From Paenibacillus lycopersici (GTDB lineage: Bacteria > Bacillota > Bacilli > Paenibacillales > Paenibacillaceae): a stretch of DNA of 64,000 bases. A model generated the notes under the pieces. The model was not told the DNA's origin. It searched no databases and saw nothing but the letters and a program-made list of their open reading frames with translations. Positions 1 through 64,000 of this stretch are shown here, piece after piece. Within the stretch, counting starts at the first letter, position 1. Each line of letters starts with the position of its first letter. Made by a program: the position numbers and the translations under genes. The DNA lies in the NCBI RefSeq assembly GCF_010119935.1, contig NZ_CP048209.1, positions 4,281,001 through 4,345,000 on the forward strand, in the 5' to 3' direction.

Positions 1-481
1 CGGTCGACAGCAGCGCGGCGGAACGGTCGAATTGCGGCGCGATGTCGTCGAACTGCCAGGCATCGATCCATGTCTCCTGCTGCCGCCGGATCGTTCTCAG
101 CCTGCCGGTCAGCTCGAATAGATCCGCGGCGTCGAGCCGTCCCTTGTCCTCGAATCGGCCGATCAGCTCGTCCAGCATCGTCATCGCGTATTTCCCCTCC
201 ACCCACTTCGACGCGAGCGCCATCCGCTGCAGCTCCAAATAATGATGCACGGTCGCGGAATCGCCTTGATCAAGCTTGTCGAGCAGCGCCTTGACCGCGC
301 CCAGCCCCAGCCCTGCGCCGCGCAGCGCCCCGATCGTCTGCAGCCGCCACGCATCGCTTTCCGCGAAGCTCCGGTAGCCGTTCTCCGCTTCCCGCTCCGG
401 CTTCAGCAAGCCGCGGGCTTCATAAAGCCGGATCGCGCGCGGCGTCATGTCGAGCCGCTCGGCGATTTCATTGATTTTCAT
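1..481 (-). CDS. MerR-family transcriptional regulator (3' end cut off by window)
   Basis: The N-terminus reads as a MerR winged helix-turn-helix (MKINEIAERLDMTPRAIRLY), followed by the family's ARGLLKP and NGYR motifs and a helical dimerisation region. About 160 residues are visible; the C-terminal end lies outside the window, so the effector domain cannot be judged. The start is the ATG at 481. MerR proteins usually bind between the -35 and -10 of their own or a neighbouring promoter and activate it by DNA distortion. An imperfect palindrome and a TATAAT box lie just upstream of this gene, which fits autoregulation. No cysteine or other ligand signature is visible in the part present. The family is clear; the ligand is unknown. 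Confidence 0.88.
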   Translation of the reverse strand, partial: MKINEIAERLDMTPRAIRLYEARGLLKPEREAENGYRSFAESDAWRLQTIGALRGAGLGLGAVKALLDKLDQGDSATVHHYLELQRMALASKWVEGKYAMTMLDELIGRFEDKGRLDAADLFELTGRLRTIRRQQETWIDAWQFDDIAPQFDRSAALLST

Positions 482-503
482 CCGTCAACGCCTCCATGCG
501 CTC

Positions 504-530
504 ATTATAAACCATGACGCCGGGTCAAGG
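504..530 (-). promoter_or_regulatory. Promoter and MerR-type operator of the MerR gene
   Basis: On the minus strand an imperfect palindrome, CCTTGAC-CCGG-CGTCATGG (530-512), is followed by TATAAT (509-504). The dyad contains a TTGACC that could serve as -35, although its spacing to the -10 is only 13 bp. MerR operators typically sit between the promoter elements, so this is a plausible autoregulatory site. That role is inference from family behaviour. Confidence 0.5.
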
Positions 531-697
531 TATATGGCCTGCCGCTGCCACTGCCGCTGGCCAATACACGAACAGAGAAACAGGCCAACCCTAATAACGG
601 GTTGACCTCTGACTGTGGAGAACGCGTTCGGGTCAAGACCAGCGGCTGACGACGGTACCGACCGGCTAGAGCAGCTTTTCTTTTCGCGCAAATGCAG

Positions 698-827
698 GCG
701 GACAGAGGATCCGCTATTTGGTCGAAATCGGCGTTTTGAAGGCAGCGATCGGACATTGGATTCGTTATCGGCTCCGAAATGAAGCGAAAACCCGACTTTC
801 GACAGTAATAGCGAATCTCCTGTCCGG
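698..827. repeat. Intergenic element with three copies of a ~20-bp motif
   Basis: The 650-bp stretch from 482 to 1130 has no convincing gene. It holds three related ~20-bp copies of GGACAnnGGATYCGYTAT: 698-718 and 750-767 on the plus strand, and 807-827 inverted. The outer copies therefore form long inverted arms around a ~90-bp centre. This looks like a dispersed intergenic repeat or a non-coding mobile remnant. No transposase or target duplication is visible. Copy number in the genome cannot be seen from here. Confidence 0.45.
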
Positions 828-894
828 CAGCAAGCAACAAACGATGAATACGGGCAAATAAAGGATCTCATGTCCGTATCCTTCGCATTTCCGG

Positions 895-922
895 CACTTC
901 GCGCAGCTCCCTGCGCGAAGTG
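895..922. other. Perfect 12-bp hairpin in the gene-free stretch
   Basis: CACTTCGCGCAG and its exact complement are separated by CTCC. No T-run follows on either strand, so it is not an obvious terminator. It lies about 70 bp from the intergenic repeat at 698-827 and may belong to the same element. Confidence 0.4.
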
Positions 923-1080
923 GGACGGCGCATGACGGCTGTCAACCTCATAACACAACGCTATCGCCGCTGCTTGGACGTTCAAAGCGCCTTAACTCGC
1001 CGCCTGCACCGGAAATCCCTCGGACCTTCTCGACATGCCGAGGCCACCACGTAACAACAGGCTGACCTGCTCATGCGAAA

Positions 1081-1107
1081 GACCGCCGGAAATGCATTCC
1101 GGCGGTC
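1081..1107 (-). terminator. Terminator of the Ca2+ ATPase gene
   Basis: An 11-bp perfect stem (gaccgccggaa / ttccggcggtc, loop atgca) lies 24 bp past the stop codon of the minus-strand ATPase gene. On the minus strand it is followed by TTTCGC, a short T-run. Confidence 0.7.
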
Positions 1108-1130
1108 CCGAACCATCATTACGAGTGAAT

Positions 1131-3923
1131 TTAACGCGCAATCGATTTCTGTCCCTGCAGCGGCCATTTGGTTTTCTTCTTGTTCGACGTGCCGAGCACG
1201 CTGCCGATGCCCATGAGGAACGTCGGGATGCCGGCGGCGACGATGACGAGGCACCAGTCGCGGAACATGAGCGGCACGGTTTTGAAAATCGGCTGCAGCA
1301 TCGGCACGTACAGGACGGCCGCCATCAGCACGACGGAGGACAGAACGGCAAACAGCAAGTATTTGTTCTGCAGGATGTTGCGGTGGAAGATCGACCGCGA
1401 GCTGCGGCAGTCGAACACGTGGATCAGCTGCGCCATAACCAGCGTGGCGAAAGCGACCGTCTGCGCATGGACCAGGTTTTGCGGATCGCCCGGCCTGATG
1501 CGCAGCGTAACCCAGAACGCCAGGAGCGTGAAGACGCCGATCAGTATGCCGCGGCTGATGATTTTCCAGCCCAGGCGCCGGGCGAATATATTTTCCTTCG
1601 CGGAGCGCGGCTTCTGCTGCATGAGATCCTTCTCCGCCTGGTCGACGCCGAGCGCCATCGCCGGCAGGCCGTCCGTCACAAGGTTGACCCACAGAATTTG
1701 AATCGGCACGAGCGGCAGCGGCAGGCCCGCCATCATCGCCAGGAACATCGTCAGGATTTCGCCGACGTTCGACGCGAGCAGGTACCGGATGAATTTGCGA
1801 ATGTTCTCGTAGATGCCGCGGCCTTCCTCGATGGCGGCCACGATGCTCGAGAAGTTGTCGTCGCTCAGCACGAGCGAGGACGCTTCCTTGGAGACGTCGG
1901 TCCCCGTAATGCCCATCGCGATGCCGATATCGGCCGCTTTGATCGCCGGAGCGTCGTTCACTCCGTCGCCGGTCATCGCCACGACATGGCCTTTGCGCTG
2001 CAGCGCTTTGACGATGCGCAGCTTATGCTCGGGCGAGACGCGGGCATAGACGAAAATGTTGTCCGCCAGCCTGTCGAGCGTTTCCTCCGTCATCTCGTTC
2101 AATTGCTGGCCGCTGACGGCGATGCCGCCGCGCGGCATGATGCCGAGCTGGCCGGCGATCGCTTCCGCCGTCAGCTGGTGGTCGCCGGTGATCATCACCG
2201 TCTTGATGCCCGCGCGGCGGCAATTCGCGATGGCGTCCTTCACTTCGCGGCGCGGCGGATCGATCATGCCGGACAGGCCGACGAAGATGAGCTGGTTCTC
2301 GACGTCCGACTCGACTTCCGAGGCGTCCTGCGGGCGCAGCTCGCGGTACGCGAAGCCGAGCACGCGCAGCGCGCCGGCCGCCATTTTCTCCGCGGCATCG
2401 TTCACCTTCTGCTTCAGCGTCGCCGTGAACGGCACGACTTTGCCGTCCCACAGCATGTACGTGCATTGATTCATTAACATATCCGGCGCGCCCTTCGTGC
2501 AGATGAGCCGGCCGCCTTGATGCGTGACGAGCACGGACATCCGTTTCCGCTCGGAATCGAACGGATATTCCTTGACCCGCTTGTAGAGCCCCTCCATCGA
2601 TTTCGCCGACGCGCCCAGCTTGGCGGCCAATACGGTCAGCGCGCCTTCCGTCGGATCGCCTTTCAGCACCCACTCGTCTTGAACGACGGCCGTTTTGCTC
2701 TTCTTGCGCTTGATGGCATCCGGATCTTGATCAAGCTTCGTCACCGTCGCGTTGTTGCAGAGCGCGGCGACCTGCAGCAAGCGGCGAAGGGATTGATCGT
2801 GCTTTATGTCGACGGGCTTGCCGCCCTCGAAGCAGCCGCCGGCAGGCTCGTACCCTTCGCCGGTGATATCCATGCCGCGCCCGCCGATCCACAGCTGGGT
2901 CACGGTCATTTTGTTCTGCGTCAGCGTGCCCGTCTTATCGGAGCAGATGACGGACGCGCAGCCGAGCGTCTCGACGGAAGGCAGCTTCCGCACGATGGCG
3001 CGCCGTTTGATCATCCGCTGCACGCCGAGCGCGAGCGCGATCGTTACGATGGCCGGAAGCCCTTCCGGGATGGCCGCGACCGCCAGGCTGACGCCGGCAA
3101 GGAACATTTCGTACGCCGGCTGCCCATGCAGGATGCCCGCGACGACGACCATGACAGTGAGCGCAAGCGCGACGATGATGAGGATTTTGCCAAGCTGCTC
3201 CAGGCGATGCTGAAGCGGCGTTTCCATCGTTTCCGTCTGCTGGATCAGATTGGCGATTTTGCCCATTTCCGTGTTCATGCCCGTTCGAACGACGATCCCT
3301 TTGGCCGTGCCGCGGGTGATCATCGTGCCCATGAAACCGATATTGCGCATGTCCCCGAGCGGGATATCGGCGGCCTTGATCGGGTCGCAATGCTTGCTGA
3401 CCGGCACCGATTCGCCCGTGAGCGCCGACTCCTCGGCATAACAGCTGTTCGTCTCGATGAAACGAAGATCCGCCGGAATCCGGTCGCCGCTTTCGAGCTC
3501 GACAACGTCCCCGGGGACGAGCTCGCTGGCCGGAATGACGACGATATCGCCGCCGCGAAGCGCCTTGGCCATCGGGGCGGACAGCGCCTTAAGCGCGCGC
3601 AGCGATTTCTCCGCCCTGAATTCCTGCACGAAGCCGAGCACCGCGTTGATGACGATGATCGCGACGATCGTAATCGCATCCAGGTATTCGCCGAGCAGCC
3701 CCGAGATTAACGTCGCCCCCATGAGCACCAGCACCATGAAATCTTTGAACTGGCCGAGAAACAGCATCAGCGGAGAAGTCTTCTTCCCCTCCGACAGCTC
3801 GTTTCGGCCTATTTGCGCCAGCCGCTCGGCTGCCGTGCCCGGCGCCAGTCCCGTATCCAGGTTCGCATCCAGCGCTTGCGCCAGGTCGGCCGTTTCCAGC
3901 CCATGCCACATTCCCTGTTCCAT
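1131..3923 (-). CDS. SERCA-type calcium-translocating P-type ATPase (YloB-like)
   Basis: A 930-residue P-type ATPase, full length for the family. It has TGES (169-172) in the actuator domain, the phosphorylation site DKTGTLT (Asp329), KGAP in the nucleotide domain, and TGDGVNDAP near 651-659. The residues that bind calcium in SERCA are all present: PEGLP with Glu287, SNVGE with Asn719/Glu722, and NLVTD with Asn747/Thr750/Asp751. This supports Ca2+ export from the cytoplasm across the membrane. The N-terminal cation-ATPase domain and about ten membrane helices are recognisable. In B. subtilis yloB lies next to yloA (rqcH); here the two genes are divergent neighbours. Calcium as substrate rests on the ligand set; Mn2+ is possible for close relatives. 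Confidence 0.95.
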   Translation of the reverse strand: MEQGMWHGLETADLAQALDANLDTGLAPGTAAERLAQIGRNELSEGKKTSPLMLFLGQFKDFMVLVLMGATLISGLLGEYLDAITIVAIIVINAVLGFVQEFRAEKSLRALKALSAPMAKALRGGDIVVIPASELVPGDVVELESGDRIPADLRFIETNSCYAEESALTGESVPVSKHCDPIKAADIPLGDMRNIGFMGTMITRGTAKGIVVRTGMNTEMGKIANLIQQTETMETPLQHRLEQLGKILIIVALALTVMVVVAGILHGQPAYEMFLAGVSLAVAAIPEGLPAIVTIALALGVQRMIKRRAIVRKLPSVETLGCASVICSDKTGTLTQNKMTVTQLWIGGRGMDITGEGYEPAGGCFEGGKPVDIKHDQSLRRLLQVAALCNNATVTKLDQDPDAIKRKKSKTAVVQDEWVLKGDPTEGALTVLAAKLGASAKSMEGLYKRVKEYPFDSERKRMSVLVTHQGGRLICTKGAPDMLMNQCTYMLWDGKVVPFTATLKQKVNDAAEKMAAGALRVLGFAYRELRPQDASEVESDVENQLIFVGLSGMIDPPRREVKDAIANCRRAGIKTVMITGDHQLTAEAIAGQLGIMPRGGIAVSGQQLNEMTEETLDRLADNIFVYARVSPEHKLRIVKALQRKGHVVAMTGDGVNDAPAIKAADIGIAMGITGTDVSKEASSLVLSDDNFSSIVAAIEEGRGIYENIRKFIRYLLASNVGEILTMFLAMMAGLPLPLVPIQILWVNLVTDGLPAMALGVDQAEKDLMQQKPRSAKENIFARRLGWKIISRGILIGVFTLLAFWVTLRIRPGDPQNLVHAQTVAFATLVMAQLIHVFDCRSSRSIFHRNILQNKYLLFAVLSSVVLMAAVLYVPMLQPIFKTVPLMFRDWCLVIVAAGIPTFLMGIGSVLGTSNKKKTKWPLQGQKSIAR

Positions 3924-4082
3924 TGCTCCGACTCCCTTCCGATACTCGCCGCCCGAACGGACAGCCTCTATGGGCTAAATGTATTCGGACAAACCGGAAA
4001 ATATCCCAGCCGGGACTTAAGTTTTTGGACGGGTTATGGCATGATAGGAAGATGAAGTCCATGCAAAGGGGAATTTTACATT

Positions 4083-5939
4083 ATGGCATTAGACGGAATC
4101 GTTACCCGCGCGATCGCAGACGAGCTTCAAACCTGCGTAGGCGCGCGCATTCATAAAATCCACCAGCCTTCGCCGCACGACCTCGTGCTGCAAATCCGCG
4201 GCGGCCGCAATCCGGGCAGGCTGCTGCTGTCGGCCAATCCGACGTATCCGCGCGTTCACTGGACGGAAGAGACGTTCGTCAATCCGCTGGAAGCGCCGAT
4301 GTTCTGCATGCTGATGCGCAAGCACTGCGAAGGCGCCGTCATCGAAGCCGTCAGCCAGGTCGGCAACGAGCGCATCCTGCATATCGACGTCCGGCAGCGC
4401 GACGAGCTCGGCGATACGTTCCAGAAACGGATCGTGATCGAGCTGATGGGGCGTCACAGCAACATTATTCTGCTCGATGCGGCATCGGAGATGATCCATG
4501 ACGGCATTCATCACGTGACGCCGTCCATCAGCAGCTATCGCGTCATTATGCCCGGCACCGCCTATGTCGCGCCGCCGGAGCAAGGCAAGCGCGATCCGTT
4601 CGAGATCGACGGCGAGCAGGAATTCGCCGAGGCGATGCATGCCGCCGGGCAGCTGCTGGTCCATCCGCCGATCCCCGACGAGGACAGCATCCATTTCGGC
4701 TCCGCGCCGAAGCCCGTTCCGGTCGAGTCGCTTACGCCGGACAAGCTGATCGTCGCCGCGTTCAGCGGCATCAGCCCGCTGCTGGCCAAGGAGATCGTAC
4801 ACCGCGCGGAAGCGGCGAACGCGGGCGTCAAGCTGCCGAACGGGCTGGCCGAGCTGCGGCATGCCGGAGCGGCGCTCTGGCCGAGCTTCCGCGACATGAT
4901 GACGGCGTTCCGTTCCGGAACTTACGCTCCGCAGATTGTGACGCCGGCGGGCGGCAGCGGGAAATCCGCCTTCTCCGTTACGCAGCTTACGCATCTGAAC
5001 GGCGAAATCGCCTCGTTCGATACGGTAAGCGCCTGCCTGGAGGCGTTCTTCGGCGACAAGGCGCAGCGCGATACCGTCAAGCAGCGCGTGTCCGACCTCC
5101 TCCGCTTCCTGCAGAACGAGCGCAGCAAGAACGAGAAGAAGCTGGAGAAGCTCGAGGAGTCGCTCCGCGAAGCGCAGGACGCCGATCGATTCCGCATCTT
5201 GGGCGAGCTGTTGACGGCCAGCCTGCACCTCATCAAACGGGGCGATACTTCCGTGGAGCTGGCCAATTACTATGAAGAGGATATGCCCGTCGTCACCGTC
5301 CCGCTCGATCCGCAGCTGACGCCTTCGCAGAACGCGCAGCGGCTGTTCAAGAAGTACGCGAAATTCCGCAACAGCCAGACGTTCGTCACCGGGCAGATGG
5401 AGCTGGCCGAGCAGGAAATCCGGTATCTCGCCTCGTTGCTGCAGCAATTGGACAGCGCATCCTTGGCGGATATCGAGGAAATCCGCGACGAGCTGGCCGA
5501 ACAGGGCTACATGCGGCAGCGCGAGAAGCGCGGAAGCCGGAAGAAGAAGCCGAAGCAGCCCGCTCTCTTATGCTATACGTCCTCGGAAGGACTGCCGATC
5601 TACGTCGGCAAGAACAACACGCAGAACGATTTTCTGACGAACAAGGTTGCCGGTCCGAACGATACGTGGCTGCATACGAAGGACATTCCAGGTTCGCATG
5701 TCGTCATTCGGGGCACGAGCTTCAACGACAGCACCCTGGAGGAAGCCGCCATGCTGGCGGCCCAGTTCAGCCAGGCCCGTTCGTCGTCCATGGTTCCCGT
5801 CGACTATACGCTGATCCGGCATGTCAAGAAGCCGAGCGGCGCCAAGCCGGGCTTCGTCATCTACGATCATCAGAAAACGCTGTTCATCACGCCGGACGAG
5901 CAGCGGCTGAAGCAGCTCCCCTCGCAAATCAAAGCTTGA
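4083..5939 (+). CDS. rqcH: Ribosome quality-control factor RqcH (NFACT protein, YloA/FbpA)
   Basis: A 618-residue NFACT protein. The N-terminal NFACT-N domain starts MALDGIVTRAIADEL, helix-hairpin-helix and long coiled-coil segments follow (about 290-440), and the C-terminal NFACT-R domain begins near 497 (YVGKNNTQNDFLT, then WLHTKDIPGSHVVIRG). The bacterial family binds obstructed 50S-peptidyl-tRNA complexes, recruits tRNA-Ala and adds C-terminal alanine tails; older annotations call it fibronectin-binding protein A. An AAAGGGG ribosome binding site lies 11 bp before the ATG. It is divergent from the Ca2+ ATPase gene, with 159 bp between. At the position of the family's catalytic Asp-Arg pair I read Glu96-Arg97, though my alignment there is approximate. 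Confidence 0.95.
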   Translation: MALDGIVTRAIADELQTCVGARIHKIHQPSPHDLVLQIRGGRNPGRLLLSANPTYPRVHWTEETFVNPLEAPMFCMLMRKHCEGAVIEAVSQVGNERILHIDVRQRDELGDTFQKRIVIELMGRHSNIILLDAASEMIHDGIHHVTPSISSYRVIMPGTAYVAPPEQGKRDPFEIDGEQEFAEAMHAAGQLLVHPPIPDEDSIHFGSAPKPVPVESLTPDKLIVAAFSGISPLLAKEIVHRAEAANAGVKLPNGLAELRHAGAALWPSFRDMMTAFRSGTYAPQIVTPAGGSGKSAFSVTQLTHLNGEIASFDTVSACLEAFFGDKAQRDTVKQRVSDLLRFLQNERSKNEKKLEKLEESLREAQDADRFRILGELLTASLHLIKRGDTSVELANYYEEDMPVVTVPLDPQLTPSQNAQRLFKKYAKFRNSQTFVTGQMELAEQEIRYLASLLQQLDSASLADIEEIRDELAEQGYMRQREKRGSRKKKPKQPALLCYTSSEGLPIYVGKNNTQNDFLTNKVAGPNDTWLHTKDIPGSHVVIRGTSFNDSTLEEAAMLAAQFSQARSSSMVPVDYTLIRHVKKPSGAKPGFVIYDHQKTLFITPDEQRLKQLPSQIKA

Positions 5940-5978
5940 ACCGGATTCGGCGGCCCTGCGCAGGCAGCCGGCACCAAC

Positions 5979-6024
5979 AAAAAACGGCACGACAGCTTCG
6001 CGAAGAAGCTTCGTGCCGTTTTTG
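5979..6024. terminator. Bidirectional terminator between rqcH and the PHP gene
   Basis: AAAAACGGCACGA pairs with TCGTGCCGTTTTT, with an inner AGCTTC/GAAGCT stem. A-runs and T-runs flank it on both strands, so it can stop rqcH from the left and the convergent PHP gene from the right. Confidence 0.88.
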
Positions 6025-6136
6025 CGTTTCAATTACATGCTGCGTAACTTAAAGCTGCGTAACGATAAACAGCTTAACCAGGTGACGAATGAATCGCGAA
6101 CAAACCACGGTTCCAGCCCGTTCACGACTCGTCCGC

Positions 6137-7000
6137 CTAGTTCCCGTTCCGCCAAGCCGGGTTCAATTGATTCAATACGGCCGCGTCGACCGTGCGGCTG
6201 CCGATGTCGCCATGGAAAATGACGCCCTGCCGTTCGCCGTGAAAATCCGAACCGCCCGTCACGATCAATCCATGCTCGGCGGCTAGCCGCGCATACCGCG
6301 CTTCGGCAGCTTCGTCATGGTCGGAATGGAAGACCTCGATGCCTTGCGCCCCTTGGGCGATGATCGCCCGGACGAGCTCGTCGTTGCCGTACAGCCCGGG
6401 ATGCGCGATGACGCTCGTTCCGCCCGCTTCGCGGATCCAATCCAACGCTTCGAACGGATGAAGCCGCGGCGGGTTCGCGTAAGCGGCCGCCCCTTGCGCC
6501 AAGTAGCGGTCGAACGCTTCCTGCATCGTGCCGACATGGCCTTTCTTGATCAGCACGGCGGCGATATGCGGCCTGCCCATGGAACCGCTGTCCTTGCCCT
6601 GCAGCCTCGCTTCTTCCTCCACGTCCTCCAGCGTAATCGCCATGCCGAGCTCGTTCAGCTTCGCGAGGATCATGTCGTTCCGCTGTTCGCGCAGCGTAAT
6701 CAGCCGCTTCAGCTTCTCCCGCCAGTCCGGATCGCGCCAATTGACGTAATAGCCCAGGATATGGATATCGATCCCGTCGGCTACGGTGCTGATTTCAACG
6801 CCGGGCACGACTTCGATGCCGTGCCGTTCGCCCGCTTCCATCGCTTCGTCGATGCCGTCCACCGTGTCGTGGTCCGTGATGGCGATGGCGGACAGCCCTT
6901 TCGCCTTCGCGGCGGCGACATTGTCGGCCGGCCGCTGCATGCCGTCCGACGCCGTTGTATGCGTATGCAAATCCGCCCTGCCCGTCCGAATTATAGCCAT
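6137..7000 (-). CDS. PHP-domain phosphoesterase (TrpH/YciV-like)
   Basis: A 287-residue protein with the PHP metal-binding signature: ADLHTHTTASDG near the N-terminus, ITDHDTVDG, PGVEIS, a later IAHPG, and a C-terminal TGGSDFHG. Family members such as E. coli YciV/RnaAM hydrolyse 3',5'-nucleoside bisphosphates or 5' ends of short RNAs using a trinuclear metal site. Histidinol phosphatases share the fold but not this exact arrangement. The start codon overlaps the end of the upstream LysR gene by 10 bp, so the two are probably co-transcribed and translationally coupled. The enzyme class is secure; the exact substrate is inferred. Confidence 0.88.
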   Translation of the reverse strand: MAIIRTGRADLHTHTTASDGMQRPADNVAAAKAKGLSAIAITDHDTVDGIDEAMEAGERHGIEVVPGVEISTVADGIDIHILGYYVNWRDPDWREKLKRLITLREQRNDMILAKLNELGMAITLEDVEEEARLQGKDSGSMGRPHIAAVLIKKGHVGTMQEAFDRYLAQGAAAYANPPRLHPFEALDWIREAGGTSVIAHPGLYGNDELVRAIIAQGAQGIEVFHSDHDEAAEARYARLAAEHGLIVTGGSDFHGERQGVIFHGDIGSRTVDAAVLNQLNPAWRNGN

Positions 7001-7902
7001 TGCTGCAGATCCCTCTCTCTCAGAAACGTCATAAAGGTTACGGCCGATATCGGCAGCAGCGCCGATTTCAGGAAAATGGAATAGAACTGCCGTTTGAACT
7101 GTACGTCGCGGATCGGAATGATCTGAATCAGACCGAGCGCCACCTCGTGCTTGACCGACGATGCGGATACGAACGAGATGCCGAGCCCGGCTTCGACCGC
7201 GGACTTGACCGCGCCCGTGCTGCCAAGCTCCATGACGATCTTCATGTCGGCGATGTTCATCTGTTTGGCCCGCAGCTGTTCTTCCATGACGAGCCGCGTG
7301 CCGGATCCCTGCTCCCGGAGCACGATCGGATATTTCATCACTTCCTCCAGATCGACTTCCTTCACGCCCGCCAGCGGATGCGACTTGCCGACGATCAGCT
7401 TCAGCTCGTCGCTCAAGACCGCTTCCATATGCATGTCAGGGTGATTGACCGGCGCTTCGATCAAGCCGAAATTAAGCTGATGATTGACGATCTCTTCCAT
7501 GATCTGCGCCGTGTTCATGACTTTCATGCTGATCGCGATATGCGGAAATTCCTGCCCGAAGGGGCCGAGCAGCCGCGGCAAAATGTATTCGCCGATCGTC
7601 AGGCTCGCCCCAAGCTGCAGGCGGCCTTTCAGCTGCTTCGTGAATTTGGACATCTGCAGATCGGTATCGCGGATCAGATCGATACTGCGCTGGGCGTACG
7701 GCATGAGCGCCCTCCCCGCTTCCGTCAGCTCGATCCGCTTCGTCGAACGGTGCAGCAGCTTCGTTCCGAAATAATCTTCCAGCGACTGGACTTGCATCGT
7801 TACGGCAGGCTGCGTCATATGCAGCGCCTGGGCCGCCGCGGAGAAGCTCCCCCGTTCCGCAACGGTATAGAAAATATGCAGCTGATGGAAATTTAGCGCC
7901 AT
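6991..7902 (-). CDS. LysR-family transcriptional regulator (CysL-like)
   Basis: The 303-residue protein starts MALNFHQLHIFYTVAE, a classic LysR winged helix-turn-helix with AAQALHMTQPAVTMQVQSLE. A periplasmic-binding-protein-like effector domain follows (about 90-295). The ATG at 7902 was chosen because GGAAGGG lies 10 bp upstream; an ATG 9 bp further up would sit on that ribosome binding site. The effector domain (LREQGSGTR motif) resembles the CysL/YwfK group, which senses sulfur or nitrogen metabolites, but that is only a family resemblance. It overlaps the PHP phosphoesterase gene, and no divergent target gene is adjacent. Confidence 0.9.
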   Translation of the reverse strand: MALNFHQLHIFYTVAERGSFSAAAQALHMTQPAVTMQVQSLEDYFGTKLLHRSTKRIELTEAGRALMPYAQRSIDLIRDTDLQMSKFTKQLKGRLQLGASLTIGEYILPRLLGPFGQEFPHIAISMKVMNTAQIMEEIVNHQLNFGLIEAPVNHPDMHMEAVLSDELKLIVGKSHPLAGVKEVDLEEVMKYPIVLREQGSGTRLVMEEQLRAKQMNIADMKIVMELGSTGAVKSAVEAGLGISFVSASSVKHEVALGLIQIIPIRDVQFKRQFYSIFLKSALLPISAVTFMTFLRERDLQQWL

Positions 7903-8028
7903 GAAGGGCATCCCTTCCTTTCTCTTTCGCCTATTATACATCAAACGCAGTCCGAAATATCGTCCGAATGAGAAAAAGCACGGGTCCCCGCACCCCGTGC
8001 TCGCTGCCATGCTCGCGTTATATATGGA

Positions 8029-8466
8029 TTATTTCCGTTTACGGCTGTTCTTGATCAAGGTCATCCGTCTGGAATGACGCAGCCAGGAATAATAGGATTT
8101 CAAATCGCGTAGTTCGATCGTCTCAGACATGCGTCCGAGATAGGTAACGACGATCATCTTGTGCAGCGGATTGCCGGTCAAGTCCGTTTCTTTCTCCAAT
8201 ACGGCAAACTCCGCGACGAACACCAGGTCATCGTCAATGAGATAGACGTCCTGCTCGTTGCGATAGTACGGCTCGATTCGGCCTTGCTTCAAACATTGCC
8301 ACATGAAGTCGGCGATATCCTCGTAGCCGGTTTTCTTGTCTTCGATGCGATCGGCCCAGCGGCTCTTGGCGTGGTTCGTGATGACAATATCCGCCACTTT
8401 CTTGTCGCCCAGATCGACATGAAACGACTCGTACGTGTTCCATCGCTCTGTAATCTTGTCTTTCAT
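8029..8466 (-). CDS. Hypothetical protein, 145 residues
   Basis: I do not recognise this protein. It has no signal peptide or membrane segment. It mixes acidic stretches with a strongly basic C-terminus (RHSRRMTLIKNSRKRK), which suggests nucleic-acid contact. The pattern of an NHAKSRWADRI motif followed by YLIDDDLVFVAEF and MIVVTYLG faintly recalls small DUF4258/RelE-type folds, but the similarity is too weak to assign. It has its own promoter (TTGAAA-N16-TACAAT) and a GGGGAGGGG ribosome binding site. It lies between a LysR regulator and ylbG, transcribed in the same direction as both. Confidence 0.75.
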   Translation of the reverse strand: MKDKITERWNTYESFHVDLGDKKVADIVITNHAKSRWADRIEDKKTGYEDIADFMWQCLKQGRIEPYYRNEQDVYLIDDDLVFVAEFAVLEKETDLTGNPLHKMIVVTYLGRMSETIELRDLKSYYSWLRHSRRMTLIKNSRKRK

Positions 8467-8523
8467 TTCAGATCCACCCCTCCCCGGAAGTAGGCCTTAT
8501 TATCTATATCTACTTTCCATATT

Positions 8524-8551
8524 ATTGTAGCATGCATGTCCGAGATTTCAA
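8524..8551 (-). promoter_or_regulatory. SigA promoter of the 145-residue hypothetical gene
   Basis: TTGAAA (8551-8546), a 16-bp spacer ending in TGC (extended -10), and TACAAT (8529-8524) on the minus strand. The predicted start is near 8517, about 50 bp before the ATG. Confidence 0.65.
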
Positions 8552-8602
8552 CTCAAAAATAAACTTGCTCCAAATATGGCATATTATGGTTGGTTAAATG
8601 GG

Positions 8603-8637
8603 TAAATAAAACCCCCGACTTCACTCCAGCCGGGGGC
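8603..8637 (-). terminator. Terminator downstream of ylbG
   Basis: CCCCCG (8612-8617) pairs with CGGGGG (8631-8636). On the minus strand the hairpin is followed by TTTTATTT, directly after the ylbG stop. Confidence 0.8.
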
Positions 8638-8644
8638 CTGCGTC

Positions 8645-8908
8645 CTAGATGCTGTAATAGCGGGTCTTGTCGGGAACGCCTTGCGTATACTCGGTCTTGA
8701 TTTCGTTGCGGTACGAGCGTTCGATCCGCTTCACGTAAGGCAGCCGTCCCATGTTGCGCACGATCTCCTCCGCCCGATCCGCATTCATATACATGACGAC
8801 ATAATGCATTTTACGGGACATGTAATGCACCGTGCCGTATTTCTCTAACGAACGGGCAGCCTTAAGATCGCTGACCCATACGATATAACCTAAGCGTTCC
8901 GAAAACAT
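8645..8908 (-). CDS. ylbG: YlbG family protein (DUF2129)
   Basis: An 87-residue cytosolic protein starting MFSERLGYIVWVSDLKAAR, with the Tyr-Val-x-Met-Tyr-x-Asn pattern typical of the small DUF2129 family. The function is not established. In B. subtilis ylbG follows ylbF (ricF), and the same order is seen here with a 21-bp gap, so the two are surely co-transcribed. The gene is followed at once by a terminator, making it the last gene of the unit. No catalytic motif is visible. The family call is firm. Confidence 0.9.
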   Translation of the reverse strand: MFSERLGYIVWVSDLKAARSLEKYGTVHYMSRKMHYVVMYMNADRAEEIVRNMGRLPYVKRIERSYRNEIKTEYTQGVPDKTRYYSI

Positions 8909-8929
8909 GAAAGCTCCCGTCTCCTCTCT

Positions 8930-9457
8930 CTAACCGCAGCCGCCGCTTCCGCAGCTGCAGGAGCCGCCGCCTCCGCAGCCGCCTCCTTTGGGCAGCGGAT
9001 CGTTGCTTGGCACCTTGATCGTCTCCGATACGGCGCCGGCGATTTCCGTCGCGATGGCGAGCAGCAGATCGTCGACCGCCTGCTCCGCCGCTTTGAACCG
9101 GCTGACGCACTCGATCCCGTTCAACTGCGCTTCGACTTCTTTCACCTTGTCTTTCGCCGCATGATAATCCGGATGAAACCGGCCGAACCGTTCGCAATCC
9201 GCGAACAGCTCTTTCGCCTTGGCGAATTTCTTCACGAGCTCGCGAACTTGCTCATGCTCGTCGACAACGGTTTTCCAATATGCGTATTCGGCGACTTCCG
9301 CCGACTGATTCACTAAATCGCCAATGTCGTAGGCGCGTAACAACAGTTGACCCATATCGAGCGAAGTTGAATCGCCGGACTCGAAGGAATCGAAAGATTC
9401 GTAGAGCGGCAAATCCAATTCATGCGCTGCGGGGTCCGATAACGGCAATGTTTCCAT
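8930..9457 (-). CDS. ricF: RicF/YlbF, regulator of RNase Y-dependent processing
   Basis: A 175-residue YlbF-family protein. The helical YlbF domain runs about 30-140, with LLLRAYDIGDLVNQSAEVAEY and the paired helices FAKAKELFADCERFG and DYHAAKDKVKEVEAQLNGIE. A flexible tail is rich in Gly and Cys (GGGCGGGGSCSCGSGGCG). In B. subtilis RicA-RicF-RicT form the Y-complex that guides RNase Y mRNA cleavage, affects sporulation and competence, and carries [4Fe-4S] clusters; the Cys-rich tail fits a cluster ligand role. The ATG at 9457 was chosen because GAGGGGG lies 9 bp upstream; an upstream ATG would add 20 unlikely residues. Confidence 0.9.
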   Translation of the reverse strand: METLPLSDPAAHELDLPLYESFDSFESGDSTSLDMGQLLLRAYDIGDLVNQSAEVAEYAYWKTVVDEHEQVRELVKKFAKAKELFADCERFGRFHPDYHAAKDKVKEVEAQLNGIECVSRFKAAEQAVDDLLLAIATEIAGAVSETIKVPSNDPLPKGGGCGGGGSCSCGSGGCG

Positions 9458-9557
9458 TAGTTCCGCCCCCTCTATATCAATAGGCTCTTCTGCCTTAAAC
9501 GTATCATACCATACCATGATCGTAAATAGGTAGAGCAGCCTGCGATTTTGAGAACGT

Positions 9558-11468
9558 TTACCCGCCGAACGGCATCGGCAGCAGGAGCATCATTTCGTCC
9601 CACATCGCCGGATACAGCTTCACCTGCGTCAATTGCTCTTCCCGGAATCGATGCCGGTCGTCGTCGTAGCGCAGCCGACTATAGCCGGATACGGCCCATC
9701 CGCCGTCCTCGTCGATGATGCGCTCGGGGATGAAATGCGTTACGGCTCCCGCGCAGTTTAGTTTGACCGCCGTCCGCCATCGCAATGCTTGTTCCATTAA
9801 CTCCCGCCTCGTCGACAGATGGTACGCCCGAAACTGCTTCAGCCACATGGACGGGACGTCGTCGATGCCGGCGAACAATTGCCTGGGCGTCGTCCGCTCT
9901 TGAATCAGTTCGTACAAGCCGTCTTCGGCTTGCGCGAATAACGTGTTCGCGCAAGTCGGAACAGCCGCAGCTTCACTCGTTTCATCCCGCCTCGTGCCGC
10001 CGTTCTCCCCGCTCCGTCCCTCCATGCCGAGCACGATCATGGCGCGTACGGTATCCGGCAGGCGTTCCTGCGTAAGCTCCTCCAGAAAGGCTGTCAGCGA
10101 TTCCCGCGTATGCCCCGCCCGTGCCGCGCGCTTGCAGCTGTCGGGCCGGATGCGGTAAACGGTCGTAATATCGGTCCGGCGGCGTTCGGCGGCCGTTTCA
10201 AGCTGCCATCTGACGGCGTAGGCGCAATGCTCATCGACGTACAAATCGCCGTCCGGCGTTAGCTGCACGCCGCTTCGGGCGAACCGCCCCGAATCGCCGC
10301 CGGCCGGGCTTTCCGCCTGTCGGCGGAATGGCGCCGGTTCGATCAGCCATCGAATGACCGTCGAACCCGTGCCGTCTACGCCCCTTTCGAGCCAGCCCAT
10401 CTGTATGAACAGCCGGCACCAGTCATCGATCATGGAAGGCCGAGGTTTGGCAAGCAAGCGCCGGCATGCCGCCGCAGCGGCCTCGACCTCAGCCGCGCGG
10501 TACCATACGCCCGGAGCGAGCGAACATAACGCAGCCGCCCCTGCAGCGGCCGCAGCATGACGGGCGCAGGCCGCCGCCAGCACCTGGCGCAGCAGCGACG
10601 CTTCCCTTTCGGCCGGGGACGCATGCAGCCAGCCCTGCCATGCCGCATCGTCCCGTACCAGGCTGCCGTTCGCTTCGCGAAGCCATCCGGAGGCAAACGC
10701 CGTCTCCAGCACGAACAGCAGCGCGGGCGGATAGACTGCGTCCGCCATGCCGTTCGGTCCGGCCGATGCATCCGGCGACTGGATAAGCGCCGACAGCGCC
10801 GCGTCTTCGACGAACAACTGCCCGGCGCCTCTCGCGATCGTCTTCTTCGTTAATACCCGCTTCGCGGTCAGCTTCAATCCGGCATCGGCCATATGCGCCA
10901 TCGCGTGCAGCAGCTGCAGGCTGAACGGAGGAGCGTAGCCATCGCCTTCGACGGCATCGATGCCGCGGGGGTCAATTTCAACCGGCGGCAGGCCTTGCTG
11001 CCGGCGATCCGAACCGCGGCGCGCCGTTCGGATCGCCTCATGCCACGGCAGCAGGCTGTCCAGCGGCAGCACGAACAGCTTCTCGCCCCAGCCCCGCCGC
11101 ACCGTGAAGACGATGCCGGCTTCGCCGAGCCGATGCAAGCCAAGGCGCAATGCGGCGCCGGCGATTCCGGGCCTGGCGGCCTGCAGCAGCTGCTCCTCGG
11201 TGAACGGGCTCGTCCCGAAGGCGGCGGCGATCAGTTCAAGCGCAAGCGCGGCCTCTTCGGCCATGAGTGGCCAGACGGCCGCCGTACATCCGGGATCCAG
11301 CAGCGTCTCCGGCCACGTTACGGGATGGCATTCGCGCCATAGGGCATGGCTTCGCAGCCGGTCGGCTTGTTCGGCCGTCAGACGGGCCGCGATTTGACCC
11401 GCGCTCATCGGATGCGCATTCGCTTGGCCCGCGTTTACTTGGCCCGCATTCATTTGGCCCGCATTCAC
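9558..11468 (-). CDS. Helicase-associated protein with XPB-type accessory domain (partner of XPB)
   Basis: About 636 residues, starting at the GTG at 11468 that overlaps the XPB stop codon (GTGA). GAGGGG lies 7 bp upstream. Repeated pentapeptides (VNAGQ MNAGQ VNAGQ ANAHP MSAGQ) open the protein. A long Ala/Leu-rich helical region follows. Near 420-510 a segment with TPDGDLYVDE, TTVYRIRPDS and AARAGHTRESLTAFLEELTQERLP fits the Helicase_C_3 (XPB/Ssl2-like) domain, which the neighbouring helicase also has at its own N-terminus. There is no Walker A motif, so it is not itself an ATPase. Its role is probably to partner or load the XPB helicase; that is inference from operon structure and the shared domain. 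Confidence 0.8.
   Translation of the reverse strand: MNAGQMNAGQVNAGQANAHPMSAGQIAARLTAEQADRLRSHALWRECHPVTWPETLLDPGCTAAVWPLMAEEAALALELIAAAFGTSPFTEEQLLQAARPGIAGAALRLGLHRLGEAGIVFTVRRGWGEKLFVLPLDSLLPWHEAIRTARRGSDRRQQGLPPVEIDPRGIDAVEGDGYAPPFSLQLLHAMAHMADAGLKLTAKRVLTKKTIARGAGQLFVEDAALSALIQSPDASAGPNGMADAVYPPALLFVLETAFASGWLREANGSLVRDDAAWQGWLHASPAEREASLLRQVLAAACARHAAAAAGAAALCSLAPGVWYRAAEVEAAAAACRRLLAKPRPSMIDDWCRLFIQMGWLERGVDGTGSTVIRWLIEPAPFRRQAESPAGGDSGRFARSGVQLTPDGDLYVDEHCAYAVRWQLETAAERRRTDITTVYRIRPDSCKRAARAGHTRESLTAFLEELTQERLPDTVRAMIVLGMEGRSGENGGTRRDETSEAAAVPTCANTLFAQAEDGLYELIQERTTPRQLFAGIDDVPSMWLKQFRAYHLSTRRELMEQALRWRTAVKLNCAGAVTHFIPERIIDEDGGWAVSGYSRLRYDDDRHRFREEQLTQVKLYPAMWDEMMLLLPMPFGG
11394..11468 (-). 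repeat. Five tandem 15-bp units at the start of the helicase partner gene
   Basis: Consecutive 15-bp units from the GTG start encode VNAGQ, MNAGQ, VNAGQ, ANAHP and MSAGQ. The first three are nearly identical at DNA level. Gain or loss of a unit keeps the frame. Two of the units begin with ATG, so internal starts are possible. Confidence 0.8.
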
Positions 11469-13189
11469 AGGGCAGCCCCTCGATTCGCCGCGTCCTCCGC
11501 CAGCAGCTTGCCGCGCAGCTCCGCCCAGTCCGCCAGCTCGTAGCGATAGCCCTGCTCGAGCAGGAACAGCTGCCGCCGGCCCGCGTAGTCCGTTTCCTTC
11601 GTCCCTTGCGTCACGACCGTATAGAACCATGCCTCGTTGTCGCCGGCCTTCGGCCTGAGAACTCGGCCGATCCGCTGCGCTTCCTCCTGCCGCGAACCGT
11701 AGCTGCCGGATACTTGAATGGCGACGGCCGCTTCAGGCAAATCGACGGCGAAATTCGCGACCTTGGAGACGACGAGCACCGGAATTTCGCCCGTCTTGAA
11801 CCGGCTGTACAGCACGGATCGTTCTTCATGGGACAGCTCGCCCGTCAATACGGGCGCATTCAGCTCGTCCCCCAGCCGGTGCAGCTGAGTCAAATATTGG
11901 CCGATGACGAGCGCCGGCTTGCCGGGATGCCGCTCCAGCAGCGCGCGGACGACCTCGGCTTTGTCGCCGTTCTCCCCGGCGATGCGGATCTTCGCCTTCT
12001 CGTCGGCGGCCACGTACGCTTCCGCTTCGCCGTGCGCGAGCGGCAGCCGAATCTCCGTGCACGTCAGCGAAGCGATCCATCTGCGCGTCTCGAGCGTCTT
12101 CCACGGCAGGTCGAACCGCTTCGGACCGATCAGCGAGAAGACATCCTGCTCCCGGCCGTCCTCCCGGACGAGCGTCGCCGTCAAGCCGAGCCTGCGGGTC
12201 GCCTGCAGATCCGCCGTCATGCGGAATACGGGCGCAGGCAGCAGATGCACCTCGTCGTAGACGATCAGCCCCCAGTTCCGTTCGCTGAACAAGCGCATAT
12301 GCGCGTACTCGTCGCTCTTCTGACGGCGGCTGGTCAAGATTTGATAGGTGGCGATGGTTACGGGCCTCACCTGCTTGGCCGAAGCGGCGTACGTGCCGAT
12401 CTGCTCTTCCCGCAGCGACGTCTTATCCAGCAGCTCCGCTTTCCACTGATTCACCGACGTCACGTTGGAGGTCAGAATGAGCGTGTCGCAGCGCATGCGG
12501 GCAAGAGCCGCAATGCCGATGATCGTCTTGCCCGCGCCGCACGGCAAGACGAGCACGCCGCTTCCTCCATCGGCCTGCCCTTCCCGATAAAATAAATTGA
12601 CCGCCCGCTCCTGATAGTCCCGCAGCCGGAACGGGCGTCCTGCGGCCGTAGTCGCGCGCAGCTCCACGTCCAGCGCCTCGCCGTGCCGGTACCCGGCTAA
12701 ATCCAGGACCGGATAACCGAGCCTGATCAGCTCCTGCTTCATGACTCCCCGGGCTTCCGGCTTCACAAGCCGCCGCCCTTCTTCTTGCGCGGGGAGCAGC
12801 GCGGAGGCGACCGACGGCTTCTCCTCCAGCATCGCCAGCAGCGATTCTTCGCCGAGCAGCAGGAGGCGTCCGTCGCTCGTATGCTGCAGCATCAGCTTCC
12901 CGTATCGGTCGCCCAGCTTGCGGATCGCGCTGACGGCCTGCAGCGGGAGCTCGTAGGAGCTGAACGCATCGAGCGCTTCGATGACGGCCTCCGGCTTCAT
13001 GCCCGCCGCCGCGGCGTTCCAGAGCGACATCGGCGTCATGCGATACGTATGGATATGGCCGGGACGTTTCGTCAGATCGGCAAAACGGTTCAACTGCTCG
13101 CGCGCCATATCCGACTGTTCATGCCTGTCGTCCAGCAGCACGGTCAAATCGGCCTGTACGCAAAGCGGGCGATTCTGTCGTTTCATCAC
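11465..13189 (-). CDS. XPB-type DNA repair helicase (superfamily 2)
   Basis: A 574-residue XPB/Ssl2 helicase. An N-terminal accessory domain (1-100; HTYRMTPMS, AGMKPEAVIEAL) precedes helicase domain 1, which has Walker A PCGAGKT (216-222) and DEVH (312-315). The XPB-specific RED motif follows (Arg342-Glu343-Asp344, in ATLVREDGREQD), and motif VI is QRIGRVLRP (505-513). The family unwinds DNA 3'-5' in repair and transcription in archaea and eukaryotes; its bacterial role is less clear. A GTG start (13189) with GGGAG 9 bp upstream is used; the next codon is an ATG that could serve instead. It overlaps the next gene by four bases (GTGA), so the two are translationally coupled. Confidence 0.93.
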   Translation of the reverse strand: MMKRQNRPLCVQADLTVLLDDRHEQSDMAREQLNRFADLTKRPGHIHTYRMTPMSLWNAAAAGMKPEAVIEALDAFSSYELPLQAVSAIRKLGDRYGKLMLQHTSDGRLLLLGEESLLAMLEEKPSVASALLPAQEEGRRLVKPEARGVMKQELIRLGYPVLDLAGYRHGEALDVELRATTAAGRPFRLRDYQERAVNLFYREGQADGGSGVLVLPCGAGKTIIGIAALARMRCDTLILTSNVTSVNQWKAELLDKTSLREEQIGTYAASAKQVRPVTIATYQILTSRRQKSDEYAHMRLFSERNWGLIVYDEVHLLPAPVFRMTADLQATRRLGLTATLVREDGREQDVFSLIGPKRFDLPWKTLETRRWIASLTCTEIRLPLAHGEAEAYVAADEKAKIRIAGENGDKAEVVRALLERHPGKPALVIGQYLTQLHRLGDELNAPVLTGELSHEERSVLYSRFKTGEIPVLVVSKVANFAVDLPEAAVAIQVSGSYGSRQEEAQRIGRVLRPKAGDNEAWFYTVVTQGTKETDYAGRRQLFLLEQGYRYELADWAELRGKLLAEDAANRGAAL

Positions 13190-13288
13190 GATTACCAGCT
13201 CCCGGTTCCAAGATAATAATTCAGTATGGTTGGAAACGGTTGAAAATATGCACCCTGCGGCAGGCCGGCCAAAACTGCCGGATAACGC

Positions 13289-13320
13289 AAAGAACCAAAC
13301 CGCGTAACGCGGTCCGGTCC
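13289..13320 (-). terminator. Probable terminator of the sugar ABC operon
   Basis: A 13-bp stem with G-U wobbles (gaaccaaaccgcg / cgcggtccggtcc, loop taa). On the minus strand it is followed by a short TTT. It lies about 57 bp past the binding-protein stop codon. The T-run is weak. Confidence 0.5.
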
Positions 13321-13376
13321 TTCGCTGCGAAGCTTGCTAGGAAGACAGATGGATGAATCCGTAGTAAATCCCGATC

Positions 13377-15083
13377 CTAGTAGCCGATGTCCGTACGTTC
13401 AGCTGCTTTTTGGCTCACGTACTCAGCCATTTCCTCCACGCCCGCTGCTTTGTACTTGTCTTGGATGTTGTGCAAAATTTTCAATGCTTCCGCATCCGAT
13501 TTTGCGAAGCAAGCTTTCTGGAACTCGTCGTTGAAGTTCAAGCTGCTCGTCTTATCGATATAGTTCTGGTATTTCGGCCAATCTCTTTCAAGGTAGGACG
13601 CGCTGACTTTGTCGATAATTTGAATCGGCATCTTGGCCGAGAAACTGGATTCCAGCTTCTCCCACTGCGTCTTCTGATCCTCCGGCGTCGGCCAGGTGAC
13701 TTCGGAAGAGAACGCGCCGATGAAGCTGCCGGAGAGGTAGTTCAGACCTTCGTCGCGTTTCACGTCCGTATTGTCGTCGAACTTCTTCTTCATGTCCGGA
13801 ATCCATTGCGGCTTGCCGTCCACCATCGTGTAGTCCGTGCCTTCAATGCCCCAATAAGCGAGCAGGCGGCCTTCGTCGCTGTTGACATAATCGATCAAGC
13901 GAAGCGCTGCGTCCGGATCTTTGATTTTGGCGCTCAGGAAGATGACCGGGAAGCCCGAACGGCCCGGCTTCTCGACTTGCGTCACGATTTTGCCGCTCTT
14001 GTTCTTCATGGGTCCAAGCAGCTCGTACTGCATTTCCGGATTCGTCTTATACAGCGTATTTTGCAATTGTCCCATCATGCTTTGCGCGCCGAATACGGCC
14101 AGCTTGCCCGTAGCGAGCTTCTCGTTCGCCGTCGTATCGGTATTGCTGAACGCTTCCGGATCGAACAGACCGTTCGAGATCAGCTTTCTCATGTACAACA
14201 GACGCGCTTCCTGATCTTTGGATTGCGTCCAGAAAATCAGCTTGCCGTCTTCTTCGCGGAAATCGGAGATATTATAATCGGACCAGCCGGACAGGAATTG
14301 GCTGTAGTCCCAGCCGTTATGCATCGTACCCGCGGGAACGACCGGTTTTCCGCTGATATCCTTGAAATTGCCATTCTTGATCTTCTCGAGCAAGTCGTAC
14401 ACTTTATCTTCCGTATCGATATCCGCAGGGTTCACGCCAAGCGCCTTCAAGATATCGCCGCGGGCGTAGAGACCGTAATTCCAGTTATGGATGCTCTCCG
14501 GAGTTCCGTCCGGCGTCTGCATCGGAATGACGTATTGCTTGCCGTTGAGGTCGGGACTGTTCATATCGAATTCGGCGAAATCCTTGGCTACGCCGGTCGT
14601 CATCAATTTCTTCACGTTCGGATATTTATCGAGATAAGGCGTCAAATCCAGCAGCTGTCCTTCCATGGCCGCCTTCTTGATGACTTGTCCTTCCCCGCTT
14701 GTCGTCGACCAGTACGGCGCGTTCACGATATCCGGAACCGTGTCGGAAGCGAAAATCGTGTTCAGTTTCTCTACTTCGCTCGTCGTAATCGATTCCAGCT
14801 TGAGCGTCACGCCGGTTTTCTCTCTTACCGCTTTGGCTACGGGGTTATTCTCCTGATCTTGCGGGAAGCCCGCTCCACCGCCGTTCCAGGCGCTCAGGAA
14901 GGATAATGTGACCGGTTTGGGCGCATCCGTTTTCTGCCCCGTGTTCGACGCGTTCGTCGAGTCGGTCGTATTGCCCGTCGTGCCCGGATCGTTGTTGTTC
15001 CCTCCGCATGCCGTCATTGTCAATGCAAGCAATGGAATCGCAACCGTCAAGCTAAGTGAACGTTTCAGCCTGGTCTTACGCAT
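13377..15083 (-). CDS. Extracellular solute-binding lipoprotein, LipO/LplA type (CUT1 importer)
   Basis: 568 residues, starting MRKTRLKRSLSL with a lipoprotein signal peptide and lipobox LTMTAC followed by GG. A Ser/Thr/Asn-rich linker then leads into a family-1 extracellular binding fold (VTLSFLSAWNGGG, with later GKLAVFGAQSMMG). The mature protein would be lipid-anchored on the outer membrane face and capture an oligosaccharide for the two permeases encoded upstream. The ATG at 15083 was chosen because AAAGGGG lies 8 bp before it; a longer reading adds 15 non-signal residues. It is the last gene of its operon, which is unusual since the binding protein often comes first. The sugar is unknown. 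Confidence 0.93.
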   Translation of the reverse strand: MRKTRLKRSLSLTVAIPLLALTMTACGGNNNDPGTTGNTTDSTNASNTGQKTDAPKPVTLSFLSAWNGGGAGFPQDQENNPVAKAVREKTGVTLKLESITTSEVEKLNTIFASDTVPDIVNAPYWSTTSGEGQVIKKAAMEGQLLDLTPYLDKYPNVKKLMTTGVAKDFAEFDMNSPDLNGKQYVIPMQTPDGTPESIHNWNYGLYARGDILKALGVNPADIDTEDKVYDLLEKIKNGNFKDISGKPVVPAGTMHNGWDYSQFLSGWSDYNISDFREEDGKLIFWTQSKDQEARLLYMRKLISNGLFDPEAFSNTDTTANEKLATGKLAVFGAQSMMGQLQNTLYKTNPEMQYELLGPMKNKSGKIVTQVEKPGRSGFPVIFLSAKIKDPDAALRLIDYVNSDEGRLLAYWGIEGTDYTMVDGKPQWIPDMKKKFDDNTDVKRDEGLNYLSGSFIGAFSSEVTWPTPEDQKTQWEKLESSFSAKMPIQIIDKVSASYLERDWPKYQNYIDKTSSLNFNDEFQKACFAKSDAEALKILHNIQDKYKAAGVEEMAEYVSQKAAERTDIGY

Positions 15084-15147
15084 TTGACAAGCCCCTTTCG
15101 TTTGCAAATTTTTATATATAAAAGGCAATGCCTCTTATACTCCTCGA

Positions 15148-16062
15148 CTACTCTTTGAGCGAACCGACAAGCACGCCCTTCACGAAGAACTTCTGCAGGA
15201 ACGGATATACGCAGATGATCGGCAGCGTGATGATAATGACGAATGTCATCCGGAGCGCTTCCGGCGTAACTCCGCGCAGCGCCACTTGGGCTTCGTTCAT
15301 GTTCTTGATGGCCGAGCCGCTGCTGGATCCGGTCATGGACTGGAAGGATGCCTCGCTGATCATTTTGTTCAGGAACGTGGCCGCGGGCTGCAAGTTCTCT
15401 TTCTGAATGAAGAACTGCCCGGTGAACCAGTCGTTCCAGATGCCTACGCCGACGAACAAGGCGATGGTAGCCAATACCGGCATCGATAGCGGAAGGATGA
15501 TTCTCCAGAATACCGACAGCTCGCTTGCGCCGTCGATTCGGGCCGATTCCGACAGGCTTCCGGGAATCCCGTCGAAGAACGTCTTCATGACGATGGCGTT
15601 GAAGAAGTCGTACAGCGCCGGCAGCACGAGCACCCAATACGTGTTCAGGATATGGATTTGCCGGTACAGGATAAAGGTCGGAATCAGACCGCCGCTGAAC
15701 AGGGTCGTAAAGAAGAAGAAGAAGACGATATACTTTCTTCCCGGCAGCCCTTTGCGCGATAGACCGTAGGCCAGCAGCGCCGTCAGCAATACGGAGCATG
15801 TCGTAACGATCAACGTCCGGGAGATGGAAATCATGAACGCGTTCAAAATGTGCGAGTTGTTAAAAGCTTTCGCGTAGTTCTGAAGGGTGGCAACCCTAGG
15901 GAAGAAGTAAATGCCGCCTTTCATGGCGTCATAGCCGTCATTTAACGATAGCGCCAGAAAATAGATAAAGGGATAGAGAGCCGTAAGGCAGAATACGATC
16001 AGCACCGCATAGTTCACTGTTGCATACATTCTATCGGCAGCCGACATTCTTCTCGCGCCCAT
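15148..16062 (-). CDS. Sugar ABC transporter permease, LplC/MalG type
   Basis: A 304-residue integral membrane protein with about six helices. It starts MGARRMSAADRMYATVNYAVL. The EAA loop (SESARIDGASELSVFWRIILPLS) is characteristic of CUT1 inner permeases and contacts the ATPase. The C-terminus, FVKGVLVGSLKE, is typical of the LplC group in Paenibacillaceae. It pairs with the LplB-type permease encoded 35 bp upstream. No ATPase gene is present; such importers normally share a general MsmX-type ATPase encoded elsewhere. Substrate specificity cannot be read from the permease. Confidence 0.93.
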   Translation of the reverse strand: MGARRMSAADRMYATVNYAVLIVFCLTALYPFIYFLALSLNDGYDAMKGGIYFFPRVATLQNYAKAFNNSHILNAFMISISRTLIVTTCSVLLTALLAYGLSRKGLPGRKYIVFFFFFTTLFSGGLIPTFILYRQIHILNTYWVLVLPALYDFFNAIVMKTFFDGIPGSLSESARIDGASELSVFWRIILPLSMPVLATIALFVGVGIWNDWFTGQFFIQKENLQPAATFLNKMISEASFQSMTGSSSGSAIKNMNEAQVALRGVTPEALRMTFVIIITLPIICVYPFLQKFFVKGVLVGSLKE

Positions 16063-16097
16063 ACCCGCACCTCCTTAGTCGATGAATTGAGTGTCGT

Positions 16098-17045
16098 TTA
16101 CCACAGCGAAACGTCGCTTACCTTCTTGGATACTTTGTTCACGATCACGATGAGGAACAGCGAGATTACCGACTTGAACAAGCCGATCGCCGTGGAATAC
16201 GCGAATTGTCCTTGCTGGAGACCCGTTTTCAATACGTAGGTGTCCAATATCTCAGAGACGCTCAAAGTCGCAGGCGTCTGCATCAGCCAAATTTGGTCGA
16301 ATCCCGCGTTCAGAATGCCGCTGAGGGAGAAAATCAACAGGATGCCGATCGTTGGCGTAAGGGTCGGCAGCGTGATTTTAAACAGCTTGCTCCAGCGGCC
16401 CGCCCCGTCCATATCCGCGGCTTCGTACAAATGCGGATCGATATTGGTCAACGCGGCCAAATAAATGATCGATCCCCATCCGATGCCCTTCCAGATATCG
16501 GACAAGACGACGAGCGGATAGAATAAGGACGGCATCCCCATGAAGAAGATCGGTTTCAACCCCATGTGTTCGCGGATGTCGTTGACAAGCCCCACGTTCG
16601 GGGAAAGGATCTTCTGCATCAGCGTCACGACAACGACCCATGACACAAAGTGAGGCAGATAGGAAATCGTTTGGAAAATCCGTTTGATTTTGCCGTGCAT
16701 CACGGCGTTAAGCATTAAGGCGAGGACCAGCGGAGCCGGAAATCCGAACAACAGTTTCAGGGCGCTGATGGACAGCGTATTGTGGAGCACGGAATAGAAG
16801 CTGGAATCGTTCAAAAACTGCTTGAAAAAGCGCAAGCCTTCCCAGGGACTGCCCAAAATACCGAGGTTGTACTTGAAATCCTTGAATGCGATCAAAATGC
16901 CGTACATCGGGTAGTAACTGAATACGAGGTACCAGATAAAAGCCGGGAGCATAAATAAGTACGCATGTCTGAAGCTCCAGACTTTCGTCCACGTTTTGCT
17001 CTTCTTCGCCGGCAAAACTTCGGTTCTTGCTTCGTTTACAACCAT
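16098..17045 (-). CDS. Sugar ABC transporter permease, LplB/MalF type
   Basis: A 315-residue membrane protein with six predicted helices. It contains the family block FSYYPMYGILIAFKDF near the N-terminus and an EAA loop, EAADMDGAGRWSKLFKITLP. The ATG at 17045 lies 11 bp after a strong AGGAGG; an in-frame GTG 12 bp upstream would overlap that site and was rejected. A cre-like sequence lies immediately before the ribosome binding site, which would place CcpA as a roadblock inside the operon. The protein forms the transmembrane pore with the downstream permease. Confidence 0.93.
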   Translation of the reverse strand: MVVNEARTEVLPAKKSKTWTKVWSFRHAYLFMLPAFIWYLVFSYYPMYGILIAFKDFKYNLGILGSPWEGLRFFKQFLNDSSFYSVLHNTLSISALKLLFGFPAPLVLALMLNAVMHGKIKRIFQTISYLPHFVSWVVVVTLMQKILSPNVGLVNDIREHMGLKPIFFMGMPSLFYPLVVLSDIWKGIGWGSIIYLAALTNIDPHLYEAADMDGAGRWSKLFKITLPTLTPTIGILLIFSLSGILNAGFDQIWLMQTPATLSVSEILDTYVLKTGLQQGQFAYSTAIGLFKSVISLFLIVIVNKVSKKVSDVSLW

Positions 17046-17066
17046 TTCCCTTTCCACCTCCTATAG

Positions 17067-17080
17067 AGTAAGCGCTTTAA
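17067..17080. promoter_or_regulatory. cre-like site inside the sugar ABC operon
   Basis: AGTAAGCGCTTTAA matches the CcpA cre consensus TGNAANCGNWNNCA at all but two consensus positions and has the core AAGCGCTT palindrome. It overlaps the stop of the small first gene and precedes the permease ribosome binding site. CcpA is encoded in this window (45118-46122). Function is inferred. Confidence 0.45.
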
Positions 17081-17373
17081 ATTCCAGCAAAGCGAGCTGA
17101 AATCGCAGCCCTGCACCGGCGGCGCGCAGCGAAAGCCATGCCCGCACCGTGTCCGCTGTCTTCTCGCAGCCAAGACAGGAACCGATTCCATACATTCCGG
17201 CCGGCGATCCGCTCACCGGCATACCGAAGCCGAATCAAGGAACCGCTTGCCGGAAATTCCGGATGCTTCTCAATAGAAAGGACTCTTACGTTTGAAGGTG
17301 GCACATCGGTTGACGCCGACCAACGTACGGATATGAAATTCCATGTTGTCGGGCTCACTTCTTCGTACGTCAT
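17077..17373 (-). CDS. Small unknown protein, first gene of the sugar ABC operon
   Basis: A 98-residue reading frame starting MTYEEVSPTTWNFISVRW. Its ATG has a textbook ribosome binding site, AGAAGGAGA, 6 bp upstream, and it begins about 43 bp after the predicted transcription start, so it is likely translated. I do not recognise the family. There is no signal peptide or membrane helix. The first two thirds look like an ordinary folded protein, while the last third is Arg/Ala-rich (AARRRCRAAISARFAGI), which suggests a frameshifted or truncated remnant of a longer gene. It could also act as a leader cistron for the importer. Confidence 0.5.
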   Translation of the reverse strand: MTYEEVSPTTWNFISVRWSASTDVPPSNVRVLSIEKHPEFPASGSLIRLRYAGERIAGRNVWNRFLSWLREDSGHGAGMAFAARRRCRAAISARFAGI

Positions 17374-17422
17374 AAGCGTCTCCTTCTACCTCAACTGCAA
17401 CCGGTCACAACGGCCTGATCCA

Positions 17423-17451
17423 AATATAATATATTTAACATATATTATCAA
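17423..17451 (-). promoter_or_regulatory. Promoter and 23-bp dyad operator of the sugar ABC operon
   Basis: TTGATA (17451-17446), 17 bp, TATATT (17428-17423) on the minus strand. A perfect dyad, ATAATATAT and ATATATTAT around TTAAC (17426-17448), covers the spacer and would block RNA polymerase if bound by a repressor. The rest of the 17374-17690 stretch is AT-rich, with a second AT dyad near 17563-17584 and a CTCGAATTTCGAG palindrome near 17523; no gene is seen there. Confidence 0.6.
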
Positions 17452-17635
17452 TCATTTTCATGAGAAACTTCGTATATTTCTTATCGTTCCTTCGCATTTG
17501 TCGTGCTATCGGCACTTAACCTCTCGAATTTCGAGTCCATTGTCGGTTTTTTTGTCGAAACGATATATTAAATATGTTATATATACAATCATGGAAACAC
17601 TGTCACTCGCCGTTTGCGGTCCGGTCGATTCCAAT

Positions 17636-17668
17636 CAAAAAGACGCCTCCGACCTGAAGGCGTCTTCT
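17636..17668 (-). terminator. Terminator of the CBS-domain gene
   Basis: AGACGCC (17641-17647) pairs with GGCGTCT (17659-17665). On the minus strand a T-run follows, 20 bp past the CBS gene stop. Confidence 0.8.
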
Positions 17669-17687
17669 CCGAGCGAAATTGTCTTTC

Positions 17688-18137
17688 CTAATGATAAGCA
17701 TGCTGCTGCGTATCGTCCGCGTCCTGCCGGGAAATGCCGCTGAGCGCTTCGCCGGCTTCATCGGCGAATTTGTCTCTCACGGCCAAATCGCCGATCGATA
17801 CGATGCCGACGAGATTGCCGTTCTCCACGACCGGCAGCCGTCTGATCTGATTGCGCGACATCATCATGGCCGCTTCGTCGACGGAAGTATCCGCATCGAT
17901 CGCTTTGATATCCGACGACATCACTTCCGACACGGCCGTCGAGCCCGGGTGTTTGGCCGCATACCCGCGAATAACCAAATCACGGTCGGTGACGATGCCG
18001 ATCAGCTTCTTCCCGTCCACGATCGGCACGAAACCGATGTCATGGTCTCTCATCAAAACCGCAAGCTCATACACATTATCCAGCAGCGTTGCCGTCACGC
18101 AGTCCGTCGACATCAATTCCTTGATTGAACGTGCCAT
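17688..18137 (-). CDS. CBS-domain protein (YhcV-like)
   Basis: 149 residues, essentially two CBS motifs: MSTDCVTATLLDNVYELA...VPIVDGKKLIGIVTDRDLVIRG, then MSSDIKAIDAD...RRLPVVENGNLVGIVSIGDLAVRD. The pair forms a Bateman module that binds adenine nucleotides in many families. The ATG at 18137 follows GGGAGGAA by 8 bp; a longer in-frame start has no such site. It is a stand-alone module with no catalytic domain. AcuB of the acetoin cluster also carries CBS repeats but has an extra ACT-type domain not seen here. A terminator follows it. Confidence 0.9.
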   Translation of the reverse strand: MARSIKELMSTDCVTATLLDNVYELAVLMRDHDIGFVPIVDGKKLIGIVTDRDLVIRGYAAKHPGSTAVSEVMSSDIKAIDADTSVDEAAMMMSRNQIRRLPVVENGNLVGIVSIGDLAVRDKFADEAGEALSGISRQDADDTQQHAYH

Positions 18138-18242
18138 CGTCGGCGTTCCTCCCTTGAATGCTCGTTTGCATTCTTTAGGTTGGCCGTCTCCGGCGGCAGT
18201 CATGCGCGAGGCCGCGCAAATAACTGTTGCCATCCGTCCGTG

Positions 18243-19454
18243 TTACCGTTCGGAACGCGCCCCGTCGGACGAAGCTTCCGCGGCGAAATCCTCCGCCATC
18301 GCCACCATCAGCTTGGCCGACATCAGCATCGCCCGCTCGTCGATATCGAATCGCGGATGGTGATGCGGGAACGTCGCCCCGCACGCCGGATTGCCGGCTC
18401 CGACGAACATGAAGCATCCCGGCACCTCGCGCAAGTAATACGAGAAATCTTCGCCCGCCATAATGAGCGGGGATTCCGTCACGGCTTCGGCGCCGAACGT
18501 CCGGGCCGCCACGCCGAAGAAGCGATCCGCTTCCCTCGCGTCGTTCACGACCGTCGGATAACCGCCGCGGTATTCCAGCGTCGCCCGCGCCCCGTGCATC
18601 GCGGCCGTATGTTCGACAATCGTCTCCAGGCGGCCGCGGATCAGCGTCCGAACGTCCTCGGTGAACGTCCGGACCGTGCCGGTCAGCCGGCAGCGTTCCG
18701 CGATGACGTTCGCCGTCGACCCCGCATGGAACGAACCGATCGTCACGACCGACGGATCGAGCGGATTGACGCTGCGGCTGACGACCGTCTGCAGCGCCTG
18801 TACCATCGCGGCTCCGACGAGCACCGCGTCGACCGTCTCGTGCGGCAGCGCCCCGTGCCCGCCCTTGCCCGCGATGTCGATATAAATCTCGTCCGGCGCG
18901 GCCATGAACGGCCCGGATCGCGAAGCCACGGTGCCGTACGGGAACGGCGTCCATAGATGCACGCCATAGACGGCATCGACGCCTTGAACCGCGCCTTCCC
19001 CGATCATGCCGATCGCGCCGCCGGGCGATACTTCCTCGGCCGGCTGGAACAAGAACCGCCGTTCCCCGGCAAGCTGATCGCGGTTGGCTTGGTAGAACGC
19101 CGCGATCGCCAGCATCGTCGCGGTATGCGCATCGTGCCCGCATGCATGCATGACGCCCGGCACCTTCGACGCATAGTCCGCCGCCTTCTCGTCCTGAATC
19201 GGCAAGGCGTCGAAGTCCGTCCGCAGCGCGATCACCGGGCCCGGCTTGTCGCCGCGAACGGCGGCGACAAGCCCGTAACCGCCGACGCCTTCCTTGACGT
19301 CGCATCCGATCTCCCGCAGCCGCTGCGCGATCCAGCGGGACGTTTCCTTCTCGTGAAAAGACAGTTCCGGGTGTTGGTGCATATATCGGCGCCACGCCAC
19401 CATCGTCGGATAAGCCGTTTGCAGCTGCGCATCTAACTTGGCCATCAAGCTCAC
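18243..19454 (-). CDS. M20 family amidohydrolase / metallopeptidase
   Basis: 403 residues with the M20 dizinc signature: HPELSF, LRTDFDALPI, HACGHDAHT, FQPAEEV and a C-terminal AGEDFSYY. A dimerisation insert begins near IYIDIAGKGGHGALP. This subgroup includes N-acyl-L-amino-acid amidohydrolases, hippurate hydrolases and N-acetyl-diaminopimelate deacetylases; the sequence alone does not choose. The GTG at 19454 is preferred because AAGGGGG lies 9 bp upstream; an ATG at 19445 is possible. There is 105 bp before the CBS gene with no clear terminator, so the two may share a transcript. Confidence 0.9.
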   Translation of the reverse strand: MSLMAKLDAQLQTAYPTMVAWRRYMHQHPELSFHEKETSRWIAQRLREIGCDVKEGVGGYGLVAAVRGDKPGPVIALRTDFDALPIQDEKAADYASKVPGVMHACGHDAHTATMLAIAAFYQANRDQLAGERRFLFQPAEEVSPGGAIGMIGEGAVQGVDAVYGVHLWTPFPYGTVASRSGPFMAAPDEIYIDIAGKGGHGALPHETVDAVLVGAAMVQALQTVVSRSVNPLDPSVVTIGSFHAGSTANVIAERCRLTGTVRTFTEDVRTLIRGRLETIVEHTAAMHGARATLEYRGGYPTVVNDAREADRFFGVAARTFGAEAVTESPLIMAGEDFSYYLREVPGCFMFVGAGNPACGATFPHHHPRFDIDERAMLMSAKLMVAMAEDFAAEASSDGARSER

Positions 19455-19612
19455 GCATGCCAACCCCCTTAACGTACATTTATTAGACTCGCCTTAATTG
19501 TAGCAGAACCGAAACGGCGCACGAAAGATTTTTGCCAATAAAAGAGAACATTTTTCGTAAAGCTGTCACTTTTGGCGTCGTTACACGATCAGGCGGAGGC
19601 TTGCACTGCCCC

Positions 19613-19641
19613 TTGAAAACGACTATCATAATCCATATAAC
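19613..19641 (+). promoter_or_regulatory. SigA promoter of the YugN-ftsW unit
   Basis: TTGAAA (19613-19618), 17 bp, TATAAC (19636-19641). A second overlapping pair, TTGCAC-N17-TATCAT, lies 12 bp upstream. Confidence 0.65.
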
Positions 19642-19672
19642 AACCTGCATCAGAGCTTAAGGAGGATCTTCC

Positions 19673-20017
19673 ATGATTATTGAGAATACCGGCTTGAACG
19701 GCCTGAGCAGCGAACTCGCGCATCTTGACGAGTCCGCGGAGAAACTCGGCTTCGTTCGTTGGCAATGGGAATATTACCGCGCTACGTACGATCTGAAATT
19801 GGAAGACCGCACGAACCGGGAGGACTACTACCTGCGCTTCAACGTCCGCGCGATTGAAGGCAAGCTGGAGTCCGCGCATGCCGTGCTTCAAGTAGAATCC
19901 GTCTATATCGGACGAGCTACGTTCCCGCACGGTCTGGATTACGATTCTCCAATCCCGCAGCCGATTCTCAACGCTGCGACGCAGCGCTTGCAAGAATTGA
20001 AGAAGCTGCTAGCCTAA
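19673..20017 (+). CDS. YugN-like protein
   Basis: A 114-residue cytosolic protein starting MIIENTGLNGLSSELAHLDE, with WEYYRATYDLK and the conserved central YYLRFNVRAIEGKLE. A C-terminal half around HGLDYDSPIPQPIL is typical of the small YugN-like family. The function is unknown. AAGGAGG lies 9 bp before the ATG. The FtsW-type gene follows after 6 bp, so the two are co-transcribed. There is no membrane segment or catalytic motif. Confidence 0.85.
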   Translation: MIIENTGLNGLSSELAHLDESAEKLGFVRWQWEYYRATYDLKLEDRTNREDYYLRFNVRAIEGKLESAHAVLQVESVYIGRATFPHGLDYDSPIPQPILNAATQRLQELKKLLA

Positions 20018-20023
20018 TTCACG

Positions 20024-21238
20024 ATGGGTCCACAAATGAAACCAAAGACGAACGGCCTGCGCGGCAGGCCGGATTTCTTGCTTCTCGTGCTCACGCTCCT
20101 GCTCGTCGGCTTCGGTCTGATTATGGTGTTCAGCGCGAGCTCGAACACGGCGGCGATTTCCAAGAGCAACAATTTCGACGCCCTTTACTTTACGAAGCGG
20201 CAGCTGGAATTCGCGCTGCTCGGCACGTTCAGCATGTTCGTGGTGATGAACATCCCCTATACGGCGTTCAAGAAAGGATTCATCATCTACTTCTTCCCCG
20301 TACTGATTATGCTCATCCTCGTACCGTTTATCGGCAAGAGCCTTAACGGCGCACGCAGCTGGTTCGGCGTCGGCTCGCTCGGCATTCAGCCGACCGAGTT
20401 CGCGAAGCTGGGCCTCGTCCTCTATCTTGGCTCCCTGATCGCCAAGAAGGGCGAGAAATTTCGAGATTTCAAGAAGGGCCTCGTCCCGGTGTTCATTATC
20501 ATCGCGGTCATTTGCGGACTTATCATGATGCAGCCCGATCTCGGCGCCTGCATCGTCATCGCCGGCGCCTCGCTCATCATCATCGTTGCCGGAGGCGCGA
20601 ACCTGAAGCAATTGTTCTTATCCGGCGTTATCATCGGATCGATCGTGGCCGCGCTGGTCAGCATCTCGATGCTTCACGACCCGGACAGCTGGACGTACCG
20701 GATCAACCGGTTCACGGCCTTCATGGACCCGACGTCGGACATGCTGAACACCACGTACCATCTGTCACGGTCGCTTGAAGCGCTGGGACACGGCGGCATA
20801 ACCGGGGCCGGCTTCGGGCACAGCATCCAGAAGCTCGACTACATGCCGTATCCCTACAGCGACTTCATCTTCTCCGTCATCGGCGAAGAATTCGGATTCA
20901 TCGGCAGCTTGCTTTTCCTGCTCTTTTACTTATTCTTCATTTGGCGCGGGATGATCGTATCGCTTCGCTGCCCGGATGTGTACGGCACGATCGTCGGCGT
21001 CGGCATTGTCGGAATGATCGCCGTGCAAGCCATCGTCAATATCGGCGGGGTTACGGGCGCGATGCCGCTTACCGGGGTTACGCTGCCCTTCATCAGCCAC
21101 GGCGGCTCCTCGCTTCTCGTCTGCTTGCTCGGCATGGGCATCCTGCTTAGTATCTCCCGCGAGTACAACCGGCCGGAGAAGGTGGAGAAGGTCATCTCGA
21201 CGCGCAGCACCGTACCCGCCGCCAAATCGATCCGCTGA
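20024..21238 (+). CDS. ftsW: FtsW/RodA/SpoVE family SEDS protein, probably FtsW
   Basis: A 404-residue SEDS protein with about ten membrane helices. It has the first-helix FGLIMVFSAS, the SLGIQPTEFAKLGLVLYLGSL block and the C-terminal LPFISHGGSSLLVCLLGMGILLSISRE signature. The family polymerises lipid II into glycan strands with a partner class B PBP. FtsW is favoured over RodA because the ylaN gene lies 1.8 kb downstream, as ylaN is next to the ftsW gene (ylaO) in B. subtilis; SpoVE is a close alternative. The ribosome binding site is weak, so translation probably depends on coupling to the YugN gene 6 bp before. Confidence 0.88.
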   Translation: MGPQMKPKTNGLRGRPDFLLLVLTLLLVGFGLIMVFSASSNTAAISKSNNFDALYFTKRQLEFALLGTFSMFVVMNIPYTAFKKGFIIYFFPVLIMLILVPFIGKSLNGARSWFGVGSLGIQPTEFAKLGLVLYLGSLIAKKGEKFRDFKKGLVPVFIIIAVICGLIMMQPDLGACIVIAGASLIIIVAGGANLKQLFLSGVIIGSIVAALVSISMLHDPDSWTYRINRFTAFMDPTSDMLNTTYHLSRSLEALGHGGITGAGFGHSIQKLDYMPYPYSDFIFSVIGEEFGFIGSLLFLLFYLFFIWRGMIVSLRCPDVYGTIVGVGIVGMIAVQAIVNIGGVTGAMPLTGVTLPFISHGGSSLLVCLLGMGILLSISREYNRPEKVEKVISTRSTVPAAKSIR

Positions 21239-21265
21239 TCGCATCGTATACGTTCTAATACGTTC

Positions 21266-21299
21266 AAAAGGCATGTCCCGCGAGGGACATGCCTTTTTG
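21266..21299. terminator. Bidirectional terminator, ftsW / Asp23 gene
   Basis: Perfect 14-bp stem aaaaggcatgtccc / gggacatgcctttt with loop GCGA and T-runs on both strands, between convergent genes. Confidence 0.92.
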
Positions 21300-21313
21300 T
21301 TGTTCTGCCTGGC

Positions 21314-21697
21314 TTATTTCAAACGCGCGACTTCTTCGGCTGCCGTCTCTTCTTCTTTGAAAGCGACGCCCTCTACCTTGATGTTCACTTCCACGACATG
21401 CAGTCCCGTCATCGTCGCTACCGCTTCCCTGACGTTCTCCTGCAACTGGCGGCACACTTCCTGAATCGGAATACCGTATTTCACGATAATCCGCAGATCG
21501 ATCGCCGCTTCGAGCTGACCGACCTCGACCGATACGCCCTTCTGCGCATTCTTGCCGCTCAGTCGTTTGGCAAGGCCTTCGGATATCCCCCCGGACATAG
21601 CAGCAATGCCAGGAGTTTCAAGCGCAGCCAAGCCCGCGATGGTGGCGACTACGTCGTCTGAAATACGAATGATGCCGGATTGAAGTTCTTCTGTCAT
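21314..21697 (-). CDS. Asp23/Gls24 family envelope stress protein
   Basis: 127 residues of the Asp23 (DUF322) family: GIIRISDDVVATIAGLAALETPGI, then AIDLRIIVKYGIPIQEVCRQLQ and VEVNIKVEGV. Members such as YloU and Staphylococcus Asp23 are abundant cytosolic proteins that sit near the membrane and respond to envelope or alkaline stress. The ATG at 21697 was chosen because GAGGAG lies 8 bp upstream; a GTG 9 bp earlier would overlap that site. It is divergent from the Ca2+/H+ antiporter gene. Confidence 0.9.
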   Translation of the reverse strand: MTEELQSGIIRISDDVVATIAGLAALETPGIAAMSGGISEGLAKRLSGKNAQKGVSVEVGQLEAAIDLRIIVKYGIPIQEVCRQLQENVREAVATMTGLHVVEVNIKVEGVAFKEEETAAEEVARLK

Positions 21698-21783
21698 GCC
21701 ACTCACTCCTCGTTCACCTTATGTTTCCATTGTATCGGAACCTTACATTCGAAGCAAGGCATTCCCTTCGCGAGCCGTCCAAG

Positions 21784-21812
21784 TTTACACAAACGACTTT
21801 TTCAGCTATAGT
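21784..21812 (+). promoter_or_regulatory. SigA promoter of the Ca2+/H+ antiporter gene
   Basis: TTTACA (21784-21789), 17 bp, TATAGT (21807-21812). The predicted start near 21819 rules out the longer upstream reading frame for the antiporter. Confidence 0.75.
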
Positions 21813-21855
21813 GTTAACAGAATTTCCAATTTCCAAATACGGGGTGCCTGGAACA

Positions 21856-22917
21856 TTGAATCAGAAACTGTTTTTTGCCTTACTCATCGGTCTTTTCGTA
21901 CTAAGCGGGATTAGTCATTACGCCCATTTCGGAACCGTCGCGGAGTTCATCATCTCCGCGCTCGCGATTCTGTTCGTAGCGGGTTTCCTCGGGAAAGCGA
22001 CCGAAAGCGTGGCCCATTACGCCGGGCAGCGGCTCGGCGGCTTCCTGAACGCAACGTTCGGCAACGCGGCGGAGCTCATCATCGCGATCTTCCTGGTGCG
22101 CGAAGGGCTGTTCGACATGGTGAAAGCGAGCATCACCGGTTCCATTATCGGCAACCTGCTGCTCGTTCTGGGGGCCAGCGTGCTGCTCGGGGGATTGAAG
22201 TTCAAGGAGCAGCGCTTTAACGTACAGTTGGCCAGCCACAACTCCTCGCTCATGATTCTGGCGGTCATCGCGCTCGGCATTCCGGCCATCTTCATCTCGA
22301 CGCAGCATTTCTCCGCGCACAAAACGCAGCTGCTCAGCTTGACCATCGCGGGCATCCTGATCGTTGCTTACATCCTGTGGCTGGTGTTCTCGATGATCAC
22401 CCACAAGGATATTCTCGGCGACGTCGAGGAGACGACGCCGGACCATGGCGAAGAGGCTTCCTGGTCCAAATCGACGTCCGTCCTGTTCCTTGTCCTGGCC
22501 ACGGTGATGACCGCGTTCGTCAGCGAATGGCTCGTCAGCACGCTGCATACGTTCACGGCGAAATTCGGCTTCTCCGAGGTGTTCATCGGCGCCTTCCTGA
22601 TCGCCATCGTCGGCAATGCCGCCGAGCATAGCGCGGCCGTCATGCTGGCTATGAAGAACAAGATCGGCGCGGCCGTGGAAATCGCCGTCGGCAGCAGCTT
22701 GCAAATCGCGCTGTTCGTAGCGCCGGTGCTCATTCTGGTCAGCGCGCTCTTCGGCGAGACGATGGACATCGTATTCACTCCGATCGAGCTTGCCGCCATT
22801 GCCGTTTCCGTCTTCATCGCCAAGTCGATCTCGAAGGACGGCACGACGAACTGGTTCGAAGGCGCGCTGCTCATCTTCGTCTACATTATTCTGGGCATTT
22901 CGTTCTACCTGGTGTAA
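21856..22917 (+). CDS. Ca2+/H+ antiporter, ChaA/YfkE type
   Basis: About 353 residues and eleven membrane helices of the CaCA/CAX superfamily. The two inverted alpha repeats are visible: LNATFGNAAELIIAIF and LIAIVGNAAEHSAAVMLA, each with the GNAAE acidic signature that binds the cation. The protein exports Ca2+ in exchange for protons. The upstream reading is open for 45 further codons, but the promoter places transcription start near 21819, so the start is the TTG at 21856 (GGGG 11 bp before) or a GTG at 21844. A charged loop with HGEEASW joins the two halves. Confidence 0.9.
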   Translation: MNQKLFFALLIGLFVLSGISHYAHFGTVAEFIISALAILFVAGFLGKATESVAHYAGQRLGGFLNATFGNAAELIIAIFLVREGLFDMVKASITGSIIGNLLLVLGASVLLGGLKFKEQRFNVQLASHNSSLMILAVIALGIPAIFISTQHFSAHKTQLLSLTIAGILIVAYILWLVFSMITHKDILGDVEETTPDHGEEASWSKSTSVLFLVLATVMTAFVSEWLVSTLHTFTAKFGFSEVFIGAFLIAIVGNAAEHSAAVMLAMKNKIGAAVEIAVGSSLQIALFVAPVLILVSALFGETMDIVFTPIELAAIAVSVFIAKSISKDGTTNWFEGALLIFVYIILGISFYLV

Positions 22918-22921
22918 GCAG

Positions 22922-22952
22922 CAAGGCGTTCCCCCGGGAACGTCTTGTTTTC
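22922..22952 (+). terminator. Terminator of the antiporter gene
   Basis: CAAGGCGTTCC pairs with GGAACGTCTTG (one G-U), followed by TTTTCTTTCC, just past the stop. Confidence 0.8.
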
Positions 22953-23027
22953 TTTCCTGCTATTCGGCCGTTATCCTCTTCCCGTTCGGATCTCATTCGA
23001 ATCCGGTGCGAATAGGCGGTTCGGCGC

Positions 23028-23056
23028 AAAAAAAAAAAGCAGCTGCACGTTACTGC
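23028..23056 (-). terminator. Terminator of ylaN
   Basis: A short imperfect stem (AGCcGCA / TGCaGCT on the minus strand) is followed by a run of about eleven T. The T-run is strong, the stem weak. Confidence 0.6.
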
Positions 23057-23058
23057 GG

Positions 23059-23340
23059 CTACTTCTCCAACGCTTCATAGAGCTGAGCCAAATTCCGCTC
23101 CAGCTTGCTGATGATTTCTTTGCCCACAATCTCGGTCACGAGTCCCGCACGAATCGCAAAATCGACCTCTCTGGAAAAACCATATATTTGAGTATCCAGC
23201 ACTTCTTCATAGAGCGGACATTGACGCGTCGTCAAATTTTCCATTTGGACTTCGATTAACTTCTCAATTTTATTGGCATCCTCGTGAAGGAGATTGAGCG
23301 CTTTTTGATGCAAGTGAATAAGAACATCGGATGAAGACAT
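23059..23340 (-). CDS. ylaN: YlaN (UPF0358), Fur-linked iron homeostasis protein
   Basis: 93 residues, closely similar along the whole length to B. subtilis YlaN: the core LIEVQMENLTTRQCPLYEEVL is almost invariant in the family, followed by SREVDFAIRAGLV. YlaN was long an essential protein of unknown role; recent work links it to relief of Fur repression under iron limitation through direct binding of Fur. The start has AAGGAGGAG 5-7 bp upstream. It has its own promoter and terminator. In B. subtilis it neighbours the ftsW gene; here two genes intervene. Confidence 0.92.
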   Translation of the reverse strand: MSSSDVLIHLHQKALNLLHEDANKIEKLIEVQMENLTTRQCPLYEEVLDTQIYGFSREVDFAIRAGLVTEIVGKEIISKLERNLAQLYEALEK

Positions 23341-23384
23341 CGTACTCCTCCTTGTGCATATTGCTTCGCTAATCGTCGATATGT

Positions 23385-23413
23385 CTTATACCCTTTATAT
23401 TAGACGAAATCAA
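23385..23413 (-). promoter_or_regulatory. SigA promoter of ylaN
   Basis: TTGATT (23413-23408), 17 bp, TATAAG (23390-23385) on the minus strand, 45 bp before the ATG. Confidence 0.65.
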
Positions 23414-23429
23414 ACGAATGTACAAGGTC

Positions 23430-23470
23430 AAAACAAATAAGCGCCCCACCGATTATTCGGTGAAGCGCTT
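23430..23470 (-). terminator. Terminator of the HPr-like gene
   Basis: AAGCGC and GCGCTT enclose an inner CACCG/CGGTG stem; the minus-strand transcript then reads ATTTGTTTT. Confidence 0.85.
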
Positions 23471-23494
23471 TCCTTGTTGCTTAGGACGAAAAAA

Positions 23495-23734
23495 CTATTC
23501 GACTATCGTTACATTCAAGTTGTGCTTGGCGAACACTTCGGCCATAGCCGCTTGTGCTTCCTCCGCATCCGGTCCATGGACGTGAAGCTCGTAGGAGTGA
23601 CCGCCGACCAATGTGGTGAATAGGCCGAGGATGCTTTTGACGTCAATGTATTTGTTCTCGGCTTGCAGAACGATGGACGACCGGAATTTATTGGCCGTTT
23701 GCGAAATATCAACGATTGCCGCATTATTGGACAT
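23495..23734 (-). CDS. HPr-like protein lacking the phosphotransfer histidine
   Basis: 79 residues that align with the second part of HPr. The segment NKYIDVKSILGLFTTLVGGHSYELHVHGPDA corresponds to HPr's KTVNLKSIMGVMSLGIAKGAEI region, so Ser34 matches the regulatory Ser46 phosphorylated by HPr kinase. The N-terminus is too short to hold the active-site GIHARPA loop, so His15 is missing. It therefore cannot carry phosphate for the PTS but could act as a CcpA co-regulator, as Crh does in B. subtilis. Crh, however, keeps a full-length fold with Gln15. It is monocistronic, with its own promoter and terminator. Confidence 0.8.
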   Translation of the reverse strand: MSNNAAIVDISQTANKFRSSIVLQAENKYIDVKSILGLFTTLVGGHSYELHVHGPDAEEAQAAMAEVFAKHNLNVTIVE

Positions 23735-23776
23735 GGGAATCCCTCCATTATTTAGTTACATTCGCTAACTTCACTC

Positions 23777-23805
23777 ATCATAACCCGATTTCGACATTCC
23801 TACAA
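23777..23805 (-). promoter_or_regulatory. SigA promoter of the HPr-like gene
   Basis: TTGTAG (23805-23800), 17 bp, TATGAT (23782-23777) on the minus strand, about 45 bp before the ATG. It overlaps the very 3' end of the M29 gene region. Confidence 0.6.
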
Positions 23806-23813
23806 GGGGGCTT

Positions 23814-24929
23814 TTACTTTAAATTTTCAGGATTCAAGCCTTCCAGTTCGGGCAGGACGAACAAGCCGTCTTTGCGGATCAGGACATCGTCGAAATACAC
23901 TTCGCCGCCGCCGTATTCCGGCCGCTGGATGAGCACCAAATCCCAGTGAACGGCGGAACGGTTGCCGTTGTCCGTCTCCTCGTACGCCTGGCCCGGCGTA
24001 AAATGAAGGCTGCCCGCGATCTTCTCGTCAAACAGGATGTCCTTCATCGGATGCAGAATATACGGGTTGAAGCCAAGACTGAATTCGCCGATATAGCGCG
24101 CGCCCTCGTCCATGTCGAGAATTTCGTTCAGCTTGGCGGTATTGTTGCTCGACGCTTCGACGATCTTCCCGTCTTTGAACGTAAATGCGATATTCTCGAA
24201 CGTGACGCCGGAATAGACCGATGGCGAATTATACGTGATCGTGCCTTGAACGGAATCGCGCACCGGGCAGCTGAACACTTCGCCGTCCGGAATGTTGCGT
24301 TCGCCCGCGCATTTGCTCGCGCCGATGCCTTTGATCGAGAACGTCAAGTCCGTGCCCGGCGCGACGATCCGCACCTTATCCGTCTTCGCCATCAACGCCT
24401 GCAACGGATCCATGGCCTTATCCATCTTCGCATAGTCCAAATTGCACACGTCGAAATAGAAATCCTCGAACGCTTCCGTGCTCATGTTGGCCAGCTGCGC
24501 CATGGAATCGTTCGGGTAGCGCAGCACGACCCACTTCGTGTGCTTCACGCGCTGCTCCGAGTGAATCGGATGACGGTAATATTTGTCGTACAGGTTCATT
24601 TTGTCGCTTGGCACGTCGGCCAGCGAGTTGATGTTCTCGCCCGATCGAACCGCTATGTAGCCCTGCATCGCCTGCATCCGCTTCAAATCGAAGGAGGCCC
24701 ACAGCTTGATCTGTTCCTCCGTCGCATTCATGAGCATCGTCCGCAGCACGGTGCGGTCGCTCGTTTCGACGAACGGGCGGCCTCCGCGCTTGGCCACCTC
24801 TTCGACCAAGCATTTCGCCAATTCCCGTTCCGAGCCGATCATATCGATGAGTACATTTTCACCGGGCTGCACGTTAATGGAATAGCCTGCCAGGTTCTCC
24901 GCAAGCTTCTGCATTCTTGGATCACGCAT
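23814..24929 (-). CDS. M29 family aminopeptidase (AmpS/PepS)
   Basis: 371 residues of the thermophilic-aminopeptidase M29 family. Metal and catalytic landmarks are GERNIPDGEVF, then IGEFSLGFNP, GSLHFTPGQAY and SAVHWDLVL near the C-terminus. These enzymes are cytosolic, use two Zn2+ or Co2+ ions, and release N-terminal residues with broad preference. The length is normal for the family. GGAGG lies 7 bp before the ATG. The gene appears single; no partner peptidase or transporter is adjacent. Confidence 0.92.
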   Translation of the reverse strand: MRDPRMQKLAENLAGYSINVQPGENVLIDMIGSERELAKCLVEEVAKRGGRPFVETSDRTVLRTMLMNATEEQIKLWASFDLKRMQAMQGYIAVRSGENINSLADVPSDKMNLYDKYYRHPIHSEQRVKHTKWVVLRYPNDSMAQLANMSTEAFEDFYFDVCNLDYAKMDKAMDPLQALMAKTDKVRIVAPGTDLTFSIKGIGASKCAGERNIPDGEVFSCPVRDSVQGTITYNSPSVYSGVTFENIAFTFKDGKIVEASSNNTAKLNEILDMDEGARYIGEFSLGFNPYILHPMKDILFDEKIAGSLHFTPGQAYEETDNGNRSAVHWDLVLIQRPEYGGGEVYFDDVLIRKDGLFVLPELEGLNPENLK

Positions 24930-25035
24930 GTCATTACCTCCGCTTCGTTCTTACACATTTCTTACGCAAGTATATTAACATGTTTGGCTGGCGTATGCAC
25001 GGCGGCTTCCGTCATGCGCCTCCGACCGCCGGCAT

Positions 25036-25773
25036 TCATAAGTTGAAGTTCAGCCGCGTCGTCCGGTTCTCTTCCACTGGCTTCCCGTCGACCTGGTATC
25101 GGAACGCGGTCCGCTCTTCCAGCGAGAGCGGCAGCAGCTTCTTTCGGTCGATCGCCAGCTTGCAGGTCGATTGCGCCTGCATCGTCGCGAGCATCGATTC
25201 GAGCGTCCGTCTGGAATGTGCCAGCTCGCCGTTCCATTCCGCTTCAAGCGCGGATTGATCAGCCGGGCTCAGCGGTTTGGCTTGGGTTTGCACATGCCCC
25301 TGTCCTTGCGGCGCGGCGGATACGTTCGCGGGAACTTTCTTCTCCAACAGGCTGAATTCGCCGCGCAGGCGATCGGACCATAGGGCAGCCGTCTTCTTCG
25401 GGTCCGTCGTGATGCGCAATACGGTCCGCTGACCGGTCGACTCCTCGGGAATGATTTCCGTCTTGACCGCCGCCGCTTCGATTTCGTTCAGCAGTTCGAG
25501 CGGATTCCGCTGCGATGGCAGCATGCTCCCCCCGGTTCCCTGCACGTTGACTTGGTTATGGTTGCTGACCGTCCCTTGGTACGCGCTTGGATTGCGATCC
25601 GCCTGCGTTCCGGTTCCGATGCCGGTCTCTCCGCTGAATGCATATCGGTCGACGCCGGACAGGCCTGCGACGGACAATGACAGCAGCTCCTGCGGCGAAC
25701 GGTTATTGGCATGCGCACAGCCCGTCAGCGCCAGGCAAACGGCGCCGATCGCGATTAGCTTGCTTCGATTCAT
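25036..25773 (-). CDS. Putative lipoprotein of unknown function
   Basis: 245 residues with a lipoprotein signal (MNRSKLIAIGAVCLALTGCA; lipobox LTGC). The mature part is hydrophilic, with a Gly/Asn/Gln-rich linker (about 50-85), a segment on Thr/Asp/Pro-Lys around TTDPKKTAALWSDRLRGEF, and a C-terminal beta-rich piece ending TTRLNFNL. I do not recognise the family. A cell-surface lipid-anchored protein is the safe call. It lies downstream of the diguanylate cyclase but is separated from it by a terminator. Confidence 0.8.
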   Translation of the reverse strand: MNRSKLIAIGAVCLALTGCAHANNRSPQELLSLSVAGLSGVDRYAFSGETGIGTGTQADRNPSAYQGTVSNHNQVNVQGTGGSMLPSQRNPLELLNEIEAAAVKTEIIPEESTGQRTVLRITTDPKKTAALWSDRLRGEFSLLEKKVPANVSAAPQGQGHVQTQAKPLSPADQSALEAEWNGELAHSRRTLESMLATMQAQSTCKLAIDRKKLLPLSLEERTAFRYQVDGKPVEENRTTRLNFNL

Positions 25774-25913
25774 CTTCGCTCACCATCCTGTTTCAGCTTG
25801 ATTCGTCCTCCACGGATAGCGTCTGTTCGATCATCGATCTTTATGTACCTGCGGAACATTTGCTTCTATATGATTCGAGCAATTCGGGTTATTCGATTCG
25901 AGTTATTCGGGCA

Positions 25914-25946
25914 CAAAAAAACGGCGAACGCCATATGCGCACGCCG
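25914..25946 (-). terminator. Terminator of the diguanylate cyclase gene
   Basis: An interrupted stem (CGGC/GCCG outer, CGC/GCG inner) is followed on the minus strand by a run of seven T. Confidence 0.7.
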
Positions 25947-25958
25947 GCTGCCTGCCGC

Positions 25959-27845
25959 CTACCCGTTATCGCCGATGCAAATACGGTTCCGGCCATTCTT
26001 CTTCGCTTCGTACAAAGCCATGTCCGCTTTGTTGAACAACGATTCCACGCTGATTTTGTCCTCTTCGAAGGTCCATTCCGAGATGCCGCACGACACCGTT
26101 ACCGGAGGATTCGTCTGCGTCTCCACCGAACTGCGGATTCGTTCGGCGATGCGAAGCGCTTGTGCCGTTCGGATCCGCGGCAAGTAGACGGCCAGTTCTT
26201 CTCCGCCCCAGCGCGCCGCGATATCGGTATCGCGAATGCAGCTGCGGATGGCGTCGCTGACGAGAACCAGGATGCTGTCGCCGACCAGATGGCCGTACGT
26301 ATCGTTGACGCGTTTGAAATGATCGATGTCGACAAGCACGAGCGAGCCGCAGCGGTCCTTGCGCTGACGAAGCTGAATCTGTTCGTTCAAGAAGTGCCGC
26401 GCGTGGAGGCCCGTTAAATTATCCGTAATGACCATGCGCCTCACTTCCGCATGGAGGGAGGCATTGGCTACCGCAAGTCCGATGTGCGTCGACAGCACTT
26501 GAAGGAGCTTGTAGTTCTCGTACGAGAAGAAGTTCGGCGTCAGATGCGAGACCATGATGACCCCGACGACTTCCGCCCCTGCCATGACCGGCGCGGCAAT
26601 CAGCGACCTGGAGCCGGTAGCGTCCATCAGCTTGGAGTCGACGATCCGCGTAGACCAGTAATCGGAGACGATCAGCGGTTCCCGGGTCCTGACCACGACC
26701 CCGCTAAACCCGTTGTCGGTGGAGTAGATCGCATTCGCTTCCATCGGAATGTTGCTCGCCACGATCCGGAAGCGGTTATCTTCGATGCTGAGCTGCATCA
26801 TGTGGCAGTAATCCGCTTTGAAAATTTGGAGCAGCTCGGTCAAGACGAAGTCGAACACTTCGTTCAGCCGCAGGGATTGGTTCAGCCGCTTCGTCAATTC
26901 GTTAATGAGCTGAAGCTCGCTGATCAGCAGATTGGACTGCTCGTACAGCTTGGCATTCTCGAAAGCGGAACCGGCCGTGTCGACGAGCATGAGCATCGAA
27001 CGCTGCTCGAACTCGTCCCACTGCTGCTGCTTGCTCAAGCTGAGCACGCCGTACACGGCTTGTTTGCCCCGCATCGGAATGGCCAGCCTGATCCCGCCCC
27101 CTTCCTCCTCGGCGGAAACCGGCCTGCCCGTCAGGAACGCTTCCGCGTTCAGGTCGTCGTTCGTATGGCGCAGCAGGAGCGGCTTCACGCGATTGTCGGC
27201 ATACAAGAAATCCTGCGACAGATACAGGTTGATATCGGCGCCGGGGTACATCCCTTCGACGTCGTCAAGCAGCACATGAAGCACCGAGTAGACGTCGTTC
27301 TGGTCATGAAGCCGCTTCGCGGCCTGAAACAGCTTGTCGCGCCCGCGCGCTTCCTTGTCGCTGATTTGCTGTCGTTTCAATACCTGCCTGACCGTCAGCA
27401 GATCGAATGCATGGTCGTACATCTCCTGCAGCGCAAGAGCTCCGGCTTGCAATAGCGGAAGCAAGGCTGCCGTGCGGTCCGGCGCCGCCACCGTTAAGCG
27501 CGCGATGCAGTCCCCTTCCCTCGTCCTGCTGCATACAGGCGCCTGCAGAGCTTCGCCCTCTTCATGCGTTCCGCTGCCGCCGCTCCATTCGTCCAGGACG
27601 CCGCCTTCGGCGTTCAGCAGCCGGACGGGATGCTGCAGCAAGGGAGAAGATATGGTTATGGCTTGCGCGAGCCATCGGTTCCAGGTTTCTTTCATTAAAA
27701 TGGTTATAAGCTTATCGTCTCCGGCATGAAATTCGCCTTGCGGTAACCAAATGTCAGGCTGCTGCGTCTCCCGAATATCGGCCGCCAAGAGCTCGACGGA
27801 ATTCGATATAGACATGTCATGTGAACTCATCATACGCAGCATCAT
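25959..27845 (-). CDS. Diguanylate cyclase with GAF sensor domains
   Basis: 628 residues. An N-terminal variable region is followed by two GAF-like segments (about 175-285 and 310-455, the latter with TRIVDSKLMDATGSRSLIAA and VMAGAEVVGVIMVSHL) and a C-terminal GGDEF domain. The active-site loop is GGEEL (547-551), a functional form, and an inhibitory RxxD site (Arg538-Asp541) lies five residues before it. Both point to an active enzyme making c-di-GMP with product inhibition. There is no membrane helix, so the sensor is cytoplasmic. No EAL domain is present. GAGGA lies 9 bp before the ATG. The ligand of the GAF domains is unknown. Confidence 0.92.
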   Translation of the reverse strand: MMLRMMSSHDMSISNSVELLAADIRETQQPDIWLPQGEFHAGDDKLITILMKETWNRWLAQAITISSPLLQHPVRLLNAEGGVLDEWSGGSGTHEEGEALQAPVCSRTREGDCIARLTVAAPDRTAALLPLLQAGALALQEMYDHAFDLLTVRQVLKRQQISDKEARGRDKLFQAAKRLHDQNDVYSVLHVLLDDVEGMYPGADINLYLSQDFLYADNRVKPLLLRHTNDDLNAEAFLTGRPVSAEEEGGGIRLAIPMRGKQAVYGVLSLSKQQQWDEFEQRSMLMLVDTAGSAFENAKLYEQSNLLISELQLINELTKRLNQSLRLNEVFDFVLTELLQIFKADYCHMMQLSIEDNRFRIVASNIPMEANAIYSTDNGFSGVVVRTREPLIVSDYWSTRIVDSKLMDATGSRSLIAAPVMAGAEVVGVIMVSHLTPNFFSYENYKLLQVLSTHIGLAVANASLHAEVRRMVITDNLTGLHARHFLNEQIQLRQRKDRCGSLVLVDIDHFKRVNDTYGHLVGDSILVLVSDAIRSCIRDTDIAARWGGEELAVYLPRIRTAQALRIAERIRSSVETQTNPPVTVSCGISEWTFEEDKISVESLFNKADMALYEAKKNGRNRICIGDNG

Positions 27846-28052
27846 CCTCGGCTTTCCTCTACATTCCAGGTCGTCTTACATCTTCCACTATACTTGAAAA
27901 CTAGCTTGATTGCACTATTAATGGTTGGAAAAAAATAGGTCTTAAGATATGTTTTCGACAACTTCTCCGCGCCATGCTCCATGGCCGGCACCCCGCACTG
28001 CCGTCCAGATGCGCGCGGCGCTTCGATATCGTGCCTGCCGCCTTTAAAATAC

Positions 28053-28080
28053 TTGACATTGCGCTATGAGTTTATATAAT
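28053..28080 (+). promoter_or_regulatory. Strong SigA promoter of rpsD
   Basis: TTGACA (28053-28058), 16 bp, TATAAT (28075-28080), both perfect consensus. Predicted start near 28087. The rest of the gap back to 27846 holds only the upstream end of the diguanylate cyclase gene (TATAGT near 27888 on the minus strand) and no gene. Confidence 0.9.
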
Positions 28081-28086
28081 ATTTAT

Positions 28087-28255
28087 AGTTGAATACATGG
28101 GAACGGTTTTGTGTCACCCTCATAGAGGCTGTCGCGATCAGGCCTGCGGCTGAACATGCCTGATAAATCCGCATTGATTGTCAATGCAGACAAGACAGTA
28201 CTCGGCGAAACACCCATTTTCAAACATTCCATTTGAAGAAGGAGTTTTACGACAC
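28087..28255 (+). promoter_or_regulatory. Structured leader of rpsD (probable S4 autoregulatory leader)
   Basis: A ~170-nt untranslated leader with two clear hairpins: ATCAGGC (28137-28143) with GCCTGAT (28158-28164), and GCATTGA (28171-28177) with TCAATGC (28181-28187). In B. subtilis S4 protein represses its own mRNA through a folded leader. Position and length fit that role; the detailed pseudoknot was not modelled. Confidence 0.6.
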
Positions 28256-28855
28256 ATGTCAAGATATACAGGTCCTAAATTCAAACTCTCCCGCCGCCTC
28301 GGCATCTCCCTGAGCGGTACTGGCAAAGAATTGAAGCGCGCATTCCCACCAGGTCAACACGGCCCGGGCCAACGCAAAAAAATGAGCGGCTACGGCATTC
28401 AATTGCAAGAGAAACAAAAGCTGCGCCACATGTACGGCGTAAACGAAAAACAATTCCGCAACCTGTTCGACAAAGCCTCGAAGCTTAAAGGTATCGCCGG
28501 CGAAAACTTCATGGTTCTGCTCGAGAGCCGTCTGGATAACCTGGTTTACCGTCTTGGCTTCTCCAACTCCCGTGCAGGCGCGCGTCAGCTCGTTTCCCAC
28601 GGTCACGTTACGGTAAACGGCAAGAAAGTCGACATCGCTTCGTACACGGTTTCCACTGGCGACGTAATCGGCCTGCGCGAACGCAGCCGCGCTATGAAAT
28701 CGATCAAAGAAGCGCTGGAAGGCCGCAACTTCCTGCCAAACTACCTGGAGTACAACGACGCTGCCGTTGAAGGCAAATACGTTCGTCTTCCGGAACGCGC
28801 CGAGCTTCCGCAAGAGATCGACGAGAAGCAAATCGTCGAGTTCTACAGCCGTTAA
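28256..28855 (+). CDS. rpsD: 30S ribosomal protein S4
   Basis: 199 residues starting [16 protein letters not shown], with the N-terminal S4 domain ([27 protein letters not shown]) and the S4 RNA-binding domain ([30 protein letters not shown]). Length is standard. There is no N-terminal Cys zinc knuckle, so this is the C-minus form. The ATG at 28256 follows AAGAAGGAG; an upstream in-frame ATG lies within the leader and would break the usual N-terminus. A primary 16S rRNA-binding and assembly protein, which in B. subtilis also represses its own synthesis. It is monocistronic, as in B. subtilis. Confidence 0.98.
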
Positions 28856-28863
28856 TAAGCAAG

Positions 28864-28895
28864 AGGTCCGAAGCAATCGCTTCGGACCTTTTTTA
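28864..28895 (+). terminator. Terminator of rpsD
   Basis: AGGTCCGAAGC / GCTTCGGACCT with loop AATC and a T6 tail. Confidence 0.93.
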
Positions 28896-28945
28896 TTTCC
28901 CGATCGGCATCGGCTGGATTCGCTTATCCGGTCTCATCGCAATCA

Positions 28946-30049
28946 TTAACGCGGCCATCTCTTCTCGACCGCGGGCAGTGCAGGGAACGGCGCATGCGGC
29001 TCCATCTGGTACCAGTACGCAACGGAAGAGACGTCGTCGGAACGCTCGAACAGCTGCACGGAGTTATGGCCGATCTGTTGAACCGTGACGCGCAGGTCCT
29101 TCTCGAACCGGATCGGGTCGAGCAGATGCCAGCGGTACATGCCGTGCATCGGCACGTTATGGCCGTACCACGGATCGATCTTGGTCGATTCCTTATAGAA
29201 CTGGTAGCCCAGATACGGCGTCGAATAGGATTCCGGCACGCCCTGCTCCATATTGTTGAAGCACCATGCGCCGCCGACGTAATCCTCCGTGCCCGTGCCG
29301 CAGATGGTCGGCCATTCGTCGTCGCCGTCCATATAGAATTTGATCTCGCCTTCGCCCCACCAATAGCGCTCCAGAGCCGCCCACGCCAAATAGGTACCGA
29401 TATAATGGCCCTCGCCCTTGACGTTGTCGAGGATCGTATAGTCCTTGCCCAGCTCGGTGACGGCTTCCCGGCGCCATTGCGCATGAAAATACGCCGTGTT
29501 CTCCGGCAGCTCGTCCACCAGCGCGTAATTGAACGCATAGAAGAAACCGCCGATGTCGGTGGCATGCTGGTTCACGATCGTAATCCGGGCCGATTGGCGG
29601 AACGGCATCGGAATGTAACAGTTCATGCCGCCCGTCGGCGCGACGCAGATTGGAAGCGAATTCACGTTGGTCCGGATCCCGAAGCCATTGCAGAAGAAAT
29701 CGCCGAGCGGCACTTCGACCGACGGCTCCGTCTCGTCGTCCCAGAACATGCGGATGACCAGGTCGCGAAGCACGAAGTGCCCCGGATGTCCATTGCCCGT
29801 TCGATCGGTGACCGTAATCCAGAAATGCTGGATGATCCCGGTTCCCTGAATGGAAGCAAGCGTAACCTCTTCACCCGCCGTCAGCGTGATCGCCGGACGC
29901 CCTTTTCGGCCGGGGCCAAGATTGCTCGACGCTTTGCCGCCCTGCCCTTTCTCGCCGTTTGGATTTTCCGCCGTAATCGATCTTGTCCGCGCTTTCGTGA
30001 CGAGCGGCGCCGATGCAAGTCCGAGTCCCAATCCGTTCTGTTGCAGCAT
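28946..30049 (-). CDS. DUF2961 / glycoside hydrolase family 172 protein
   Basis: About 367 residues. The sequence has the DUF2961 core: SRxxGGKASSN-like (GGKASSNLGPGRKGRP), WITVTDRTGNGHPG, FWDDETEPSVEVPLGDFF, WWGEGEIKFYMDGDDEWPTICGTGTEDYVGGAWCF. Members of GH172 act on fructofuranose, arabinofuranose or arabinan linkages; the WGEGE and GTGTEDY motifs hold the acidic residues. There is no signal peptide, so it is probably cytoplasmic and acts on imported oligosaccharides. The ATG at 30049 follows GAGGTG by 6 bp. It is divergent from an AraC regulator, its likely controller. The exact substrate is unknown. Confidence 0.88.
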   Translation of the reverse strand: MLQQNGLGLGLASAPLVTKARTRSITAENPNGEKGQGGKASSNLGPGRKGRPAITLTAGEEVTLASIQGTGIIQHFWITVTDRTGNGHPGHFVLRDLVIRMFWDDETEPSVEVPLGDFFCNGFGIRTNVNSLPICVAPTGGMNCYIPMPFRQSARITIVNQHATDIGGFFYAFNYALVDELPENTAYFHAQWRREAVTELGKDYTILDNVKGEGHYIGTYLAWAALERYWWGEGEIKFYMDGDDEWPTICGTGTEDYVGGAWCFNNMEQGVPESYSTPYLGYQFYKESTKIDPWYGHNVPMHGMYRWHLLDPIRFEKDLRVTVQQIGHNSVQLFERSDDVSSVAYWYQMEPHAPFPALPAVEKRWPR

Positions 30050-30073
30050 ATGCCTCACCTCATGTATCAGATA

Positions 30074-30101
30074 TTGTGCTTGTACGAGCCTATTATATAA
30101 T
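30074..30101 (+). promoter_or_regulatory. SigA promoter of the AraC gene
   Basis: TTGTGC (30074-30079), 16 bp, TATAAT (30096-30101). Start near 30108 favours the GTG start at 30169. It lies in the divergent spacer shared with the DUF2961 gene. Confidence 0.65.
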
Positions 30102-30168
30102 GAAAGATAAGAAGATCCGTTACCGTATATTGTTCAGTTATTTATCCATTATTGCTGAGGTGTTGAAC

Positions 30169-31044
30169 GTGCAAATCGAACGGTTGTCCCCGTATATCCG
30201 GGTCGCGATGGATAGTGTGCTGGACGCTTCTTGGAGCATCGGCAAGCGCGTCATTTGGGATTACGAGCTGCTTTATCTGATGGAAGGCCAACTGCTCGTC
30301 ACGGTGGAAGGGGAGACGTACGAGGGAAGCGCGGGGGATTACTTCTTCTTTAAACCGGGTCAGACGCATTCCATTCAAATTATCGGCGGGACGCGGATCC
30401 GGCAGCCGCATGTCCACTTCGACTTGACGGTCCAGCCCGACAGCCCGGAGGTCGGCGTCTCCTTCAAGCCGCTGGAGCAGATGACCGCCAAAGAACGGGG
30501 CTGGCTGCGAAGCAACGAACTGGACGCCCGGCCGTATTACATTCCTTCCCGCTTCCGGCCGGGCGACCCGCTTCCGCTCGAGCAGGCGTTATTCGAACTG
30601 ATCCGCGAATTCGAGACGAAGCCTCCCTTCCACGAGCTGCGGATGAAGAGCCTCATGCTCGACATCCTGTCCCTGATCATGCGCGAGCAATACTGGGGCA
30701 GCAAGGCGCCCGGCGGCGGACAGCTGGAGCTGCTCGCCGAGATCAAAGCCTTCATCGACCACAACGCCCATCGCAGCGTGAGCCTCGAAGAGCTCGAGGT
30801 CCGGTTCCATATCAGCAAGTTTTATTTGATCCATCTGTTCAAGAACGTCTTCCAACGGACGCCGATTCAGTATCATCAGCATATCCGGCTGGAGAAGGCC
30901 AAGACGATGATCCGGTACACGTACTTGTCCTTGCAGGAAATATCGGATCAGCTCGGCTATTCGACGATCCACGCGTTCAGCCGGGCATTCAAGTCGTACG
31001 AGGGCTGCAGTCCTTCCCGCTACCGCGCGACCATGTCGGGCTGA
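30169..31044 (+). CDS. AraC-family transcriptional regulator (next to DUF2961 gene)
   Basis: 291 residues. An N-terminal cupin-like sensor (ELLYLMEGQLLVTVEG, YFFFKPGQTHSIQ) is followed by a double helix-turn-helix domain at the C-terminus (LEELEVRFHISKFYLIHLFKNVF, then LQEISDQLGYSTIHAFSRAFKSYEGCSPSRYR). The GTG at 30169 follows GAGGTG by 6 bp and is downstream of the predicted transcription start; a longer reading from 30013 would include the promoter. It probably controls the divergent GH172 gene. Its 3' end overlaps the convergent PhyH gene by 25 bp. Confidence 0.9.
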   Translation: MQIERLSPYIRVAMDSVLDASWSIGKRVIWDYELLYLMEGQLLVTVEGETYEGSAGDYFFFKPGQTHSIQIIGGTRIRQPHVHFDLTVQPDSPEVGVSFKPLEQMTAKERGWLRSNELDARPYYIPSRFRPGDPLPLEQALFELIREFETKPPFHELRMKSLMLDILSLIMREQYWGSKAPGGGQLELLAEIKAFIDHNAHRSVSLEELEVRFHISKFYLIHLFKNVFQRTPIQYHQHIRLEKAKTMIRYTYLSLQEISDQLGYSTIHAFSRAFKSYEGCSPSRYRATMSG

Positions 31045-31856
31045 TGCTCCTTCAGCCAGCCGCGCAGCGGCACGTCGGCATCCGTAGGCGTATAATGGCC
31101 GTTGCAGTTCACGCCGTAGCCGAGCATCTGGCGGCGAATCGGACTGCTGTTCTCCCACAGGTGCGAAACGGTCATATCGTCCTTCGTGCGAATCCAGCGG
31201 TAGCCGTAGCCGTAGAACAGCACTTTGCGCGTCAGCTCCGACCAGTTCGGCGTGCCCGCATGCCAGAGGCGCCGGTCGAAGAAGACGGCCGTGCCCGGCT
31301 TGACGCGAACCGGAATGGCGCCCTCCGGCTGTCCGTGGCGGTCGGCCGGCATGTCCAGGCTGTCGTTCAAATGACTGCCCGGCACGACCCAGAAATTGCC
31401 GCGGTCGGCCTCGGATACGTCCGATAAGAAATACGCCACCTTCAGCGACAGCCTTGGCCGCGGATGGGATTCCATCTCCACGTTGACGCGCCCGCTGTCT
31501 TGATGCCAGCCGAACGTCGCGTCGTTCTTGGCCTGGCCGGACGGCGGCGTCGCAATCATATGGGCGTGATACAAGTAGATGTTCCAGCCAAGCAAGCCCC
31601 ATACCTTCGGAAGCACCTTCTCGTAGTCGACAAGGTCAAGAAACAGCTCGTGATCCGGAATGAAATTTGGATAAAACAGCGCCGTCTTCGGGTCATGTCC
31701 CTCGCTGAGCTTGTTCGCGTATATCCGGTCGAACGCTTCGGTAATGCGGGCGGTCTGTTCCTCCGACAAGGCGTTCTCCAGGATTAAATAGCCGGTTTCG
31801 TTAAACGTCCTGCGCTCTTCTTCTGTTAACGCATACTGCAAGCATGATGGATTCAT
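31020..31856 (-). CDS. Phytanoyl-CoA dioxygenase (PhyH) family oxygenase
   Basis: 278 residues of the Fe(II)/2-oxoglutarate dioxygenase superfamily, PhyH branch. The facial triad is His118-x-Asp120 (GWHQDSG) and His199 (LWHAGTPN), with Arg210 placed to bind 2-oxoglutarate. The N-terminal LTEEERRTFNETGYLILENAL is typical. Bacterial members hydroxylate varied small molecules. The ATG at 31856 follows GGAGGGG by 7 bp. It lies between two AraC regulators, so its substrate may belong to the same sugar-related pathway, but nothing in the sequence names it. Confidence 0.9.
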   Translation of the reverse strand: MNPSCLQYALTEEERRTFNETGYLILENALSEEQTARITEAFDRIYANKLSEGHDPKTALFYPNFIPDHELFLDLVDYEKVLPKVWGLLGWNIYLYHAHMIATPPSGQAKNDATFGWHQDSGRVNVEMESHPRPRLSLKVAYFLSDVSEADRGNFWVVPGSHLNDSLDMPADRHGQPEGAIPVRVKPGTAVFFDRRLWHAGTPNWSELTRKVLFYGYGYRWIRTKDDMTVSHLWENSSPIRRQMLGYGVNCNGHYTPTDADVPLRGWLKEHQPDMVAR

Positions 31857-31989
31857 CGTCGATCCCCTCCATGGTAGTGTTGCGCTTCCTGTCTCTATCA
31901 TAAGAGTTCATCCGCCGCGTTTCGAGTAACGATCCGGTTATCTTTTGTACGATTCAACGATTGTTATGACAACGCTCTCATTTCGCCGT

Positions 31990-32763
31990 TCAGTCCGCCC
32001 TTCCGTTCAGGAATGCCGTCGGCGAGCAGCCGGTCAGCTTCTTGAATACCCGATTGAAATACGCTTGATCGCAAAATCCGGTTTCTTCCGCGATCTCGCT
32101 GATCGGCATCATGCGGTCGAACATCAGCTCCTTCGCCTTGGCGATGCGGACATGGTGCAAGTATTCGATCGGCGTTAAGCCGGTCACCGACTTGAACGCA
32201 TGCGAGATATGATTCGGCGTCCGTCCGGTGAACCCGGCCAAGTCGCGCAGCGTCACGGGCTCCCGGTAATGGCCGAGCAAATAATGCTTGATGTCCTCCG
32301 CCATATTGATCTTCTTGGCCGGGAGCTTCCAGCGGTCGCGTTCGTAATTGATGATGCCGAGCAGCTCCAGCAGAATCGCGTAGCACGTCGTTTCCGAGTA
32401 CGGTCCCCGCATGAGCCGGTGGTGCTGGAGCAGCAGGAAACGCTGCTTGAAATATTCGAACGCGCCGATCGACGCATGGCAGGGGCGATTGTCTTCGAGT
32501 ATGGGCAGCAGCGCCCGGTCATGCGCTTCCAGCGTGAAATGCGTCGCATAACGCTGATGATCCCCGGTTCCTCTGCCGCCGCGAACCGTCCCGGCCGGTA
32601 TGAACAGCACGTCTCCCTTCTGCAGGCTGACCGTATCGTCATTCACCCAGTAATCGACCTTCCCTCGCGTGATGACGAGCAGGATATGGTACTGCGTGAC
32701 GCTTCGCCCCATATCCCATTGCCCTTGAAACTCTTTCACGTAACAGGTATGCAGTTTGATCAT
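31990..32763 (-). CDS. AraC-family transcriptional regulator (upstream of PhyH gene)
   Basis: 257 residues. The N-terminal cupin sensor has ITRGKVDYWVNDDTVSLQKGDVLFIPAGTVRG. The C-terminal double helix-turn-helix has LRDLAGFTGRTPNHISHAFKSVTG and ISEIAEETGFCDQAYFNRVFKKLTG. The ATG at 32763 follows GGGAGGAA by 7 bp; the longer open frame upstream has composition unlike a protein and runs across a terminator hairpin, so it was rejected. It is transcribed in the same direction as the adjacent dioxygenase gene. Confidence 0.9.
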   Translation of the reverse strand: MIKLHTCYVKEFQGQWDMGRSVTQYHILLVITRGKVDYWVNDDTVSLQKGDVLFIPAGTVRGGRGTGDHQRYATHFTLEAHDRALLPILEDNRPCHASIGAFEYFKQRFLLLQHHRLMRGPYSETTCYAILLELLGIINYERDRWKLPAKKINMAEDIKHYLLGHYREPVTLRDLAGFTGRTPNHISHAFKSVTGLTPIEYLHHVRIAKAKELMFDRMMPISEIAEETGFCDQAYFNRVFKKLTGCSPTAFLNGRAD

Positions 32764-32891
32764 TAGGCTATTCCTCCCGCTCCGCCGCGTCGTTCTTACT
32801 ACTTTTCGCGATACGGTGTCGGATCTCCTTCGTGAAGAAGCTGGCATGCTGCGGCATGCCGATGCGATTGCAACGGACGGCACGCATACAG

Positions 32892-32921
32892 AAACCCCGC
32901 TCCGTGCGAGGAGCGGGGTTT
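32892..32921. terminator. Bidirectional terminator downstream of floT
   Basis: AAACCCCGCTCC / GGAGCGGGGTTT with loop GTGCGA, a 12-bp perfect stem with short T-runs. The remaining gap 32764-33040 holds no other feature. Confidence 0.8.
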
Positions 32922-33040
32922 GTAAGAACGTTATGCATGCTGCGTACGCATTGAAAAGGCGCGCGCTGTGTGCGCTGGTGCGCCGTGCGTGCTGCGTACG
33001 CTGCGTGTCCCGCGCGATGCTTAAACGATAGCCGCCAACA

Positions 33041-34576
33041 TCAAGCGATATCGCCTTTCGCCGCAGCTTCCGCCAGAAGCGCCGATGTTTCGGCAACGGG
33101 CGACGATGCCGCGGTCACCGGCGACGATCCGTTCCGCGACGTCAGCCCGCGCACCAGGGCGTTCAGATCGATGCCCGATACGCTCTTCAGCATTTCCGGC
33201 GCCGTCGCCATCAGCGACGTGACGTAATTGCTGACGCGGGCAGCGCCTTCGCCGTGACCGGTATCGACGACGGTCAGCTTGTCGATCGCGCCGATCGGCT
33301 CGGCGACTTTGCCGGCCAGCTCCGGCAGCATCTTCACGATAATATCGAGCACGGCCGCTTCGCCGAACGATTCGAACGCGTGGGCCAGCTTCTCCTTCGC
33401 TTCCGCTTCCGCCAAGCCGCGCAGACGGATGACATCGGCTTCCGCCGTGCCTTTCGCCCGTTCGGCGTCCGCGATCGCGAGACCTTCCAGCCGCTTCTGC
33501 TCCGCGTGCGCCTTCGCTTCCGCCTCGATTTGATACTGCGCGGCGTCCGCCTCGCGCATCCGCTTCGCCTTATCGGCTTCCGCCGCCTGCTCGACCGCGT
33601 ACCTGTCGGCGTCCGCCTTCTTCTTCACTTCCGCGTCGTACTGCTTCTCGCGGCGCAAAATTTCTTTGCCCTCGAGATCGATCTCGCGCTCTTTCCGCAC
33701 GAGCTCGACCTGCATCTGTTCTTCGACGACGGACTGCTTGGCGCGCGCTTCCTGAATGGCGTAAGCCTGGTCGGCTTCCGCCTTGGCGGAATCCTGTTCC
33801 TTCTTGAAGGAAGCGACCTTCAATTCCTTATCCTTGGCCGCTTCCGCGATATGCGTATCGCGCAGCAGCTCGGCCTTCAAGCCTTCTTCTTCAGCGCGTG
33901 CCTTCTGAATCCGGGAATCCCGCACCGCTTCGGCTTCGGCGATGTCGGCATCGCGCTTGACGGCGGCGATGCGCGGCTTGCCGAGCGCTTCCAAGTATCC
34001 GTGCTTGTCGCGCACATCCTTGATCGTGAACGAAACGATCTGCAGCCCCATCTTCTTCAAATCCCGCGCCGCGACGCTCTGCGCTTCCTGCGCGAATTTA
34101 TCGCGGTTCCGGTATACTTCCTCCACGGTCATGCCGCCGAGGATCGAGCGCAGATGGCCTTCAAGCACTTCCTGCGCCTCGCCCTTGAGCGCCTCCGTCG
34201 GTTTGCCCAGGAACTGCTCGGCGGCCGTCGCGACGTCTTCGACGGAACCGCCGATCTTGATAATGGCAACGCCGTCGCAGAATACCGGAACGCCCTGCTC
34301 GGTGAACACTTCCGGCGTCGACACGTCGAGCTTGTGGGACAGCAGCGACAAGAAGTCCGCTTTCTGAACGACCGGCAGGATGAACGCGCCGCCGCCCCGG
34401 ACGATTTTGTTCTTGCGTCCCGACTCGTCGACCGCGACGTTGTGACTGCCCAGGAAGGACCCCGTGACGATCATCGCTTTATCCGGTCCGACGGTCCGGT
34501 ATCTGGCCCAGAAGGCCAAGCCAAGCAGAATTAATACGCCGACGACGACCGCCGGAATGATCAAATAATCAGGCAT
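33041..34576 (-). CDS. floT: Flotillin FloT (YuaG)
   Basis: 511 residues. An N-terminal membrane segment (IIPAVVVGVLILLGLAFWARY) is followed by an SPFH/band-7 domain (about 30-210) and a long coiled coil rich in Ala-Glu repeats (about 220-400), then a C-terminal oligomerisation region. Flotillins form membrane microdomain scaffolds and affect fluidity, secretion and signalling in B. subtilis. The adjacent NfeD-like gene upstream and a SigW-type promoter match the yuaF-floT operon of B. subtilis. AGAGGGG lies 9-10 bp before the ATG. Confidence 0.95.
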   Translation of the reverse strand: MPDYLIIPAVVVGVLILLGLAFWARYRTVGPDKAMIVTGSFLGSHNVAVDESGRKNKIVRGGGAFILPVVQKADFLSLLSHKLDVSTPEVFTEQGVPVFCDGVAIIKIGGSVEDVATAAEQFLGKPTEALKGEAQEVLEGHLRSILGGMTVEEVYRNRDKFAQEAQSVAARDLKKMGLQIVSFTIKDVRDKHGYLEALGKPRIAAVKRDADIAEAEAVRDSRIQKARAEEEGLKAELLRDTHIAEAAKDKELKVASFKKEQDSAKAEADQAYAIQEARAKQSVVEEQMQVELVRKEREIDLEGKEILRREKQYDAEVKKKADADRYAVEQAAEADKAKRMREADAAQYQIEAEAKAHAEQKRLEGLAIADAERAKGTAEADVIRLRGLAEAEAKEKLAHAFESFGEAAVLDIIVKMLPELAGKVAEPIGAIDKLTVVDTGHGEGAARVSNYVTSLMATAPEMLKSVSGIDLNALVRGLTSRNGSSPVTAASSPVAETSALLAEAAAKGDIA

Positions 34577-34604
34577 GTAATAACTTCCCCTCTCTTTCGT
34601 GCGT

Positions 34605-35132
34605 CTAGAGCTCTAATTTCGATACGAGAAGCGTATGCGCTTCGATGCCGATCACGACGATGCGCGAACCGGCTGCGATCTCCGTGCCGTCGAAGCTCGC
34701 GGCAATATGGTTCGACAAGCCCACGCCGGCTTTCACCGTCACTTCGCCGAACCCGCTCGCCGGAATCGGCACGGTCACCTCGCCTCTCATGCCGGTCAGT
34801 TCTTTCATGGAGTAGCCGGTCGAATGCTCGCTCCGCTCCATGGGGCGAATGTACGCATAGTACACGCCGATCGCCGCTGCCACGGCCCCAAGCGCGGCTA
34901 ACGCCGCGTTCGCCGCATGACCGAACCCGCTGTGATGCTCAAGCAGCAAGCCCGCGCCGCCAAAGACGGTCACGCCGCCGACGACGGCCGTCGGCTTCAG
35001 AACGGGCACCCCGTCCAGCGACAGGAAATCGAGCACGCCGTCGAGCGCGAGGCTGAGCCAGTCGCCCAATACGACGCTGACGAGCGCGAACAGAATGCCG
35101 GCAATCAAACAGCCGAGATAGAGTCCTTCCAT
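34605..35132 (-). CDS. yuaF: NfeD-like membrane protein (YuaF type)
   Basis: 175 residues: several N-terminal membrane segments (GCLIAGILFALVSVVLG, later AALAALGAVAAAIGVYYAY), then a soluble beta-barrel (OB-fold) NfeD domain at about 110-175 with ELTGMRGEVTVPIPASGFGEV and VIGIEAHTLLVSKLEL. NfeD-family proteins without a protease domain act next to flotillins. It is encoded 28 bp upstream of floT, with a GGGAGGG ribosome binding site. The operon is led by a SigW-type promoter. Confidence 0.88.
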   Translation of the reverse strand: MEGLYLGCLIAGILFALVSVVLGDWLSLALDGVLDFLSLDGVPVLKPTAVVGGVTVFGGAGLLLEHHSGFGHAANAALAALGAVAAAIGVYYAYIRPMERSEHSTGYSMKELTGMRGEVTVPIPASGFGEVTVKAGVGLSNHIAASFDGTEIAAGSRIVVIGIEAHTLLVSKLEL

Positions 35133-35186
35133 GCCCTCCCTCCCATTCCTTGAATTCCATAATATTGAATCGCATCCGATATTTAT

Positions 35187-35212
35187 TACGTCGCCGCGAA
35201 GAAGAAGTTTCG
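35187..35212 (-). promoter_or_regulatory. SigW-type promoter of the yuaF-floT operon
   Basis: On the minus strand CGAAAC (35212-35207), exactly 16 bp, CGTA (35190-35187). SigW promoters read TGAAAC-N16-CGTA, so only the first base differs. The orthologous B. subtilis operon is SigW-controlled. Confidence 0.78.
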
Positions 35213-35319
35213 CCGCCGAAGGAAGCGATTGCTCCGAAAATGTCGAAACATGCCGTCATCGCTGCAATTGCAACGGAAGTAAGCAAGGCCAAGAAGCTTA
35301 TAGTACTAGGCAATATATG

Positions 35320-36576
35320 CTAGCGGAGGACCACTTTCACGAACTTCCGCTTGCCGACCTGGATAATGTCGCCGTCGGCCGGCACGACGTCCGCCGTCCA
35401 ATCCTCGATCCGCCGCTCGTTGATGCGCACGGCGCCCTGCTGCACGCTCCGTTTCGCTTCGCTGACGGAAGGCTGCAGGCCGAGCGCCGTAAGCAGCTTC
35501 AGAATGCGGATCCGGCCATCCTCCAGCTCCGCCGCCGGCAATGCCGCTTCCTCAATGTCGTCCGGCAGCGACCGCTTCTGGAACACGGCAATAAAATGCC
35601 GCTCGGCCGCCTCCGCCGCGGCTTCGCCGTGGTACATCCCCACGAACATGCGGGCCAAGGCCATCTTGACATCGCGCGGATGCTTGCTGCCGTCCGCGAT
35701 GCCGGCGCGAAGCTGCTCCAGCTCCTCGCCGCCGACAGCCGTCGCAAGCTCGTAGTACGTCAGCATCAGCTCGTCGGGAACCGACATCGTTTTGCCGTAG
35801 ATTTCGTTCGGCTCTTCGTCGATGCCGATGTAGTTGCCCAAGCTTTTGCTCATCTTGTTCACGCCGTCCAAGCCTGCGATGAGCGGCATCATGATCGCGG
35901 CCTGCGCCGCTTTGCCGTATTCCTTCTGCAGCGTGCGGCCCATCAGCACGTTGAATGTCTGGTCGGTGCCGCCGAGCTCCACGTCGGTCTCCAGGGCGAC
36001 GGAATCGTAGCCCTGCATAAGCGGGTAGAAGAATTCATGAATGCTGATCGGCTGCCCGGACTGATAGCGCTTCGTAAAATCGTCCCGTTCGAGCATGCGC
36101 GCGACCGTCACTTTCGCCGCAAGCGTTACGACCTCCGCGAAGTTCATCGCGCCGAGCCAGTCGGAATTGTAGTAGACCGTCGTCTTGGCCGGGTCGAGCA
36201 GCTTGTAGATTTGCTTCTGGTACGTCTCGGCATTCCGCTTCACGTCCTCTTCGCTCAGCTGCTTGCGCGTCTCGGATTTCCCCGTCGGATCGCCGATACG
36301 GCCCGTAAAATCGCCGATGATGAGCTGTACGTCATGGCCGAGCTGCTGAAATTGCTTCAGCTTGTGGAGCACGACCGTATGCCCGATATGAATGTCCGGC
36401 GCGGACGGATCGAGCCCGAGCTTCACTTTAAGCGGCGTGCCCGTCGCCACGGCGTTCGCCACTTTTGCTTTCAAATCCTCTTCCGGCACGATCTCGGCGA
36501 CACCCCGCCGAATGACCGCCATTTGCCGCTCGACTTCCTGCTGCTGCGCGGCCGTCAGCTGTTCCCATTTCACCAT
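35320..36576 (-). CDS. tyrS: Tyrosyl-tRNA synthetase, TyrZ type
   Basis: 418 residues. The class I signatures are HIGH (63-66, in [13 protein letters not shown]) and KMSKS (241-245); the tyrosine pocket YNSDWLG and the C-terminal S4-like RNA-binding domain ([19 protein letters not shown]) are present. The [20 protein letters not shown] block is of the TyrZ branch rather than the more common TyrS branch of Bacillus. A T-box leader precedes it, so expression rises when tRNA-Tyr is uncharged. The ATG follows GGGAGAG by about 9 bp. Confidence 0.95.
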
Positions 36577-36975
36577 GCGAACCCACTCTCCCTATCAGAA
36601 AATGACAAAAAATCCTTCTCGTCTCAAGGGACGAGAAGGATTAGCTCGCGGTACCACCCTCGTTAGAGCCGCCGGGTTCCCCGCAGCATCGGGTTCATGC
36701 TGACAGGCATGCCTGCGCTTCGGCTCTCACTTCATTTCATAACGGATCTTATCCGGATGCAGACTACTGGAAGAACCGCTGCCCCAAGAACAGGCAACCG
36801 TCCGCTCGCGCGTTCGTCCGATCAGCTCAAGGCGGTAATTCAACATACGGCGCGTGCCGGTTCGCACCTGCCACCGGCTCTCTGGTATCGCGGTCCGCAT
36901 CTCTACTGATGCCCATCATCGCATTGTCGATATGCAGTTGTTGCGAAGCCGGTACGGCCATGGCCGTTAACCTTG
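36577..36975 (-). promoter_or_regulatory. T-box riboswitch leader of tyrS
   Basis: A ~400-nt leader. The T-box core AGGGTGGTACCGCG is at 36660-36647, and the terminator AATCCTTCTCGT/ACGAGAAGGATT with T6 is at 36642-36605. Upstream, the AGAGAGCCGGTGG block is preceded by GATACC, giving a TAC (Tyr) specifier triplet near 36887-36885. Uncharged tRNA-Tyr binding stabilises the antiterminator. The conserved core is unmistakable; the specifier position is read by analogy. Confidence 0.92.
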
Positions 36976-36981
36976 TATCAG

Positions 36982-37011
36982 GTTATACCACAGGGCGGCG
37001 AGAGAAGTCAA
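36982..37011 (-). promoter_or_regulatory. SigA promoter of the tyrS T-box transcript
   Basis: TTGACT (37011-37006), 18 bp, TATAAC (36987-36982) on the minus strand; start near 36975. Confidence 0.7.
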
Positions 37012-37090
37012 CGGCTGCCCGCCGAAAGCGGGGAAATGGTCGAGGAACCGACATTTTCACGGCCCAAGCCCTCCTTCAAATGGCGATTTA

Positions 37091-37099
37091 TGCTATAAT
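37091..37099 (+). promoter_or_regulatory. Extended -10 promoter of the PBP gene
   Basis: TGCTATAAT, a perfect extended -10, 32 bp before the ATG. No good -35 is seen, which is usual with an extended -10. Confidence 0.6.
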
Positions 37100-37131
37100 A
37101 ATGGAGTTAATCGGAGGAGGCTAATCATTCT

Positions 37132-40100
37132 ATGGATCAAGACCGACAACAGCACGCCAAAGGTTACAGCAAATGGCGGACCTTCGGGATCGTGACGTTG
37201 ATAACGTTTAAATGGCTCTTTATCTTCGGACTATTAATCGGATTATTCGCTACGGCCGCCGTTGCCGGCTACGTGGCCTCATTCGTTAAGGATGAACCCG
37301 TTCGCTCGCGGGAAGAAATGGAAGCGAAAATCAATGAGAACGCCGTCACGGGGTTCGTCTACTTCAACGATGGACAAACCCCCGTCGGTCAATTGCGCAC
37401 GGAGGAAGACCGGCGCCTGATCAAGCGGGAAGATATTCCGCCGCAGGTCGTCAACGCCGTGCTCGCGACGGAAGACAACAACTTCTATAAGCACGTCGGG
37501 ATCGACTTCAACGGACTCGCCCGCGCGGTCAAGCAGAAGGTGCTGAACGAGGATACGCAGACCGGCGGCAGTACGCTGACGCAGCAATTGGTGCGCCAGG
37601 TGTTCCTGACCCTGGACAAGACCGACAGCCGGAAGGTGAAGGAAATTTTCCTCTCGCTGCGGATCGAGCGCTTCTTGACCAAGGACGAAATCCTGACCGC
37701 GTATTTGAACAAAGTGCAGTTCGGCACGGGCAACACCGGCTACAACCTGTACGGTATCAAAGCGGCAGCCAAAGGCATCTTCAACATTACCGATCTGAAC
37801 CAGCTGAACATCGCGCAATCCGCGTATTTGGCCGGTTTGCCGCAGCGCCCGTCAGCTTATACGGCCTTTACGAGCAAAGGCAAATTCAACCCCTCCGGCT
37901 TCAAGCTCTCCATGGACCGGCAGCGCCTCGTATTGAAACGGATGCTGGAAACGGGCCGCATCAGCCAGGAGCAATACGACGAGGCATTGACCTTCGACAT
38001 CGAGAAATCGCTGGCCAAGCCGACGGAGAAAGCTTATTCGACGTTCCCGTTCCTGATGCTGGAATCCGAGCGTCAAGCGGCGGAGCTGCTCGTTCTGCAC
38101 GACAATCCGGACTTGAAGCCCGAAGACGTCAAGAAGAAGGAGAACGCGCAGCTGCTCGAAGCGGCGCATCAGAATTTGCTCCGCGGCGGCTATCACATCT
38201 TCACGACGATCGATAAGAAAGTGTACAATTCGATGCACAAGGTCGGCTCGGATCCGAACAATTTCGGCGGCGACAGCAAGGAGAAAGGCCTTGAGCAGAC
38301 GGGCGCCATCATGCTGGATCACAAGACCGGCGCCATTCTCGGCATGCTCGAAGGGCGCGACTTCTATACCGAGCAGTTGAACCACGCGACCCAAATGACC
38401 CGTCAGCCGGGCTCCACCATGAAGCCGATCGCCGCTTACCTGCCGGCCATCGAGAAAGGCTTGATTCAACCGGCGAGCATCATCGACGATTCGCCGATCG
38501 TCATGAAGGACGGCCAGAAGGGCTTCCATATCCCGATGAACGTGACGAACAAGTTCTACGGGCTCGTAACGGCGAGAGACGCGCTGAACCGCTCGCTGAA
38601 TATTCCGGCGCTTAAAGTGTTCAACAACATCGTGACGATCCCCGAAGCGTGGAAGTTCGCGCGCAAGCTCGGCATCACGACGATTCAGCCGGAAGACGAC
38701 TATGCGCAAACCGGCGTCATCGGCGGTCTGAGCATCGGGGTCTCCGTCGAGGAGCTGACCAACGCGTACGGCGCGATCGCCGACAAGGGCGTCTTCAACG
38801 ATGCGTACATGATCAGCAAAATCACCGATGCGAACGGCAATATCGTCTACCAGCACGAAGACAAGCCGCTTCGCGTCTTCTCGGAGCAGACGGCCTTCCT
38901 CATGACCGATATGCTGCGGACGGTCATTTCCGAACCGCAAGGCTCCGGTCATAAAATCACGTCGTATTTCAAAAACTACGGCAAAATTCCGGTCGTCGGC
39001 AAAACCGGCTCGACTCAAAGCTACGGCGACGTATGGTTCATGGGCTTCACGCCGGACATTACGCTCGGCGTATGGGTCGGCTACGAGAAGCAGAAGAACA
39101 CGCTGTCCAAGCCGGAGCGGGAACGAGCCCGCATTATCTGGTCGGATATCATGAACGAAGTGACGACCGAACGTCCGGAGCTCTTCCCGACCAAGGAGTT
39201 CACGATGCCTTCGGGCATCGCCAAGGCGACCGTATCCAGCCTGAGCGGCAAACTTCCGACCGATTTGACCCGCAGCGCGGGCAAGACGGTGACGGATTGG
39301 TTCAACACGAAGTTCCTGCCGAAGGAGCCGGACGATGCGCTGGTCAAGATGTCCGTTATCTCCTACAACGGGGTCAACTACATCCCGCAGCCGACTACCC
39401 CTGCGGACATGGTCAAGGAATTGCTCGTCGTCAAACGCGAGAAGCCGCTTGACCAGCTGATGCAGGAAATCGAAGCGGCGCAGGCGAAGCTGCCGGCCGA
39501 CAGCCGCAGGCCGATGAGCGTCTACGTCCCTGCCGACGCCGGCAAGGACGCGCCTTCCATCGTCGATCCGCGCGTCGACGACGGCAGAGCGCCGAGCCCG
39601 CCTTCGAACGTGACGCTCGAGACGGTATCGACGACGAGCGCTTACCGCATTGCATTCAATCCGTCGCCGGAGAAAGACGTTATCGGCTATCGGCTGTACC
39701 GTGCCGTCAATAACGGATCGTTCGCGAATACCGGCAGTCCGGTCCTGACGGGACAAGATACGAAGTTCGTCAGCTATATCGGCAGCGGCGGCATTTACTC
39801 GTACTACGTGACCGCCGTCGACGTCGCGGGCAGAGAGTCCGCTCCGAGCCCGATCGTCTCATCCGGCGGCGGCGCGTACGAGCCGCAAGGTCCCGGAATG
39901 ACATCCGACGGCGGCGCCCAGGACATTACGGGGCTTCCGCAAGATACCGGATCGCCTGCTAATGCAGGCACGACGACAATCGGAGGGAACGGTTCATCGG
40001 CCGCTCTCTCCGTTCCGGCCGCGCCAATGAACGTGTCGATCGACAGCACCGATATCGGCATTAAGCTGACTTGGGCCGACAATGCCACGGCGGAACAGGT

Positions 40101-40275
40101 AACCAGCTACAACGTGTACTACAGCCCGAGCCGAACCGGCAAGTACAGCAAGATCGGCTCTACGAACGAAGCGAGATTCGAATATGTATCGCCGTTAACA
40201 AGCGGCTACTTCCAAGTGAGCGCCGTGAACGAAACCGGCGAATCCCCGACTTCAAGTCCCGTCGGGCTTAAATAA
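37132..40275 (+). CDS. ponA: Class A penicillin-binding protein 1A with two FnIII domains
   Basis: 1047 residues. There is one N-terminal membrane anchor (about 20-52). The GT51 glycosyltransferase domain has EDNNFYKH (114-121, catalytic Glu114), GGSTLTQQLVRQ and the RKVKEIFLSLRIER block. The transpeptidase domain has SxxK (Ser428-Thr-Met-Lys431), SLN (488-490) and KTG (624-626). The C-terminus adds two fibronectin type III domains (about 820-905 and 960-1047) joined by a Gly/Pro/Ser linker. It polymerises and cross-links peptidoglycan outside the membrane. Class A enzymes usually end soon after the transpeptidase domain, so the tail is an addition. GGAGGAGG lies about 11 bp before the ATG. 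Confidence 0.95.
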   Translation: MDQDRQQHAKGYSKWRTFGIVTLITFKWLFIFGLLIGLFATAAVAGYVASFVKDEPVRSREEMEAKINENAVTGFVYFNDGQTPVGQLRTEEDRRLIKREDIPPQVVNAVLATEDNNFYKHVGIDFNGLARAVKQKVLNEDTQTGGSTLTQQLVRQVFLTLDKTDSRKVKEIFLSLRIERFLTKDEILTAYLNKVQFGTGNTGYNLYGIKAAAKGIFNITDLNQLNIAQSAYLAGLPQRPSAYTAFTSKGKFNPSGFKLSMDRQRLVLKRMLETGRISQEQYDEALTFDIEKSLAKPTEKAYSTFPFLMLESERQAAELLVLHDNPDLKPEDVKKKENAQLLEAAHQNLLRGGYHIFTTIDKKVYNSMHKVGSDPNNFGGDSKEKGLEQTGAIMLDHKTGAILGMLEGRDFYTEQLNHATQMTRQPGSTMKPIAAYLPAIEKGLIQPASIIDDSPIVMKDGQKGFHIPMNVTNKFYGLVTARDALNRSLNIPALKVFNNIVTIPEAWKFARKLGITTIQPEDDYAQTGVIGGLSIGVSVEELTNAYGAIADKGVFNDAYMISKITDANGNIVYQHEDKPLRVFSEQTAFLMTDMLRTVISEPQGSGHKITSYFKNYGKIPVVGKTGSTQSYGDVWFMGFTPDITLGVWVGYEKQKNTLSKPERERARIIWSDIMNEVTTERPELFPTKEFTMPSGIAKATVSSLSGKLPTDLTRSAGKTVTDWFNTKFLPKEPDDALVKMSVISYNGVNYIPQPTTPADMVKELLVVKREKPLDQLMQEIEAAQAKLPADSRRPMSVYVPADAGKDAPSIVDPRVDDGRAPSPPSNVTLETVSTTSAYRIAFNPSPEKDVIGYRLYRAVNNGSFANTGSPVLTGQDTKFVSYIGSGGIYSYYVTAVDVAGRESAPSPIVSSGGGAYEPQGPGMTSDGGAQDITGLPQDTGSPANAGTTTIGGNGSSAALSVPAAPMNVSIDSTDIGIKLTWADNATAEQVTSYNVYYSPSRTGKYSKIGSTNEARFEYVSPLTSGYFQVSAVNETGESPTSSPVGLK

Positions 40276-40280
40276 CAGCA

Positions 40281-40327
40281 AAAAAACCTTCCGATGCATC
40301 CGCTGGGATGCGTCGGAAGGTTTTTTT
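40281..40327 (+). terminator. Terminator of the PBP gene
   Basis: AAAAAACCTTCCGA pairs with TCGGAAGGTTTTTT, with an inner GCATCC/GGATGC stem; T7 follows. Confidence 0.93.
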
Positions 40328-40443
40328 GGGTTGTTCCTGCCGGCTGGCTGTCAAGCCGGCCGGCTAATATAGAGCCCGTGAGGCGCCTCCGCTGAGCTCT
40401 AAGAGCTGCCACCGCTGGACGGCGCCGATTTTCGCGAAATCGT

Positions 40444-40488
40444 GATTCATCTTCGTGTGATTCATCTTCGCGCGATTAATCTTCGATC
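40444..40488. repeat. Three tandem 15-bp repeats spanning the acsA stop codon
   Basis: gattcatcttcgtgt (40444-40458), gattcatcttcgcgc (40459-40473), gattaatcttcgatc (40474-40488). The acsA stop codon TAA lies in the third unit, where one base differs from a Glu codon present in the other two. Confidence 0.8.
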
Positions 40489-42200
40489 GTGGACAAATCG
40501 CCTGTCGGCAAATTCAGCTCCCACGCCTTCAGAACGCGGCGCATGATCTTGCCGCTGCGCGTCTTCGGCAGCTTATCCTTAAATTCGATTTCACGCGGCG
40601 CGGCGTGCGCGGAGAGGCCTTCTTTGACGAATTTCGTAATATCGGCCTTCAACTCGTCCGTAGCCGTGAAGCCCTCGCGAAGCGCCACGAACGCTTTAAT
40701 GATTTCGCCGCGCATCGGATCCGGCTTCCCGATAACCCCCGCTTCGGCTACCGCCGGATGCTCGACCAGCTTGCTCTCCACTTCGAACGGGCCTACCCGC
40801 TCGCCGGCCGTATTGATGACGTCGTCGATGCGGCCTTGGAACCAGAAATAGCCGTCCTCGTCGCGATAAGCGGAGTCGCCGGAAATGTACCAGCCCGCAA
40901 TGCGGAAATATTCCTCGTACTTGGCCGGATTGTTCCATACCTTGCGCATCATGGACGGCCAAGGCGTGCGAATGGCGAGGTTGCCCATTCGGTACGGCGG
41001 AAGCTCGTTGCCGCCGTCGTCGATGATCGCGGCCTGCACGCCCGGGATCGGCTTGCCCATGGAGCCCGGTTTAATGTCCATGCTCGGATAGTTGCAGATC
41101 AGCTGACCGCCCGTTTCCGTCATCCACCACGTATCGTGAATGCGCTGTTGATATACTTTCAATCCCCAGCGAACGACTTCCGGGTTCAGCGGCTCGCCGA
41201 CGCTCAGCACGTGGCGAAGGCTGGACAGGTTGAATTGGCCGACGACGTCGTCGCCTGCGCCCATGAGCATACGGAACGCGGTAGGCGCGCTGTACCATAC
41301 CGTTACGCCGTAGCGCTCGATCGTCTTGTACCAGTCCTGCGGACTGAAGCGTCCGCCGCGAATCACGTTCGTCGCGCCGTTCAGCCAAGGCGCGAAGATG
41401 CCGTACGACGTTCCCGTTACCCAGCCCGGGTCGGCCGTGCACCAATAAATATCGTCAGGCTGCAGATCAAGCACGACGCGGCCCGTAAAGTAGTGCTGGA
41501 TCATCGCGTTCTGTACGTGGAAGATGCCTTTCGGCTTGCCTGTCGAGCCCGACGTGTAGTGAATGAGCAAGCCGTCTTCGCGGCCCAGCCATTCGATCTC
41601 GGCTTCATCGGAAGCGTTGGCCATTTCGGCTTTATAATCGATAATGCCGCCGCCCGCCTGCACATCGTCGCCCATCACGATGATATGCTTCAGTTCCGGC
41701 AATTCCTCGCGCGGAATGCGCGACAGCAGCGCCGGCGTCGTCACGATCGCGACCGCGCCGCTATCCTGCAGACGGTCTCTGACCGCCGTTTCCATGAACG
41801 CTTCGAACAGCGGTCCGACCACTGCGCCCGCCTTCAGCGAGCCAAGGAGGCTGAAATACAGCTCCGGCGTGCGCGGCATGAAGATGAAAACCCGTTCACC
41901 CTTGGCAATGCCCAGTCCGCGAAGCACGTTGGCGAACCGGTTCGACTGCTTCGCCATCTCTGCGAACGTATAAGATTCGTCTCTTGCGTTGTCGCTATAG
42001 TAGAGAGCAATTTTGTCGCCGCGCCCTGCTTCGACATGACGGTCGATTGCTTCATAGGCCATGTTCACGTTGCCCGTTTCATGCCAGGAGAAATGCTGCT
42101 CGAGTTCATCGAAACTGAATTGCGCATAGGTTTCCTCATAGCTAGCCATGTTGGAGCCGGATGCCGTCGCCGGAATCCGTTCTTGATGCAAATTACTCAT
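40476..42200 (-). CDS. acsA: Acetyl-CoA synthetase (acetate-CoA ligase)
   Basis: 574 residues of the ANL superfamily. The P-loop-like YTSGSTGKPKGI, the TWWMTETGG motif and the C-terminal catalytic PKTRSGKIMRR (Lys551) are present. It activates acetate to acetyl-AMP then acetyl-CoA, supporting growth on acetate and recapture of overflow acetate. Lys551 is the residue acetylated by AcuA and deacetylated by AcuC in B. subtilis, and both genes lie divergently next door. The ATG follows AGGAGG by about 9 bp. A cre site overlaps its promoter start, which fits CcpA repression. Confidence 0.95.
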   Translation of the reverse strand: MSNLHQERIPATASGSNMASYEETYAQFSFDELEQHFSWHETGNVNMAYEAIDRHVEAGRGDKIALYYSDNARDESYTFAEMAKQSNRFANVLRGLGIAKGERVFIFMPRTPELYFSLLGSLKAGAVVGPLFEAFMETAVRDRLQDSGAVAIVTTPALLSRIPREELPELKHIIVMGDDVQAGGGIIDYKAEMANASDEAEIEWLGREDGLLIHYTSGSTGKPKGIFHVQNAMIQHYFTGRVVLDLQPDDIYWCTADPGWVTGTSYGIFAPWLNGATNVIRGGRFSPQDWYKTIERYGVTVWYSAPTAFRMLMGAGDDVVGQFNLSSLRHVLSVGEPLNPEVVRWGLKVYQQRIHDTWWMTETGGQLICNYPSMDIKPGSMGKPIPGVQAAIIDDGGNELPPYRMGNLAIRTPWPSMMRKVWNNPAKYEEYFRIAGWYISGDSAYRDEDGYFWFQGRIDDVINTAGERVGPFEVESKLVEHPAVAEAGVIGKPDPMRGEIIKAFVALREGFTATDELKADITKFVKEGLSAHAAPREIEFKDKLPKTRSGKIMRRVLKAWELNLPTGDLSTIED

Positions 42201-42256
42201 AAATCATCATCCTCCTGCCCATAGTAAAACCGATTTGTCTAGTTCGGATCAACGTC

Positions 42257-42277
42257 CGAATACGCTTTCATATTATA
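42257..42277 (-). promoter_or_regulatory. acsA -10 box and overlapping cre site
   Basis: On the minus strand TATAAT (42277-42272) is followed by TGAAAGCGTATTCG (42270-42257), which matches cre (TGNAANCGNWNNCA) at all but the last base. The cre would cover the transcription start, giving CcpA repression, as known for B. subtilis acsA. Confidence 0.75.
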
Positions 42278-42304
42278 TCATGCTTGCCGTAATTCAGGCC
42301 ATGC

Positions 42305-42333
42305 TTTTCATCCAACCTTTTTTTTGATATAAG
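42305..42333 (+). promoter_or_regulatory. SigA promoter of acuA-acuC
   Basis: TTTTCA (42305-42310), 17 bp, TATAAG (42328-42333). Start near 42340. Confidence 0.6.
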
Positions 42334-42349
42334 TAGGGTAGTACAAGGT

Positions 42350-42391
42350 GAAACGGCTTTCGGCGTCCTTTCGGCAGCGGAAGGCCGTTTC
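42350..42391 (+). other. Hairpin in the acuA leader
   Basis: GAAACGGC (42350-42357) pairs exactly with GCCGTTTC (42384-42391), with further pairing inside. It begins about 10 nt after the predicted transcription start, followed by ~78 nt to the ATG. No T-run follows. Confidence 0.5.
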
Positions 42392-42468
42392 ATGCCGGTG
42401 AAATATAAGCTTGCCTGTGCGCCCATAACGCTTGCAGCGACTTATATTGGAGAAAGGAGCCGACTTCA

Positions 42469-43101
42469 ATGGAACATCGCAAATGGCTGCATGCCGAAAT
42501 CGTTCCTTTTCAAGGCCGGGAAATCATGATCGAAGGTCCGCTTCCCGCCGAACGGCTGGCCGGCTTGAGAATGCACCACCAATTGGACGCTTTCCGCCGT
42601 CCGCCGGAGCAGTTCAAGGCGCTTCTGGAAATCGCCGAGCTCCCCGAAGGGCGCATCATCGCGGCCCGGGACGGCGACCTTATCGTCGGCTACGTCACCT
42701 TCCACTATCCGGACGAGCTGGAGACGTGGTCGGAAGGCCATATGGACGATCTCGTCGAGCTCGGGGCCGTCGAGGTCGCGGACGACTACCGCGGACTTGG
42801 TTTGGCCAAGCGGCTCATTCTGCTCGCTTTCGAGCAAGAGCAGCTGGAGAACGTCATCGTCTATACGACGGAATATTATTGGCATTGGGATCTCGAAGGC
42901 ACGGGACTGAGCGTGTGGGATTACCGCGCTATGATGGAGAATCTCATGAAGGAAGCCGGAATGATCTGGTTCGCGACGGACGACCCCGAAATATGCGCCC
43001 ACCCGGCGAACTGCCTCATGGTTCGCATCGGCCGGGAGGTGCCGCTAAGCTCCATACAGCAATTCGACCGCGTCCGCTTCCGGCAGCGGTTCATGTACTA
43101 G
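42469..43101 (+). CDS. acuA: Acetyltransferase AcuA acting on acetyl-CoA synthetase
   Basis: 210 residues with a GNAT fold: LIVGYVTFHYPDELETWSE, then VEVADDYRGLGLAKRLILLAFE (acetyl-CoA binding), and the AcuA-specific YWHWDLEGTGLSVWDYRAMMENLM. In B. subtilis AcuA acetylates the catalytic lysine of AcsA and switches it off. The gene is divergent from acsA and followed 45 bp later by acuC. AAAGGAG lies 9 bp before the ATG. The usual acuB gene between acuA and acuC is missing. Confidence 0.95.
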   Translation: MEHRKWLHAEIVPFQGREIMIEGPLPAERLAGLRMHHQLDAFRRPPEQFKALLEIAELPEGRIIAARDGDLIVGYVTFHYPDELETWSEGHMDDLVELGAVEVADDYRGLGLAKRLILLAFEQEQLENVIVYTTEYYWHWDLEGTGLSVWDYRAMMENLMKEAGMIWFATDDPEICAHPANCLMVRIGREVPLSSIQQFDRVRFRQRFMY

Positions 43102-43146
43102 CATCCGCGTACAGGCAAAGCTTGCGCAGAAAGGCAGTTGAGCAGC

Positions 43147-44325
43147 ATGACGGCCAATGCCGTATATATCTATTCTCCCGATGCGGAACGTTATAAATTC
43201 AATCAGGAGCATCCCTTCAATCCGATCAGGCTGACGCTTGCCAGGCATCTGCTTGAGGCAGCGGGCGCGTTGGACCCGGCTGACATCCTGCAAGCCTCGC
43301 CCGCCGGCGAGGAGCTGCTGCAGCTCGTTCACAGGCCGGACTATCTTGAAACCGTTCGCAAGCTCAGCATGCCGCATCCCGAAGGCAGCGCCGTCGCCCA
43401 AGCCGGCAAATTCGGCCTGAGCACCGAGGATACGCCGTACTTCCCGGGCATGCACGAGGCGGCGGCCGCCATCGCCGGCGGCTCCGCCCTTGCGGCGGAC
43501 GTCGTCATGCGCGGCGAAGTGCTGCATGCGTATCATATGGCCGGCGGGCTGCATCACGCCTTCCCGGACCGCGGGTCGGGCTTCTGCGTCTACAACGACG
43601 CCGCCGTCGCTATCGCGCACATCCGCAAGCAATATGGTGCCCGCGTGCTGTATATCGATACGGACGTTCATCACGGCGACGGCGTCCAATGGACGTTCTA
43701 TGCCGATCCCGACGTGTGCACCTACTCGATTCACGAGACGGGCAAATATTTGTTTCCCGGCACGGGCTTCGTCACCGAACGCGGCATGGACGCCGGATTC
43801 GGAACGTCGATCAACGTCCCCATGGAGCCGTACACGGAAGACGATTCCTGGCTCGAGAGCTTCCGCTTGACCGTGGAACGCGCGGCCGCTTACTTCAAGC
43901 CCGACGTGATCGTCAGCCAGCATGGCTGCGACGCGCATGCATTCGATCCGCTCTCGCACATCCATTGCAGCATGCGCATCTATCAGGCGATGCCGGCCAT
44001 CATCCATGAGCTCGCCCACGCGCATACGGGAGGCAAATGGATTGCGCTCGGGGGCGGCGGCTACGATATCTGGCGCGTCGTGCCGCGCGCCTGGTCGCTC
44101 GTCTGGCTCGCCATGACGGATCATCCGCTCGCCGAACGGTTAAACGATACGGAGGCGAATGAGCCGCTTCCCCGGTCTTGGCAGGAGCATTGGCAGTCCG
44201 AGGCCGATGAAGAGCTTCCCGCGAGCTGGCTGGACGATCTCGCGCACTGGCAGCCGATACCGCGCAGGCAAGAAATCGAAGCCCGCAACGGAGAAGTCGT
44301 ATCGGTCGTACTGCAGCAAATCTAA
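43147..44325 (+). CDS. acuC: AcuC, histone-deacetylase-like protein deacetylase
   Basis: 392 residues of the class I HDAC-like family. Catalytic and zinc residues: AYHMAGGLHHAFPDRGSGF (His-His pair), YIDTDVHHGDGVQ (zinc Asp and His) and HGCDAHAFDPLSH, with a late GGGGYD. It removes the acetyl group from AcsA and so reactivates it, opposing AcuA. The ATG at 43147 is 12 bp after AAAGG; a TTG at 43138 would lie only 3 bp after it. It is co-transcribed with acuA and followed by a strong terminator. Confidence 0.94.
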   Translation: MTANAVYIYSPDAERYKFNQEHPFNPIRLTLARHLLEAAGALDPADILQASPAGEELLQLVHRPDYLETVRKLSMPHPEGSAVAQAGKFGLSTEDTPYFPGMHEAAAAIAGGSALAADVVMRGEVLHAYHMAGGLHHAFPDRGSGFCVYNDAAVAIAHIRKQYGARVLYIDTDVHHGDGVQWTFYADPDVCTYSIHETGKYLFPGTGFVTERGMDAGFGTSINVPMEPYTEDDSWLESFRLTVERAAAYFKPDVIVSQHGCDAHAFDPLSHIHCSMRIYQAMPAIIHELAHAHTGGKWIALGGGGYDIWRVVPRAWSLVWLAMTDHPLAERLNDTEANEPLPRSWQEHWQSEADEELPASWLDDLAHWQPIPRRQEIEARNGEVVSVVLQQI

Positions 44326-44346
44326 CGCAGCGTCCAACGCACGCGC

Positions 44347-44400
44347 AAAAGAGGCAGCCCTCGCCTCTTCCATGCCGGAAGAGCGAGAAGCTGCCTCTAT
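44347..44400. terminator. Bidirectional terminator, acuC / mtnN
   Basis: AGAGGCAGC / GCTGCCTCT outer stem with an inner CTCGCCTCTTCC / GGAAGAGCGAG stem, between convergent genes. Confidence 0.88.
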
Positions 44401-44413
44401 TCATCGTCGCAGC

Positions 44414-45118
44414 CTAGAGCTGCTTGATCATGCCTTCGATAATCGCGTGCGAATTAATGGAAGCCTGCACCGTAAACTCGGCGAAATTCACATGCGCCGA
44501 ACCGTCCGCCTTGTCCGACATCGCACGGATGACGACGTACGGAATGCCGTTCATATGGCATACTTGCGCGAGCGATGCGCCTTCCATCTCGGTGCACGCG
44601 CCGTTCAGCTCCTCGTAGAGAGCACGTACCGTGTCGCGGGAAGCGACGAATTGGTCGCCGGAAAGTACCTTGCCCTTCAGCGTACGGCCCGGGAACAATT
44701 GCTCGCTGACGCTGCCGGCAAGCTCGACCAGCGCCGGATCCGCCTGGAAATCCCACGTATCCTGGTACGGGATTTGTCCGCGGGCGAAGCCAAGCGGCGT
44801 CACGTCCATGTCATGCTGCAGGCAGGATGTCGATACGACGATGTCGCCGATGTTCAAGCTCGGCGCCACGGCGCCCGCTACGCCCGTAAACAGGACGCAA
44901 TCGACGCCGGCCTCGATCAGCAGCTGCGTGCAAACCGCCGCGTTGACTTTGCCTACGCCGGACTTGCAGAACACGACCTGGCGGCCTTGGAAGAGGCCTT
45001 CCGTATATTCAATCCCTGCCTTCACGAAAGCGCCCGTCTTCTCGACATGCTTGTGAAGCAGCTCCACTTCTTCGACCATAGCTCCAATGATGCCAATCTT
45101 GCGGTAAGCTGTCGTCAT
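44414..45118 (-). CDS. mtnN: 5'-methylthioadenosine/S-adenosylhomocysteine nucleosidase
   Basis: 234 residues of the MTA/SAH nucleosidase family. N-terminal IGIIGAMVEEVELL includes the catalytic Glu; VFTG-like FTGVAGAV is the ribose and phosphate loop; the catalytic Asp is in RAMSDKADG. It cleaves MTA and SAH, recycling by-products of polyamine and SAM chemistry. Its ATG overlaps the ccpA stop codon by one base (TAATG), so it is translationally coupled to ccpA. This pairing with ccpA is unusual in my reading; mtnN is often elsewhere. Confidence 0.94.
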   Translation of the reverse strand: MTTAYRKIGIIGAMVEEVELLHKHVEKTGAFVKAGIEYTEGLFQGRQVVFCKSGVGKVNAAVCTQLLIEAGVDCVLFTGVAGAVAPSLNIGDIVVSTSCLQHDMDVTPLGFARGQIPYQDTWDFQADPALVELAGSVSEQLFPGRTLKGKVLSGDQFVASRDTVRALYEELNGACTEMEGASLAQVCHMNGIPYVVIRAMSDKADGSAHVNFAEFTVQASINSHAIIEGMIKQL

Positions 45119-46122
45119 TAGATGCTCCCTACCGATTGACGCGTTACGATTTCGTACGGCAGCACGACTTTCGGATTATCAACCGTTTCTTTCTTCATCA
45201 GCTTCGTCAGCAGACGCATCGACACCGCGCCGATATCGTACATCGGCTGCGCGACCGCGGTCAATTGCGGTCTGACCATGGACGCCATGCGGCTGTTGTC
45301 CACGCTGATGACCGAAATATCGTTCGGCACTTTCAGGCCCGCATCCTGGATGCTGTGGATCGCGCCGATCGCCATTTCGTCCGTCGCGGAGAAGACCGCC
45401 GTGGGACGGGAGGGCAGCTCCAGGAAGTACTTCATCGCGTCGACGCCGGATTCGTAGCGGTAGTTGCCGATCCGCACCATGTTCTCGTCGTAAGGCAGCC
45501 CGTTCGCTTCCAGCGCGCGCTTGTAGCCTTGGAAACGCGCATAGCCGTTCGCCGGATCCTGCAGCGTGCCGCCGATCATCGCGATCGAGCGGTGGCCGTT
45601 CTTGATCAGCGTCTGTACCGCGTCGAACGCAGCGGCTTCGTGATCGATGTCGACGGATGGAATCGCGCCGTTCTCGTCGGTCGTCGCGCAGAGCACGATC
45701 GGCACGTTCGCCGACTTGAACGCCTGCAGATGCTCGTCCGTCACGGCGCCGCCCATGAACAGCAGCCCGTCGACCTGCTTCTCCAGCAGCGTATTGATGA
45801 CGCGGATCTCTTTCTCTTTCTTCTTGTCCGCGTTGCACAAAATAATATTATAGTGATACATATTGGCGATATCCTCGATGCCGCGAGCGACTTCGGCGAA
45901 GATCGCATTGGAAATGTCGGGAATAACGACCCCGACAGTAGTCGTTTTCTTGCTCGCCAAACCGCGCGCAACCGCATTCGGACGATAGCCTAAGCGCTCG
46001 ATCGCTTCGAATACTTTCTTGCGTGTCTGAGGTTTAACGTTCGGATTGTTGTTGACGACCCGTGACACAGTTGCCATGGACACGCCTGCTTCTCTTGCTA
46101 CATCATAAATGGTTACCGTCAC
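45118..46122 (-). CDS. ccpA: Catabolite control protein CcpA
   Basis: 334 residues, the same length as B. subtilis CcpA. The LacI-type helix-turn-helix reads [21 protein letters not shown] with the hinge [12 protein letters not shown]; the core has [18 protein letters not shown] and later [19 protein letters not shown], typical of CcpA. It binds cre sites with HPr-Ser46-P or Crh-Ser-P. The GTG at 46122 gives the usual N-terminus, with GGAG 9 bp upstream; an ATG 15 bp earlier adds five extra residues. Its location next to acuC and ytxJ resembles the B. subtilis region. A cre-like site lies upstream of its operon. Confidence 0.95.
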
Positions 46123-46194
46123 AGTCCTTCTCTCCATTAGTTCAAATTTTTCTCTCGCCCCGTAACACTTTATCTTTAATCATACGACAAAATA

Positions 46195-46551
46195 TTACTT
46201 TTCGCAATGCGTGCCGAGATGCTCGTCTAATGTTGAGTAGGTAATCCGCCAATGGGAAGCGCTCCACGACACCTTGCCGCCGTCCACCAATAGCAGCTGA
46301 GGCGATTCGTGCTTCACCAGCAGCCGCTCCGCGATCGCATCGGCGACGATCCGATTTTCCGGGACGAGCACCATTACGGGCTTCAGCGATAAGGTTACCG
46401 CGTCTTCGAGCCAGCTGGACAATTCGTCGTACGCCCCGCTGCTGATCGAGCATTGCGTGCTGTGCTTGAACACAAGCAACGGCTGACGAAACGATTCGTC
46501 GTAAGCGGCCTCCCATTCGACGGCATTCGCAAGCGGAACCGGCATGTCCAT
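46195..46551 (-). CDS. ytxJ: Bacilliredoxin-like protein YtxJ
   Basis: 118 residues of the thioredoxin-like YtxJ (BrxC) family, with the single active-site cysteine Cys34 in FKHSTQCSIS. The family removes bacillithiol from protein cysteines and is found in bacillithiol producers. ytxJ is also near ccpA in B. subtilis. AAGGAGG lies 7-8 bp before the ATG. A run of beta and alpha elements ending SASHWRITYSTLDEHLG is typical. It is probably co-transcribed with the zinc-finger gene before it and ccpA after it. Confidence 0.93.
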   Translation of the reverse strand: MDMPVPLANAVEWEAAYDESFRQPLLVFKHSTQCSISSGAYDELSSWLEDAVTLSLKPVMVLVPENRIVADAIAERLLVKHESPQLLLVDGGKVSWSASHWRITYSTLDEHLGTHCEK

Positions 46552-46574
46552 TCCGGGCCCTCCTTTGATTATCC

Positions 46575-46985
46575 TTATTGTAGCATGCCCCTGCTTAATT
46601 GGCTCAGCCGCTTATGTATGTCAGCCATCCACTCTTCGTCTCCCGCCGCTTTCGCGACCGACAAGAGATCCAGAAGCATGTCGATTCGTTCTTCCGTCAT
46701 CCGCCTGACGAGCGCCGGATCGGATTTCTTCTTATCGTGATGAGCCTCTACTAACAGCTTTGCCCATTCATTCCATTCGTTAAACAAAAAGGTTTGTTTT
46801 GCCGGCTGGGCGCCCAGTTTGCCGATCAAACCCGTGAGGTCCGGCTTGACTTCCGGAAACACTTCGCTGCGGTTGCAGGAAGGACAAGAGTAAATCGGAA
46901 CGTTATCAATTTCAACCTTGTTGGAATATATGACGGTACGCAGCTTCATTGGCATCGTACCGCCGCAAGCACAGCGCTTTTGCAA
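46575..46985 (-). CDS. YgiT-type zinc-finger protein
   Basis: 136 residues. An N-terminal zinc ribbon with CACGG and CPSCNRSEVFPE (two Cys pairs) resembles YgiT/MqsA N-terminal domains. The rest is helical and charged, ending RRMTEERIDMLLDLLSVAKAAGDEEW...RLSQLSRGML. No helix-turn-helix of MqsA type and no neighbouring MqsR toxin is visible, so a toxin-antitoxin role is not supported. A TTG start with GGGG about 10 bp upstream is used. It is likely the first gene of the ytxJ-ccpA-mtnN unit. Confidence 0.8.
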   Translation of the reverse strand: MQKRCACGGTMPMKLRTVIYSNKVEIDNVPIYSCPSCNRSEVFPEVKPDLTGLIGKLGAQPAKQTFLFNEWNEWAKLLVEAHHDKKKSDPALVRRMTEERIDMLLDLLSVAKAAGDEEWMADIHKRLSQLSRGMLQ

Positions 46986-47021
46986 AATAATCCACCCCTT
47001 CTCCTCAAAGAAGCACAGCCA

Positions 47022-47035
47022 TGGAAACGCTTCTA
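47022..47035. promoter_or_regulatory. cre-like site upstream of the ccpA operon
   Basis: TGGAAACGCTTCTA matches cre (TGNAANCGNWNNCA) at all but the C of the last pair. It lies 37 bp before the first gene of the minus-strand zinc-finger-ytxJ-ccpA-mtnN unit, so CcpA may control its own transcription. Inference only. Confidence 0.45.
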
Positions 47036-47137
47036 GAAAAATGCGTTTATCGCAGGCATAGCTAGACGATAAAGGTATTCGACTTTTTGCGGCGAAGTCC
47101 TTCTTCCGGAGAGGTTGTAATTTTTGCTTCTAACGGG

Positions 47138-47551
47138 TTAAACAGCCAGTCTGCGCCACTGTTTGATCACCGGCGGGAAGGTCAGCAGCAGCATGGCCAG
47201 CGCGGCTCCGATGCCGTCGTGCAGCAGGTCCTCGAAGTCGGGCGACCGTCCCGCGACGAACGATTGATGGTATTCATCCGTCAGCCCGTAAGCAAGGCAC
47301 AGCAGCACGACCGCCGCTTTCGCGGACAGCCGCTCGGCGCGCCGGCCGAAGCCGTACGCGTACGCCAAGGCGAGCGCGAAATAAGCGACGAAATGCCCCC
47401 AGTTGAAATCCGCCATGGAGGGGAACAGCTTCTGCAGCCAGGGCAGCACCGTATTCAGCTCGTCGCCGGTTCGCGAGGAGAGCCAGAAGATCGCCGCCAT
47501 CGTTAGCACGGAGGGCAGCAGGGCGAGACTCCTTCTTGCGGTTTGCTTCAT
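47138..47551 (-). CDS. VanZ family membrane protein
   Basis: 137 residues with four membrane segments: LLPSVLTMAAIFWLSSRTG, WGHFVAYFALALAYAYGFG, AAVVLLCLAYGLTDEYHQSFV, and LHDGIGAALAMLLLTFPPV. The DEYHQSFVAGR-DFEDLLHDGIGA block is the family signature. VanZ-like proteins have been linked to low-level teicoplanin resistance but most have no known function. The ATG at 47551 follows GAAGGTG by 5 bp. It is divergent from a DJ-1 gene. Confidence 0.9.
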   Translation of the reverse strand: MKQTARRSLALLPSVLTMAAIFWLSSRTGDELNTVLPWLQKLFPSMADFNWGHFVAYFALALAYAYGFGRRAERLSAKAAVVLLCLAYGLTDEYHQSFVAGRSPDFEDLLHDGIGAALAMLLLTFPPVIKQWRRLAV

Positions 47552-47614
47552 GGAATCACCTTCGTATAGAATGAGTACAATGTCTGCCGAATCAGGGCAA
47601 GAGGAGGAACAACG

Positions 47615-48139
47615 ATGTCGCTGCAAGGAAAAACGATCATTTGTCTGCTTGACGACGAATTCGAGGATCTCGAATTATGGTATCCGGTCTACCGCGTTCG
47701 CGAGGAAGGCGCGACCGTGCTGTTCGCCGGACCCGAGAAAGGCCGGACGCATATCGGCAAATACGGCGTTCCCGCCAAGGCCGATATCGGCTACGACGAG
47801 CTCGACGGCGCCGCGATCGACGGCCTGCTCGTGCCGGGCGGGTGGGCGCCGGACAAAATCCGCCGCGATCCGAAGGTGCTCCAGCTCGTGCGCGAGCTGG
47901 ACGCGGCGGCCAAGCCGATCGGGCAAATCTGCCATGCCGGCTGGGTGCTCGTCTCCGCAAAAATTCTGAACGGGCGCAAAGTGACGTCAACGCCCGGCAT
48001 CCGGGACGATATGGAGAACGCCGGCGCCGTCTGGCTCGACGAGCCGGTCGTCGTCGACGGCCATCTGATTTCGGCGCGCCGGCCGCCGGATCTGCCGCCG
48101 TACGCCAAGGCGTTCGTCGACGCGCTGCGGAACGGCTGA
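47615..48139 (+). CDS. DJ-1/PfpI family protein (putative deglycase)
   Basis: 174 residues with a class I amidotransferase-like fold. The nucleophile is Cys106 in GQICHAGW, supported by Glu17 in DDEFEDLEL. GLLVPGGWAPD and TPGIRDDMENAGA are typical of the YraA/PfpI group. Members repair glycated proteins or act as chaperone-like or protease-like enzymes; the activity is debated. GAGGAGG lies about 8 bp before the ATG. The gene is single and followed by a terminator. Confidence 0.92.
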   Translation: MSLQGKTIICLLDDEFEDLELWYPVYRVREEGATVLFAGPEKGRTHIGKYGVPAKADIGYDELDGAAIDGLLVPGGWAPDKIRRDPKVLQLVRELDAAAKPIGQICHAGWVLVSAKILNGRKVTSTPGIRDDMENAGAVWLDEPVVVDGHLISARRPPDLPPYAKAFVDALRNG

Positions 48140-48268
48140 TGTTTACGCTTGTTCTCATATACGTACGCATATATGCTTAGATGACAATTGTGCTTGCGCG
48201 TAATGGAACGGCGTGTCGGACGCCATAACCGCATCGCGATTGCAGCACGATCCCATCGCGATCGTTCA

Positions 48269-48298
48269 GGGCGGCAAACCTCGGGTTTGCCGCCCTTT
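48269..48298. terminator. Bidirectional terminator, DJ-1 gene / ptsI
   Basis: GGGCGGCAAACC / GGTTTGCCGCCC with loop TCG, a 12-bp perfect stem. A TTT follows on the plus strand. Confidence 0.8.
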
Positions 48299-48356
48299 CC
48301 GTTATCATGGGCCGGTACAGACCGCTCAGCAATGCCGCGAACAGCTCCGTGAACGG

Positions 48357-50114
48357 TCAGCTCTTGAATATGTCCGGGAACGCTTCCGCCTTCTGCTCTT
48401 CCGACGGTTTCAATTCGAGCAGCGCAAGAATCTCCGCGCTCGTCCTGCACTGCAGGAGCCGGTTGAACAGGCTGCGGCATTCCTGCTGCCGGAGCGCCAG
48501 CAGCCGCTCCTTCACCGGCAGAATCGAATGCGCCGACATGCTCAGCTCGTCGACGTCCAGCGCAAGCCAGATCGGCAGCGCCTTCAGATCGCCGGCCATC
48601 TCGCCGCATACGCCGACATGAATGCCTTTGCGCTTCGCCGCTTCGACCGTCAGCTGGATCATCCGCAGGACGGACGGATGGAACGGTTCGTACAGATGCG
48701 AGATCTGCTCGTTCATCCGGTCGACCGCGAGCGTGAATTGAATGAGATCGTTCGTGCCGATACTGAAGAAATCGACTTCGTCGGCCAGCATGTCCGCGAT
48801 GACGACCGCGGCCGGCAGCTCGATCATGATGCCCACTTCGATTTCCTCCGCGAACGGAATGCCTTCGGCGCGAAGCTCTTTCTTGCAGCTTCCGAGCAGC
48901 GCATTCGCCGCCCGCACTTCGTCCACGGACGAAATGAGCGGATACATGATTTTCACGCTGCCGTAATGGCTGGCGCGCAAGATCGCCCGCAGCTGCGTCT
49001 TGAACAGCTCCGTCTTGTCCAGACAGATGCGGATCGCCCTGTACCCCAGGAACGGATTGTCTTCTTCCGGCAGCTCGAAATAATCGAGATGCTTGTCGCC
49101 GCCGATGTCGAGCGTCCGAATGATGAGCGGCTTCGACCCGAGCTCTTCCGCGACGCGGCGGTACACCTCGACCTGCTCTTCCTCCCGCGGCAGACGGCTG
49201 CGGTCCATGTACAGAAACTCCGTCCGGAACAAGCCGACGCCGTTCGCTCCGCTGGAGAGCGCGACGTCAAGCTCCTTCAGCGAGCTGATATTGGCGCTTA
49301 GCTCCATTTCCTTGCCGTCCTGCGTGACCGGCTTGAAATTGATAATGCCCTTCAGCTGCTGCTTCTTCTCCGATTGCATGATCTGCTTGCCCGTATAGAG
49401 GTCGATGAGCGACTGCTCCGGATGGAGATGCACGATGCCGAGGCCGCCGTCGATAATGAGCATATCCCCGGTTTGAATCGTCTCTTCCAGCTTCGACTCG
49501 ATGCCGACGACAAGCGGCACGCCGAGCGCCCGCGCCATGATCGACGAATGCGAAATCGTACTGCCGGCGAGCGTCGCGATCCCGAGCACATGGTTCGGGT
49601 TCAAATGCGCGAGCTGCGACGGCGACAGCTCCTTGGCGATCAAGATGAACGGCTGCGTATCGGAAGGCAGCGTAATTTCCGGCGCGCCGAGCAGATGCTT
49701 GAGCAGCCGGTTGCCGACATCCTTGATGTCGAGGGCGCGTTCCTTCATGTATTCGTCATCCAGCAGGTCGAACATCGTGACGAAGTGGTCGATCGCTTCT
49801 TTGACCGCCACTTCCGCCGCTTTGTATTGGCGCTGAATGATGCCTTGGATTTCGTTCATGAAGACGGGATCGTCCAGAATCGCCAGATGCGCGTCGAAAA
49901 TATAGCTTTCTTCCGGACCGACCGCTTCCCGAAGCTCGTCCTTCATTTGCTCGATCTCGACTTTGGACGTGCGGATGCCTTCATATAAGCGATCGAATTC
50001 CCGTGCGAGATCGCCCACGTCGATTTTCTGTTCCGGAAGATCCCATTCCCAATTCGGGAGTACGAACGCCTTGCCGATCGCGATGCCAGATGATGCTCCA
50101 ATACCTTGAATCAC
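48357..50114 (-). CDS. ptsI: PTS enzyme I (phosphoenolpyruvate-protein phosphotransferase)
   Basis: 585 residues. The N-terminal domain carries the phosphorylated His189 in GSTISHSSIMARALGVP; the PEP-binding barrel has LFRTEFLYMDR, the late GTNDLIQFTLAVDR and VCGEMAG. It starts phosphate transfer from PEP to HPr. The GTG at 50114 follows GGAGGGG by 8 bp and overlaps the upstream EII gene stop by four bases (GTGA). No ptsH (HPr) gene lies between, unlike B. subtilis ptsG-ptsH-ptsI. The length is standard. Confidence 0.96.
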   Translation of the reverse strand: MIQGIGASSGIAIGKAFVLPNWEWDLPEQKIDVGDLAREFDRLYEGIRTSKVEIEQMKDELREAVGPEESYIFDAHLAILDDPVFMNEIQGIIQRQYKAAEVAVKEAIDHFVTMFDLLDDEYMKERALDIKDVGNRLLKHLLGAPEITLPSDTQPFILIAKELSPSQLAHLNPNHVLGIATLAGSTISHSSIMARALGVPLVVGIESKLEETIQTGDMLIIDGGLGIVHLHPEQSLIDLYTGKQIMQSEKKQQLKGIINFKPVTQDGKEMELSANISSLKELDVALSSGANGVGLFRTEFLYMDRSRLPREEEQVEVYRRVAEELGSKPLIIRTLDIGGDKHLDYFELPEEDNPFLGYRAIRICLDKTELFKTQLRAILRASHYGSVKIMYPLISSVDEVRAANALLGSCKKELRAEGIPFAEEIEVGIMIELPAAVVIADMLADEVDFFSIGTNDLIQFTLAVDRMNEQISHLYEPFHPSVLRMIQLTVEAAKRKGIHVGVCGEMAGDLKALPIWLALDVDELSMSAHSILPVKERLLALRQQECRSLFNRLLQCRTSAEILALLELKPSEEQKAEAFPDIFKS

Positions 50115-51994
50115 GCTGTTTCCCCTCCACCGCTTCTCTCTTTTAGCACGACGGACATGACGGAAGCCTGCCCGCGCTTCACGCTCTTGAACGGCGCGAA
50201 GCTCCATGAGCTGACGAGCTCCGAATTGGTAATGACCATCGGCGTCGCAAGCGACTTGCTTCCTTTACGGATTTTCTGCATATCGAAGGTGATCAGCAGC
50301 TGGCCGGGCTTCACCTGGTCGCCTTCCTTGACGACCGCGGAGAAGCCCTGGCCTTTCAGCTGCGACGTATCGATGCCGATATGGAGCAGCACCTCCAGCC
50401 CGTCGGGCGTTCGAATGCCGATCGCGTGCATCGACGAATAGACGTGAATGACCTTGCCGAGCACCGGCGACACGAGCTCGCCCTTCTCCGGCATGAACGC
50501 GACGCCGTCGCCGACGAGCTTGCCCGCGAAGATCGGGTCGGGCACCTCGCTGAGCGGCATCATCCGGCCCTGCACCGGCGAACAGAAGAGCACCCTGGAA
50601 ATGTCCCGGCGGATCGCCTTGTTCATCTCCTCCCGGATAAGCTCGGAATAGGTGCCGAACACGATCTGAACATTGCCTCCGCCGAGGCGGATAACGCCGG
50701 CCGCCCCGAGATGCTTGAGCGCGTTGTTGTCGATCAGCTTGTCGCTGCCGACCTTCAAGCGCAGGCGGGTAATGCAGGCCTCCATCTGGAGGATGTTCTC
50801 CTTGCCTCCGATCGCTTGCAGAATAAGCGGCGCCCTGTACGGAATGTCGCCTGCCCATTCGTCGAGCTGCGACCCTTCCTCGCGCCCCGGCGTCGGAATG
50901 CGGAATCGGCGGATCGCCCAGCGGAACATGACATAATAAATCAGACCGAACAAGATGCCGAGCGGAATGATCAGCCAGCCGCGGGTCGCCAAATGCTCGT
51001 TGATCAGATAGTCGATCGCGCCGGCCGAGAACGAGAAGCCCGTCCGCACGCCAAGCTCGTAGGTCAGCCACATCATCAGGCCGGAGAGCAGCGCATGGAT
51101 GACGAAGAGATACGGCGCCACGAACAGGAACGCGAATTCGATCGGCTCCGTCACGCCCGTCAGGAACGAAGCGAGCGCGGCGGTCATGAACGTCTTGCGG
51201 ATCTTCGGCTTCAAATCCTCGCGCGCCTCGTGAATGATCGCGAACGCGATCGCGGGCAGCGCGAACATCATCGTCGGATACAGGCCGGCCATGAACCCGC
51301 CTGCCATCGGATCGCCGGCGAAGAAACGCGGCAAATCGCCGAACACCATATGCCCGTCCGGCGCCTGATAGGCACCGACCTGGAACCAGAATACATGGCT
51401 GACGAGATGATGCAGGCCGAACACGACCAGTATCCGCAGCACGAAGCCGAACAGAAACACGCCGAAGCCGCCGCCGGAATTGACGATATCGCCAAGCTCC
51501 ATCAAGGCGTTATGTATGCTTGGAGCGATTTGAACCATAATGATCGCCCATAAGGTGGAAAAAACGCTGACAATCAGCGGCACGAATCGCGGTCCGCCGA
51601 AGAACTGGATATATTCGGGAAGCTTGATGGTCTTGAACTTCTCGTTCAAGATGCTCGTCACGATCCCGATAATGACGCCCGTGAATACGGTCGGTTCGAG
51701 TTCATAATGACTGGCGTTGATAATGCCTGTATAGATGAACATGCCCGCCATCGCCGCAAGCCCGGCCGTAACGGAATTGCTGGTCATGCCCATGGCGACG
51801 CCGAGGGCGAATAGATAAGGCAGGAACGCGAAGAGCGTCTGACCGGCAGTCAACAAATGCGTATGTATGCTCGGCATGCCGAAGGAGTCCCATGGCAGGG
51901 CGCTGAGGCAGAGAAAGATCGCGGCCGCGGGCAAAACGATGGTCGGGAGCATCAGCGAACGTCCAAGCTGCTGCAGATGACCCATGATGTTCAT
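50111..51994 (-). CDS. PTS EIICBA transporter, glucose/N-acetylglucosamine family
   Basis: 627 residues in domain order IIC-IIB-IIA. IIC (about 1-365) has some ten helices. IIB has its phospho-cysteine in MEACITRLRLKVG. IIA has its histidine in VLLHIGIDTSQLKGQGF. IIC motifs HHLVSHVFWFQVGAY and GDLPRFFAGDPMAGGFMAGLYPTMMF resemble NagP/NagE-type permeases at least as much as PtsG, so N-acetylglucosamine is as likely as glucose. GAGGAGG lies 7 bp before the ATG. It is the first gene of a two-gene operon with ptsI. Confidence 0.92.
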   Translation of the reverse strand: MNIMGHLQQLGRSLMLPTIVLPAAAIFLCLSALPWDSFGMPSIHTHLLTAGQTLFAFLPYLFALGVAMGMTSNSVTAGLAAMAGMFIYTGIINASHYELEPTVFTGVIIGIVTSILNEKFKTIKLPEYIQFFGGPRFVPLIVSVFSTLWAIIMVQIAPSIHNALMELGDIVNSGGGFGVFLFGFVLRILVVFGLHHLVSHVFWFQVGAYQAPDGHMVFGDLPRFFAGDPMAGGFMAGLYPTMMFALPAIAFAIIHEAREDLKPKIRKTFMTAALASFLTGVTEPIEFAFLFVAPYLFVIHALLSGLMMWLTYELGVRTGFSFSAGAIDYLINEHLATRGWLIIPLGILFGLIYYVMFRWAIRRFRIPTPGREEGSQLDEWAGDIPYRAPLILQAIGGKENILQMEACITRLRLKVGSDKLIDNNALKHLGAAGVIRLGGGNVQIVFGTYSELIREEMNKAIRRDISRVLFCSPVQGRMMPLSEVPDPIFAGKLVGDGVAFMPEKGELVSPVLGKVIHVYSSMHAIGIRTPDGLEVLLHIGIDTSQLKGQGFSAVVKEGDQVKPGQLLITFDMQKIRKGSKSLATPMVITNSELVSSWSFAPFKSVKRGQASVMSVVLKERSGGGETA

Positions 51995-52086
51995 AAGCTT
52001 CCCTCCTCTCGGGCGTAAATCGGCTGCCGCCGTCCGATCGGCGGCGCAGCGTCGTTATGATCACGATATACGTATGGCTTGCTTTG

Positions 52087-52115
52087 ATCGTAAGGGTTTC
52101 CCCGATGCTTGTCAA
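52087..52115 (-). promoter_or_regulatory. SigA promoter of the EIICBA-ptsI operon
   Basis: TTGACA (52115-52110), 17 bp, TACGAT (52092-52087) on the minus strand. The -35 lies directly behind the terminator of the upstream repeat-protein gene. No GlcT-type antitermination hairpin was recognised in the ~90-nt leader. Confidence 0.75.
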
Positions 52116-52143
52116 AAGAAAACGGCGGACCGTTAGTCCGCCG
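52116..52143 (-). terminator. Terminator of the PVISH-repeat gene
   Basis: CGGCGGAC (52123-52130) with GTCCGCCG (52136-52143); the minus-strand transcript then reads TTTTCTTTT. The T-run adjoins the -35 of the next operon. Confidence 0.85.
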
Positions 52144-52191
52144 CCTTCCCGAACCCGGAACGGCTGCTAGCCGCCTGCCGTTCCGCTCCGG

Positions 52192-52923
52192 TTATTGCTG
52201 ATAGCCGCCGGAGTTCTGGCTGTTCGCCGTAAATCCGTGACGGGAAATGACCGGACCTTGATTGGAAAATCCGGAATGCTGAAGGACCGGCGTGCTGCCG
52301 GCTTGGCTCGTAAATTGCGTTGCGCCGTAGCCGCCGCTGCCGAAGGAGCTTTGGTGCTGGGCGTTCTGTTGTTGGGCGTTCTGCGCCTGGTACCCGCCGT
52401 AATGCGAAATGACCGGCTGCGATTGTTGATTCGCGTAGCTCGTCAAAGCATGCGATTGATACGGCTGGGACTGCTGGGATTGCTGCATATTTTGGGCTTG
52501 ATAGCCGCCGAAGTGCGAAATGACCGGCTGCGATTGTTGATTCATGTAGCTCGTCGAAGCCTGCGTCCGATAAGACTGGGATTGCTGCTGCTGTTGCTGC
52601 GCGTTTTGGGCTTGATAGCCGCCGTAATGCGAGATGACCGGCTGCGACGACATGTTGTTCGAGCTTCCGCCATAATGCGACAATACCGGTTGGGAACCGT
52701 GCATTTGGCTCGAATTCATAGAGGAGCTTTGGCCATAACCGTTGTTAGCGGAATAACCAAGATGCGAAATGACAGGACCCGTATTGGACTGCGCCGACAT
52801 ATTGCCGGCTTGTTTCGGAATGCCTTGGTAGTGGGATTGCACGAACCCCGATGGTTGATACCGGTTCTGTTGACCCATTCCGCCCGACATTCCGTTAGAG
52901 CCCTGCTGCCCAAATTGATTCAT
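52192..52923 (-). CDS. Gln/Ser/Tyr-rich repeat protein with seven PVISHxG motifs
   Basis: 243 residues of low complexity, rich in Gln, Ser, Gly, Asn and Tyr, with no Cys, no signal peptide and no membrane helix. Seven copies of a motif occur: PVISHLGY (50-57), PVLSHYGG (79-85), PVISHYGGYQAQN (95-107), PVISHFGGYQAQN (133-145), PVISHYGGYQAQN (170-182), PVLQHSGF (212-219), PVISRHGF (224-231). Each contains one His near the centre. Spacers are Gln/Asn-rich. I do not recognise a family. The composition resembles spore-coat or gel-forming proteins, but that is only a resemblance. AGGAGG lies about 11 bp before the ATG, and a terminator follows it. Confidence 0.8.
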   Translation of the reverse strand: MNQFGQQGSNGMSGGMGQQNRYQPSGFVQSHYQGIPKQAGNMSAQSNTGPVISHLGYSANNGYGQSSSMNSSQMHGSQPVLSHYGGSSNNMSSQPVISHYGGYQAQNAQQQQQQSQSYRTQASTSYMNQQSQPVISHFGGYQAQNMQQSQQSQPYQSHALTSYANQQSQPVISHYGGYQAQNAQQQNAQHQSSFGSGGYGATQFTSQAGSTPVLQHSGFSNQGPVISRHGFTANSQNSGGYQQ

Positions 52924-52947
52924 CGTTGTGATGTCCTCCTAGAATTC

Positions 52948-53002
52948 AGGGATTTGGCTTCGGAGCACCCGCTTCAAAGCGTTAGCCCCGAAAAGCCTCC
53001 CT
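52948..53002 (-). other. Strongly folded leader upstream of the PVISH-repeat gene
   Basis: Three nested stems can be drawn: AGGGA/TCCCT (52948-52952 with 52998-53002), GGCTTCGG/CCGAAAAGCC (52956-52963 with 52988-52997, one bulge), and CGCTT/AAGCG (52970-52974 with 52977-52981). It ends 25 bp before the gene start, with no T-run. It matches no riboswitch class that I recognise. It could be a regulatory RNA element or the end of the preceding CoA-binding transcript. Confidence 0.55.
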
Positions 53003-53035
53003 TATTGTTGGAGAGACGGCATGTTTTTATGTTTG

Positions 53036-53470
53036 TTAGGATTTGGCTTTGCCGTGCGGCAGCAGGATGGAATCCTCGACTTTAATGCAGCGGTCCATGA
53101 CCGCGTTCAACCCGCCTTGCTGCGCAATTGCGGCCGCTTCCTCGTTCTCGACGCCGAGCTGCAGCCAGAGCGTCTTGGCGCCGATAGCGACGGCTTCCCG
53201 GGCAATCGGCGGCGTATGCTCGCTGCGGCGGAATACATTGACAAGATCGATGGGAAACGGAATTTCGCCCAGCGATGCGTATACGCGCTCGCCGAGAATC
53301 GTCTCGGCGTTCGGATTCACCGGAACAATCCGGTAGCCCTTGGCCTGCATGGCCTCCGACACCATGTAGGAGGTACGTTCCGGATTGTCCGACAAGCCGA
53401 CCACCGCGATCGTGCGCGATGCTTCCAGAATCCGTTTGATCTCATCCCGCGAAGGATTCGCGAATGCCAT
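53036..53470 (-). CDS. CoA-binding domain protein (YccU family)
   Basis: 144 residues with a Rossmann-type CoA-binding domain: TIAVVGLSDNPERTSYMVSEAMQAKGYRIVPVNPN, then VNVFRRSEHTPPI and ALQLGVENEEA-like LWLQLGVENEEAA. The family resembles succinyl-CoA synthetase alpha-subunit N-termini but lacks the ligase parts. Its biological role is unknown. AAAGGA lies about 10 bp before the ATG. It sits between aroA and the repeat-protein gene, transcribed in the same direction as both. Confidence 0.92.
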   Translation of the reverse strand: MAFANPSRDEIKRILEASRTIAVVGLSDNPERTSYMVSEAMQAKGYRIVPVNPNAETILGERVYASLGEIPFPIDLVNVFRRSEHTPPIAREAVAIGAKTLWLQLGVENEEAAAIAQQGGLNAVMDRCIKVEDSILLPHGKAKS

Positions 53471-53557
53471 TCGTCATCCATCCTTTCATCTTGGACCGCG
53501 CTTCCATAGCCCTATCCGTATTCAGCGAGCCTCAGAGACGGCTTGCGGATCCATTCC

Positions 53558-54856
53558 TTACTTGGATTCTACCCATTCCACGTTCGCGCCGAGCGCCTTC
53601 ATATGATCGAAGAAGATCGGATACGATTTGGCGACATGATGCGCATCGTGAATCCGAATCGGCGCTTTCGCGCGCAGACCGACGACGGTCAAGGCCATGA
53701 TGACGCGGTGGTCGTAATGCGCGTTGATATCGACGCCGCCTTCGACGCCTTCCGGGCGGCCGTGAACGATGATTTCGCTGCGGCGCTCTTCCACGTTGGC
53801 GCCCGCTTTGCGAAGCTCGTTCAAGTAGTCCGTGATGCGATCGCATTCTTTATAACGCAGATTCTCGACGTCGTAGAAACGGGAGGTGCCATCCGCGAAG
53901 ACCGCGGCGGCGACCATAGCCAGAACGGCGTCCGTCGCTTTGTCGCCGTCGAACTCTACCGCCTTCAGCTTGCCGTTGCCTTGGACGTGAACGATCCCGT
54001 TGTCATGCGTGAGCGGCACGTCCATCATGCGCAGCACGTCGACGATCGCGCGCTCGCCCTGCTTGCTGTGCTCCATCAGGCGATGCAGCTTCACGTCGGA
54101 TTGCGAGACGGCCGCGGCCGCAAGCACCGCCGCGGAACCGGGATAATCGCCTTGCACGACGTATTCCTTCGCCGCGTACTTCTGACCGCCTTTCACCCGG
54201 TAGCGCATCAGATCCTCGCTCGCTTCGATGACGATGCCCGCCTGTTCCAATACTTCGAGCGTCTGGCCGACGACGACCTTGGATTTCAGGTCGTGCAGCA
54301 CTTCGATCTCGCTGTCTTCCTTCAGCAGCGGCGTCAAGAAGAGGAGCGCGCTCAGGAACTGCGAGCTGACATTGCCGGACACCTGGATTTTGCCGCCCTT
54401 CGGCGCGCCGCCGCGGATCGTAATCGGCAGTTTGCCGTCGTTATGCCGCACGTCCGCGCCGATCTGGCCGAGCGCGTCGATCAGGTCGTCGTGCGGGCGC
54501 TTGCCGAGCGAATCCGGGTAACGGTTGATGAACGTCACGTCCGGCGCCAGCGAAGCGATCGCCATCAGGAACCGCAGCACAGCCCCCGCGTTGCCGACGT
54601 CAAGTTCCTTCACGTCGCGCGGGCTCGATCCGAAACCGACGATCGTCATTTTCTCGTCGTCTTCCTCGATTACCGCGCCCAGGTCGCGGATGCAGCGGCG
54701 CATCGCGTCGCTATCCTCGCTGTGAGCCGGGTAATAGATCGTGCTGGTGCCTTCCGCAAGCGCGGCGACAAGCAGGTAACGCGTCGTGTAGTTCTTGGAA
54801 GAAAGCGCTTGAAGCTCGCCCTTCAATTGCGGCGTAGGTGTAACAATAACGTCCAT
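53558..54856 (-). CDS. aroA: 3-phosphoshikimate 1-carboxyvinyltransferase (EPSP synthase), divergent
   Basis: 432 residues with the two-domain EPSP synthase fold: RPHDDLIDALGQIGADV, NVSSQFLSALLFL, ATDAVLAMVAAAVFADG with LRYKECDRI, and YDHRVIMAL. The enzyme joins shikimate-3-phosphate and PEP. Two sites diverge from the common form. Near the N-terminus SKNYTTR replaces SKSxSNR, with Lys21 and Arg26 kept. The PEP loop reads GNAGAVLRF (88-96), so Ala92 and Phe96 stand where Thr97 and Pro101 are in E. coli. The ATG at 54856 was chosen by homology; GAAGGGG lies 12 bp upstream. aroK lies 43 bp upstream, so the pair is likely co-transcribed. Confidence 0.9.
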   Translation of the reverse strand: MDVIVTPTPQLKGELQALSSKNYTTRYLLVAALAEGTSTIYYPAHSEDSDAMRRCIRDLGAVIEEDDEKMTIVGFGSSPRDVKELDVGNAGAVLRFLMAIASLAPDVTFINRYPDSLGKRPHDDLIDALGQIGADVRHNDGKLPITIRGGAPKGGKIQVSGNVSSQFLSALLFLTPLLKEDSEIEVLHDLKSKVVVGQTLEVLEQAGIVIEASEDLMRYRVKGGQKYAAKEYVVQGDYPGSAAVLAAAAVSQSDVKLHRLMEHSKQGERAIVDVLRMMDVPLTHDNGIVHVQGNGKLKAVEFDGDKATDAVLAMVAAAVFADGTSRFYDVENLRYKECDRITDYLNELRKAGANVEERRSEIIVHGRPEGVEGGVDINAHYDHRVIMALTVVGLRAKAPIRIHDAHHVAKSYPIFFDHMKALGANVEWVESK

Positions 54857-54899
54857 GGTTGCGCAGGTCCCCTTCTTAATGGAATGTTTCATGGTAATG

Positions 54900-55418
54900 T
54901 TAGCGTTGAATGGCTTGCGCGATTCGTTCCACGACCTCGTCGACGGCGAGGCTCGTCGTATCGATCGTCAGATGGGCGAAATCGTATGCGTGCTTCCGCT
55001 CTTCGAGCAGCTTGTAGGTTCGTTCCCGAACGTTCCCCTGGAGCAGCGGACGGTCGGGATCCTGGCTGACGCGCTCGATCAATCGCTCGGGATCCGCCTT
55101 GAGCGCCACGACGAAACCGCTCCGAAGAATGAGCTCGCGATTGACGGGCGCGAGCACGGCCCCGCCGCCGGTCGCGACGACAAGCGTCTCCCGCGAGCTC
55201 AGCACCGCTTCCAGCGCTTCCGTCTCCGCGGCCCTGAAGGCGCTCTCGCCCCGGTTCGCGAAGATGGAGGCGATCTCTTCGCCTTCGCGCTTCACGATCT
55301 CGGCATCCACGTCGGTGCTCGCGCAGCCGAGCCGGCTCGCAAGCTGCTTGCCGACCGTCGATTTGCCCGTGCCCGCGAAACCGATGAGCACGATATGCTG
55401 CGAGCTGATTTCGCTCAT
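54900..55418 (-). CDS. aroK: Shikimate kinase
   Basis: 172 residues with Walker A GFAGTGKST, the shikimate-binding DVDAEIVKREG and FRAAETEALE, the GGGAV loop and the lid DRPLLQGNVRERTYKL. It phosphorylates shikimate in the step before EPSP synthase, which the next gene encodes. The ATG at 55418 follows GGAAGG by 8 bp; a GTG 9 bp earlier would overlap that site. Length is standard. An extended -10 promoter lies about 50 bp upstream. Confidence 0.95.
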   Translation of the reverse strand: MSEISSQHIVLIGFAGTGKSTVGKQLASRLGCASTDVDAEIVKREGEEIASIFANRGESAFRAAETEALEAVLSSRETLVVATGGGAVLAPVNRELILRSGFVVALKADPERLIERVSQDPDRPLLQGNVRERTYKLLEERKHAYDFAHLTIDTTSLAVDEVVERIAQAIQR

Positions 55419-55464
55419 GTCCGACACCTTCCCTTACGTCTGTATACGATAAACATGTTTCATG

Positions 55465-55473
55465 ATTATAGCA
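55465..55473 (-). promoter_or_regulatory. Extended -10 promoter of aroK-aroA
   Basis: TGCTATAAT on the minus strand (55473-55465). No clear -35. Confidence 0.55.
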
Positions 55474-55557
55474 TTTTTCATGTACCTCGGGTATAAAAAA
55501 CTTGTTTCTACCGTAGAGTTGATAGTACTGGTCAAATCTTGATAAGGAGTGAATGTC

Positions 55558-55857
55558 ATGGCTGCATTGCCGGAGCCCTTCTCCGCCCTCTATCGCGTCA
55601 AACGCATCAGCGATCCGGACTACCCGCTGTCCCGCGACGACGTCATCTGGACGCTTGAATTCGTGAAAAAGAAAATGGCTGACGAAGCACCCGATTTGCA
55701 CGGTCTCCCCCAGCCACTCTTATTGAAGAAATTTCAATGCTTCGCCGAAGCTTCCTTGCTGCTGCTGAAGCAGCGCAGCGGATGCGGCCCGGAAGCCGAC
55801 CGGCTGCGCCAATGCCTGCTGGAAGTGATCGCCGGCCTTACGATTGAATCCAGTTGA
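55558..55857 (+). CDS. Hypothetical protein, 99 residues
   Basis: Starts [21 protein letters not shown], with AAGGAG 8 bp before the ATG. It is small, helical and charged ([49 protein letters not shown]). I do not recognise a family. There is no membrane segment or signal. Its 3' end overlaps the end of the convergent gnd gene by 20 bp, and no terminator separates them. Confidence 0.72.
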
Positions 55858-57250
55858 AGTGGAACGTGCCTTCTTTGTCCACGCGCTTGAACGTATGGGC
55901 GCCGAAGTAGTCGCGCTGCGCTTGCAGCAGGTTCGCAGGCAGACGTTCCGTGCGGTAGCTGTCATAGTAGGACAGCGCGCTCGAGAAGGCCGGCACCGGA
56001 ATGCCTTGCGCGACGGCCGTCGCGATTACTTCGCGCCATGCGCCTTGGTACGATTCCACGATTTCCTTGAAGTATTCGTCGAGCAGCAGGTTGCTCAGCG
56101 CCGGGTTGCGGTCGTAAGCGTCCTTGATGTTCTGCAGGAAGCCGGCGCGGATGATGCAGCCCCCGCGGAAGATCATCGCGATGTCGCCGTAGCGCAGGTT
56201 CCAGCCGAATTCGTCGGACGCCGCGCGCATTTGCGCGAAGCCTTGCGCGTAGGAACAGATCTTGCTGGCGAACAGCGCTTTGCGAACCGCTTCGATGAAT
56301 GCCGCTTTGTCGCCTTGGAACGCCGCCGCTTGCGGTCCTTTCAGCAGCTTGCTCGCTTCGACGCGCTCTTGCTTCAGCGCGGACAGGAAGCGGGAGAATA
56401 CGGATTCCGTAATGATGGACAGCGGCACGCCGAGATCCAGCGCGCTTTGGCTCGTCCATTTGCCCGTGCCCTTCTGGCCGGCGGAGTCGAGGATGACGTC
56501 GACCATCGGCTTGTTCGTTTCCGGATCGTATTTGGAGAAGATGTCGGCCGTGATCTCGATCAGGTAGCTGTCGAGCTCGCCTTTGTTCCACTCGGTGAAG
56601 ATGGCGTGAAGCTCTTCCGTGCTTACGCCGAGCACGCGGTTCAGCAGGTCGTACGCTTCGCAGATCAGCTGCATGTCGCCGTACTCGATGCCGTTGTGAA
56701 CCATTTTGACGTAGTGGCCCGCGCCGTCCGGGCCGATGTATGTGCAGCATGGGTCGCCGCCGACTTTCGCCGAAATCGCCGTCAGGATCGGCTCGACCAG
56801 CTTATAAGCGGATTCTTGGCCGCCAGGCATGATGGACGGTCCTTTCAGCGCGCCTTCTTCGCCGCCGGAAACGCCGGTGCCGATGAAGCGCAGGCCGCGG
56901 GCTTCGAGGTCTTTGCTGCGGCGAACCGTGTCGGGGAAGTACGCGTTGCCGCCGTCGATGATGATGTCGCCTTGGTCGAGCAGCGGAACGAGCGAGTCGA
57001 TCGTCGCGTCCGTGCCGGCGCCGGCTTGTACCATGATCAGGATTTTGCGGGGCACTTCAAGGGATTGCACGAATTCTTCGATGGAATATGTACCGACCAG
57101 GTTCTTACCGGCGGCTTCCTTCATCAAGTCGTCCGTCTTCTCGCGCGAACGGTTGAATACGGAAACCGTAAACCCTCTGCTTTCGATATTGAGCGCAAGG
57201 TTCTTACCCATGACGGCAAGGCCGATTACGCCGATTTGCTGCTTAGACAT
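55838..57250 (-). CDS. gnd: 6-phosphogluconate dehydrogenase (NADP-type, decarboxylating)
   Basis: 470 residues. N-terminal Rossmann motif [20 protein letters not shown]; the signature [17 protein letters not shown]; catalytic region [20 protein letters not shown]; and substrate-binding [11 protein letters not shown]. It oxidises 6-phosphogluconate to ribulose-5-phosphate with release of CO2 in the pentose phosphate pathway. The ATG at 57250 follows GGAG by 6 bp. Length is standard for the long form. It has its own promoter and lies alone on its transcript. Confidence 0.95.
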
Positions 57251-57331
57251 AGAAATCTCCACACCTTTACTCTGATATAGTGATGAAGCATTGCGACGTG
57301 CCGCGAGGCTTTTTACGCATACAATACTCCT

Positions 57332-57360
57332 ATTTTACTCTTTTTAACCGCTAATGAAAA
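57332..57360 (-). promoter_or_regulatory. Probable SigA promoter of gnd
   Basis: TTTTCA (57360-57355), 17 bp, TAAAAT (57337-57332) on the minus strand, about 80 bp before the ATG. Confidence 0.5.
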
Positions 57361-57399
57361 CCATTGGGCAGTAAAAATGTCGTTAAAGGCCGGAAATTG

Positions 57400-57437
57400 A
57401 AATAAACTCCCGCTGGAACAGCCCGGGAGTTTATTTC
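57400..57437. terminator. Terminator of the 198-residue hypothetical gene
   Basis: AAATAAACTCCCG / CGGGAGTTTATTT with an 11-nt loop, perfect over 13 bp, able to act on both strands. Confidence 0.88.
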
Positions 57438-57458
57438 ATGCTTGCTATGGCAGGTATT

Positions 57459-58055
57459 TCAAAGTTCAAGCTGTATCATCTCAGTTCTTAGGGATTGCAG
57501 TCTCTCCTTGGACTGCGCCATGTCGGTCTCGCGCCCTTCGGTAATCGCTTCGTGGAGAACGGATAGCTCGTAGTCAAGTTCGTAACGAAGCACGGACGCC
57601 CGCTCTTCGGCCCGCTTCGACTGAAACGCCTGAATCACTTCTTCCACAGTAACGAACGGTTTCTTCTGATAAATGATCCGATGTTCCATGCCGGACACCT
57701 CCACAAGTCTTATGATTTCGCCAAACATGATGCTCTCGATGACAATCTGTCTGTCCTTGAAACGTTTGACAACCGCATGGCCTCGTGAATCGTTGATGAG
57801 CTTCTCCAGCAAATCCGACAGCTTCTCGTCCTTGATCAAATAATCGCCGACGATTTTATAGCGGTTTCGCATCCGTTGGAAGCGAAGCTTCACCAGCTTG
57901 CGTCCGCTTCGCACGGAGATGAGAAAATAGACCTCTGTTTCGCTCCAATAAAGCGAATACCCCTCCTGGATCAAATCCCGAATGAGATTTTGGATTTGCC
58001 GGCGGTCGAATCGCAGCTCCAAATTGCAATACTCTACTTCGTAGCTCTTGTTCAT
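57459..58055 (-). CDS. Hypothetical protein, 198 residues
   Basis: Starts MNKSYEVEYCNLELRFDRRQIQ at an ATG that follows GGGAGGGA by 6 bp. The protein is soluble and strongly charged: a beta-rich N-terminal part with VYFLISVRSGRKLVKLRFQRMRNRYK, then a helical C-terminal part (LLEKLINDSRGHAVVKRFKD...ELSVLHEAITEGRETDMAQSKERLQSLRTEMIQ) that may form a coiled coil. I do not recognise the family. It has a single-gene unit with its own terminator. Confidence 0.8.
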   Translation of the reverse strand: MNKSYEVEYCNLELRFDRRQIQNLIRDLIQEGYSLYWSETEVYFLISVRSGRKLVKLRFQRMRNRYKIVGDYLIKDEKLSDLLEKLINDSRGHAVVKRFKDRQIVIESIMFGEIIRLVEVSGMEHRIIYQKKPFVTVEEVIQAFQSKRAEERASVLRYELDYELSVLHEAITEGRETDMAQSKERLQSLRTEMIQLEL

Positions 58056-58255
58056 CGGCAATCCCTCCCTTCGCTTGGATTCATTAACGAAATGTTCTGA
58101 ATATTCTCTCATATCATTATCTTATACTCCATCTTATGTTCTGGCAACTTGGATTATTGACTATTTTTAAACGCGGCGGCCCGATTCGGACAAACAAAAT
58201 TGTTTGCGCGATCAGTCATATTCCCTTTACCCCGGCGTAATGCCCGCAAACGCAA

Positions 58256-58298
58256 AACAGCCGTCTTCGCGCCTGAATTTCGGGCGGCGAAGACGGCT
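58256..58298 (-). terminator. Probable terminator of the small membrane protein gene
   Basis: AGCCGTCTTCGC (58259-58270) with GCGAAGACGGCT (58287-58298), a 12-bp perfect stem. TTTTG follows on the minus strand. The rest of the gap back to 58056 shows nothing else. Confidence 0.7.
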
Positions 58299-58328
58299 TT
58301 CGTCCTTGTTCGCGGAAGCGGCTTGTCG

Positions 58329-58529
58329 TCAGACAAACCAAGTATTCAGAATAATGCCGAATGCGACTGCGCTTACGACCGCGCCGATAAAGCTGTACGT
58401 ACCCGCGCGGTACTTCAATTGAAACATCCTCAGTATGCCGAAACTGAGCAGACCGAAGATCAGCATAATGAAGATCGCGCCCGTAATGAACAAAGCCGCG
58501 GAAACTTGACTGACATCCACCAATTCCAA
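58329..58529 (-). CDS. Small two-helix membrane protein
   Basis: About 66 residues with two hydrophobic segments (AALFITGAIFIMLIFGLLSFG and YSFIGAVVSAVAFGIILN) joined by a short basic loop (RMFQLKYRAG). I do not recognise the family. The TTG at 58529 follows GGGAG by 8 bp; a GTG 9 bp earlier would overlap that site. The gene is single, followed by a hairpin terminator. Confidence 0.65.
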   Translation of the reverse strand: MELVDVSQVSAALFITGAIFIMLIFGLLSFGILRMFQLKYRAGTYSFIGAVVSAVAFGIILNTWFV

Positions 58530-58680
58530 GGAAAACACTCCCTATGCAAGATCTATACTTGCATTATAAGCCAACGCTCGGCTTATTAGCCAGCAGCCTG
58601 CCGCGGGAAGTTCGGACAAATCGTGACAGTTCCGTGACGGCGGATCCGCGGCATCCGCGTCGGCAGGCTTCCCGTATCCG

Positions 58681-59106
58681 TTACAGGCCTTGGATCGTCG
58701 CGACATGCGACCTCTTGCTCGCAGGCCGCTTCCGCAGCTTGATCTTGAGCACGACGCCGTCGTATTGCGCCTGGCATGTTCGCGGCAGCACCAGCTTCGG
58801 CAGGCGGATCAGCTCATTCCCGCCGCCGGGCAGGCCGCTCAGCTTCAGGCGGTCTTCCTTCGCGATCAGCCGGACATCCGCCACTTCGACCGCTTCCCCG
58901 ATCGGGTAGGTTACGATCACGTACCGCTTCGTTTCGACGACGTTGGCGTTCGACGTCTGCAGCGCCGCCGATGCCGCCGGCAGCGCCTTGTTCATCATGC
59001 CGCGAACGTAACTCTCGATCCACTCCGACTGCTTGAACATATCGAACCCTTTGGGCAGCTGCTGCTTCTCCATCCATTGCTCCAATTCTTCCCAATTCAG
59101 CGCCAT
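58681..59106 (-). CDS. Hsp20-like (alpha-crystallin domain) protein
   Basis: 141 residues. After a helical N-terminus (MALNWEELEQWMEKQQLPKG), an alpha-crystallin-like beta sandwich follows: YVIVTYPIGEAVEVADVRLIAKEDRLKLSGLPGG, then LPRTCQAQYDGVVLKIKLRKR, with an I/V-x-I/V tail motif. Several Bacillus spore proteins (CotM, CotP, GerT) have this fold. It is divergent from the gerP operon, so a role in the spore coat is plausible but inferred. GGAGGG lies about 7 bp before the ATG. Confidence 0.75.
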   Translation of the reverse strand: MALNWEELEQWMEKQQLPKGFDMFKQSEWIESYVRGMMNKALPAASAALQTSNANVVETKRYVIVTYPIGEAVEVADVRLIAKEDRLKLSGLPGGGNELIRLPKLVLPRTCQAQYDGVVLKIKLRKRPASKRSHVATIQGL

Positions 59107-59192
59107 AACCGATCCCTCCGCTCCATTCGCATGCTTCATCTATATGCATGCGCCCATGCGTCCGCCACAACCGCCGCTTCCTGCCGGAAGTC

Positions 59193-59219
59193 ACCACTGG
59201 GCGAATGCCGCATAAGATG
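59193..59219 (+). promoter_or_regulatory. SigK-like promoter of the gerP operon
   Basis: AC (59193-59194), 16 bp, CATAAGATG (59211-59219), close to the SigK consensus AC-N16/17-CATANNNTA. The gerP operon of B. subtilis is transcribed by SigK RNA polymerase in the mother cell. Confidence 0.6.
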
Positions 59220-59261
59220 TAACATCTGCTCGCTGAATTTCCATAGAAGGAGTGTCTCCTT

Positions 59262-59498
59262 ATGCCCGCCATCGTCGGTTTCGTCAAAGTCATCAGCGTC
59301 GGCTCGAGCGCCATCGTTCAATTCGGCGATTCCGTGCAGCTGTCGCCGACGAGTTCTTCCAAAACGTACGCGGGTTCCGGTTCGTTCCTGACCGGCAGCC
59401 TGGCGAATTCCAACAACGCCGTCAGCGCTACGAACACGAGCGACCCCGACGTTCAGGACAATACGAACAATGAAGTCGCGACAGGGGTCAACGTGTAA
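59262..59498 (+). CDS. gerPA: Spore germination protein GerPA (GerPA/GerPF family)
   Basis: 78 residues of the GerPA/PF family: MPAIVGFVKVISVGSSAIVQFGD, then SKTYAGSGSFLTGSLANSNN and the C-terminal TNTSDPDVQDN. GerP proteins are assembled in the inner spore coat and help nutrients reach the germinant receptors. It is first in the operon and its stop codon overlaps the next start (TAATG). GerPA and GerPF are paralogues; the position favours GerPA. AGAAGGAG lies about 9 bp before the ATG. Confidence 0.92.
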   Translation: MPAIVGFVKVISVGSSAIVQFGDSVQLSPTSSSKTYAGSGSFLTGSLANSNNAVSATNTSDPDVQDNTNNEVATGVNV

Positions 59499-59698
59499 TG
59501 AATCTGACGGTTCATCAGTGCATCACCATTCATCAGCTTCGAGTAGACAGCGTCACGAACTCCTCCGTCCTGCAAGTCGGGACGGCGGGGTCCATCGCTT
59601 CCAATTCCCAGATGTTCAATACGGGCGGCTTCACGGAACCGGCCCCTCAGCTCGAGGAGAATCCCGTCAACTTCGTGCCGCTGCCGAACCCTCATTAA
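59498..59698 (+). CDS. gerPB: Spore germination protein GerPB
   Basis: 66 residues: MNLTVHQCITIHQLRVDSVT, SSVLQVGTAGSI and NTGGFTEPAP, the usual GerPB pattern. It overlaps the gerPA stop by one base and is followed by gerPC after 18 bp. It is part of the coat-located GerP set that controls permeability to germinants. No signal peptide; one cysteine (Cys8). Confidence 0.92.
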   Translation: MNLTVHQCITIHQLRVDSVTNSSVLQVGTAGSIASNSQMFNTGGFTEPAPQLEENPVNFVPLPNPH

Positions 59699-59716
59699 AG
59701 CCGGAGGTGCCTGCAA

Positions 59717-60718
59717 ATGCAAAGCGATGCCCAGAGGACCCCGTCGCCATGGCAAGCGGTCATGGGACTCAACCAATACGTGCAGCAGCTGCAGTGCCAG
59801 ATCAACGACCAGCAGGCGCTAATCAACCGGTTAACCCAGCAGCTTGACATGTTGAACGAACGTATCATGGCGGTCGAAAATAAGCCTTATTACCACGTCG
59901 ACACGATTCAATATCATTTTGACCAACTGAAAGTGGAGAAGCTGTCCGGGACGCTCAACATCGGCATGTCGGCGCCGAGCGAGGATCAGATCAAAGAGAT
60001 CGGACAACTGGTCATGCCGGCGGGCGGCGGAGACGGCGGGATTGGCGGGAACGCCGGGAATGCCGGAAATGCTGCGAACGCAGGGAACGCAGGGAACGCC
60101 TCGAGTGCCGTGAATCACGTGAATGCCGGAAGTGCCGGGAATGCCGGGAATCACATGAACGGCATCAAAACGGCGTACCCGGCGCATGCCGCGAGCGCAG
60201 GCAGCGCGGCGAACGGCGGCAACGGCTGGAACGGCCTCGTCAGCAACGGCGCGGCCATCGGCAACGGCGGCATTGTCGTGAACGAGCCCAAATCGCCTTC
60301 GGAACCGAAGACCGATCCGCAAGCGACCAACACGCCGCATCAGTTCCCTGCGCCCGCCTCGCTCGGCATCCCGCCCGCGGTCACGCCCGCGCCGCCGTAT
60401 CCGGAAATCCGCCGCGTCATCGACTGCTACCTGGATCAGAGCGCGCCGCTGAATTTGCAGCGGTTCGAGGCGGAAGCCGGCATCTCCCTGGATCCTTACC
60501 ATCGGAGACTGGTCATTGAAGATATCCGGAAACAAATGAGTCAGCGCATTCAGTTCTATATCCAGACGCTGTCCCGCGAATCCGAAGGCGAGCACGATCA
60601 AGGCCCGGCAGCCGCAGGCTCCGAGCCGGGCCTCCCGGACGAAGTGATCCGCAAGACGGAGCGCGATATCGACATGGCGTTGAAGAACTACGTCCGCCGT
60701 CTGACGTCGAGCCCGTAA
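59717..60718 (+). CDS. gerPC: Spore germination protein GerPC with a Gly/Asn/Ala-rich insert
   Basis: 333 residues, well above the ~200 of Bacillus GerPC. The N-terminal coiled coil (QYVQQLQCQINDQQALINRL) and the YHVDTIQYHFDQLKVEKLSGTLNIG block are typical, as is the C-terminal PEIRRVIDCYLDQSAPLNLQRF and IEDIRKQMSQRIQFYIQTL. Between them, about 101-225 is low complexity: GNAGNAGNAANAGNAGN repeats, then Gly/Asn and Pro-rich segments. The insert accounts for the extra length. The tail with LPDEVIRKTERDIDMALKNYVRRL is also conserved. In the GerP set GerPC is probably a structural part. Confidence 0.93.
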   Translation: MQSDAQRTPSPWQAVMGLNQYVQQLQCQINDQQALINRLTQQLDMLNERIMAVENKPYYHVDTIQYHFDQLKVEKLSGTLNIGMSAPSEDQIKEIGQLVMPAGGGDGGIGGNAGNAGNAANAGNAGNASSAVNHVNAGSAGNAGNHMNGIKTAYPAHAASAGSAANGGNGWNGLVSNGAAIGNGGIVVNEPKSPSEPKTDPQATNTPHQFPAPASLGIPPAVTPAPPYPEIRRVIDCYLDQSAPLNLQRFEAEAGISLDPYHRRLVIEDIRKQMSQRIQFYIQTLSRESEGEHDQGPAAAGSEPGLPDEVIRKTERDIDMALKNYVRRLTSSP

Positions 60719-60737
60719 GACAGGAAGGAGAATGACC

Positions 60738-61037
60738 ATGCAGCTCAACGTCGTGAATCATGTGCTGGCCGTCGGCAGCATCCAGCTGACGGCCGTCGCG
60801 AGCGCCTCGATCCTGCAGATCGGGGATACGCAGACGGTCTCGCTCGTATCCATGTTCGACACGCCGCCGGAATCCGTCATCGTCGGACCGATCGCGCCGC
60901 TGGAAGCGCCGGAAGGCGCCGAATCGGCCGAAGGCGAAAGCGATGCGTTCAAACAGGAGGCGCAGGAAATCGCCGAAGCCGTAAACGGACAGCCGAGCGG
61001 CATCGTTCCGGCCCGCCGGGAGCGGACGAATGGTTAG
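60738..61037 (+). CDS. gerPD: Spore germination protein GerPD
   Basis: 99 residues: MQLNVVNHVLAVGSIQLTAVAS, SILQIGDTQTVSLVSMFDTPPESV and an acidic tail that extends beyond the Bacillus length. The ATG at 60738 follows AAGGAG by about 8 bp; an ATG 6 bp earlier is too close to it. Its end overlaps the gerPE start by 8 bp. The beta-rich core resembles the other small GerP proteins. Confidence 0.9.
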   Translation: MQLNVVNHVLAVGSIQLTAVASASILQIGDTQTVSLVSMFDTPPESVIVGPIAPLEAPEGAESAEGESDAFKQEAQEIAEAVNGQPSGIVPARRERTNG

Positions 61038-61536
61038 ACCGGCCGGCCGGCAGCCGGCGGCCGGCGACCTATCGGACTATCCCGTGCGCGTCTCGGAGGT
61101 CGGCGGCGTCTGCCTGACAAGCATCGGCACGTCGTCGATCGCGCAGTTCGGCGACCGGGCTGACGTCGATGCCAATCTTCGCGCCATCGCCGTACAGCGG
61201 GAGTCCGATCACTTGGATAAGGACAATGTCTACTTCGAGTCGTACGATCTGTTCTCCCAGCCCGTTCCGCTGCCGACTCCTTGGCTGCTCGCCGCCGCGC
61301 AGGATCCGGTCGACATGCGGACCATCAACCGCGAGCCGCGGATCAGCGTCGGCTGCATCGATGTCATCGCGATCAGCGGCTCCGCCCTCGTGCTTGTCGG
61401 CAACGGCTTGAACACGAAGGGCCAGTCGCGCATCAGCAACATCCGGCAGTTCGCGAAACCGCCGATGCGCTATTACGGCACGGGCTGCTGTCCGCCAATG
61501 CAGGACCGCCCGCGGAACGACCGACCGTCCGTCTAG
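61030..61536 (+). CDS. gerPE: Spore germination protein GerPE
   Basis: 168 residues: YPVRVSEVGGVCLTSIGTSSIAQFGDRADVDANLRAIAVQRE, DNVYFESYDLFSQP and RISVGCIDVIAISGSALVLVGN, all typical of GerPE. It starts with an ATG inside gerPD (8-bp overlap), so translation is coupled. No gerPF follows; the next gene is a YjcZ-type peptide after about 117 bp. The C-terminal Cys-Cys-Pro-Pro (GTGCCPPMQD) may cross-link in the coat. Confidence 0.92.
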   Translation: MVRPAGRQPAAGDLSDYPVRVSEVGGVCLTSIGTSSIAQFGDRADVDANLRAIAVQRESDHLDKDNVYFESYDLFSQPVPLPTPWLLAAAQDPVDMRTINREPRISVGCIDVIAISGSALVLVGNGLNTKGQSRISNIRQFAKPPMRYYGTGCCPPMQDRPRNDRPSV

Positions 61537-61653
61537 GCGAATGCGCAAATATATCTGTACCCCGTACAAACGTCCAAACGATTCCGCCTCGCCGACATAT
61601 ATTGCTTATGTGATAAGAAACATCACAAATTAACCACTCAGGAGGTATGTACA

Positions 61654-61782
61654 GTGGGATACATGAACGGTGTAGGCGGCGCAGGAATCGGTTGCGGACC
61701 AGGCGTTCTTTGGACTGGTGCGGGAGTAATCCTCGTTCTCTATATTTTGCTCGTAATCGTTCTTCGCGGCGGTTTCTGGTAA
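61654..61782 (+). CDS. YjcZ-type sporulation peptide
   Basis: A 42-residue membrane peptide: GYMNGVGGAGIGCGPG leads into one hydrophobic helix (VLWTGAGVILVLYILLVIVL) and ends RGGFW. The Gly-rich start, single helix and short basic end are the YjcZ/YtrI-like small sporulation family pattern. It starts with GTG; a perfect AGGAGG lies 8 bp upstream. It follows gerPE and may be read as part of the same sporulation programme, although a 6-bp hairpin (TGTGAT/ATCACA, 61610-61627) and its own leader lie between. Confidence 0.85.
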   Translation: MGYMNGVGGAGIGCGPGVLWTGAGVILVLYILLVIVLRGGFW

Positions 61783-61803
61783 ACCCGGACCCCTCTGTGA
61801 CGC

Positions 61804-61836
61804 AAAAGCGGTTCTGCCGACGGGCAGAGCCGTTTT
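61804..61836 (+). terminator. Terminator of the YjcZ-type gene
   Basis: AAAAGCGGTTCTGCC pairs with GGCAGAGCCGTTTTT (with one G-U and one mismatch), followed by TTTTT. Confidence 0.82.
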
Positions 61837-61912
61837 TGGCGCTTGGCCGGCGGATCGGCAGTCGGAACGAACGCGTAATTGCCGGTCCCCTTCGGCGCTG
61901 AACGCCGTGTAC

Positions 61913-61953
61913 GAAGAAGAGCTTCCGGCACGCTAAGCCGAAAGCTCTTCTTC
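61913..61953. terminator. Terminator of the thrS unit
   Basis: GAAGAAGAGCTT pairs with AAGCTCTTCTTC around an inner CGGC/GCCG stem, 32 bp past the stop of the last minus-strand gene. Confidence 0.7.
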
Positions 61954-61984
61954 ATTGTTGCCGCGTTTGCCGCTTCCGCCGTCG

Positions 61985-62188
61985 TTACAGCAGCGGAATA
62001 TAGACATCCACTTCATCCGGCCAGACCGGCTTGTGCACCCGATAGACTTCGAGCGACATGCCGCGCTTATTGTTCTGCAGCCCCTTTGCCCGCAAATAGG
62101 CGCGCAGGACGTCGTATGGATCCTCGCCTTTCGCCCTCGCGATCCTTCTTATGCGCGGCGCTGCCTTCGCGACCACCAGCACCGGCAT
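61985..62188 (-). CDS. Small hypothetical protein coupled to thrS
   Basis: 67 residues starting MPVLVVAKAAPRIRRIARAK, basic, ending KPVWPDEVDVYIPLL. Its ATG overlaps the thrS stop codon (TGATG), so it is probably translated by reinitiation. The last 20 residues resemble the final beta strand of GyrI-like/AraC effector-binding domains (PxExDVYIPL), so it may be a remnant or a mini-domain; the resemblance is weak. I assign no function. Confidence 0.55.
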   Translation of the reverse strand: MPVLVVAKAAPRIRRIARAKGEDPYDVLRAYLRAKGLQNNKRGMSLEVYRVHKPVWPDEVDVYIPLL

Positions 62189-64000
62189 CAGCTTCGCGCC
62201 GCCGCTTCCGCCTGCAGGAGGGCAGCCAGCTCGCCCACCGCGAACGCGCCGATATCCCCTTCTCCCCGCTTCCGCACGGACACCGTTCCGGCATCGCGCT
62301 CCGCCTCGCCGATCACGAGCATATACGGCACTTTCTCCAACTGCGCCCCGCGTATCCGGTAGCCCAGCTTCTCCGGCCGCTCATCGATTTCGGCGCGCAG
62401 TCCGGCATCTTCAAGCCGCGCCCTGACGTCGCGGGCAATCGCCAGATCCCGCTCCGACACGGGAATGATCTTCGCCTGCACCGGGGCGAGCCAGAGCGGG
62501 AACGCGCCGGCGTAATGCTCCGTCAGGATGCCGACGAACCGGTCGATCGAGCCGTAGACCGCGCGGTGGATGACGATCGGGCGGTGCTTCTGCCCGTCCT
62601 CGCCCACGTAGGCAAGATCGAATTTCTCCGGCATCTGGGCATCGAGCTGCACCGTCGCGCACTGCCAGCTGCGGCCGATCGCGTCGCGGATATGGAAATC
62701 GATCTTCGGGCCGTAGAACGCGCCGTCGCCCGGATTGAGCGTGTACGCGATGCCGCGCTCCCGCAGCACGCCCTCCAGGGAACGCTCCGCGCGCGCCCAC
62801 AGCTCCTCTCCGCCCATGGCGTCTTCCGGTCTTGTCGACAGCTCGATCCGGTAGGAGAAACCGAACACGACGTACATGTCATCGATCAGCGCGATGATGC
62901 GCCCGATTTCGTCTTCGATCTGGTCCGGCCGCACGAACAGATGCGCATCGTCCTGGCAGAACGTCCGCACGCGCAGCATTCCGTTCAGCGCTCCGGAGAA
63001 TTCGTGGCGGTGCACCTGACCGAATTCCGCGAGCCGGATCGGCAGCTCCCTGTAGGAGCGCAGCCGGTTCTTATAGACGAGATAGTGGCCGGGGCAGTTC
63101 ATTGGCTTGAGCGCGTAATCCGTTTCGTCCACCTTCGTGAAATACATATTGTCCTTGTAATGCTCCCAGTGACCGGACTGCTCCCACAGCCGCCGGTTCA
63201 TCATGAACGGCGTGCGGACCTCCTCGTAGCCCCGCTTCCGTCCGAACTCGCGGGCGAAAGCTTCCAGCTGCGTGCGCACGACCATGCCCTTGGGCAGGAA
63301 GAACGGCATGCCCGGCGCCTCATCGGAGAACATGAACAGCTCAAGCTCCTTGCCGAGCCTCCGGTGATCGCGCTTCTTGATTTCCTCCAGCAGCGCGAGA
63401 TGATGCTCCAGCTGCGCCTTCTTCAGAAACGCCGTGCCGTAAATGCGCTGCAGCACGGCGTTGTTCGCGTCGCCGCGCCAATACGCGCCCGCGACGCTAA
63501 GCAGCTTGAACGCCTTGATCCGGCCCGTCGACGGCAGATGCGGCCCCCGGCACAGGTCGACGAACTCCCCCTGCTCGTAGGCGGAAATTTCCGCATCGGC
63601 GGGCAGGTCCCGAATCAGCTCCAGCTTCAGCCGCTCCCCCCGCGCCTCGAACAGCGCGTTAGCCTCTTCCCTGCCGAGCACCCGGCGGACGATAGGCAGG
63701 TTCTCGCGCGCGATCGCCTCCATTTCCTTCTCGATCGCGCGCAGATCGGCCGGCGTCAGCGGCCGGTCAGCCGCGAGGTCGTAGTAGAAGCCGTCCTGGA
63801 CGACGGGTCCGATGCCAAGCTGAATCTCTTCCCTGCCGGCATAGAGCCGTTTGACCGCATGCGCCAGCAAATGGGCCGCGCTGTGCCGGTAAATGTCCAG
63901 CCCGTCATCGCTTTCCAGCGGCACGATCTCGACAGTGCCGTCTTCGTCTCCGATGACGTAGCTCAGATCCACCAGCTTCCCGTCCACTCTCCCGGCGACG
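62188..64000 (-). CDS. thrS: Threonyl-tRNA synthetase (5' end cut off by window)
   Basis: About 604 residues visible; the reading frame stays open to the window edge, and the end of the TGS domain (RVDGKLVDLSYVI) is seen, so about 40 N-terminal residues are missing. The editing domain has HSAAHLLAHAVKRLY; the catalytic core has KPMNCPGHYLVYK (zinc Cys) and RLAEFGQVHRHEFSGALNGMLRVR; the anticodon-binding domain follows. It charges tRNA-Thr and edits mischarged Ser. The long-branch pattern suggests a ThrZ-like isozyme, but I cannot decide. A T-box, if any, would lie outside the window. Confidence 0.94.
   Translation of the reverse strand, partial: VAGRVDGKLVDLSYVIGDEDGTVEIVPLESDDGLDIYRHSAAHLLAHAVKRLYAGREEIQLGIGPVVQDGFYYDLAADRPLTPADLRAIEKEMEAIARENLPIVRRVLGREEANALFEARGERLKLELIRDLPADAEISAYEQGEFVDLCRGPHLPSTGRIKAFKLLSVAGAYWRGDANNAVLQRIYGTAFLKKAQLEHHLALLEEIKKRDHRRLGKELELFMFSDEAPGMPFFLPKGMVVRTQLEAFAREFGRKRGYEEVRTPFMMNRRLWEQSGHWEHYKDNMYFTKVDETDYALKPMNCPGHYLVYKNRLRSYRELPIRLAEFGQVHRHEFSGALNGMLRVRTFCQDDAHLFVRPDQIEDEIGRIIALIDDMYVVFGFSYRIELSTRPEDAMGGEELWARAERSLEGVLRERGIAYTLNPGDGAFYGPKIDFHIRDAIGRSWQCATVQLDAQMPEKFDLAYVGEDGQKHRPIVIHRAVYGSIDRFVGILTEHYAGAFPLWLAPVQAKIIPVSERDLAIARDVRARLEDAGLRAEIDERPEKLGYRIRGAQLEKVPYMLVIGEAERDAGTVSVRKRGEGDIGAFAVGELAALLQAEAAARS

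Follow-up and report, generated by a model that had tools for sequence, protein, structure and literature searches.

The window analysed here is a 64-kb stretch of Paenibacillus lycopersici DNA, and it contains an open reading frame for a repetitive, Gln-rich, and nearly uncharged protein. The frame raises the question of whether such a low-complexity sequence is a gene at all and, if it is, what the protein does and in which compartment of the sporulating cell it is made. As set out below, its conservation and its promoter suggest that this is probably an unrecognised, spore-related gene.

Sequence of the repeat protein

The coding sequence runs from 52923 to 52192 on the minus strand, the strand being a detail missing from the preliminary description of the locus, and encodes a Q/S/G/N/Y/H-rich repeat protein of 243 residues. 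The most abundant residues are Gln (52), Ser (42), Gly (32), Asn (19), Tyr (16), Ala (15), and His (11). There are one Lys and three Arg residues, and Cys, Asp, Glu, and Trp are all absent. In terms of composition alone, Gln and Asn account for 71 of the 243 residues, compared with no acidic residues and four Lys and Arg residues. With Lys and Arg so scarce, tryptic data sets may easily overlook the protein. Inspection of the sequence by eye revealed neither a signal peptide nor a membrane helix, in agreement with the preliminary description, which had also noted the lack of Cys.

Seven repeats of a His-centred unit had been reported for this protein. Seven units are indeed counted with the relaxed pattern P-V-[IL]-x-[HR]-x-G (residues 50–230; 52234..52776, minus strand), starting at residues 50, 79, 95, 133, 170, 212, and 224, and His occupies the fifth place in six of them, but the strict PVISHxG is present only four times and PV[IL]SHxG five times. 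Shuffling the protein 2000 times never produced the PV[IL]SHxG pattern. Three extended copies, PVISHxGGYQAQN, previously placed at intervals of about 37 residues, are located at residues 95, 133, and 170, which gives spacings of 38 and 37 residues. These copies overlap a tandem array identified by TRF at 52366..52647 (minus strand), in which a 111-bp unit encoding 37 residues is present in 2.5 copies.

We regard an overlapping plus-strand open reading frame of 296 residues (52195–53085) as a shadow of the minus-strand gene, since both the selection acting on the minus frame and its ribosome-binding site favour the latter.

Distribution and conservation of the family

Within the genus, 20 of 22 genomes, including the window genome, matched the single protein used as query. 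A profile built from 21 members extended the matches to 71 of 394 Paenibacillaceae genomes, in 8 of 19 genera, and missed one genus member (G015) that the single sequence had found. Since most of the family genomes searched have no match, the gene is dispensable. A class-wide sample (398 genomes, 146 genera), which also contains other genomes of the same family, gave a match in the window genome alone, and a low-complexity profile of this kind may overlook distant relatives. As far as the searches reach, matches are thus confined to the Paenibacillaceae, as expected of the lineage-restricted family that had been suggested. Named relatives carrying the gene include Paenibacillus glycinis, P. 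lignilyticus, P. sacheonensis, and P. montanisoli.

The assembled set comprises 72 proteins of 191–316 residues, one per genome and including that of the window; for the G006 member, the sequence used begins at a TTG that immediately precedes the probable ATG start. In 19 of 20 hand-chosen pairs, dN/dS lies between 0.03 and 0.25, far from equal synonymous and non-synonymous rates, and in the remaining pair dS is saturated. As the preliminary description had held, the open reading frame is a real gene; with 72 members and dN/dS values far below 1, it is conserved and under purifying selection in part of the Paenibacillaceae.

Members share a common plan. The start resembles MNQFGQQG and is followed by a box of the form [YF]QPxG[YF]VQSxYQG, which in the window protein is YQPSGFVQSHYQG at residues 22–34 (52822..52860, minus strand) and which a loose, simple pattern finds in 67 of 72 members. 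The middle contains at least one PVISHxGYxAG unit, then an NPVYQATN box (the NPVY box is found by a simple pattern in 62 of 72), and then GPVISxxGYxAG; the C-terminus is frequently RF. The number of repeats differs between members, and the His position of the unit is frequently Lys, Arg, Gln, or Ala in relatives. Over the 72 proteins the composition is 19.7% Gln, 4.0% His, 6.8% Tyr, 0.24% Lys, 0.46% Asp, 0.57% Glu, and no Cys.

In the G002 member (L010:1501-2331), the block QAQNAQQAQPYQASSGMQQQSAIGRSSFNASSQPVISAFGGY has been duplicated in frame and exactly at the protein level, which suggests that the repeats are still expanding.

Searches for known relatives

The preliminary description had assigned the protein to no known family, and nothing in Pfam, NCBIfam, PHROGs, or the PDB sequences passed a curated or default cut-off. 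For the window protein, no Pfam or PHROGs match was better than E 0.21; the two nearest, Ndh2_N in Pfam (E 0.21) and an anti-repressor in PHROGs (E 0.26), are below threshold and were set aside as chance. The window protein and three of four relatives have no NCBIfam match at E ≤ 1. The fourth relative gave three matches at E 0.0007–0.03, including models for acetolactate synthase and citryl-CoA lyase, all far under the cut-offs and likewise attributed to chance. A five-member profile found no match among PDB sequences at E ≤ 1.

No relative was found in plasmid and phage collections with the window protein as query, or among viral contigs with A5 as query, so an origin from a mobile element is unsupported. 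The literature searched, which consisted of listings and the beginnings of abstracts, with most subscription journals outside its scope, contained no description of this protein.

Gene neighbourhood

The repeat gene lies between a yccU-like gene for a CoA-binding protein upstream (53036..53470, minus strand; CoA_binding_2, E 4.9e-45) and a ptsG-like gene for a PTS EIICBA protein downstream (50111..51994, minus strand), the former identified by its domain match and the latter by a Pfam search, both together with synteny. The synteny with yccU and pts genes that had been proposed as a check is well preserved. The order aroA-yccU-[repeat gene]-ptsG-ptsI is found at 18 of 21 flanked loci, and in 66 of the 72 members the 3′ end of yccU is no more than 300 nt away on the upstream side. 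In the other six (G001, G006, G009, G010, G015, and G021), no yccU 3′ end is present within 300 nt, and the sporulation-type promoter described below is retained. In G006, what appear by eye to be the last bases of yccU precede the promoter, so that gene and control region were apparently relocated together.

The corresponding interval has also been inspected in 19 genomes without a profile match, one of which is G015, where the repeat gene is located elsewhere. In these 19 genomes yccU is present, no promoter pattern occurs within 1.5 kb after it, and the two most Q/S/G-rich open reading frames per genome in the same interval include no family member. A short GCATAAAAAACG stretch follows yccU in one genome with no profile match (G037, L111) and may be the remnant of a promoter that has been lost.

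About 6 kb from the repeat gene, on the plus strand at 59262–60718, the window contains open reading frames that we take to resemble the gerP spore-germination cluster.

Predicted promoter and compartment of expression

A two-block, promoter-like element is located upstream of all 72 members, with a spacing of 22 nt in 69 of them and a distance of 49–109 nt (median 71) from the end of the −10 block to the start codon. In the window, the predicted sigma-G-type promoter (53001..53031, minus strand) has the −35 block CATAAAA (53031–53025) and the −10 block AACAATAAG (53009–53001). Both blocks were already evident when 40 upstream regions were simply aligned, prior to any model. The base counts over the 72 members come from sites that the SASP model itself picked. 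On this basis, the −35 block has ATA in 71 of 72, followed mainly by AAA, and the −10 block is [CAT]A[CTA]A[AC]TA with invariant A, A, T, and A and with an A after TA in 71 of 72; the block is preceded by a G in just 11 of 72. The third base of the −10 block is C in 66 of 72, yet T in most SASP training sites.

The sigma-G model was derived from 30 SASP upstream regions of seven Paenibacillaceae genomes, with a sigma-G consensus as the seed and the best 24 regions used for training. Transcription of SASP genes is sigma-G-dependent according to PMC3533761. With this model, the family has a median score of 17.5, compared with 3.7 for downstream controls (71), 1.0 for reverse-strand controls (72), and −0.4 for more distal upstream controls (71). 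Of the 72 members, 69 score above the pooled-control 99th percentile (11.9), the members below it being G006, G016, and G105, although the highest single control (15.4, distal upstream) exceeds some of the family scores. According to PMC3789822, a G upstream of the −10 element is conserved in sigma-F promoters, and an A downstream of it in sigma-G promoters. Applied in this general form, without exact positions, the rule makes the promoter look like a sigma-G promoter. Since the promoter resembles those of SASP genes and fits the SASP model far better than the sigma-E model described below, sigma-G probably transcribes the gene in the forespore.

Sites of this kind are rare in the window and not unique, since five sites on its two strands score at least 14 with the SASP model, that of the repeat gene (16.6) being the third. 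The two higher-scoring sites are at 8526 (minus strand; 18.8) and 42198 (plus strand; 18.0). A strict promoter pattern searched in five genomes found the gene's own promoter in each and four other places. With nine pattern matches in all and four from the reversed control, no co-regulated set was revealed.

Coat proteins are products of mother-cell genes and are synthesised in that compartment, so a sigma-G-like promoter argues against a coat protein and makes the coat a less likely location than the spore core. The preliminary description had proposed a protein of the spore coat or of a condensate; the promoter upholds the connection with the spore and, in its resemblance to forespore sigma-G promoters, speaks against the coat. 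A condensate or a cross-linked structural role would be compatible with the composition. A self-assembling or cross-linked coat or exosporium protein, with cross-links through Tyr, His, and Gln, would be in line with the Q/S/G/Y/H-rich repeats and with the fact that no signal peptide was seen. An ATA −35 element also belongs to sigma-E promoters according to PMC3789822, and a sigma-E model derived from SpoIIID scores the family above controls on average (median −0.5 vs −3.2). However, this model, which is a narrow one built on one gene in 14 genomes, places only 7 of 72 members above its control 99th percentile, compared with 69 of 72 for the sigma-G model, and the sigma-E-type SpoIIID upstream regions themselves (n = 14) score at most 4.6 with the SASP model. 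The Lys content of only 0.24% also disfavours classical transglutaminase Gln-Lys bonds, and overall we regard a coat or exosporium protein as unlikely.

Leader, ribosome-binding site, and terminator

The transcript start predicted from this promoter would be followed by a 5′-terminal mRNA hairpin at 52956..52997 (minus strand) according to folding predictions. Hairpins of 7 bp or more are predicted at the transcript start in 71 of 72 members, while dinucleotide shuffles give an expectation of 50.0, and the leaders fold with a median MFE z-score of −1.96, with 49 of 72 below −1.5. No covarying hairpin pairs were found in an alignment of 29 leaders (drawn from 38 of 40, G008 and G082 having been missed by the anchor pattern), probably because of differing stem lengths. 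In eight clade alignments, which together include 38 of the 72 leaders, 16 double-sided changes are seen among 132 predicted pairs, and 34 pairs are broken in some member; covariation thus lends the hairpin moderate support only. The leader matched no Rfam family: across 1.5 kb of the window a single chance-level match (E 2.1) lay close to the terminator, and the loci of six relatives had none at the gathering score. Some 5′ hairpins are known to stabilise mRNA. By analogy, the hairpin would stabilise the mRNA of the repeat gene and suggests strong expression.

The ribosome-binding site, rated excellent in the preliminary description, is AGGAGG at 52940–52935 (52935..52940, minus strand) and is well conserved, with AGGAGG immediately ahead of the start codon in 69 and GGAGG in all 72 members. 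The terminator had been called clean. A predicted intrinsic terminator with a GC stem of 7 bp (GGCGGAC) and a T-rich tail can be read at 52115..52142 (minus strand), but a terminator scan finds one site there against a shuffle mean of 1.5, with no excess over shuffles, so the assignment is a matter of reading the sequence. A promoter-like site for ptsG has TTGACA as its first hexamer, which begins at the end of this terminator.

Proposed role in the spore core

We propose that the gene encodes a disordered spore-core protein made in the forespore late in sporulation, with a role like that of the gamma-type SASP, to whose family it does not belong, and we give this reading about an even chance of being right. 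RNA polymerase with sigma-G would transcribe the gene after engulfment. With neither signal peptide nor membrane helix, the protein would remain in the forespore and be packed into the drying spore core. A soluble spore-core protein is consistent with the forespore promoter, the lack of a visible export signal, and the uncharged low-complexity sequence, whose composition also suggests disorder. The conserved PVISHxGYQAG units may allow the protein to associate weakly with itself, the Q/S/N/G stretches between them serving as flexible spacers, and multivalent self-association on drying is our preferred, unproven mechanism. The protein might serve as a filler, a protectant, and an amino-acid reserve, as the gamma-type SASP does. 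Since the PVISHxG units are strongly conserved and a pure reserve needs no such boxes, the protein presumably does more than store amino acids. A reserve released by GPR is unsupported, as a pattern for the GPR cleavage site has no match in any of the 72 proteins.

P. glycinis (G004) also encodes an alpha/beta hydrolase that carries the family's N-terminal module as a fusion (L081:5016-6173, minus strand; Abhydrolase_1, E 4.6e-27). Upstream of the fusion gene are a promoter and a leader that resemble those of the family but have diverged, the best promoter site scoring 9.0. It is the one fusion noticed in family-wide profile searches, which were not designed to find fusions, and it suggests that the module is portable.

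A bolder form of our proposal, which we think rather unlikely, would make the protein a dedicated disordered, multivalent core protein, evolved in part of the Paenibacillaceae, that is produced under sigma-G, condenses on drying, and takes the filler and protectant role of the gamma-type SASP of Bacillus, the N-terminal box being a tag that can recruit enzymes to the core matrix, as in the hydrolase fusion. The fusion may also be read in terms of a cytoplasmic scaffold that forms condensates, perhaps outside sporulation as well, and recruits partners through the N-terminal box. A portable module and a Q/N-rich, nearly uncharged composition would be expected of such a scaffold. On the other hand, a single fusion was noticed, its promoter site is low-scoring, and the argument for phase separation is one from composition, so that we would not expect this account to hold.

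A metal buffer (Mn, Ca, or Zn) or antioxidant of the spore core acting through regularly spaced His and Tyr seems quite improbable. The placement of His in six of seven window units and the family's His and Tyr contents are compatible with it, but the frequent replacement of this His by Lys, Arg, Gln, or Ala in relatives, the near absence of acidic ligands, and the complete absence of Cys ligands speak against it. It is very improbable that this is an ordinary vegetative sigma-A gene for a filler in stress or stationary phase, since the partial likeness of the −10 sequence ACAAT to TATAAT is accompanied by a sigma-A-like −35 element (at least 4 of 6 bases, at 16–18 nt) in just 10 of 72 members, and a scan for sigma-70-type sites in the window found none upstream of the repeat gene.

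Comparison with known systems

The spore-core protein proposed here can be set beside several known groups of proteins. The Tyr/Gly/Gln-rich bacterial spore coat proteins have a similarly repetitive low-complexity composition, but they are mother-cell products, unlike a protein with a predicted forespore promoter, and the window protein has no Pfam or NCBIfam match past the cut-off. Eukaryotic sticker-and-spacer proteins, of the prion-like or histidine-rich structural kind, share the arrangement of aromatic and His motifs in a Q/S/G/N matrix; the likeness is one of analogy alone, with no homology. The alpha/beta-type SASPs (PF00269) are linked to the repeat gene through their promoters, which trained the model that recognises its promoter. 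The repeat protein differs from them in composition and length, and PF00269 is not among the Pfam matches of the window protein at E ≤ 1; nothing observed so far suggests that it binds DNA.

The closest parallel is offered by the gamma-type SASP (SspE, PF04259), itself a low-complexity protein. Like SspE, the repeat protein would be a low-complexity core protein from a forespore sigma-G gene, judging by promoter sequence. It differs in length (191–316 residues in the family, compared with 84 positions in the PF04259 model) and in having nearly no charged residues, and PF04259 is not among the Pfam matches of the window protein at E ≤ 1. At E ≤ 0.001, PF04259 was found in none of 30 Paenibacillaceae genomes, the window genome included, and the B. 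subtilis control was positive. These genomes comprise 15 with and 15 without the repeat gene, and the equal lack of PF04259 in the latter weakens the idea of a strict replacement of the gamma-type SASP. The PF04259 result in itself points to either a family-wide lack of the gamma-type SASP or a strongly diverged version of it.

The source of the dryness, immobility, and resistance of the spore core beyond the DNA-binding SASPs and dipicolinate is still debated. In a group where the gamma-type SASP was not found, a conserved, nearly uncharged repeat protein predicted to be made in the forespore is a concrete and easily deleted candidate. Paenibacillus thereby gains a lineage-specific putative spore gene from an open reading frame left unnamed by the family libraries searched, one that resembles SspE in predicted compartment and low complexity and departs from it in length and charge.
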